Virus record (IMG/VR): IMGVR_UViG_3300024258_000793
Location: 1-31,569 of that record
Reading direction: 5' to 3' (one strand)
Length of the DNA stretch: 31,569 nt
DNA from: a virus
In this document: piece after piece, positions 1 to 31,569 of the stretch
Numbering within the stretch: the first letter of the stretch is position 1
Layout of the letters: each line of letters starts with the position of its first letter
The notes under the pieces: model-generated
Seen by the model: only the letters and a program-made list of their open reading frames with translations
What the model was told of the DNA's origin: nothing
The model's database searches: none
Program-made: the position numbers and the translations under genes

Positions 1-2
1 CT

Positions 3-287
3 TATAAAGATTCTGATGGTTTGATTTGGTCTAAAACATATGACGACAACGATAATGAATTAAATCATAAACAATCTAATGGTTATGAAGAGACTAGAAC
101 TTATGATGCCAACAATAATGAATTGACTTATAAAGATTCTAATGATGTTAGTTTGACTTATACTTATGACGACAAAGGTAATTTAACAAGTGATGATGAT
201 AACATCTACAAGTACAATAGAGAGAATGGTCTTATTTTGTTTAAAAATGGTAAAGAGATTTTAAGTATACCAAAGTTTAAGGTATAA
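3..287 (+). CDS. C-terminal part of a YD-type repeat protein (5' end outside the window)
   Basis: The reading frame is open from the window edge to the TAA at 285-287, so the gene starts upstream; the TTG at 21 is not a convincing start because the repeat pattern is already under way before it. The visible 94 residues hold about three 21-residue units, each with a TYD(D/A)N(N/D)NEL core followed by (Y/H)K(D/Q)SNG, then a non-repetitive tail ending in IPKFKV. This resembles YD/Rhs-like repeats, which form beta-rich shells or adhesins. Role here is unknown; a surface or tail-associated protein is possible. The repeats are similar at the DNA level, which may explain why the sequence starts here. 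Confidence 0.6.
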   Translation, partial: YKDSDGLIWSKTYDDNDNELNHKQSNGYEETRTYDANNNELTYKDSNDVSLTYTYDDKGNLTSDDDNIYKYNRENGLILFKNGKEILSIPKFKV

Positions 288-309
288 TTAAGAAAGCAAT
301 TGGTATACT
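287..309 (+). promoter_or_regulatory. Probable promoter, weak member of the TTTAAG-N11-TATAMT family
   Basis: ATTAAG (287-292) is followed after 11 bp by TATACT (304-309) and then CTTAGGA, as at the stronger promoter before the gene at 882. It lies 30 bp upstream of the ATG at 339. Another TATAAT at 283-288 overlaps the end of the preceding gene. Confidence 0.4.
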
Positions 310-338
310 TAGGAATACCAAAAGAGAAGGAAAATAAA

Positions 339-491
339 ATGTTAATCAATTACACACAAATTATAGACACTATATTGGCGATAGAGGTGATTATGATTAT
401 GATTATGATTGTTATATGTATTAACGTCATTTTGTTATCATACAATGACAAAGGGGAAAAACATGCACATAGAGAAATTAGTAGAGAATGA
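339..491 (+). CDS. Small putative membrane protein (50 aa)
   Basis: The ATG at 339 is preceded by AGAGAAGG with good spacing, so it is preferred over the TTG at 300. Residues about 8-37 are strongly hydrophobic (ILAIEVIMIMIMIVICINVI), consistent with one membrane span, followed by a charged tail. Part of the span is encoded by a GATTAT hexanucleotide repeated 3.7 times (389-410), so the length of the hydrophobic stretch could vary without a frameshift. It overlaps the next gene by 29 nt. I do not recognise a family, and the protein could be spurious; the ribosome site and the promoter-like sequence upstream are the main support. Confidence 0.4.
   Translation: MLINYTQIIDTILAIEVIMIMIMIVICINVILLSYNDKGEKHAHREISRE
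389..410 (+). repeat. GATTAT hexanucleotide repeat, 3.7 copies
   Basis: Three exact GATTAT units plus GATT lie inside the small membrane-protein ORF and encode alternating Met and Ile in the membrane span. Confidence 0.8.
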
Positions 492-690
492 AGAATATGA
501 GGTGTCCTCTTATAGTGATTATAGAACAAAGAATTTATCAAAATATGTCGGTTTGGGTACATTAGATAATCCATTATTTTTAACAAGTGGGGAGACCAAA
601 GCAGCCACATGGGAGTTTTACCGTAAAGATTGTAAACCCACCATAAAACGGTTTTACGATAAGGTCGAAACAAAAGAGGTGGGTTCATAA
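463..690 (+). CDS. Hypothetical protein (75 aa)
   Basis: The ATG at 463 has an AAGGGG ribosome site 5 bp upstream, whereas the in-frame ATG at 445 has none. The protein is hydrophilic, starts MHIEKLVENEEYEV and is rich in Lys, Tyr and Thr (TWEFYRKDCKPTIKRFYDK); no signal peptide or membrane span is seen. It overlaps the upstream small membrane ORF by 29 nt, so the two are probably co-transcribed. The stretch 691-828 after it holds no gene I can support. Family not recognised. Confidence 0.5.
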   Translation: MHIEKLVENEEYEVSSYSDYRTKNLSKYVGLGTLDNPLFLTSGETKAATWEFYRKDCKPTIKRFYDKVETKEVGS

Positions 691-828
691 TTATCAAAGT
701 TGGTGCTTATGGTGTGTTATTATACAAAAAAATGTTCCTAATGATATGAAATGAACAAACCAAAAATAAATATGTATGAAGGTCGTAAACTTCTTCATTC
801 AGATATTAAAGTGTGTTAGTTTAAGCTA

Positions 829-853
829 GATTTAAGTTTATAGTTGTTATACT
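829..853 (+). promoter_or_regulatory. Promoter: TTTAAG, 11 bp, extended -10 TGtTATACT
   Basis: GATTTAAG (829-836) is followed after 11 bp by TATACT (848-853), itself preceded by TGT, an extended -10. The ATG at 882 follows with an AGGAGAAGG ribosome site. The same arrangement with identical 11-bp spacing recurs at 1723, 3349, 29489 and 31012. The upstream box sits where the MotA box lies in T4 middle promoters. Confidence 0.65.
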
Positions 854-881
854 TAGGAACAAACTAGGAGAAGGAATAAAA

Positions 882-1718
882 ATGACATATCAAGAATTTT
901 TAAAAGCAACAAAATTAGTAGATAAAGACTTAGAAGCAGTAAAACAAGATGGTTATGCTTTACAATATGTTAAAGAGCAAACACAAGAGATTTGTATTGA
1001 AGCTGTTAAACAAGATGGTTATGCTTTACAATATGTTAAAGAGCAAACACAAGAGATTTGTTTAATCGCTGTTAAACAAAATGGTTATGCTTTAGAATAT
1101 GTTAAAGAGCAAACACAAGAGATTTGTTTAATCGCTGTTGAGCAAAATGGTTATGCTTTAGAATATGTTAAAGAACAAACACAAGAGATTTGTATTGAAG
1201 CTGTTAAACAAAATGGTTATGCTTTAGAATATGTTAAAGAGCAAACACAAGAGATTTGTATTGAAGCTGTTAAACAAAATGGTTATGCTTTAGAATATGT
1301 TAAAGAGCAAACACAAGAGATTTGTATTGAAGCTGTTAAACAAAATGGTTATGCTTTAGAATATGTTAAAGAGCAAACACAAGAGATTTGTATTGAAGCT
1401 GTTAAACAAGATGGTTATGCTTTACGATATGTTAAAGATCAAAATGAAGCTATTTGTTTAATCGCTGTTAAACAAAATGGTTATGCTTTACAATATGTTA
1501 AAGAGCAAACACAAGAGATTTGTATTGAAGCTGTTAAACAAGATGGTTATGCTTTAGAATATGTTAAAGAACAAACACAAGAGATTTGTATTGAAGCTGT
1601 TAAACAAGATGGTTATGCTTTACAATATGTTAAAGAGCAAACACAAGAGATTTGTATTGAAGCTGTTAAACAAAATGGTTATGCTTTAGAATTTGTAGAC
1701 AAATCTATTTTTAAGTAA
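882..1718 (+). CDS. DUF4116-repeat protein (278 aa)
   Basis: After a 17-residue leader (MTYQEFLKATKLVDKDL) come 11 nearly identical 22-residue units of the form (E/I)AVKQ(N/D)GYAL(E/Q)YVKEQ followed by TQEIC(I/L), and a 12th partial unit ending in FVDKSIFK. This is the pattern of DUF4116 repeats, which are predicted to be alpha-helical and are of unknown function. Unit 8 differs (RYVKDQNEAICL) and may be the older form. The start has a strong AGGAGAAGG site and its own promoter. The leader MTYQEFL resembles the capsid-targeting sequence MKTYQEF of T4 internal proteins, so packaging into the head is a possibility, not shown. Two broken relatives lie downstream (2087, 3392). Confidence 0.8.
   Translation: MTYQEFLKATKLVDKDLEAVKQDGYALQYVKEQTQEICIEAVKQDGYALQYVKEQTQEICLIAVKQNGYALEYVKEQTQEICLIAVEQNGYALEYVKEQTQEICIEAVKQNGYALEYVKEQTQEICIEAVKQNGYALEYVKEQTQEICIEAVKQNGYALEYVKEQTQEICIEAVKQDGYALRYVKDQNEAICLIAVKQNGYALQYVKEQTQEICIEAVKQDGYALEYVKEQTQEICIEAVKQDGYALQYVKEQTQEICIEAVKQNGYALEFVDKSIFK
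933..1718 (+). repeat. 66-bp coding tandem repeat, 11 full copies plus a partial
   Basis: Eleven 66-bp units occupy 933-1658 and a partial unit 1659-1718. Neighbouring copies are nearly identical in DNA, including silent positions, which indicates recent expansion or ongoing homogenisation; copy number probably varies between isolates. Confidence 0.9.
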
Positions 1719-1722
1719 GCTA

Positions 1723-1747
1723 GATTTAATCTCAAAGTTGTTATACT
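1723..1747 (+). promoter_or_regulatory. Promoter: GATTTAAT, 11 bp, TATACT
   Basis: GATTTAAT (1723-1730) and extended -10 TGTTATACT (TATACT at 1742-1747) precede the ATG at 1776. The stretch from AAGCTAGATTTAA onward closely matches the sequence before the gene at 882, so promoter and leader look duplicated as a unit. Confidence 0.55.
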
Positions 1748-1775
1748 TATTAATAAACTAGGAGAAGGAAAAAAG

Positions 1776-2030
1776 ATGCATAACACTATGAGTTTCAAAG
1801 ATTTTTTCAATACGGGAAGAGGATTAAATGAAATTCCAAAATATATAGACCATGATTACTTGCCGTTTAAACCAATGGAAAATAGAAGTATGCAAGCACT
1901 AGAAGCAAAATGGACAGAGTTGGAATTAAAAGTGCCATCTTCAAAGATTAAAGTACTAAAAGAAGTAGTTGATGATTTGGTTTGGAGTAGTGGAGACCAA
2001 CATTTTTTAAAAACATTAAGAACAGTTTAA
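1776..2030 (+). CDS. Hypothetical protein with capsid-targeting-like N-terminus (84 aa)
   Basis: The ATG at 1776 follows AGGAGAAGG. The N-terminus MHNTMSFKDFFNTGRGLNE is followed by a hydrophilic body (IPKYIDHDYLPFKPMENRSM, then two charged helical stretches). The SFKDF motif recurs in the unrelated small protein at 10901-11194 and, as FRDFINE, at 28440-29046. T4 internal head proteins start with a comparable motif and are cut by the prohead protease after (L/I)xE; LNE at residues 17-19 fits such a site. No known enzymatic domain. The packaging role is inference only. Confidence 0.55.
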   Translation: MHNTMSFKDFFNTGRGLNEIPKYIDHDYLPFKPMENRSMQALEAKWTELELKVPSSKIKVLKEVVDDLVWSSGDQHFLKTLRTV

Positions 2031-2061
2031 GTTATCATTAAAAACCTATATAATTATAGAA

Positions 2062-2069
2062 TATAAATA
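2062..2069 (+). promoter_or_regulatory. Possible late promoter octamer TATAAATA
   Basis: An exact TATAAATA lies 17 bp upstream of the ATG at 2087 (AGAGAAGG ribosome site between). TATAAT at 2049-2054 is an alternative -10. In such an AT-rich region one octamer may be chance. Confidence 0.3.
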
Positions 2070-2234
2070 AAGAGAAGGAATAGAAGATGAATTATGAAGA
2101 TTTTTTAAAAAATGTGATTTAGAAAACGAAGATTTAAAACAGTTAAACAAAATGGTGAAGCTTTACAATATACATACAAGTATGAAGAAAACCTATATAA
2201 TTGTAGAATAGAAGATGAAGACAACACACGGTAC

Positions 2235-2257
2235 ACATGATGGTATTACCATCATGT
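2235..2257. repeat. Perfect 10-bp inverted repeat with 3-nt loop
   Basis: ACATGATGGT (2235-2244), ATT, ACCATCATGT (2248-2257). No T-run follows on either strand, so it is not a standard terminator. It lies at the internal TGA of the decayed gene. Confidence 0.7.
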
Positions 2258-2289
2258 AGAAAAAAACATAGTAATAGAAACAACCAATT

Positions 2290-2297
2290 GGGGGGGG
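2290..2297 (+). repeat. Poly-G tract, 8 G
   Basis: A run of eight G in a very AT-rich sequence, inside the decayed DUF4116/zinc-ribbon gene; its length decides which frame continues downstream. Confidence 0.9.
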
Positions 2298-2360
2298 TAG
2301 TTACTTGTCAAAAATGTATAGAAAAGATGGAAAAAACCACGGTTTTGTTTCTGTTGTAGA

Positions 2361-2368
2361 GGGGGGGG
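2361..2368 (+). repeat. Poly-G tract, 8 G, at the ribosome site of the phosphoesterase gene
   Basis: Eight G followed by AG lie 8-18 bp before the ATG at 2379 and supply the Shine-Dalgarno sequence. A short upstream frame (MYRKDGKNHGFVSVVEGGEF, stop at 2374-2376) also runs through it, so tract length could alter translation of the phosphoesterase. Confidence 0.85.
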
Positions 2369-2378
2369 AGTTTTGATA

Positions 2379-3200
2379 ATGTCATCTCATCGTGAGCATT
2401 ATATATGTGGTGATACCCATGATAGGGTAGACTTACCAAAAATACAAAATTGGGCATCTAATAAATCAGAAAAAATATTATTTCAGTTAGGTGACTTTGG
2501 TGGGTTGTTCTACGAAAAAGACAATAAGAAACTTTGGTTAAAGGACAATAAGTTACTAAGGGATTGGTTAAAACTAGGAAAACAACACAATTTCACACTT
2601 TTTGTAGTCCCCGGCAATCATGAAAATTGGGATATGATTGATAAACTGCCGACGAAGGGTATGTTTGGTGGTATTGTGCAATACATAGACGTAATACACC
2701 CTTATAAAAACAATAAAACACAAGGTAGAATTTACTTTTTAATGCGTGGCGAAGTATATTTAATTGATGGAATCAAATACTTTGTTATGGGTGGAGCAAA
2801 TACACATAAGAGTTTTGCAGGCGAGACTGATAGAGATGGTGAACAAATTTGTTGGAGTAGGGAGATTCCTAGTTTTGGTGAGTACAAGAACGCTATGATA
2901 AATTTTAAAAGACATGATTACAATGTCGATGTTATACTATCACATACTACAAACGCGAATATAGGATATCAAACTATGGTAGCAAAATATGGTAATGGTG
3001 CGTATTCACAATCTATTGACTTTGATAAGGTAGATGACCCACTAACTAGATTTTTCACTTCTTTAAGTAAACATAAGAAGGTACGTTATAAATCATGGTA
3101 TTTTGGACATTTTCATCATGATTGTATTATAAGAGACTTAGAAGATGATAGACATTATGAGTGCCATTACAACAAATCACCCAAACTCATAAACATTTAA
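2379..3200 (+). CDS. Calcineurin-like metallophosphoesterase (273 aa)
   Basis: All metal-binding motifs of the calcineurin-like superfamily are present in order: GDTHDR (residues about 9-14), QLGDFGG (about 37-43), VPGNHEN (about 77-83), LSHTT (about 188-192) and GHFHHD (about 245-250). It should therefore bind two metal ions and hydrolyse a phosphoester; the substrate is not evident. No signal peptide, so cytoplasmic. The ATG at 2379 is preferred over the TTG at 2373 because of its spacing to the G-rich ribosome site. Upstream are decayed genes and downstream about 150 bp without a recognisable plus-strand gene. Confidence 0.9.
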   Translation: MSSHREHYICGDTHDRVDLPKIQNWASNKSEKILFQLGDFGGLFYEKDNKKLWLKDNKLLRDWLKLGKQHNFTLFVVPGNHENWDMIDKLPTKGMFGGIVQYIDVIHPYKNNKTQGRIYFLMRGEVYLIDGIKYFVMGGANTHKSFAGETDRDGEQICWSREIPSFGEYKNAMINFKRHDYNVDVILSHTTNANIGYQTMVAKYGNGAYSQSIDFDKVDDPLTRFFTSLSKHKKVRYKSWYFGHFHHDCIIRDLEDDRHYECHYNKSPKLINI

Positions 3201-3348
3201 GTGATATATGTTGCGATTTGGTAGTTGTGTCATCTCTAACACCAAGCATAATTGTTATAATTGTAATCTTTCTTTGAGTGTTTCATTGTCTATTGGTTGT
3301 TTTGTATGTTCCAACTGTGTATAACAATTCTATTTTTTAATTAATCTA

Positions 3349-3373
3349 GATTTAAGTTTAGAGTTGTTATAAT
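3349..3373 (+). promoter_or_regulatory. Promoter: GATTTAAG, 11 bp, TATAAT
   Basis: GATTTAAG (3349-3356) and extended -10 TGTTATAAT (TATAAT 3368-3373), followed by AGGAGAAGG and the ATG at 3392. It is intact although the gene it drives is broken. Confidence 0.65.
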
Positions 3374-3391
3374 TAGGAGAAGGAATATAAA

Positions 3392-3831
3392 ATGACATAC
3401 CAAGAATTAGTAGAAGAATCAAAATGAAGCTATTGGTATTGAAGCTGTTAAACAAAATGAAAATGGCACAAAGGTACAAATCATCATTAGTGATTTAAAT
3501 ATGTCAGAAGAAGACTGCAAGCGTGTAGACACTACTATTGTCAAGATGGAAAAGTTTTGTGATATTAAATTACAACTACTTGACCATCACAAAACAGGGT
3601 TAGAATCTAGCAAACTTTATGATTGGTATTACCTTGATGATACTATGTGTGCTACTAGAATCGTGTTTAAATATTTTGAACATATGCTAAAAGATTTGGG
3701 TTGCCTTGATGATTTCTCTAAATTGGTGAATACATATGATATGTGGTATAACACAGATGATAGATTTAATGTAGCAACTCTTTTATCCTAATGGTAGTAA
3801 AGATATTTCATCACAACTAAAAGGTTTGTAA
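3392..3831 (+). pseudogene. Mosaic remnant: DUF4116 leader joined to a DHH-type phosphoesterase fragment
   Basis: The first frame reads MTYQELVEESK and stops at 3425-3427. Another frame (from about 3420) reads QNEAIGIEAVKQNEN, a piece of a DUF4116 repeat, and runs without a stop into a DHH-family segment: VQIIISDLNMSEEDC, LLDHHKTG (the DHH motif, about 3577-3600) and a Tyr/Asp-rich part up to 3791. Frame change near 3780 adds FYPNGSKDISSQLKGL to 3831. The N-terminal DHH motif with the first metal-binding Asp residues is absent, so activity is unlikely. An ATG at 3501 opens a 96-residue frame but lacks a clear ribosome site. It looks like a deletion that fused two genes. Confidence 0.6.
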
Positions 3832-3856
3832 CCACGATAGCGATTTCGTTTTTTTT

Positions 3857-3931
3857 ATGGGTATATTTGCTACTATTTTGATTGTTTTGGTTGCCCTAGG
3901 AACTATAAAATTTAAAAACCACACAAAGTAA
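3857..3931 (+). CDS. Possible 24-residue membrane peptide
   Basis: ATG at 3857 begins MGIFATILIVLVALGTIKFK, one hydrophobic span with a basic end. There is no clear ribosome site (T-run upstream). It may be a chance frame. Confidence 0.2.
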   Translation: MGIFATILIVLVALGTIKFKNHTK

Positions 3932-3937
3932 ACACAC

Positions 3938-3971
3938 CTCACTCGTTTATAAATAGTTATAAACGAGTGAG
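3938..3971 (+). promoter_or_regulatory. 15-bp perfect hairpin containing a late promoter and hiding a ribosome site
   Basis: CTCACTCGTTTATAA (3938-3952) pairs perfectly with TTATAAACGAGTGAG (3957-3971) across a 4-nt loop. The late octamer TATAAATA (3948-3955) spans the left arm and the loop. The right arm holds GAGTGAG, the only ribosome-site candidate for the ATG at 3975. A transcript from upstream would fold and hide this site; one starting from the late promoter (about 3961-3963) would lack the left arm and leave it free. Confidence 0.65.
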
Positions 3972-3974
3972 TCC

Positions 3975-4676
3975 ATGGCTAAATTTAACTTTAATTATAC
4001 TAAGAAAAAAGAATATAAAATGTACGGTTCTATGGTAGATGAACTCATCAACCTATATGGGATAGAAGTAGAATACTTAGAAGTGTCTAAGTTCAACGAC
4101 AACGTAACATTTCAGGAATATGAGAGTAGACAGTTATCAAGCGATAGTACTACTATATCAGTTAAAATGGAAGAACAAGGGGAATACTTTGACCCTAACT
4201 CTATTATAAACTCTTTTGGTATATCTAACTTAGAAAGCACAAATATATACATTAGTTACAAAACTCTTATTGTATTACTACCTGATTTTGAATCATCTAA
4301 AGGTTTTGGTGCGATGATAGGTAATGTTATTATATTCAATTCCAATAAGATTTTAGAAATTACAGACGTTGTACCATTAACACCCGGTGTGTCTAACTTA
4401 TTTAGTTTTAATGATTCAAAAAATGTCATTAAATTAACATTAAATACTTATATAAACTCACACCAAGATTATCAAAACCCTACTTATAATGATACAACAG
4501 CACTAGACAACGTATTCACTTCATTATCTAATGATAAAATAGCACAGGACACGGTAGCAACATCTACCGTGTATACGGAATACACGGTAGATGACATTAG
4601 TGGTGATGTAACATCTACCATAGAAGATAAAAAACCAATTGTTGAAAAACACAATGTATTTGGAGACCTAGGATGA
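3975..4676 (+). CDS. Neck protein, T4 gp14-like
   Basis: The 233-residue length is close to T4 gp14 (256). Order of features fits gp14: an N-terminal stretch ending in MVDELINLYGIEVEYLEV, a middle with NSFGISNLESTNIYIS, and GNVIIFNSNKILEITDVV near residues 117-135, where gp14-type neck proteins have a conserved strand pair. gp14 closes the portal-neck ring at the head-tail joint. The C-terminal 60 residues are Thr/Asp-rich and less conserved. It starts 3 nt after the hairpin promoter and overlaps the gp15-like gene by ATGA. The family call is from motif recall, without alignment. Confidence 0.6.
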   Translation: MAKFNFNYTKKKEYKMYGSMVDELINLYGIEVEYLEVSKFNDNVTFQEYESRQLSSDSTTISVKMEEQGEYFDPNSIINSFGISNLESTNIYISYKTLIVLLPDFESSKGFGAMIGNVIIFNSNKILEITDVVPLTPGVSNLFSFNDSKNVIKLTLNTYINSHQDYQNPTYNDTTALDNVFTSLSNDKIAQDTVATSTVYTEYTVDDISGDVTSTIEDKKPIVEKHNVFGDLG

Positions 4677-5701
4677 ATTTCTACTATCATAGGACAATAG
4701 AAAAGTATACGGCTAGTATGTTAGATATGCTAAATGATATACAAGTTAGAAGAACTGATATATACAACCAAACAAGAGGGGATTATATCGTCCCTATAGA
4801 AATGTCTTATAAAGATAAAGCTTATACCTTTAGTAAGCAGGATACCGAAGATTTAATTAGTGGTAATATCAATGTTCTGCCTAGAATGAGTTTAAGTCTA
4901 GGTACTATGGTGAAAAGTGCCGATAGAAACACTAACAAATACAAAATGGTGAAAAGAGATATAGGTAATGATAAAATACAATTCCAATATAATTATGTAC
5001 CTTATGATTACTATTTTGATTTGGATATAGCAACATTAACACTTACTGATATGTCTATGATTGTAGAACAAATTGTTCCTTTGTTTAACCCTACTTACGC
5101 ACTAAAAGTGAATGAGTTAGACTACTTAGAAGAGCCTACATCAATCAATGTTGGTATAGAAACCGTATCAATAGATATACCGGAAATTGATGAAGGTTAT
5201 AATATAATCACAGGTAATATATCATTTGTACTAAAAGGACATATGTATCCACCTATAAAAGATGGTAATATAATTGAACAAATTAAGATTATAACAAGAG
5301 CAGGTGAGACATCATCTTTCGAGAACTCATCATTAATCACTGGTGATATCACCACTTCATCTAATAATATAGGTATAGAATATGTACCACATAGTAAAAG
5401 TGACAATACTCCGGTAATCTCTTCAATTTATACAGAGTCTGGTCTATTAGAAACTTATGAAAATGAAAACTTAAATTTAGAAGTTATATTTGTTGATAAA
5501 GATTCGTTTAATTTTTCTTTTGTCTGGAGTATAGTGAGCGGTAATGGTAGTGTTGGTACGGCATCTAATAAAGTTGTGTTCGCACCACCAATTAATGTAG
5601 ATAGTGATGAGACAACAACTATTCAAATTATAATCATTGACGAATTCGGTTTACAATCGGAACCATTCTTGTTTGATATATTAGTCAAAAACAAAGCATA
5701 A
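4673..5701 (+). CDS. Tail completion and sheath-stabiliser protein, T4 gp15-like, with extra Ig-like domain
   Basis: Residues 1-210 follow the gp15 pattern: MNFYYHRTIEKYTASMLDML, DIQVRRTD, VPIEMSYKDKAYTF, and YNYVPYDYYFDLDIATLTL followed by MSMIVEQIVPLFNPTY. gp15 caps the finished tail and joins it to the neck. The protein is 342 residues against 272 in T4; the excess is C-terminal (about 245-342), beginning DNTPVISSIYTESGL and reading like an Ig/cadherin-type beta-sandwich (FSFVWSIVSGNGSV). Start overlaps the gp14-like stop (ATGA). Translationally coupled neck-tail joint pair. Confidence 0.6.
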   Translation: MNFYYHRTIEKYTASMLDMLNDIQVRRTDIYNQTRGDYIVPIEMSYKDKAYTFSKQDTEDLISGNINVLPRMSLSLGTMVKSADRNTNKYKMVKRDIGNDKIQFQYNYVPYDYYFDLDIATLTLTDMSMIVEQIVPLFNPTYALKVNELDYLEEPTSINVGIETVSIDIPEIDEGYNIITGNISFVLKGHMYPPIKDGNIIEQIKIITRAGETSSFENSSLITGDITTSSNNIGIEYVPHSKSDNTPVISSIYTESGLLETYENENLNLEVIFVDKDSFNFSFVWSIVSGNGSVGTASNKVVFAPPINVDSDETTTIQIIIIDEFGLQSEPFLFDILVKNKA

Positions 5702-5749
5702 GGATATACAATATCAATAGTAAATATTACACCAGATTCATCGTTAGAT

Positions 5750-7453
5750 TTGAGGGTTCATGTCAAAAATGATGTGCTCCCTTATATGAAAGAAAACTCT
5801 AAGTACCCAAATTTCACACTTAGTGACCTTATAAATGATTTTGAGTCTGATATGATAAGAAAATTGTTTACAACTACGTGGTATATACCAAGAACCACGT
5901 ATGATTTAAAACTTAAAAAGACTTTTTCTGATATCGAAGGTGATGTGTTTAATGAAAATGTAGTTGAGCTACCGGAAACTCAACTACAAGCCCTTAATAA
6001 CATACAAACAATCATGGATGAATTGTATCAAACCGCTCTAGTAAATGGTACTCCTATTTTAGAAGGTGATAATACACAAGATTTAACTCTTAATATAAAT
6101 TATTCCAATCCACAAGTAGATGTTATAACAGACGATTATGATTTAAGTTCTCAAAGTGTAGATATCAATCTAAGTATAAAATATGGTGGTGGTGTTATTA
6201 GTGGTAACCAAATACTTTCAGGTATAATTAATTATAATATTAATAATGAATTAATGCCTATTTCTGGCATTAAACAAACAAAACTTGATATTGCTATGAA
6301 CAATCTCTATTATGAATTACAGAACTCTTTAAAAGTTGGTACAATTGACCAAGGGGAAAGTATACCAAATATATTTGGAACATTATATAGTATAGGTGAA
6401 GGTGCCAATGGTAGATTAGGTATATCTTCAACAAGTGACACGAATACATTAATAGAAATATCAATAGGTGAAACGTGGAAAAGTGTTGTTACATCAAATG
6501 TATCAACATATGCAATAAAAAATGATGGTACTCTATGGGGTTGGGGCGAAAATGGAAACAATCAACTAGGATTGGTTGGTGATACAGTAGATAAAATTAT
6601 ACCTACATTGATTAGTTCAGATACTGATTGGGAAGTACTTAGTACAAATAGTTCCGACTTAACACCTGATATATTGGCTATAAAAAATGGACAATTATAT
6701 GGAAGAGGTGATAATAAAGATGGGTCTGTTGGTGATGGTAGTGTAGATACTGATATTATAGAGTTTAAATTATTAGATTCTTCTACAATAATTGATATTT
6801 CAGTTGGTAAATATAACACATTTTTCATTAAAGATGATGGGACTCTTTGGGGAGCAGGCAATGGTGAATTTTTAGGTAACAATGATTCTAGTCTTGATAA
6901 TATAACCCCACATGTACAAGTACAGAGTGATTCTGACTGGAGGAGTATTTATTCAGGGGAAGAATTATTATCATCTTTTAGTTATGCTATTAAAACAGAT
7001 GGTACATTGTGGAATTGGGGTAAAAATTATCATGGTGCATTAGGTAGAGGGGATAATGTAAATAGAGATATACCCACTAAATACAACAATGATACTAACT
7101 GGAAAGATGTTAAAATGGGTAGACGGTATGTTATGGTATTAAAAACTGATGGTAGCATTTGGAGTTGTGGAGATGGAACTAGTGGTAAACTAGGACATGG
7201 TGACACTATTGCTTTAAACACATTAACACAAATAGGGACTGATACAGATTGGTATAGTATTCATATTGGATATGAGTCAAGTTTTGCAACTAAAATGAAT
7301 GGTGATTTGTATGGTTGGGGAGAAAATGGAAAGTATGAGTTGATGTTATCAGGTGACACTACCGATAAATTAGTACCTACATTAATTGATAATTCTGGAG
7401 ATAGATATAGAGATGTTGTTGGTGGGGTTGATTTTACTATTGTAGTTAAATAA
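5750..7453 (+). CDS. RCC1 seven-bladed propeller protein, probable tail fibre or receptor-binding protein
   Basis: Residues 1-70 (VHVKNDVLP, KYPNFTLSDLINDF, TTTWYIPRT) match the N-terminus of the next gene and probably anchor the protein to the tail. From about residue 205 there are seven RCC1 units, each with a (T)L(W/Y)xWG-type turn (at about 212, 263, 318, 365, 420, 470, 518), just enough for one closed propeller. TTG at 5750 is the first standard start. Comparison with the paralogue says about 13 residues are missing, and the upstream frame (SIVNITPDSSLDL) is open back to an ATA at 5711 with AAGGA 6 bp before it, so an ATA start or a mutated ATG is likely. It follows the gp15-like gene directly. 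Confidence 0.7.
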   Translation: MRVHVKNDVLPYMKENSKYPNFTLSDLINDFESDMIRKLFTTTWYIPRTTYDLKLKKTFSDIEGDVFNENVVELPETQLQALNNIQTIMDELYQTALVNGTPILEGDNTQDLTLNINYSNPQVDVITDDYDLSSQSVDINLSIKYGGGVISGNQILSGIINYNINNELMPISGIKQTKLDIAMNNLYYELQNSLKVGTIDQGESIPNIFGTLYSIGEGANGRLGISSTSDTNTLIEISIGETWKSVVTSNVSTYAIKNDGTLWGWGENGNNQLGLVGDTVDKIIPTLISSDTDWEVLSTNSSDLTPDILAIKNGQLYGRGDNKDGSVGDGSVDTDIIEFKLLDSSTIIDISVGKYNTFFIKDDGTLWGAGNGEFLGNNDSSLDNITPHVQVQSDSDWRSIYSGEELLSSFSYAIKTDGTLWNWGKNYHGALGRGDNVNRDIPTKYNNDTNWKDVKMGRRYVMVLKTDGSIWSCGDGTSGKLGHGDTIALNTLTQIGTDTDWYSIHIGYESSFATKMNGDLYGWGENGKYELMLSGDTTDKLVPTLIDNSGDRYRDVVGGVDFTIVVK

Positions 7454-7459
7454 AAGGAT

Positions 7460-7467
7460 TATAAATA
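7460..7467 (+). promoter_or_regulatory. Late promoter octamer TATAAATA
   Basis: Exact octamer 20 bp upstream of the ATG at 7488, between the two propeller genes. Confidence 0.6.
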
Positions 7468-7487
7468 CATAAAAAGTGGAGATACCC

Positions 7488-10400
7488 ATGTCAAGCTTAT
7501 TTGATACACCTGCAGATTCCTCTATAGGACTAAGAACATATGTGAAAAACAATGTTCTACCTATACTAAAAGCACACAAAAAATACCCAAATTTCACAAT
7601 GAACGATTTACTTACATATTTTGAGTTTAGTGATATCACTAAACTATTTGCAACAACCTGGTACATTCCTAAGACGGGTCAAAACATGAACTTAAAACAA
7701 GCATTCAATGATATTGAAAATGATAATTTTAATTCAAATATTAAAATTATCTTAGACAAAGTTAATAATTCTTATTTAGAAGATAGTATATACTCTATAT
7801 CACAAGATTTGTTCGCACAAACAAAAGTCCATGGTTCTTTGAGATTGGCTTATCCTGTTGATTCAAATATCACGTTTTTTATTGAGTATTTGACCGAACA
7901 AGAAGATGTGGGAACACAATACAATCTTAGCCAAACTATTGATATTAGCACTTATTTATCTTTTGATGGGAATACAACGCCTTCTGAAAACTATTTGACT
8001 AGTGCTACTCTTGTAGAGACTAACGGGAATTCTCCTATTACAGGAACAGACAAAGATTATATTGTAAATGCGTTTAATGCTATTTTTGGTCTAATACAAA
8101 AGAACACAACGTATTTGTTAGGTTTTGGTGATTCAGTAAAAAGTGAAAACGATAGTTTTGGTCTACCACTTGGCACTAATCAATCCAATACAATCAATAC
8201 AACTATTCACTATGATGGTGCTACAGATACTAATGTTTTTACAGAAAGTTTAACTAGTACTTCTTATTTCTCGGAAGATGCTGACAATTTTCCAACTAAG
8301 ATATTTAATGAGTTAAAACCAAACAATTTAAAACTTGTTTATTTAGATGGTAATGGTGATTATCTAAGTGATACTATACCTAATGTTACTGTTGGTGATA
8401 GTATTAATGTTGGATTAACAGAAGGATATAAAACGGTCATAGATTCGTCTCTAATCGATTATAGTGTTGGTGGAGAGGCAACATTTATTATTAAAACTGA
8501 TGGTACTTTATGGGCTGTTGGGAAAGGTTCTAGTGGTCGTTTAGGTCTTGGTAATACTAACAACGCATTGACATTAACACAAGTTGGTACTGATACAGAT
8601 TGGGCAAAAATTGATGCTCAATGGTCACATGTTTTAGCAATTAAAAGCAATGGTACTCTTTGGGGATGGGGATACAACAACCACTACCAAGTAAAATCAC
8701 CATCAAATGATGTTTTAACACCTACACAAATTGGTACTGATACAGATTGGGCAAATTGTAGTACAGGTTTTCAACACTCTATTGCTATTAAATCAAATGG
8801 TACTCTATATACATGGGGTGTTGATAACGAATCTCAATTAGGACAAGGAACTATTAATGCTAATGTTTCTACTCCTACACAAGTTGGTACTGATACAGAT
8901 TGGGAAGTAATATCAGGTGGTTATAATCATACAATGGCTATCAAAACAAATGGTGATATGTATACATGGGGTGGTGGAAGTTCTGGACAATTAGGAGATG
9001 GTGCAGGGACAAGAAGAGCTAATCCTACATTGATTGGTTCTAGTTCTTGGTCAAAAATATCAGCTGGTTCTTATACATCTGCTGGTATACTTAGTAATGG
9101 TTCTTTATTAACATGGGGTGATAGTGCAAGTTATAAAACTGGTACTGGAGATACTATTGATGTGTTAGTACCAACTATAACATTATCAGGTTCATGGTTA
9201 GATACAAAACTGCATAGTAATAGTGGGATAGCATTAAAAGATGATGGTACTGTATATGCTTGGGGTGTAAATACTAAAGGTCCTCTTGGTGATGGTACAT
9301 TTGATACTAGACCTACACCAATACAAATAAGTACTGAAGTATATTCTAAAATTGATGCAGGTAATACACATACATTAGCTATTAAAAGTGATGATTCATT
9401 ATTTGCATGGGGTGATAATACTTATGGACAATTAATGGATGATAGCACTACTGATTCATTTAATCCTGTTCAAAAAGTTTTATCTAAAGAAGAACCTAAA
9501 TTATATTTAGAAGATTCAAGAATATCTAATAAAGCTTATACAATTAATAATACAGTGACTTCTATTACAAAATATACAAAAATAAACGTTGGTTCTTCAC
9601 ATGTATTAGCTCTTAAAGAAAATGGTATCATATATACTTGGGGAAATAATAATTATGGTCAACTTGGTAATGGTGACAACATAATTAGTAATACACAATT
9701 ACAATTAGGTTCAGATAATAATTGGACTGATATTTCTGTTTTTGCTTATTCTAATATAGCCCTTAAATCTGATGGTACTATTTGGGTATGGGGTGCTAAT
9801 GATTACGGACAATTAGCAGATGGAACAGTACTCTCGAGTAATATACCATTACAAGTAGGAACTGATACTAATTGGAGCAAAATTATATCTGGTTATGACC
9901 ACTTTTTAGCAATTAAAAGTGATGGTACTCTTTGGGGTTGGGGAAGGAATCAATTTGGTGCTTTAGGGTTAGGTGATACTTCACATAGGGATACACCTAC
10001 GCAAATAGGTACTGATACTGATTGGGACATATTAGGTGCTGGTGGTAATCATTCATTAGTTATTAAAAGTAATGGTACTCTTTGGGTGACAGGATATAAT
10101 GGTCTGGGTCAATTAGGATTAGGAGATAACTCACATAGAAATATATTTACACAAATCGGTACTGATACTGATTGGATTAATGCGGTTGGTGCATCTACTA
10201 ATTCTTTTTTCATAAAAAGTACAGGTCAATTATTTAGTACAGGTATTAATGATAATGGTCAGTTAGGGTTAGGTGATAACACTAATAGAAACACAATCAC
10301 CCAAGTAGGTGTTGCTACTGATTGGGATTCTATATCATCATATAATAATACTATATTAGCTATTAGAAATAATGGTGAATTATGGGGTTGGGGAGGCAAT

Positions 10401-10763
10401 AATCTAGGTAATTTGGGAATTGATGGTGATACTATTAATAAAACTTCACCTACTCGTATTGGTACTGATGTAGATTGGCTTGATGCTTTTGGTGGAAGTA
10501 ATTTTAGTGTCGCTACTAAAGATTCTACAAATTATTATGCTTGGGGTGAAAATAGTGCAGGTCAATTAGGACAAGGTGATAATATAGATGATTATAGTAT
10601 TCACTTAGTTTCTAGTGTTCCAAATGTTTTAAATATTAATTCAATTGTTGATAATATTGGGTATATTGCAGATACAGTAAGTTCAGCTAAATTTTCTTTA
10701 GATATTAATACAAGTTACAATACTAATATAGTATTAAATACTAATAATTTTAATATTATATGA
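7488..10763 (+). CDS. RCC1 double-propeller protein (14 blades), probable tail fibre
   Basis: The ATG at 7488 with GTGGAGA before it is preferred over the GTG at 7476. Residues 1-75 repeat the anchor domain of the preceding protein (YVKNNVLPIL, KYPNFTMNDLL, ATTWYIPKT). Residues about 75-320 form a second non-repeat part. Then come 14 RCC1 units: seven from about 336 to 636, a linker of about 60 residues (VQKVLSKEEPKLYLED), and seven from about 712 to 1015, followed by an Asn/Ile-rich tail. Many blades share TQIGTDTDW. Two complete seven-bladed propellers are the simplest reading. RCC1 propellers bind proteins in eukaryotes; here receptor binding is inferred from genomic position and size. Confidence 0.75.
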   Translation: MSSLFDTPADSSIGLRTYVKNNVLPILKAHKKYPNFTMNDLLTYFEFSDITKLFATTWYIPKTGQNMNLKQAFNDIENDNFNSNIKIILDKVNNSYLEDSIYSISQDLFAQTKVHGSLRLAYPVDSNITFFIEYLTEQEDVGTQYNLSQTIDISTYLSFDGNTTPSENYLTSATLVETNGNSPITGTDKDYIVNAFNAIFGLIQKNTTYLLGFGDSVKSENDSFGLPLGTNQSNTINTTIHYDGATDTNVFTESLTSTSYFSEDADNFPTKIFNELKPNNLKLVYLDGNGDYLSDTIPNVTVGDSINVGLTEGYKTVIDSSLIDYSVGGEATFIIKTDGTLWAVGKGSSGRLGLGNTNNALTLTQVGTDTDWAKIDAQWSHVLAIKSNGTLWGWGYNNHYQVKSPSNDVLTPTQIGTDTDWANCSTGFQHSIAIKSNGTLYTWGVDNESQLGQGTINANVSTPTQVGTDTDWEVISGGYNHTMAIKTNGDMYTWGGGSSGQLGDGAGTRRANPTLIGSSSWSKISAGSYTSAGILSNGSLLTWGDSASYKTGTGDTIDVLVPTITLSGSWLDTKLHSNSGIALKDDGTVYAWGVNTKGPLGDGTFDTRPTPIQISTEVYSKIDAGNTHTLAIKSDDSLFAWGDNTYGQLMDDSTTDSFNPVQKVLSKEEPKLYLEDSRISNKAYTINNTVTSITKYTKINVGSSHVLALKENGIIYTWGNNNYGQLGNGDNIISNTQLQLGSDNNWTDISVFAYSNIALKSDGTIWVWGANDYGQLADGTVLSSNIPLQVGTDTNWSKIISGYDHFLAIKSDGTLWGWGRNQFGALGLGDTSHRDTPTQIGTDTDWDILGAGGNHSLVIKSNGTLWVTGYNGLGQLGLGDNSHRNIFTQIGTDTDWINAVGASTNSFFIKSTGQLFSTGINDNGQLGLGDNTNRNTITQVGVATDWDSISSYNNTILAIRNNGELWGWGGNNLGNLGIDGDTINKTSPTRIGTDVDWLDAFGGSNFSVATKDSTNYYAWGENSAGQLGQGDNIDDYSIHLVSSVPNVLNINSIVDNIGYIADTVSSAKFSLDINTSYNTNIVLNTNNFNII

Positions 10764-10883
10764 GTATTTCTGCATCACAGTATGGGATGAGTATTCTTAA
10801 AAGTGATGGTACTTTATGCTTATAGTGAGTTAGGTGATGGAGGAACTACAAATTCTAATGTGCTTAAACTTATAACAGTTTAA
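10760..10883 (+). pseudogene. Remnant of an RCC1 blade
   Basis: ATG at 10760 overlaps the preceding stop and reads SISASQYGMSILKSDGTLCL, then stops at 10823-10825. Another frame gives YAYSELGDGGTTNSNVLKLITV, stop at 10881-10883. Together they are one RCC1 unit with a small deletion, left over from a longer propeller gene. Confidence 0.6.
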
Positions 10884-10891
10884 TTGATATA

Positions 10892-10913
10892 AAGAGGGAA
10901 TTAATCCCCTCTT
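10892..10913. terminator. Weak hairpin between convergent genes
   Basis: AAGAGGG (10892-10898) pairs with CCCTCTT (10907-10913) around an 8-nt loop, overlapping the stop codon of the minus-strand gene. Only short T-rich sequence follows on the minus strand. Probably a bidirectional terminator. Confidence 0.4.
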
Positions 10914-11194
10914 GTGTCTATGTCAAATTTACCAAACGATAAACCTTTTCCTTTTTCTTTTTTCTTTGTATCCATTCTATCTTCTATTGATGAGATGACT
11001 TTACTAACATCTAAACCTTTTTTAATATCAGACCATTGCACAACACCAACTACTTTGTCTTTATAAGTTATTCTTAATTTGTTATTCTTGACTTCATAAC
11101 CGTAATCACTACCTAGTTCTTTTTCTAATTTCTTTGCAAAATCGGCTACTATGTCACCTTCATTTACAAAATCTTTAAAACTACCTATATCCAT
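10901..11194 (-). CDS. Hypothetical protein with capsid-targeting-like N-terminus (97 aa)
   Basis: The N-terminus MDIGSFKDFVNEGD is followed by a charged region (FAKKLEKELGSDYGYEVKNN), a short strand pair (LRITYKDKVVGVVQW) and a Lys-rich end (DTKKKEKGKG). The SFKDFVNE motif resembles the propeptide of T4 internal head proteins, with E12 as possible cleavage site. It starts 1 nt after the stop of the bactofilin-like gene and also has a late octamer (11216-11223) upstream, so it is probably made late. No family recognised. Confidence 0.6.
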   Translation of the reverse strand: MDIGSFKDFVNEGDIVADFAKKLEKELGSDYGYEVKNNKLRITYKDKVVGVVQWSDIKKGLDVSKVISSIEDRMDTKKKEKGKGLSFGKFDIDTRGD

Positions 11195-11195
11195 C

Positions 11196-11867
11196 CTAAT
11201 TTCCTTGTTTATATGTATTTATAAATGTTTCTTGTTTCTCTAAAATCTTCTTTATATTCTTTTTATACCAATTGTTAGTTAAGTTTGGTAGTTTTTCTAT
11301 TTCTGATGATGACATTTCTAACCATTGTTCTTTTTTAAAAATGTTATGTTCTATAGAGATAAAAGTATCAAGAAAACAAATATTGTGTTTGCTAAAATTG
11401 TAACCATAATATTTTCTATAATTTTTGTTTTTTATGATTACATTCTCTAAAGTTACTTTGTTTGTATACAATTGTGAACAATTGGTTTTGTTTGTTTTGT
11501 ATGTACCCTTTATAATCACAGTACTAGTACTATAAAGCCCTTTTGTGACTTCAAGCGAACCTTTGTTCTCAAATGGCATAGAAAGCTCTTGAAAGCCATT
11601 TATGGTGACATCACCTAATATAGATATTTTATTATCTTCTTTTGATGACAATTTAATGATATTTTTATGATAACCATCGACTTCTAGGTTTCCCTTGATG
11701 GTTATATTACCCTTATTTGTAAAGTTTCCTATAATTGTAACATCACCATCAACTTCCAAACTACCATCTATCATAAAATCACCATTGACAGTAAGGTTAC
11801 CACCACAAATCAAGTCCTCTTTTAATTTTGATTCTACTTCTATAATATAATCTTCTTTTGTGGTCAT
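11196..11867 (-). CDS. Bactofilin-like beta-helix protein (223 aa)
   Basis: Residues about 15-130 are short strands with the (V/I)xGxhxhxG rhythm of bactofilins and other polymer-forming proteins: LICGGNLTVNGDFMIDGSLE, VTIIGNFTNKGNITIKGNLE, ISILGDVTINGF. This predicts a right-handed beta-helix. The last 80 residues are Lys/Asn-rich and not repetitive. Bactofilins polymerise without nucleotide; whether this one polymerises or is a virion part is unknown. A late octamer lies at 11887-11894 and AAGGGAA precedes the start, so late expression is likely. Confidence 0.55.
   Translation of the reverse strand: MTTKEDYIIEVESKLKEDLICGGNLTVNGDFMIDGSLEVDGDVTIIGNFTNKGNITIKGNLEVDGYHKNIIKLSSKEDNKISILGDVTINGFQELSMPFENKGSLEVTKGLYSTSTVIIKGTYKTNKTNCSQLYTNKVTLENVIIKNKNYRKYYGYNFSKHNICFLDTFISIEHNIFKKEQWLEMSSSEIEKLPNLTNNWYKKNIKKILEKQETFINTYKQGN
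11216..11223 (-). promoter_or_regulatory. Late promoter octamer TATAAATA (minus strand)
   Basis: Exact octamer on the minus strand, 21 bp upstream of the ATG at 11194, inside the end of the upstream gene. Confidence 0.5.
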
Positions 11868-11886
11868 AAGATTCCCTTTTTGAATA

Positions 11887-11894
11887 TATTTATA
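11887..11894 (-). promoter_or_regulatory. Late promoter octamer TATAAATA (minus strand)
   Basis: Exact octamer 19 bp upstream of the bactofilin-like start at 11867, in the gap after the homing-endonuclease gene. Confidence 0.6.
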
Positions 11895-11897
11895 AGG

Positions 11898-13781
11898 CTA
11901 TTGGTATTTCTTAGTAAAAACCATGTTTCCACAATCCCAAATTCTTCTATATCCATTACCGAACATATTTTGTACTTCTGTATCATTGGGATTAAAATCT
12001 TCTAATACTTTAGATAACTTGTGTTTTTGATATTTATTTCTACTCTCTAATAACATGGTGTTCTCTTTAAAATAAAAGTAGTTTGGTGTTGAGTTATGTG
12101 TGTGTTCAAAACCAATAGTCTTATAAAGACCACCTTCACTCCATCTACGGTTTGCATAGCTTACTAATGACGTAGGTTGGTTTTCTCTTTCAAAGTGCTT
12201 TAATAGCTTACTAGCACCTCCTACAACCGTTGTATTAATCTTGTTACAAAATCTTATAAGTTCCCATTCATAATTCTTAGAAAATCTAGTCTTACCGAAG
12301 GTCATAAGAGATACTAACTCATCATCATTATAATAGAGACCGTAATCTTTACTAGAATTACAAGAACCCTGTAAATGATTATTATCAAGGAACTTTTTCT
12401 TTGTTTTGTTATCTACTTCTTTAATAGTTGTTTTTCTACCATAGATTCTAGTTGTCTTATTCATTTTAGAATTAAGTACACTTTTCCATATATCTTTTTT
12501 TGTAATCCATTCGTTATCAAATATATGGAATAACTGATAACCTTTTTCTTCTACTAGATTTGTTTTAACCAAGTGTCTATTCTTATTCTCTTTATCATGA
12601 TTGTTGAGCATCGTATGTTTTGATTTGCCATAACTATGCCATATAAGACCATTGTACTCTATACCAAATTTGTAACTATGTGACAATATATCAATTTGTA
12701 AAGGTGCTATCATTTTATAATTACCTTGTTCTTTGTCCACATCCACTACAAAATCATAAACATTATTTTCTTGATTTGTTTTGCTCTTCTTATATTTTAC
12801 ATTATTGTTTCTACAGAATGTGTATATCATAGTGATACCACAATTGTAATATATCATGGCGTCTTCTATCTGTAATTTATTATCTATAACAAAAACTTCT
12901 TCAAAATAAATCTTATTAAAATCGTCTCTATTTGTTATATGCATTTCATTTTTGTTATATATCCCATTTTTACGTTTTCGCTCTCTAGTATTTTTTATTT
13001 TCTCTTGGATAATAGGAGACTTAGTTGGATTGGATACACCATAATGATTCAAAAAAGTAGATTTTGTTTTGTCAATTATATCTTTTTTTTCTATAGATGA
13101 CTTATTGTTATATACATCACTTAGATGATGTTTTCTTTCATCCGATATAGGAACACCTACAAATAAATGTGAGTTGTCATAAGTTTTAGAGCCATATCTT
13201 AACGATATGGTATTTTCTATTTTGGTCTTTATTTCTTTGTTATTAAACGTATATTCACAACCATATTTTTCTAGGTTTGTATTTTTCTGTTTTGTCTTTG
13301 TTTTTTCGGAGTTTGATAGACATTTAGTTGAGCAGAACTCACGATAACCTTTTGAAAAGTTAATAAACGATGTTGGTTCACCACAATGACATTTGGTTGG
13401 TTCACCATGATAACACTTATACATTTCTTCCAATGTATAAGGTGTATACTTAGTTCTATTTGGGTTAATTTTACCATCTTTCATCAAAAATAGAAAAATG
13501 TTTGTTTTTGTAAGAGGTATATTTTTATAAGTTGATTTGGACTCGCACGTTATAGAACAATAAAAATTATGAGTCTTTGCGAATGATACTGTATTATCAC
13601 ATTCTTGGCATTTAGGTTCTTTGTATAATCCATTTTGTATTAATCGTATAGACGTTGGGAAATTGCAACCCATTACATCAACTATAATCTTTTTTATGTT
13701 GTTAGGGACTATTCTAGTCTTAACTACTTTATATTTGTTGAGGTAAGGGGTTATTGTTTTTTGTAGTTGTATTATATTCAT
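11898..13781 (-). CDS. Free-standing homing endonuclease, Vsr-like (EDxHD) type
   Basis: The N-terminal third has two zinc-finger-like Cys clusters (CQEC...FYCSITC and CHCG...FCSTKC) and NLEKYGCEYTF-type units seen in DNA-binding parts of homing enzymes. The middle carries a Vsr-like nuclease core: QIDILSHSYKFGIEYNGLIW, then NNHDKENKNRH and GYQLFHIFDNEW, with Glu, His and Asp positions as in EDxHD enzymes. The C-terminal part (LDNNHLQG, LIRFCNK, VGGASKLLKHFE, SYANRRWSEGGLY) matches the domain common to T4 Hef-type endonucleases. The ATG at 13781 is used; the TTG at 13796 lies in the sheath terminator. No good ribosome site is seen. It sits between virion genes, as such selfish genes do. Confidence 0.75.
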   Translation of the reverse strand: MNIIQLQKTITPYLNKYKVVKTRIVPNNIKKIIVDVMGCNFPTSIRLIQNGLYKEPKCQECDNTVSFAKTHNFYCSITCESKSTYKNIPLTKTNIFLFLMKDGKINPNRTKYTPYTLEEMYKCYHGEPTKCHCGEPTSFINFSKGYREFCSTKCLSNSEKTKTKQKNTNLEKYGCEYTFNNKEIKTKIENTISLRYGSKTYDNSHLFVGVPISDERKHHLSDVYNNKSSIEKKDIIDKTKSTFLNHYGVSNPTKSPIIQEKIKNTRERKRKNGIYNKNEMHITNRDDFNKIYFEEVFVIDNKLQIEDAMIYYNCGITMIYTFCRNNNVKYKKSKTNQENNVYDFVVDVDKEQGNYKMIAPLQIDILSHSYKFGIEYNGLIWHSYGKSKHTMLNNHDKENKNRHLVKTNLVEEKGYQLFHIFDNEWITKKDIWKSVLNSKMNKTTRIYGRKTTIKEVDNKTKKKFLDNNHLQGSCNSSKDYGLYYNDDELVSLMTFGKTRFSKNYEWELIRFCNKINTTVVGGASKLLKHFERENQPTSLVSYANRRWSEGGLYKTIGFEHTHNSTPNYFYFKENTMLLESRNKYQKHKLSKVLEDFNPNDTEVQNMFGNGYRRIWDCGNMVFTKKYQ

Positions 13782-13793
13782 AATATAATTATA

Positions 13794-13818
13794 CAAAAAG
13801 GGTTCTTAAAGAACCCTT
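13794..13818 (-). terminator. Rho-independent terminator of the sheath operon
   Basis: On the minus strand AAGGGTTCTT and AAGAACCCTT (13798-13818) form a strong stem followed directly by a T-run (13795-13799). It lies 13 nt after the sheath stop codon. Confidence 0.75.
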
Positions 13819-13831
13819 AACTAGTAGATAT

Positions 13832-16171
13832 TTACTGACCACCAACCACTGTTGTGATGTCAGTACTAGCATTAATAGCAGTAAAAGTAAGAGTAATAAA
13901 TTCTGTTACATATACGGGCTTAACGACAATGTTAGCAACGAACTCATTACGTTCAATAACAGCATCTGTGTTACCACTCATATCAACAACAAACTCATCA
14001 ATTCCTTGACCTGCTTGGATTTGAGAAAGGAATGGTTCAACAGCACTTACAAATCTATTACGAGTGAAAGTGTTATTAAATTCAAACACAAATGATTTAG
14101 AAGTTTTGTAGATAACTCTCTCAATATGATTGAAAAGGTTACGAACATTAACTCTATCGAATACGCTTGGTCTATTTGTATAAGTTTTTTGCCCATATAG
14201 CATATGACCTTGACCTGGGAAGCTTACAATTGGATTGATTGCATTTTTGTACAAATAATCTCTTTGTGTACCATCAGGGTTACTTAAAAATCTAACAACA
14301 TTTCTAATTTGACCACGTGTTTGACCTGCTGGTGCAAACCATTTATCAAAATTAGCATCAGTCTCTGCTCTAAGTCCCGCAATATCACCTGATAAAGACA
14401 CTTCTACATTTTTAGTACCAAATAAGTTCTTTTGTACTTTAGTATTAGCACAAACAACCATAAATTCATTAGAGCTATAACTTGCAACAATATTGTCTAC
14501 GAAGTTAGTTAATACATCATTAGAACCTAATCTAAAAGCAACATAACCTAGACAATCTCTACGTGAGCTAACTAAGCTAGAAATAGAACCGAAGCTTGTA
14601 TCTAAACCGATAACATAATCGATATCTACAAGGTCTTTATTCTCATATAAACCATATCCATTTTCGATAGTTAAAGTTTTACTATATTGCTCTGTAGCAC
14701 CACCTTGAAGTTTAATAGTATTACCATTTATATAAGAGTCCATAGTAAAACTTTTATCCCCTGCACTCTGCGACCATACAAACTTAGATTGTTTATCTAG
14801 TACATCATCAATAAACATTGAATCACCACGACCATCTTTAGCTAATGGGTCCATACTAACGGTAAATACTTCTGTTTCACCGTTATATCTAATAGCAATA
14901 CCGTATTCACCATCTAAAGGAGTATATTCAAATAGTGAATCTAATAGAACACCAGGAAATGCATAATTTTTAGAACGAGTAGTCAATCCTGCAACAGATC
15001 CTTCTCCGAAGTCTCCTGATTTGGCAAGTGTTTCTCCAATAGAAGCAACATCTGTACTATATTTGGTTACACCACCTTTAGCAATAGATATTTCAATATT
15101 GTTACCCCATTCACCAGCAACTTTAGCAAAAAATCTATTAGATGTTTCTGTTCTAAAATCAGCAGATAATGAGTCTTTTTGTTCTTCATCGTCTACAAGT
15201 AACATATCAGTTAATGCGTATGTTTTAGGTGTCTCTACATTAGATGTATTTAAATCAAAACCAACATAAGCTACTGCATTTTTAGAAGATACTCTTGATA
15301 GTTTAAATTCTTGTGACGAACCATCCGCAATTGCATGAGATACGTGTGTACTCAATTCAAAAGTTTGTTTACTATTACTTAATTCTTTAATGTGGTAACT
15401 ATTAGCACCGACTGTAAGTATATCTCCTACATTAACGCTTTTGTCCATTGTCGCACTTGTAATATCTATTGTATTAACTAACTCTTGTTGTCTAATAATA
15501 GGGATTGCTGTACCACTACCATCACTTGCTACAACTACATCAAGCATTGTCAATTTGTAAACATTAGGAGAAGTAACTAATTCTTTTTTAGTAACGTAGT
15601 TAAATGTAGTACCACCATCAAATGACAATTTAGTACCAACAACTACATCAAGAACACCTGGTTCCGGAGATTGTACTACTTCAATTTCAAAAGCACCAAG
15701 TAAAGTAGCATCATTACCTGTTGCCGCAACTACTGCACCACCAATATAAGTAAAGTCTGTTGCAACACCTGTGGTAACACCACTTGTAGCATCATAATCA
15801 CTAGAGAAAACACCATCGGTATACTCTTCTACATTATCTGTACCATTAACATCGACAACACCTGCAACAGTTCCTGCAACTACTTCACCATCAGCACCAT
15901 AACCTAATACATTATCTTGTGCTACTCTAGTAACATAAATTGCACTAGCATATTGTAGATAATTATACACTTGATACCAATCATCTTCATAACCACTTTG
16001 TGGTTCACCAAATGTATCTAAAAAGTCTACATCATTAGATAGTAAAACTCTTTGATTTGTCGGACCCTTTTGGAAGTGACCAACGAAAACACCAACACTA
16101 CCACCGGTTCTAGCCGTGATAATACTAGCATCGATTTCTTTTATTTCAACCCCTGGGGACAATAAAGCCAT
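13832..16171 (-). CDS. Contractile tail sheath protein, T4 gp18-like
   Basis: The N-terminus MALLSPGVEIKEIDAS and the following VGVFVGHFQKGPTNQ and LLSNDVDFLDTFGEP are hallmarks of myovirus sheath proteins, as are YLQYASAIYVTRV and the C-terminal part with RFLSNPDG and FPGQGHMLYGQKT, then VFDRVNVRNLFNHIERVI and FEFNNTFTRNRF. 779 residues is longer than T4 gp18 (659); the extra length is in the outer domain (about 90-330). It follows a tube gene by 15 bp with AAAGGAG before its ATG and ends at a terminator. The sheath contracts to drive the tube through the cell envelope. Confidence 0.95.
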   Translation of the reverse strand: MALLSPGVEIKEIDASIITARTGGSVGVFVGHFQKGPTNQRVLLSNDVDFLDTFGEPQSGYEDDWYQVYNYLQYASAIYVTRVAQDNVLGYGADGEVVAGTVAGVVDVNGTDNVEEYTDGVFSSDYDATSGVTTGVATDFTYIGGAVVAATGNDATLLGAFEIEVVQSPEPGVLDVVVGTKLSFDGGTTFNYVTKKELVTSPNVYKLTMLDVVVASDGSGTAIPIIRQQELVNTIDITSATMDKSVNVGDILTVGANSYHIKELSNSKQTFELSTHVSHAIADGSSQEFKLSRVSSKNAVAYVGFDLNTSNVETPKTYALTDMLLVDDEEQKDSLSADFRTETSNRFFAKVAGEWGNNIEISIAKGGVTKYSTDVASIGETLAKSGDFGEGSVAGLTTRSKNYAFPGVLLDSLFEYTPLDGEYGIAIRYNGETEVFTVSMDPLAKDGRGDSMFIDDVLDKQSKFVWSQSAGDKSFTMDSYINGNTIKLQGGATEQYSKTLTIENGYGLYENKDLVDIDYVIGLDTSFGSISSLVSSRRDCLGYVAFRLGSNDVLTNFVDNIVASYSSNEFMVVCANTKVQKNLFGTKNVEVSLSGDIAGLRAETDANFDKWFAPAGQTRGQIRNVVRFLSNPDGTQRDYLYKNAINPIVSFPGQGHMLYGQKTYTNRPSVFDRVNVRNLFNHIERVIYKTSKSFVFEFNNTFTRNRFVSAVEPFLSQIQAGQGIDEFVVDMSGNTDAVIERNEFVANIVVKPVYVTEFITLTFTAINASTDITTVVGGQ

Positions 16172-16186
16172 ATTCTAATTCTCCTT

Positions 16187-16681
16187 TTAAACTATTTCCC
16201 AATTATCAAAAGAAAACGTAACCGTAAACTCTGAAATTGTGTTATTTGTGTCATCCGCAACATCTACTGAACCAACATTAGAAGGAAAACAATTTTTAAA
16301 TTTGTATGATACTGTATCATCACCTGACATATCCGCTTGTGTAACTAACATATCAACCATTTCTTCTGTAACATTCGCATGAACATTAGTTTCATAATCA
16401 TCAATTCTAGTCATCCATTCAAGGAATACTTTTCTATTACTATGGTCTTCATCTAAATAAAACGTGACATCCCACGTATTAGTAAACTCTGTGTCTCCAT
16501 GTAAAATTACTTTTCTACCTTGTGCAAATACTTCTACTTGTCCTATTGTTTTTTCGGGAAATGAAGTTGCTTTTACAAGTTCTTCTATAATTTCACCGGA
16601 AACATTTAAGTTGACATTATATTTATTTGCCCTAGCTCCATTTTGTAAAGCTTTTCTTAGCGATGCTGGTGTCTTAGCCAT
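16187..16681 (-). CDS. Tail tube protein, T4 gp19-like (copy 1, next to sheath)
   Basis: 164 residues, close to T4 gp19 (163). Characteristic segments: ANKYNVNLNVSG, VKATSFPEKTIGQVEVFAQG, NTWDVTFYLDEDHSNRKVFL, YKFKNCFPSNVGSVDV and FTVTFSFDNWEIV. It has the strongest ribosome site of the window (AAAGGAGG) and its own late promoter (16726-16733), so it is the likeliest major tube subunit, immediately before the sheath gene as in T4-like phages. Confidence 0.9.
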   Translation of the reverse strand: MAKTPASLRKALQNGARANKYNVNLNVSGEIIEELVKATSFPEKTIGQVEVFAQGRKVILHGDTEFTNTWDVTFYLDEDHSNRKVFLEWMTRIDDYETNVHANVTEEMVDMLVTQADMSGDDTVSYKFKNCFPSNVGSVDVADDTNNTISEFTVTFSFDNWEIV

Positions 16682-16725
16682 TTTATAGACCTCCTTTTAT
16701 ATTTTCTTATTGTGTTTTATAATTG

Positions 16726-16733
16726 TATTTATA
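16726..16733 (-). promoter_or_regulatory. Late promoter octamer TATAAATA (minus strand)
   Basis: Exact octamer 44 bp upstream of tube copy 1; this would give the tube-sheath pair a stronger late transcript than the two upstream tube genes. Confidence 0.6.
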
Positions 16734-16744
16734 TACTTTGGTAC

Positions 16745-17290
16745 TTAGTCTTTTCTTTCCCAATAACTATAGGTAAATTCTACATCTGTAGTAGTCAATT
16801 CGTTACTAGCACTATCTAATGGTATTTCGGACAATGAAGTAGGGAAACAATAACTCAATTCATATTTTGCTATAGTTTCACCTTTTAAACCTAATTGTTC
16901 TACATACATATTTGTCATATACCCTATACCTGTGGAATCTATACCACCATAATTTAAGAGGTAAGGAGACACATTAAACTTAAAACCGTCTATATAGTAC
17001 ATCCAATCATCAATAGCATTTCTTACCGCAAATTTATCATCATTATAAAATGTAACATTCCATTTACCGGTAAATTCTGCGGTATCTCTTACTTCAAATT
17101 TTCTACCTTGTGACCAAATCTCGGTAGTAGAAATGGTTTTCCCCGGCAATACACTAGCTTTTACTAAAAAAGATATAGTATCATCGCCTACGGTCTCACC
17201 TAGTTGTATGGTAGGTCTAGTTATTGTCAATCTAAACTTAGATGATTTTGTACCATCTCCTAACTTTTTTCTTAAATCATGTGGTGTCAT
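16745..17290 (-). CDS. Tail tube protein, T4 gp19-like (copy 2)
   Basis: 181 residues with the same fold signature: SSKFRLTITRP, VKASVLPGKTISTTEIWSQG, GKWNVTFYNDDKFAVRNAID, YELSYCFPTSLSEIPLDS and VEFTYSYWERKD. Clearly homologous to but diverged from copies 1 and 3, so not a recent duplicate. It may line a special segment of the tube or work at one end. It lies 10 bp after copy 3 in the same transcript. Confidence 0.8.
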   Translation of the reverse strand: MTPHDLRKKLGDGTKSSKFRLTITRPTIQLGETVGDDTISFLVKASVLPGKTISTTEIWSQGRKFEVRDTAEFTGKWNVTFYNDDKFAVRNAIDDWMYYIDGFKFNVSPYLLNYGGIDSTGIGYMTNMYVEQLGLKGETIAKYELSYCFPTSLSEIPLDSASNELTTTDVEFTYSYWERKD

Positions 17291-17300
17291 TTATATATTC

Positions 17301-17897
17301 CTATGATTCTAAAATTGATAGTTTTTTATAATGTGAGAAACTAAAATTTACAACGAATTCACTAATACCTTTTGCATCATCAGCAAGGGGTATTGCTGAT
17401 ATACCCATAGGAAATACATTGTAGAACTCATATTGTGCTATCTCTATGATAGGATTCGTATAGTGATATTGTGATACTTTCATAGTACTTGTATATGACA
17501 AATCCCCAACGTCTGGTCCTACCAAAGAAGCATCCATGAAATTTTCTTTCTCAAAATGGTTATCCATACCACGAATCCAATTTTCAAAAATGTCTCTAGT
17601 TAAAGAAACATCATCAGAGTAGAAAGTGACATCCCATACATTATCAAATGATATATCACCTTTTAACGGATATCTTTTACCCCTATACATAAAGTCTGTT
17701 TGTTTTAATTTTATAGCAGGGAAACTAGTAGCTTTACATACCACATCAAGTATAGATGATATTGCTTTATTTTTGATTGAATCTAATAGACCATCCGCAC
17801 CACTTTGTACCGGTAAATCTAAGTACACTCTATATTTGTTTGGTCTTGTACCACTTTGCACAAAAAGGTCAAGTAATGATTGGTTTATATCAGCCAA
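17301..17897 (-). CDS. Tail tube protein, T4 gp19-like (copy 3)
   Basis: 198 residues: PNKYRVYLDLPVQ, then VCKATSFPAIKLKQTDFMY, DNVWDVTFYSDDVSLTRDIF, YEFYNVFPMGISAIPLADDA and FVVNFSFSHYKK. An insertion near residues 30-50 distinguishes it. First gene of the minus-strand tube-sheath operon, with GGAG upstream and a late octamer at 17928-17935. Confidence 0.8.
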   Translation of the reverse strand: MADINQSLLDLFVQSGTRPNKYRVYLDLPVQSGADGLLDSIKNKAISSILDVVCKATSFPAIKLKQTDFMYRGKRYPLKGDISFDNVWDVTFYSDDVSLTRDIFENWIRGMDNHFEKENFMDASLVGPDVGDLSYTSTMKVSQYHYTNPIIEIAQYEFYNVFPMGISAIPLADDAKGISEFVVNFSFSHYKKLSILES

Positions 17898-17907
17898 ATC
17901 GTCTCCT

Positions 17908-17935
17908 TATAAATAATTACATAAAAGTATTTATA
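17908..17935. promoter_or_regulatory. Two face-to-face late promoters in an inverted repeat
   Basis: TATAAATA on the plus strand (17908-17915) and on the minus strand (17928-17935) face each other across 12 bp. Both predicted start sites fall in that 12-bp gap, serving the hub operon (17953 onward) and the tube-sheath operon (17897 and down). Confidence 0.65.
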
Positions 17936-17952
17936 CATATAAGGAAGTACAA

Positions 17953-18561
17953 GTGACCGGTTTTTTTGAATCTAAGGACAAATCATCTGTTAATACGAAT
18001 GTAATTTATAAAACCGATTGGAATAGAAACAATAGTTTTAATTTTTTTATCAATGTTACTGACCCTAGTAATAGTTTCTATGGTGCTGACAAACTTTCGT
18101 CAGGTAAAAGTTTTGATGATTTTCTATCAAAACATTTTGATAAAATCAATGTTAGTGTTGTTTCTATAACAACACCAGACCAAACTTCTACATCAATAGA
18201 AGAGTTTGTTAATGGGGAATGGAAAATTACAAAGAGTACACAAGAAATAAAAAGATTTAGTGTAACTTTTAAAGATTTTGTTATAAGTGGGCAAACAGAT
18301 ATATATTTTGATAGTACATCTATTGTTGATACGGTTTCATTTTATAATATATTTGAAAGAATGAACAATATGACAACAACCAATTATCCTGACGAACAAA
18401 AGCTTACTACGATTATAACATTAGTAAATGAGACAACAAAAACACAAAATGTTGTTTATGAAAACAATAGTGTATTCATAGATTCTGTAAGTAATTTAAG
18501 CCTTAGTAATACATCAGCATCACAAATATTAGAATTTACTGTCAATTTCAAGACAGCATAG
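17953..18561 (+). CDS. Virion structural protein, possibly a tube-fold baseplate protein
   Basis: 202 residues starting at GTG (AAGGAAG before it). Beta-rich, with FNFFINVTDPSN, DDFLSKHFDKINVSVVSITT, IKRFSVTFKDF and LEFTVNFKTA at the end. Length and the alternation of strands recall tail-tube relatives such as the tube-initiator proteins of T4 (gp48, gp54), but no decisive motif is seen. First gene of the hub operon, transcribed from the late promoter at 17908. Absence of a membrane span or signal fits a cytoplasmically assembled tail part. Confidence 0.5.
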   Translation: MTGFFESKDKSSVNTNVIYKTDWNRNNSFNFFINVTDPSNSFYGADKLSSGKSFDDFLSKHFDKINVSVVSITTPDQTSTSIEEFVNGEWKITKSTQEIKRFSVTFKDFVISGQTDIYFDSTSIVDTVSFYNIFERMNNMTTTNYPDEQKLTTIITLVNETTKTQNVVYENNSVFIDSVSNLSLSNTSASQILEFTVNFKTA

Positions 18562-18576
18562 AAATAAAGGGAACAA

Positions 18577-19260
18577 ATGAAAAACAAAATCGAATATAAC
18601 ATCGATATAGATTTAGGGTGGGTGAAACTCAAAGCACGTAAGTTTTTGGGGAAAGACCGTAGACTCATTGAAGGTGAGATGCAAAAAACTTTTGATGCTG
18701 GCAAAGAAGACATCATACAAACTTTAGTTATGTCGTGTCTTGATAATTATGAAGGTAGCAAATTAAGTGATTCAGAATTACAATATGCTTTGTTGACTAT
18801 TAGAGATTCATCTTTTATTGACAAATTAAGTTTTGATTTTACCTGTAAGAACAAAGAGTGTAAACATAAAAATAATATAACATCAACAGCTTTGGAGTTA
18901 GGGGACTTTCAAAAAAGCGAGTTTAAATTGATAGAATCGGGGAACATAAAAGTTACCGTGGATAGAGATTATAACGAAAAATATCTAAATGAGAATTATG
19001 ATAATCACCCCAACTATGATTACTACAAATTCCTTTTAAGAATCAAGGAATTACAAGAAGGTGATATCAAAGAGGACACTTTTACACTTGATGAAATAGA
19101 AGAGTATTTGGATACATTAGATATAGAGGTGTACTCTGAAATAATGAGACAATACAACAAAATGTTTGCTAAGATTTCTATGATAAATCAGTACAAGTGT
19201 GACAAATGCGGTGATGATTTTGTTATCAACTTTGATGTGATACCTGGTTTCTTTGGTTAG
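18577..19260 (+). CDS. Baseplate hub assembly protein, T4 gp26/gp51-like (first copy)
   Basis: 227 residues. A central CKNKECKH and a C-terminal YKCDKCGDDFVINFD provide two Cys pairs that could bind zinc, and the helical middle (YYKFLLRIKELQEGD, EIMRQYNKMFAKISMI) matches the T4 baseplate family that includes gp26 and gp51 and acts in hub assembly. It has AAAGGGAAC before the ATG and is followed after 2 nt by a relative. Family call from pattern and context; which of the two T4 proteins it corresponds to cannot be said. Confidence 0.6.
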   Translation: MKNKIEYNIDIDLGWVKLKARKFLGKDRRLIEGEMQKTFDAGKEDIIQTLVMSCLDNYEGSKLSDSELQYALLTIRDSSFIDKLSFDFTCKNKECKHKNNITSTALELGDFQKSEFKLIESGNIKVTVDRDYNEKYLNENYDNHPNYDYYKFLLRIKELQEGDIKEDTFTLDEIEEYLDTLDIEVYSEIMRQYNKMFAKISMINQYKCDKCGDDFVINFDVIPGFFG

Positions 19261-19262
19261 TA

Positions 19263-19916
19263 ATGTACGATATAAACATAGATGGTGTATATTTTAAATA
19301 TAGACCTTGGACTTCTATACAAGAAAAACATTTATTGTTGAGCGAAAAAGAAGATTTTGAAGGGATTTTTGAATTCATTGGTGAACCAAATATAATAATT
19401 GGAAATGAATCATTAAATAATGACAATAAGAGGATTTTGTTACTTGAAATGAGAGCAAAGAGCTTAGGTACTCTATTTGCTAGTACATACAAATGTAAAC
19501 ATTGCCAAGGTGTAAACGAAGTAGAACTTAATATAGAGTACATACCATCTAAAAAAGAATTTTTAGGTTATGAAGTATTCTCTGATAACTTTGAAGAACA
19601 TATTACAAAATACGATTTTGAAAATTTAGAATATGAAGAATTGTGCAAACTAGAAAATGTATTTAATGAAACATTGTCTCATCATGGGTACACTGCTGTA
19701 TCAGAGTGTTTACATTGTACAAAAGAAACTATTATAGATTTCGTTGAATCCTCTGTGATACCAAAGATGGCGTCTACAGATTTGGTTCAATATTATGAGT
19801 ATATTATGACGTTGACACAGGATTGTAACTTAACCATAGCTGACATAAACGATATGTACCCGTTTGAAAGAGACATGATTATAAGTTTAACAAAAAAATA
19901 TAAAAGAGAGGGGTAG
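19263..19916 (+). CDS. Baseplate hub assembly protein, T4 gp26/gp51-like (second copy)
   Basis: 217 residues, same plan as the previous protein: N-terminal VYFKYRPWTSIQEKHLLL, two Cys pairs (CKHC and CLHC) and a C-terminal YEYIMTLTQDCNLTIADIND followed by MYPFERDMIISLTKK. This end is typical of the gp26/gp51 family, where it promotes hub assembly. In tight operon with the tape-measure gene 3 nt downstream. Confidence 0.6.
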   Translation: MYDINIDGVYFKYRPWTSIQEKHLLLSEKEDFEGIFEFIGEPNIIIGNESLNNDNKRILLLEMRAKSLGTLFASTYKCKHCQGVNEVELNIEYIPSKKEFLGYEVFSDNFEEHITKYDFENLEYEELCKLENVFNETLSHHGYTAVSECLHCTKETIIDFVESSVIPKMASTDLVQYYEYIMTLTQDCNLTIADINDMYPFERDMIISLTKKYKREG

Positions 19917-19919
19917 AAA

Positions 19920-22004
19920 ATGAGATTGCTAAAGGGTAAGAAAAGAAAAAATATATCATCAAGAAAGTTGTTTGATGCTAATAAAAAACAAACTGATATT
20001 ACCACTAAGCAATTAGAAAACACCTCTAATTATAGTACTATAATAAACAATCAATTTACAGAAAATGTAAAGCATATATCACATAATGTAACAAATATTA
20101 GTGAAGATTATAATAGTTATATAACAAACGAACTAACTACTTTAGATGAATTTGTACAATCACCTTCTGACCTAACTGGTTCACAGATAGACCTTGCTAA
20201 ATTTGGGATGACCATAGGAAAGGACATCACCAAACTAGGCGATAGTATTTCTATGTTACATACCGATAAGAAAGCAGATAACAAACTAAACACATTATTT
20301 GGGTTACAAGGTGACTCGTCTTTACAAGCTAATATAAATGATAAATTAAAAGATATAGACATGGGGTTTGTTGATTTAAACAAAGAAGTTTTATCTATTA
20401 AGAATGTATTAGTACAAATAGAAAAAAATCAAGTAGATGAACAGGATACTAGTGTAGGTGGTAACACAGCCGAATTGGTACAACCTGTCAATTCTAGTGA
20501 TGAACTAGATGGTAATGATGATGATTTACCTCTTTTATTCTCCAAAAAAAACAACAAAAATGATAAGAAGACTAACAAGAAAATTGCTAATAAACTAAAG
20601 GGTCTAGCTACTAGTACAAAGAAAGGTCTTTTTAGTGTTGGTAAGATACTAGGACCCGTAGGACTTGCATTATTTGCAATGGACACTTTGGATATAGCAA
20701 AGGAGCACCTACGCAATTCAAATAAGTTATTTAAAGGCGATGTTGGTACTAGTGAGTTAGTGAGTGTGATATTTGGGTCGGCTATAGAATCTGTTACTTT
20801 TGGTAAGTTATCAGGTGATAAGACAATACCTATTATCAACAAACACATTTCTGATATATTAGGTTCTGATTTTGTTAAAGGTATGACCGAGTATTGGGAA
20901 TTTATACAACCTATATTAAACGGTGTATACAAGATATTCTTAGAAAAGGTAATGCCTACTATAGCAGGATTAGGTGATGATATGTGGTTGGGACTAAAAA
21001 GGTTTCATGAAGAAGGTATAATGAATGGTTTGTTAGGATTAGGTAGTTCTCTAGTAGATGATTTGAAATCACTTTCACCATTTATCGCTGATATTGTTGA
21101 TTTTTATAGTAATGTATACACTAAATTGATTGATTATACACTTCCATATATTAATAGCACAATAGATGCAATAGAGCCATTTATGGCAAGACTAGGACTT
21201 AAGATATTTGATGCTACAAGTGACAAATATTCTAGTATCAGCCCTAAGATAATAAAGGGGACAGGTAGCGTAATAGAGAATTTGAGTGATGGTATAAGCA
21301 CAACAGACCTTATGAACAAAATGATTATTACGGGTGCTGTATCATTTAATAAAGCAGGTGGATACTATGTAGACAAAGATGCATTGCATTTTTTATCCGA
21401 TAAAAACCTTTTAAAATTGGCAGAAGAAGCTAACTTCGGTAGTAGCAAGATATCCATAATAAAAGAGCTAAACAAAAGAAATAACACAAAATCACGCGAT
21501 GTTGCTAGTGGGGTTAATGAATTAGAACAAGTGACAAAGGCTGAGGATTTAGTAGGTTCAAAAATATTAAAAGAGCTAGAAGATAACAAATCATTAGAAA
21601 TAGACTACGACCTTATAGGAAAAGATGATTTGTTATCAATCAACCAAGAAACTATATTAGACAATTTATCATCATATGACAAAAAAGACTTAGAACAATT
21701 AAAATCTTATGTTCAAACTAATATTGATGATGACACTAAGAGAATGATAGCATATATTGACAAGTCACTTGCTTCTAATAATAGACAAAATGGTGATGTA
21801 TATACTAGAGAAAGTGTAACTACATTAGAAACTATTGACAATATAGGTGTACAAAATACACCAAACAATCTTAATATATTACCGGGTGTACAAAATGCAC
21901 AGGTACAAAACACACCAAACGTGAGCACTAGTACATACACACCTATGACACAACCAACATTACCTGTGAGTTCCGGTACATTCAATAAACTTAAGGTTTA
22001 TTGA
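19920..22004 (+). CDS. Tape-measure / tail-length protein, T4 gp29-like role
   Basis: 694 residues. The first 170 are polar and predicted helical (ISSRKLFDANKKQTDITTKQ, NINDKLKDIDMGFVDLNKEV). An acidic/Lys-rich linker follows (about 190-225), then a hydrophobic helical region (FSVGKILGPVGLALFAMDTL, about 240-400) and a polar C-terminal third. This layout, its position between hub-assembly genes and the gp48-like tube cap, and the size (T4 gp29: 590) support a tape measure that sets tail length. RBS AGAGAGGGG precedes the ATG. No enzymatic domain is seen. Confidence 0.65.
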   Translation: MRLLKGKKRKNISSRKLFDANKKQTDITTKQLENTSNYSTIINNQFTENVKHISHNVTNISEDYNSYITNELTTLDEFVQSPSDLTGSQIDLAKFGMTIGKDITKLGDSISMLHTDKKADNKLNTLFGLQGDSSLQANINDKLKDIDMGFVDLNKEVLSIKNVLVQIEKNQVDEQDTSVGGNTAELVQPVNSSDELDGNDDDLPLLFSKKNNKNDKKTNKKIANKLKGLATSTKKGLFSVGKILGPVGLALFAMDTLDIAKEHLRNSNKLFKGDVGTSELVSVIFGSAIESVTFGKLSGDKTIPIINKHISDILGSDFVKGMTEYWEFIQPILNGVYKIFLEKVMPTIAGLGDDMWLGLKRFHEEGIMNGLLGLGSSLVDDLKSLSPFIADIVDFYSNVYTKLIDYTLPYINSTIDAIEPFMARLGLKIFDATSDKYSSISPKIIKGTGSVIENLSDGISTTDLMNKMIITGAVSFNKAGGYYVDKDALHFLSDKNLLKLAEEANFGSSKISIIKELNKRNNTKSRDVASGVNELEQVTKAEDLVGSKILKELEDNKSLEIDYDLIGKDDLLSINQETILDNLSSYDKKDLEQLKSYVQTNIDDDTKRMIAYIDKSLASNNRQNGDVYTRESVTTLETIDNIGVQNTPNNLNILPGVQNAQVQNTPNVSTSTYTPMTQPTLPVSSGTFNKLKVY

Positions 22005-22035
22005 TAGTAATAAATATAATAAAAGGTAGTACTAT

Positions 22036-22764
22036 ATGGCTGATGTTGATTCATACAAAATAAATGCGAACTCTACTTCCGATTTTATCATCATAACAAG
22101 TAAAGATTACTATGGTGCACTAAAAGATAGATTACAGAAGAGTGATGCTGTGAGCACCATCTTCAAATCGATGAAAACAATAAGTGATAAGAAGAATGAT
22201 GGGAAAGATAGAAACTTTATGGGACTTAACATAACAACCAGAGATGATAAGAAATGGTATATGCCATTACCAAACAACATCAACGAAGCTTTTTCACAAG
22301 GGTGGGAAGATACAAACTTCAATATTGCAGGTGGGGTTGTGTCAAAATTAGTGAGTGGTGCCGGTGGTGGAGATTCGATATCGAGATTAGCAGGTTCTAT
22401 GTCACCTATGTATTTTCAAACTTATCAACCAAATGGTGCTAGGACTTTCACTTTCGACTTTGCACTATTACCAAACAACACAAAAGAAGCGGAAGAATCA
22501 ATAGTTGGATTAATAGCACTTAAGAAATATGCATCAGGGACAAAGAATGGTTTCGTTATAACCCCACCATCTGTATTTTCTATAAAATTTAGCAATGAGA
22601 AATTAGACGATTTGACTAGAATTGGTGCATTTGTAATAAAGGATATGTCATTTACATATGGTGCGGATGGTAGAATGAGTACATATAGAGATGGAAATAT
22701 AAAATCTATTAATGTTACAATGACCGTATCAGAAATACAAGAAAAATTCTTTGGAGATTGGTAA
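22036..22764 (+). CDS. Baseplate tail-tube cap, T4 gp48-like
   Basis: 242 residues. A Gly/Ser-rich middle (VVSKLVSGAGGGDS) is followed by tube-fold segments: PNGARTFTFDFALLPNNTKE, VITPPSVFSIKFSNEKL, IGAFVIKDMSFTYGADGRMS and SINVTMTVSEIQEKFFGDW. This second half is typical of phage tube-initiator/cap proteins. Possible late promoter variant AATAAATA about 20 bp upstream. Overlaps the wedge gene start (TAATG). Confidence 0.65.
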   Translation: MADVDSYKINANSTSDFIIITSKDYYGALKDRLQKSDAVSTIFKSMKTISDKKNDGKDRNFMGLNITTRDDKKWYMPLPNNINEAFSQGWEDTNFNIAGGVVSKLVSGAGGGDSISRLAGSMSPMYFQTYQPNGARTFTFDFALLPNNTKEAEESIVGLIALKKYASGTKNGFVITPPSVFSIKFSNEKLDDLTRIGAFVIKDMSFTYGADGRMSTYRDGNIKSINVTMTVSEIQEKFFGDW

Positions 22765-23338
22765 TGACTAACTCTTATTTTAATTATTTAGAAAAGGACT
22801 ACAACGGCGGTAGTTTCTTTGACTTTTTCACAATCGCGGATATACCTGACAAATACGAGACAGAAAGTTATTTTTATGATTATGAAGTTAGTGATGATGT
22901 TAGACTAGAAAGCATTTCATTTGATGTTTATGGTGATGTTAATTTTTGGGATACTATAGTGTTAGTAAACGGTATGATTTCTGTTGACGAACTTCCTAAA
23001 AATCAAACGTATATTAATACTATAATAGAAGAGAAAGTACAAAATTACTATACAAAATTCAATATAGATGAAAAAACGACAAAAGAGCAATATACTATAT
23101 TAAACCCAACAATAAATGGTATTGCATTTTTGGACTATCCCATAGTACCTGTATTAGAAGGTGATGATACACAAGATACGGTAATTAGTGATTTGGTTGG
23201 TACAAAGAAGTTGGAAATTACAATGATATTTCTGATAGTATACAAGAAAATAATGAAAAGTATAGAAGTATAAAAGTGATAATACCAACAGAAGTATACG
23301 AGTTTAGACGTTTGCTAGACCTACAATTAAAGAAGTAA
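22764..23338 (+). CDS. Baseplate wedge protein, T4 gp53-like, interrupted by a frameshift
   Basis: Starts at ATG 22764 overlapping the previous stop. Residues about 30-75 (YFYDYEVSDDVRLESISFDV, YGDVNFWDTIVLVNGM) carry the gp53 signature. The first frame runs to 23273 but turns to nonsense after codon 151 (KLE, 23214-23216). The frame one base off reads YNDISDSIQENNEKYRSIKV followed by IIPTEVYEFRRLLDLQLKK to the TAA at 23336-23338, just before the next ATG, and matches the conserved gp53 end. One extra A in GGAAATT restores a protein of about 191 residues (T4: 196). gp53 is essential in T4, so an assembly error is likelier than decay. Confidence 0.75.
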
Positions 23339-23339
23339 T

Positions 23340-24422
23340 ATGGTAGGAGTAAACACACTAAAATCATTTGATTTGGTAATATCAAGGGATAACACAGGTC
23401 ATATTGTTCCTATGGACTTAGTGGTTAAGATAATATTAGAGCATTCTTTTGATACTTATGCTATAACCGGTTATATGTTATTTTTAGATAGTGTTGGTTA
23501 TGGTGGGAGCTTACCACTAGACAACCAATGTTCTCTAATATTATCTATGGTCGACATGAGGGAAAATTCATATAATGAACATTTTTCTATCACTAAAGTG
23601 GATGAATATTTAGAAGGTAAGACCAAAATGGTCAAGGTTGAGTTTATAAGTTTAGATGTTGTTGATATGTTCATAGAGCATAAAAGTAGAGCATTTGAAG
23701 ACAAAACACATTCGGAAATAGTATCTTCTATATTTAATGATTTTGGTGTAAGTGTACCAACTATTGATATGGATACAAAGCACGAATTGGTGGTGACTCC
23801 ACAAAACCAAAACACATTCATCACGGTAAACAAACTCATAAAAGATTCTGGTATATATGTATACAAAAGGGGTGATGAATATTTTTGTGTTGACAAGACA
23901 TCTATCGTAGGAGAAGAGATTGACGAAGTGTACGCACAAGTAAATGATTTATATCCCAATAACATAAAGTACTTAGATATAGACACATACGATAGCACGG
24001 AGAACATAATTACTTATCCCGATACTAATTATATGAAATTTGACCCTTTGAAGAAGGTGGTAGAGTTAGTCGAAGTTAAAAATGATGATTTATTATTAGG
24101 ATTAAATGATAAAAAAATAGAATATGGTGAAGTCAAAAGTATTAGGACACTACCAATGTCATATTGGAAAAATGACAAAGAGAACTTGCATTTTAGAAAC
24201 AATATAAACAACATAAAGGTTGACTTGTTATCATCGGGTAGTTTCTCCGTAGGACTAGGTAACATAGTAGATGTAGAAATACCAGAGCAGATTGTGCCTT
24301 CTAATAATGGTATGTTGTCAGGGAAGTACTTAGTGTATGGTACTAAATATATTATAAGCGCGGATGGTCTTTTTGACCAAGAACTAAATTTACGGCGTGA
24401 TGATTTCCAAGAGAGAAGATAA
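23340..24422 (+). CDS. Baseplate central hub protein, T4 gp27-like
   Basis: 360 residues with the hub plan: MVGVNTLKSFDLVISRDNTG, an early beta-barrel, AITGYMLFLDSVGYGGSLPL, then FEDKTHSEIVSSIFNDFGVS, the second barrel with ITVNKLIKDSGIYVYKRGDE, and a C-terminal GLGNIVDVEIPEQ and LSGKYLVYGTKYIISADGLF. gp27-like proteins form the trimer that carries the spike and joins the tube. It directly precedes the spike gene with overlapping stop/start (TAATG). Confidence 0.75.
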   Translation: MVGVNTLKSFDLVISRDNTGHIVPMDLVVKIILEHSFDTYAITGYMLFLDSVGYGGSLPLDNQCSLILSMVDMRENSYNEHFSITKVDEYLEGKTKMVKVEFISLDVVDMFIEHKSRAFEDKTHSEIVSSIFNDFGVSVPTIDMDTKHELVVTPQNQNTFITVNKLIKDSGIYVYKRGDEYFCVDKTSIVGEEIDEVYAQVNDLYPNNIKYLDIDTYDSTENIITYPDTNYMKFDPLKKVVELVEVKNDDLLLGLNDKKIEYGEVKSIRTLPMSYWKNDKENLHFRNNINNIKVDLLSSGSFSVGLGNIVDVEIPEQIVPSNNGMLSGKYLVYGTKYIISADGLFDQELNLRRDDFQERR

Positions 24423-25267
24423 TGATATATTATGGTGTGATAACAGACAACAACGACCCTTTAAAATATGGAAGAGTAAAAGTTAGGATTGTTGGTATAC
24501 ATCCTACCGATAATTCTATAACAAGTGATGACCTACCATGGTGTCATATTATATCACCATTATCATTTGGTGGTAATAGTGGATTAGGAATCTCCTCTGT
24601 GCCTATACAAGGGACTTCGGTGTACTTGTTGATAGAAGACAACAACTATGAACATCCATTGATTCTAGGGGCGGTGAGAGGTAATAATACAAAGACACCG
24701 GAAGATGAGTTCAAAGACAAAGATTCTAAGTATCCTTTGTCTAATTATTTTGGCAAAGGAGACCTTAGTGGATTGACTACTGAAAATTTTGATTTGAGTA
24801 GTGCTTTATCCGCAAGAAAAGATGGTGTGATTGATGGTGAAGCCATAGAAATAACATCTAGTGCAAAATATCCTTATAACAATGTAATAGAGACACAAAG
24901 TGGTCATACAATAATTTTAGATGATACAGAAGGCAATGAGCACATTACTATATTGCATAAAAATGGCGATTATGTAGAGATTACCGATAACGAACTCACG
25001 GTAAAGTCAAAAACAAAAGTACAAGTAATTGCACCGGAGATTGACTTAGGTGGTGCTTCAACAGAACCTTTAGTTCTTGGTGATAAATTAAAAGCATATA
25101 TTGATGATAGTATTGTCGGTAAATTCAAAGAGTTTTTAGATAATGATTATAGTACACATATACACCCAACAGGTGTTGGACCTAGTGGACCACCTTCTGG
25201 GACACCAACCGTAGAATTTGGAGATTTTGAAGATGATATCCTTAGCGAACAAAACAAGAGTAAATAG
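24422..25267 (+). CDS. Central spike protein, gp5/VgrG-like, without lysozyme domain
   Basis: The N-terminal OB-fold is clear: YYGVITDNNDPLKYGRVKVR, LPWCHIISPL and the end LLIEDNNYEHPLILGAVRG (about residues 1-90). After a linker, IETQSGHTIILDDTEGNEHI and TILHKNGDYVEITDNELTVK (about 155-200) form the start of a triple-stranded beta-helix as in VgrG and gp5 C-termini. T4 gp5 has a lysozyme domain between these; here there is none, so the spike is not itself muralytic. The end is Gly/Pro-rich and acidic. It trimerises on the gp27-like hub and punctures the outer membrane. Confidence 0.85.
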   Translation: MIYYGVITDNNDPLKYGRVKVRIVGIHPTDNSITSDDLPWCHIISPLSFGGNSGLGISSVPIQGTSVYLLIEDNNYEHPLILGAVRGNNTKTPEDEFKDKDSKYPLSNYFGKGDLSGLTTENFDLSSALSARKDGVIDGEAIEITSSAKYPYNNVIETQSGHTIILDDTEGNEHITILHKNGDYVEITDNELTVKSKTKVQVIAPEIDLGGASTEPLVLGDKLKAYIDDSIVGKFKEFLDNDYSTHIHPTGVGPSGPPSGTPTVEFGDFEDDILSEQNKSK

Positions 25268-27487
25268 ATGGCTATAACTTTATCACATATAGGCAAACAT
25301 TATAAATTATTACCTATACACAATGTAGGTGATTATTATAAACTAGCAAACAATTCTGTGTTTTACTCACCTGACGTAAAAGTAACATCATATGATTTAT
25401 TGGACACTTATACTACCGCACACCACAACACAACAAATTTAACATTAGGGAGTAATACTTTTCCTATAACTGATTATATTGGTAGCGTAGGTAGATACGT
25501 AGAATTTGATGGTGAGATAGGGTTCTTTCAAATAACTGATGTACAACCTACCGAAGTACAAGTAGATAGAACTTTTGCGGCTACGGTATCAAATGTAGCG
25601 GTGAGAAATATTGACTATTTTTACTATATATTTTATTATGAAACTTATTATGATATTTTTAACATTAAAGTATCTTTAGTCGATGTGGAAATAAGCGATT
25701 ATTATACAGCATTAACACCAACATTCGATGTTATGAAAGAGGAGTTAGTAGTTACAAATTCACAATCACATACTTTAGGTAGTGTCGTGAATAAAGGGAG
25801 TAGAATCTATAGTATTATAGATTTATATTCTACCGGTGATTATTACAATGGGGTAGTACTAGAAGAAGTTTCTTTTGATGTAAGTGATGTGTTTTATAGT
25901 GGGGATTATACTATGACATATGATAGTAAATCTTATACGGACTCTTCCGATTCATTATTCTTATTTAATGGTACTAGTGGGGATTACACAACAGCCACAT
26001 TCTTAAATTTAGAACCATTTTTTGATATATCAGGTAGACTTGTTACTTTAGATTTTGGTGTATCTTTTGTCACCATAGAAAGTATGGTTGATATCGGTGG
26101 TGGCTCTTGTACTATCACTTTCTTAGAGGAAGTATACATTACAAACGGTGATGTATTGTCTTCCTCTGACGAGGTATTGTCTCTATTATGTATTAACAAA
26201 TTAGAAATTAATGATAAAATAGATTGTGAAATATCTAATATGTTATTTTATATAGTAGTGGAAGAGGTAACTAATACTTATGTTGATTATTCTGTCATTT
26301 TCAATGTTAATGAAATTGAAATTGAAAGTACATTATTGACAAACTCTATTATAAGCACAAGTTTAGGAGATATCAAGATATCAACATACAATTCTAGTAC
26401 TAATATACTAAGAGCAACTAACCCAACCATATTAGCCGATAGTGAAACACCAAGCTTTAAACTCACTTACAAAAATACATATATAGACATTAGTAATTAT
26501 ACAACAAATGATTATGTTGTAAGTTTTGTTTATACAAGACACGTTGATAGCACTGCTACTGGTGCTGATTTGTCTTTAAATTATATTGACCAAATAAAAA
26601 CAGATTTATTGGGGGACAACCAATATCATTACAATTTCGACATGACATCAAAGTATTTTTACACGAATGACATTTCTATATTTGGTAGAACTTATTCTAT
26701 AGATGATACTTTACAATATATAGAAGTAGTAGTGTCTAGTAATTATATTGGAGATATTGTAGTAGGTACAGAATTTATATGGAATAATATTACTATAGAG
26801 GTGGTTTCTATATCTTCTAACATAATCACTATAAAAGTATTAAGAGGTGTATTAGATGATGCTATATCAAAGACATTTGTGTCAAACATAGCTATAGCAC
26901 AAGTACAGACCCCATTTGTTGTACCTATTATAGATACATTTTATGATGATGATAATTGTAGGAGATTACCAACACAAATAGAGATAGATGCTCATGACGC
27001 GTATGTATTATCTATAACACCAGCTTATATTGATGATATACTGGTAAACATAAAAATAATAAGTGTATTTTATCCTTCTAAGATATACAAGCTTGATATA
27101 GGAGAACTACCTATAAAACAGATAGAAGATGTATACCAAGGGGGGATCTACTCATTTGGTACTGTGTTTGGTTCGGTTGATATGAAAATAGAATATATAA
27201 GACCGGAAAGATATATGTTTGATTCTATAGGCGCTGATATACCAAAAGAAGAAGGTCAGTTATATATTCTAAAAAATGGTGATGATAACTTTGACACGTA
27301 TAGAAACATAGTACGTACTAATTTGTTTAGGATTGATAATAAAATGATTCATGAAGTAATTGATATACAGGTATTTAACGACCTTGACCAATCGGGAGAC
27401 CCTAGTGGTAGCACATTGATAAAATATACAACTAGCGACTACGATGTGTTCGATACATTATATGGTATCACAAGTGGATTGTTATAA
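25268..27487 (+). CDS. Large baseplate-operon structural protein of unknown type (739 aa)
   Basis: Immediately follows the spike stop (TAG ATG) and overlaps the next gene (TAATG), so it belongs to the baseplate operon. It is strikingly beta-rich and acidic with many Tyr/Asp/Ile and few Lys (YYIFYYETYYDIFNIKVSLV, DYYTALTPTF), and no coiled coil. A possible repeat of domains around YVVSFVYTRHVD and the VQTPFVVPIIDTF segment is not certain. No T4 equivalent recognised; a wedge, a spike-attached or a peripheral baseplate protein are all possible. Confidence 0.5.
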   Translation: MAITLSHIGKHYKLLPIHNVGDYYKLANNSVFYSPDVKVTSYDLLDTYTTAHHNTTNLTLGSNTFPITDYIGSVGRYVEFDGEIGFFQITDVQPTEVQVDRTFAATVSNVAVRNIDYFYYIFYYETYYDIFNIKVSLVDVEISDYYTALTPTFDVMKEELVVTNSQSHTLGSVVNKGSRIYSIIDLYSTGDYYNGVVLEEVSFDVSDVFYSGDYTMTYDSKSYTDSSDSLFLFNGTSGDYTTATFLNLEPFFDISGRLVTLDFGVSFVTIESMVDIGGGSCTITFLEEVYITNGDVLSSSDEVLSLLCINKLEINDKIDCEISNMLFYIVVEEVTNTYVDYSVIFNVNEIEIESTLLTNSIISTSLGDIKISTYNSSTNILRATNPTILADSETPSFKLTYKNTYIDISNYTTNDYVVSFVYTRHVDSTATGADLSLNYIDQIKTDLLGDNQYHYNFDMTSKYFYTNDISIFGRTYSIDDTLQYIEVVVSSNYIGDIVVGTEFIWNNITIEVVSISSNIITIKVLRGVLDDAISKTFVSNIAIAQVQTPFVVPIIDTFYDDDNCRRLPTQIEIDAHDAYVLSITPAYIDDILVNIKIISVFYPSKIYKLDIGELPIKQIEDVYQGGIYSFGTVFGSVDMKIEYIRPERYMFDSIGADIPKEEGQLYILKNGDDNFDTYRNIVRTNLFRIDNKMIHEVIDIQVFNDLDQSGDPSGSTLIKYTTSDYDVFDTLYGITSGLL

Positions 27488-27969
27488 TGGGATTTACGCC
27501 TACCGAAAAAGCTAGTAAATTTGGATTGGATATGGTATCTTTTCTAACACCTGAACTTTCTAAAATAGAATATGCAAATAAATCATTATCTTTTGTTGGT
27601 GCTTTGGTAGCAAAAGATTTTGAGCTACCTGATAGTGGGGACCCGGTTAGTGCATCGACTACTATAGCACAAGGTGTAATGAATTACTGGAAGTCCCCTA
27701 TCGCCGTAGGTTTACCCGGCGTCCCTGCTAATGGTGGTATAGCAGTAGTGTCTGGGCAATTGTTTATGATAGCATTACAACCAATTTTAATATCAAAATT
27801 AAGTACATTCTTTGCTAAAGAAAATGAGGAAGGGGATTTAGAGACCGAATTATTAAATGCGATAAAAGACGGTCTTAAAACTTGTACTACATTGCATATA
27901 GAACTGATACCAGCACCACCTGCACCACCAATACCTACACCATTTCCCGGTAAGATTTCATTGACATAG
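27487..27969 (+). CDS. Small baseplate-operon protein with Pro-rich end (160 aa)
   Basis: Starts by TAATG overlap with the previous stop. An N-terminal helical part (KASKFGLDMVSFLTPELSKI), a Gly/Ala-rich middle (IAVGLPGVPANGGIAVVSGQ), an amphipathic helix and a proline-rich end (ELIPAPPAPPIPTPFPGKIS). No family recognised; not a PAAR tip by motif. Last gene of the hub operon, ending 2 bp from the convergent GNAT gene with no visible terminator. Confidence 0.5.
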   Translation: MGFTPTEKASKFGLDMVSFLTPELSKIEYANKSLSFVGALVAKDFELPDSGDPVSASTTIAQGVMNYWKSPIAVGLPGVPANGGIAVVSGQLFMIALQPILISKLSTFFAKENEEGDLETELLNAIKDGLKTCTTLHIELIPAPPAPPIPTPFPGKISLT

Positions 27970-27971
27970 AG

Positions 27972-28307
27972 TTATTTGTGTCTTCTAACCATCTTGTGTT
28001 TTATATCATCTGTTTTTTCTACAAAACCAAATCTTTCATAGAACTTTACTAACCTATCATAATTAGAATCGAAATCATTAGTTGGGTCTAAATATATGTC
28101 TTTTTTGTTTTTGTCTGCTACGGATATAAGTTTTTCCATAAAAGCAACACCTTCACCTTTACCTCTTCTCTTTAACTGAACAACAAGAAACACAAGAATT
28201 ATATAGTCATTGTACTCTTCTATTTTACATCTAACTTCCGGAAAATAAAAATCCATAGTGCCTTTTATATCTTTCTCCGTGACCAAATCTAAGAATCCTG
28301 TAAACAT
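27972..28307 (-). CDS. GNAT-family N-acetyltransferase (111 aa)
   Basis: The acetyl-CoA binding motif A is seen as VVQLKRRGKGEGVAFMEKL (about 43-61; R-R-G-K-G-E-G), followed by DIYLDPTND and LVKFYERFGFVEK, the GNAT motif B. The protein is at the short end for GNAT enzymes; the N-terminal strands before motif A are partly present (VRCKIEEYNDYIILVFLV). Transfers an acetyl group from acetyl-CoA; substrate unknown. Start ATG 28307 lies inside the overlapping 53-residue gene with AAAGGA before it. Confidence 0.75.
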   Translation of the reverse strand: MFTGFLDLVTEKDIKGTMDFYFPEVRCKIEEYNDYIILVFLVVQLKRRGKGEGVAFMEKLISVADKNKKDIYLDPTNDFDSNYDRLVKFYERFGFVEKTDDIKHKMVRRHK

Positions 28308-28450
28308 TGTGTATCCTTTTCTTCCATGTAAGCAACCTCTATTTCTTTACATAACTCTACCATGGCACTCTTTGTGATTATACCCTCTTTAAAGTCTGAT
28401 TCTGCTTGTGCTTTATCAAACAAATATTTTACAAGAACATCATCTGTCAT
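28289..28450 (-). CDS. Small acidic helical protein (53 aa)
   Basis: ATG at 28450 follows AGAGGAAG with good spacing and overlaps the preceding gene's stop by 11 nt; its end overlaps the GNAT start by 19 nt. The sequence MTDDVLVKYLFDKAQAES is followed by a region of acidic helices (KSAMVELCKEIEVAYMEEKD) with no signal or span. Dense overlaps on both sides support it as a real gene. Function unknown. Confidence 0.6.
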   Translation of the reverse strand: MTDDVLVKYLFDKAQAESDFKEGIITKSAMVELCKEIEVAYMEEKDTQCLQDS

Positions 28451-29046
28451 TTTCTGCTTCCTCTGCGTTAGATTCTTCTAGTGTACTATAATCAACATTA
28501 ATAATAGGTAAACCCTTATCACTTTTTATTCTTTTTGCTTCTTTACCCAATATATCAACTATGGTTTTTCTAAAATTAATATAATCTATTGATAGTTTCT
28601 TTAATGTTTCTATAGACATAACTTTTATAAAATCATCATATTCTAGTTGTGTGTCCATATCGTTAATGTATAAAATTTTAGATTTTAATGATTTATAAAC
28701 AATTACCAAAAACTTATCAAGGTAAACTATAAAATCTTTATCACTTAGAGTAAATAAATCTATTCTTTCATATGTCATGTGTATTTTTATAAGGTTGTCT
28801 ATGTTCTTCTTTACAAAATCATCTAATTTTAAAATAGAACTTTTCTTCATCATCTTATCAAATCTTACTTTGTCTTTATAAAGCATATCGCTTTTACCTT
28901 TATAGTAGTCTTTACTCTCTAAGAACTCTTCTTTTATATACAATTGATACATAAAAGAATTAAGTAAAAGAATTAAGTAAAAGAAGTTTAAATCTCTTTT
29001 GTATTTGGTTTACATCTTCGTTTATAAAATCTCGAAATCTTATCAC
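28440..29046 (-). CDS. Unknown helical protein, split by a 13-bp tandem duplication
   Basis: The intact part (ATG 28952 to TGA 28440, 170 residues) starts MYQLYIKEEFLESKDYY without a ribosome site. Upstream, GTG 29046 overlaps the previous stop (GTGA) and opens a frame reading IRFRDFINEDVNQIQKRF then LLLLNSFT, stopped at 28960-28962. Between them a 13-bp unit is present twice (28958-28983). Removing one copy joins both frames exactly into about 197 residues. The FRDFINE start resembles other N-termini in this window. The rest is Lys-rich and helical (VYLDKFLVIVYKSLKSKI). Function unknown. Confidence 0.6.
28958..28983. repeat. 13-bp exact tandem duplication
   Basis: AATTAAGTAAAAG occurs twice in direct succession (28958-28970 and 28971-28983) and puts the two halves of the gene at 28440-29046 out of frame. 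Confidence 0.9.
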
Positions 29047-29402
29047 GGTGCAACGACACCTTCTTTTAGTACAAGTAGTTTTGATTGTATCAACTCTCTT
29101 CTATACGGTAGTGTATCATTAGAAAGCTGAACACTTAAGAAATACTTACCAGCAGTCAATAATGCACTCTCCGTTGGGTATATTTGAAATACAAATTTAG
29201 TATCAGCGAATATATCACCACTTGCTAAATTCTTAGGCAATGCTCTTTCCACAACTACATTACCATCAACATTATCTTTTCTAATAGTATAAGATGCATA
29301 CCAATCAGCATCAAACTCTGCTACATCTTTAGAACCTAGCAAGTACACTTTAGAGCTATCCCCTTTTATTATCTCTAAATCTTCTATAAGCGAATCTGCC
29401 AT
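29043..29402 (-). CDS. Small beta-rich protein, possibly virion-associated (119 aa)
   Basis: Reads MADSLIEDLEIIKGDSSKVY, then WYASYTIRKDNVDG, KFVFQIYPTESALLTAGKYF and LSVQLSNDTLPYRRELIQSK followed by LLVLKEGV. The pattern of strands with an AGKYFLSVQ turn recalls small beta-sandwich domains of phage baseplate or upper-fibre proteins (BppU N-terminal type), but the match is loose. It has a late octamer at 29421-29428 and AAAGGATATTG upstream, so late expression is likely. First gene of the minus-strand cluster. Confidence 0.5.
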   Translation of the reverse strand: MADSLIEDLEIIKGDSSKVYLLGSKDVAEFDADWYASYTIRKDNVDGNVVVERALPKNLASGDIFADTKFVFQIYPTESALLTAGKYFLSVQLSNDTLPYRRELIQSKLLVLKEGVVAP

Positions 29403-29420
29403 ATCAATATCCTTTTTATG

Positions 29421-29428
29421 TATTTATA
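29421..29428 (-). promoter_or_regulatory. Late promoter octamer TATAAATA (minus strand)
   Basis: Exact octamer 18 bp upstream of the ATG at 29402. Confidence 0.6.
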
Positions 29429-29456
29429 CTTATTTAATCATATTTAAGAAAAAAAC

Positions 29457-29476
29457 ATATATATATATATATATAT
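29457..29476. repeat. (AT)10 dinucleotide tract
   Basis: Ten AT units between the divergent late promoter (29421) and the plus-strand promoter (29489); easily melted and prone to length change. Confidence 0.85.
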
Positions 29477-29488
29477 TGGTTTAAGTTA

Positions 29489-29513
29489 GATTTAAGAATA
29501 AATGTTTTATAAT
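29489..29513 (+). promoter_or_regulatory. Promoter: GATTTAAG, 11 bp, TATAAT
   Basis: GATTTAAG (29489-29496), with a second TTTAAG at 29480, and TATAAT (29508-29513) after exactly 11 bp. It drives the lipoprotein operon at 29590. Confidence 0.65.
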
Positions 29514-29522
29514 TGTACTTAA

Positions 29523-29536
29523 GATGACAAGTCATC
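29523..29536. promoter_or_regulatory. Possible operator or leader hairpin GATGAC-AA-GTCATC
   Basis: A 6-bp perfect dyad with 2-nt centre lies just downstream of the -10 (29508-29513), where a repressor could block transcription. A second small dyad GCTT-TACG-AAGC follows at 29567-29578 before the ribosome site. Confidence 0.35.
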
Positions 29537-29589
29537 GTATCTGAATAGATAAAAAACTTCAATTTCGCTTTACGAAGCAAAGGAATCAA

Positions 29590-30186
29590 ATGAAAATCTC
29601 AAATGTATGTGCACTAGCACTAAGCTTAACACTTATCGGATGCGGAGAACCTACGCCTACTAAAATAGAGGTAAAAGAAATCACATCAATCAAATCAGAA
29701 AAACAACCGCTTTGGTACACAAATGGTGTTAAAAAAACAGAGATGTTAGCTATTGGACAAGGGGTAAAAGACTACATTTATCAAGAAAATGAAAATGGAC
29801 AATATGACAAATATGAAAGTAACCCTGAATATGATGCTAAATTAGTTGCGTTACAAGCGCTATATGATAAAGTAAGAACAGTCACAGAAACATCTATTAC
29901 TAACATTTTTAATTTTTACAATATCAAGGTAGAAGGTACCCTAAAAAACAACATTTACAAATTATCAACACAAGTAGCAGGTAAAATTTCACCTGTACTA
30001 GTTGACTCTTATAAAACAAACACATTAGAAACATACTTATACACATTCAACACATACGAAATCAAAGAACAATATATCACGGTATTAACCAATTATATCA
30101 AAGGGGACTCTTTGGTTTATCATAGCGTACCGATTGATTTTGAAAATGACATATTATCATCATCACTTGTATTGTTAGGAGAATAG
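29590..30186 (+). CDS. Envelope lipoprotein (198 aa)
   Basis: The N-terminus MKISNVCALALSLTLIGCGE is a lipoprotein signal with lipobox L-I-G-C, so cleavage before Cys18 and lipid anchoring are predicted. The mature part is soluble and mixed (WYTNGVKKTEMLAIGQGVKD, ALQALYDKVRTV, and a C-terminal strand region). The WYTNG/AIGQG start followed by a helical ALQALYDK stretch resembles the layout of LPP20-type lipoproteins, and an LPP20 relative lies two genes downstream. RBS AAAGGAA. First gene of a three-gene operon with its own promoter. A role at the host envelope, for example exclusion of other phages, is inference. Confidence 0.7.
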   Translation: MKISNVCALALSLTLIGCGEPTPTKIEVKEITSIKSEKQPLWYTNGVKKTEMLAIGQGVKDYIYQENENGQYDKYESNPEYDAKLVALQALYDKVRTVTETSITNIFNFYNIKVEGTLKNNIYKLSTQVAGKISPVLVDSYKTNTLETYLYTFNTYEIKEQYITVLTNYIKGDSLVYHSVPIDFENDILSSSLVLLGE

Positions 30187-30188
30187 TT

Positions 30189-30530
30189 ATGAACACTAAC
30201 ATCAAAAAACATTCATCAAAAAGTTTTCTAGTGGATAATTCTTCTTTGTTTGTTAAAGAGAGCAAAATAGTCCTTAATAGGCTAGAGGTGTTATCTAGTT
30301 ATAATAAATTACAGATTACAAAAGACTTAAGTAACAATACTATCAATGTTGTATTACCTGCTTGTTATAGAGTAGATATACATAGTCTTATGTGTAAATT
30401 TGTACCTTATCAAGGGGGATTTAACCAAGGTAAGAACACAAACTACAAAATGGGTCTAAGTACCGTTATTTTCAAGGTGATTAGTTCTTGTGAGTACCTT
30501 GATATAATAACAGGAGGACAAGATGTATAA
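30189..30530 (+). CDS. Hypothetical protein between two exported proteins (113 aa)
   Basis: ATG 30189 with AGGAG 8 bp before it, 2 nt after the lipoprotein stop; its stop overlaps the next ATG by 8 nt. Sequence MNTNIKKHSSKSFLVDNSSL, then LQITKDLSNNTINVVLPACY and a Gly/Asn-rich PYQGGFNQGKNTNYKMGL. No signal peptide or span. The gene order suggests it works with the flanking envelope proteins. Family not recognised. Confidence 0.55.
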   Translation: MNTNIKKHSSKSFLVDNSSLFVKESKIVLNRLEVLSSYNKLQITKDLSNNTINVVLPACYRVDIHSLMCKFVPYQGGFNQGKNTNYKMGLSTVIFKVISSCEYLDIITGGQDV

Positions 30531-30930
30531 AGTATTATATGTATCTATTGTAATATTATTGTTAGTCGGTTCGAAATCATGTTTAGAAGCCAATTCTTAT
30601 ACTAAAGTACAAGAGAATAACCACAAGAGTATGGGTAAAAGTATGGGTAAAAAAATAAACATCCGCGCTTTAGGTATGGGAGTGGCACCACAACATGCAT
30701 TCTCAAAAGCACATGCTAAAGTCATGGCTAGAAAATCTGCACTAATTGATGCACAAAACAATCTAGCGGAGATATTGGTTGGTTATAACATCACTAGTGA
30801 GACTCGTGCCAAAAATGGAGTGATAAAATCACAAATTATAGAGAAACAAGTAAGGGCTAGTGTTAGAAACTTTAGAATTATCGATGAATCATGGGATGGC
30901 GATATATACACAGTAGAAATTGCTATCTAA
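30523..30930 (+). CDS. LPP20-family exported protein (135 aa)
   Basis: AGGAGGAC before the ATG is one of the best ribosome sites here. Residues 1-21 form a signal peptide (MYKVLYVSIVILLLVGSKSC); Cys20 follows S-K-S, a poor lipobox, so lipid attachment is uncertain. Residues about 45-135 match the LPP20 pattern: IRALGMGVAPQ, AHAKVMARKSALIDAQNNLA and EILVGYNITSETRAKNG, ending VRNFRIIDESWDGDIYTVEI. The family is best known from an outer-membrane-associated lipoprotein of Helicobacter pylori. A phage copy suggests acquisition from a Campylobacterota host. A 12-bp tandem duplication (30629-30652) encodes SMGKSMGK. Confidence 0.7.
   Translation: MYKVLYVSIVILLLVGSKSCLEANSYTKVQENNHKSMGKSMGKKINIRALGMGVAPQHAFSKAHAKVMARKSALIDAQNNLAEILVGYNITSETRAKNGVIKSQIIEKQVRASVRNFRIIDESWDGDIYTVEIAI
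30629..30652 (+). repeat. 12-bp tandem duplication in the LPP20 gene, third copy after the stop
   Basis: GTATGGGTAAAA is present at 30629-30640 and 30641-30652, and again, extended to 19 identical bases (30641-30659), at 30933-30951 just beyond the stop codon. Confidence 0.75.
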
Positions 30931-31010
30931 ATGTATGGGTAAAAAAATAAATTCTAAGAAAAAAGGTAGTATAAATAAAATAAAAGTTATAAATTATTAT
31001 AATTTAATAT

Positions 31011-31036
31011 TGCTTTAAGCTAAGTTATGTTATAAT
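31011..31036 (+). promoter_or_regulatory. Promoter: TGCTTTAAG ... TATAAT, upstream of the structured RNA
   Basis: GCTTTAAG (31012-31019), 11 bp, TATAAT (31031-31036) with an extended-10 TG. TGCTTTA (31011-31017) also equals the T4 MotA-box core, with 13 bp to the -10. The predicted start is about 31043. Confidence 0.65.
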
Positions 31037-31042
31037 CTATTA

Positions 31043-31330
31043 TATTTGATATCAAGTACGTGTTGTACAGCCTTTATTGGTGATATCATTACTTTGTAGG
31101 GAAAAACTAATCCATTACCAGTACTGTTGTGATAACAGGGTTCACGGACAAGCTAATTAAACCTATATGTTATTTGAAGTGGTGTTACGAAACGATATTA
31201 AGCGTTTTGTATAATAAGTAAATCGAAGTACGAGAGTGGATGTGTAGTCTGCGTACAATTAATAGTGTACGTAACAGGTGTTTTAATCCGTGTGGGATAG
31301 TCCTATACATTCATTCTTTTAAAGAGGTTT
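31043..31330 (+). ncRNA. Structured RNA with group I intron-like core
   Basis: No ORF covers this stretch, its GC content is higher than the flanks, and it starts after a good promoter. Pairings seen: TGATATC (31081-31087) with GATATTA (31194-31200), P3-like; CTGTT (31124-31128) with AACAG (31134-31138), P6-like; CGGAC (31145-31149) with GTCTG (31247-31251), P7-like; CGTTTT with AAATCG (31203-31225, one mismatch), P8-like; CGTACA (31252-31257) with TGTACG (31266-31271), P9-like. GGTTCACGGAC and TGTAGTCTG stand where the conserved R and S elements belong, and CGAAACGATA (31188-31197) recalls the T4 td intron. Against: P7 has an A-A mismatch after five pairs, the P8-P7 joint is long, and no exon is visible. 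Confidence 0.45.
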
Positions 31331-31350
31331 ACATTGATTGTATTGATATA

Positions 31351-31569
31351 TCTATTTTTGAAAAAAAAATAATTGATATTGAAACAAGATAGTTCCATCT
31401 ATTACTTAAAAATGATAGATTAAATTGTTTTGTTTCTTGTTTTCTATTTTTGAAAAAAAAATAATTGATATTGAAACAAGATAGTTCCATCTATTACTTA
31501 AAAATGATAGATTAAATTGTTTTGTTTCTTGTTTTCTATTTTTGAAAAAAAAATAATTGATATTGAAAC
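31351..31569 (+). repeat. Exact 92-bp tandem repeat, 2.4 copies, cut by the window end
   Basis: Units start at about 31351, 31443 and 31535 (period exactly 92) with no mismatch. Each unit holds a T-rich/A-rich hairpin (TATTTTT, GAAAA, AAAAATA) and a second hairpin (ATCTATTA, CTTAAAAA, TGATAGAT). The whole unit is identical, so it is not a repeat-spacer array. It may continue beyond the window. Confidence 0.9.

Follow-up and report, generated by a model that had tools for sequence, protein, structure and literature searches.

In bacteriophage T4, several late genes are controlled by an RNA hairpin that hides the ribosome binding site (RBS). The T4 genes e, I-TevII, and 26 have been described as repressed by such structures (PMC3014915; PMC2988022). 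The translational lock on the lysozyme gene e was described by McPheeters et al. in 1986, as reviewed in PMC3014915. In gene e, late promoter sequence TATAAATA lies toward the 5' side of a hairpin by which the ribosome site is sequestered; the long upstream RNA is silent and the late RNA is open. The locus described here is predicted to share this layout. A late promoter and an RBS-hiding hairpin are combined in the same way in the T4-type homing endonuclease genes I-TevI, I-TevII, I-TevIII, segB, and Aeh1 mobE, and a sequestered RBS is also found in the structural-protein genes soc and 26 (PMC2988022). The T4 genes with these structures are late genes that lie within long early and middle gene transcripts (PMC2988022). 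In the searchable open papers, no earlier report of such a lock on a virion neck gene was found.

The window, i.e., the whole stretch of DNA that was analyzed, comprises the 31,569 bases of a virus record from an uncultured T4-like myovirus. Its nearest named relatives are Campylobacter Fletchervirus phages (43% identity in gp15) and Vibrio phages of the phiKT1024 group (33% identity in gp14). A tRNA search found no tRNA, and Rfam gave no match at the gathering score anywhere in the window. Analysis of the region upstream of the gp14-like gene suggested, with good though not full confidence, that a cis-acting time lock of the T4 gene e type operates on this neck gene. The following features are relevant to this proposal.

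3346 to 3371, plus strand: repeat motif CTAGATTTAAGTTTANAGTTGTTATA, an early/middle-type promoter motif with extended -10, the presumed source of read-through.
3834 to 3857, plus strand: weak terminator-like element ACGA-N8-TCGT-T8 between the upstream open reading frame (ORF) and the hairpin, with a 4-bp stem in the fold.
3938 to 3952, plus strand: left arm of the hairpin (15 nt), carried only by RNA started upstream.
3948 to 3955, plus strand: T4-type late promoter TATAAATA, which extends from the left arm into the loop, assigned from the motif and the placement of its 10 copies before starts.
3957 to 3971, plus strand: right arm of the hairpin, holding the Shine-Dalgarno-like GAGTGAG (3965 to 3971).
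3961, plus strand: putative late transcript start, placed by T4 spacing 6 nt after TATAAATA, leaving a 14-nt open leader.
3975 to 4676, plus strand: gene for a gp14-like neck protein (head closure Hc2), with which the late operon begins (phrog_679, E 1.7e-14; alignment).
4673 to 5701, plus strand: gene for a gp15-like tail sheath stabilizer (PF16724, E 1.2e-40).

Alignment of the gp14-like protein with its homologues revealed the same start point, corresponding to position 3975. The gp15-like gene overlaps the 3' end of the gp14-like gene and is likely cotranscribed with it. Downstream of gp15, the neighboring proteins encoded at 5750 to 7453 and 7476 to 10763 have an N-terminal region in common; the former contains strong RCC1-like propeller repeats and the latter repeats of similar look, and both are possibly fiber or receptor-binding proteins.

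The first-pass annotation had described a perfect 15-bp stem with TATAAATA in its left arm and loop. Both claims were confirmed. The arms at 3938 to 3952 and 3957 to 3971 are 100% complementary (15/15 positions) and enclose a 4-nt loop, and TATAAATA at 3948 to 3955 has five bases within the left arm and three within the loop. The predicted fold energy of the hairpin is -19 kcal/mol (z -8.3), a value equaled by none of 200 shuffles. Perfect stems of at least 14 bp (loop of 3 to 12 nt) occur twice in the window, at 3938 to 3971 and 4561 to 4593, and are absent from all 60 dinucleotide-shuffled versions of the full window. The second of these hairpins (CATCTACCGTGTAT/ATACACGGTAGATG, 14 bp, 5-nt loop) is located within the 3' part of the gp14 gene; it is likewise beyond chance, and a partial third copy of its arm is found at about 4609.

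The right arm had also been reported to contain the ribosome site of the gp14-like gene 3 nt before its ATG. The spacing holds, with TCC as the sole spacer between the end of the stem and the ATG at 3975, but the site is weak: GAGTGAG pairs with the anti-Shine-Dalgarno sequence at about -3.9 kcal/mol, the poorest value among the eight late genes scored (the others ranged from -5.3 to -12.3). In the predicted fold, the start-codon region is occluded together with this site. Stable leader hairpins can protect mRNA. By virtue of this general ability, the structure might, as a 5'-end or processing hairpin, serve to protect or mature an mRNA started upstream instead of silencing it. This is very improbable, since it is the start region itself that the stem covers, and the putative late RNA would lack the stem.

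The exact sequence TATAAATA is positioned 20 nt before the gp14-like ATG and occurs 10 times in the window. Nine of the 10 copies are closely followed by a start codon on the correct strand; in eight cases this start has a Shine-Dalgarno sequence. In the ninth case (2062), the ATG belongs to a short ORF with an apparent frameshift, and the tenth copy (30970) has no assignable gene downstream. In related phages, TATAAATA is also found before gp15 and gp14. The number of TATAAATA-like sites (at most one mismatch) in the window was not above chance; it is the placement before starts, not the copy number, that makes late promoters of the T4 type most likely in this phage, which agrees with the earlier assignment of TATAAATA as a late promoter motif.

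On the other strand of the hairpin, TATAACTA at 3961 to 3954 differs from the motif by one mismatch. Two overlapping, opposed late promoters could therefore force a palindrome whose hairpin has no role, and palindromes of this kind do arise from divergent promoter pairs, both at 17908/17935 in the window and at genes 4/53 in T4. This origin was judged highly unlikely because there is no minus-strand late gene to the left that such a promoter could serve; moreover, the outer 10 bp of the stem (CTCACTCGTT/AACGAGTGAG) are not promoter sequence. At 17908 to 17935, the opposed late promoters have the form TATAAATA-N12-TATTTATA before divergent tail genes, which places a palindrome near the leader of each transcript; the same layout is found at T4 4/53 and F360 gp15.

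The folding of read-through and late transcripts was compared by calculating the opening cost, defined as the energy needed to unfold positions -15 to +6 around the start codon, and the gap, defined as the cost in read-through RNA minus that in late RNA. The calculation agreed with the annotated time lock: RNA beginning at or upstream of 3938 was predicted to be locked, with a computed cost of 18.1 to 20.0 kcal/mol, and RNA beginning at 3960 to 3964 was predicted to be open, with a cost of 2.5 to 2.6 kcal/mol. Since the latter cost hardly changed across these starts, the exact position of the late start is immaterial. The gap of 16.2 kcal/mol is the largest among the TATAAATA promoters in about 1.1 Mb of T4-like sequence plus two further complete phage genomes. 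When only the upstream 60 nt were shuffled, the gap was 4.3 +/- 1.9, and none of 1,000 shuffles reached 16.2. For the remaining seven late promoters scored in the window, which are preceded by late, homing-endonuclease, or divergent genes, gaps of 0.1 to 7.4 were obtained.

This comparison provides a simple energy test by which known locks rank highest and additional candidates were found. The positive controls e (gaps of 13.9 and 11.2 by the same measure, versus 16.2 in the window), I-TevII (11.1), and 26 (9.2) took the top ranks among the T4 promoters. The measure is incomplete because T4 soc, which is repressed by structure according to the literature, has a gap of only 1.8 when exact TATAAATA is required.

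A near-perfect inverted repeat with a promoter at its center could also function at the DNA level, as the operator of a dimeric repressor or activator (e.g., an endonuclease-type autorepressor) over the late promoter, with the RNA fold as a by-product. I-TevI binds an operator that overlaps the late promoter of its own gene (PMC2988022), and an HNH homing endonuclease is encoded in the window at 11898 to 13796. However, no second copy of the site was found among the inverted repeats of the window. The right arm reaches to 3 nt before the ATG, which a lock needs and an operator does not, and the energy gap agrees with those of known RNA locks. An operator is thus an unlikely explanation, if the least improbable of the alternatives considered.

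The time lock presupposes RNA that enters the neck operon from upstream. The 26-base motif CTAGATTTAAGTTTANAGTTGTTATA is present in exact form at 826 to 851 and 3346 to 3371 and with three mismatches at 1720 to 1745. All three copies are on the plus strand, each just before a gene, and 100 shuffles gave none; the family was seen only before these three upstream plus-strand genes. The copies share the leader AGGAGAAGGA and an extended -10, and the motif probably represents an early or middle promoter class. By inference, the upstream gene cluster is early or middle, and the hairpin seems to mark where a non-late gene cluster gives way to a late operon on the same strand. Same-strand genes with a common non-late promoter motif are located upstream, and only a weak terminator-like element was seen between the 3346 copy and the hairpin; read-through transcripts of the kind known from T4 would fit this arrangement. 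The copy at 3346 is separated from the hairpin downstream by about 570 nt and precedes a frameshifted, fragment-like plus-strand ORF (3392 to 3830) with weak similarity to DHH phosphoesterases. The plus-strand ORFs at 2087 to 2300 and 3392 to 3830 both show apparent frameshifts near homopolymers, which may reflect either decay or sequencing errors. The gene at 882 to 1718, under the non-late promoter motif CTAGATTTAAGTTTANAGTTGTTATA, encodes a protein of about 11 DUF4116 repeats with near-identical DNA repeats. A small ORF at 3857 to 3931 (24 amino acids, hydrophobic) was considered as a coupled leader peptide and rejected; it has no Shine-Dalgarno sequence and no family match.

The terminator-like element at 3834 to 3857 scored below the threshold of the terminator scan. 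It is probably leaky and may reduce read-through into the hairpin. The hairpin itself might be a transcription terminator or insulator that ends upstream transcripts and accommodates the late promoter in its loop; similar-looking hairpins followed by a T run are found before gp13 in contigs L130 and L175. Here, in contrast, the plus strand after the stem reads TCCATGGC, without the T run of an intrinsic terminator, and the scan gave no plus-strand terminator at the hairpin and only a weak minus-strand match. Termination at this site is therefore considered quite improbable.

The proposed time lock would work as follows. RNA from the promoter at 3346 to 3371 or from further upstream would leak into the neck operon with both arms, fold into the 15-bp stem, and bury the Shine-Dalgarno-like site and the gp14 start region. 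Late in infection, the polymerase with a gp55-type sigma-like factor, which the phage presumably has although its gene is not in the window, would initiate at TATAAATA within the hairpin, near 3961. The resulting RNA would lack the entire left arm, carry a short open leader, and be translated. The locus thus combines a late promoter near the ribosome site with upstream RNA that is predicted to sequester the start and late RNA that is predicted to lack the 5' strand of the stem. Motif placement, energies, a putative upstream same-strand promoter of another class, and the T4-like layout, which matches the locks in PMC3014915 and PMC2988022, support the earlier proposal of a time lock on the neck-tail operon. 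The analysis establishes the sequence, the predicted structure and energies, the motif placement, and the recurrence elsewhere; the transcript ends, their timing, the presence of the gp55-type factor, and the effect on translation are inferred.

The locus differs from the described systems in several respects. The target is a neck gene, whereas that of the T4 e lock is a lysis gene; the window hairpin contains one promoter, that of gene e two. The stem of the window is a perfect 15 bp, and its Shine-Dalgarno sequence is much weaker than that of gene e. The gene e lock is experimentally proven, whereas the window lock is predicted from sequence and computed fold. The homing endonuclease locks belong to mobile-element genes, whereas no endonuclease gene adjoins the window hairpin. 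The promoter of T4 gene 26 is divergent from that of gene 51, unlike the window promoter. The mechanism itself is not new; what seems to be new is its target gene and its possible recurrence at neck genes. With this lock, a classic mode of T4 control that operates on e, soc, 26, 49, and homing endonuclease genes would also apply to a neck gene in a distant T4-like phage that is uncultured.

Loss of pairing in relatives, which the first-pass annotation had named as a refuting observation, was seen only in part. The hairpin is absent in the distant Vibrio and Campylobacter relatives (30 to 33% protein identity). In these phages the gene upstream of the neck gene is reversed, and because it points away there is no obvious read-through to silence. 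A search for close relatives suitable for covariation analysis (gp14, gp15, sheath, stem, and early-promoter motif in viral contigs; gp15 in genome contigs) gave nothing informative; contig L091, found via the sheath gene, is identical to the window and ends short of the hairpin locus.

Similar predicted locks at neck genes were also found elsewhere in environmental T4-like phages, with arm sequences unrelated to those of the window. In a second T4-like lineage, stems of 15 bp (L085) and 14 bp (L056) are located before gp14, with an endonuclease-like ORF upstream. In L087/L076 of this lineage, the arms before gp14 are quite different, and upstream sequence is paired with the start codon itself. 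Locks before gp13 were found in L149, L175, L130, L162, L131, and L137/L139. Promoters were counted as locked when the gap was at least 6 and at most 2% of upstream shuffles were as high, in a test with a pre-filter and mononucleotide shuffles. By this count, 12 of 46 neck-gene promoters were locked versus 12 of 156 others (Fisher p 0.003, relatedness ignored), where the neck count includes the window that prompted the analysis, neck regions are overrepresented among the fetched loci, and some hairpins at gp13 (L130, L175) carry T runs and may also be terminators. The neck-gene excess is a lead, not a result. It is a tentative and rather doubtful idea that neck genes 13/14 are a preferred, repeatedly re-evolved lock site, in which the arms are replaced, the pairing around TATAAATA and the start is kept, and early connector production is selected against. 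If neck genes are repeatedly locked, early connector production is probably harmful.

In L130 (460 to 540) and L175 (1690 to 1765), a hairpin with TATAAATA followed by a T run is positioned before gp13, and this single element may be terminator, late promoter, and ribosome-site lock at once. Lock-like hairpins were also observed before a putative chitinase gene (L184, 40388 to 40420; gap 10.0) and, in Vibrio phage phiKT1024 (L001, 4960 to 4990; gap 13.0), before a GIY-YIG endonuclease-like ORF.
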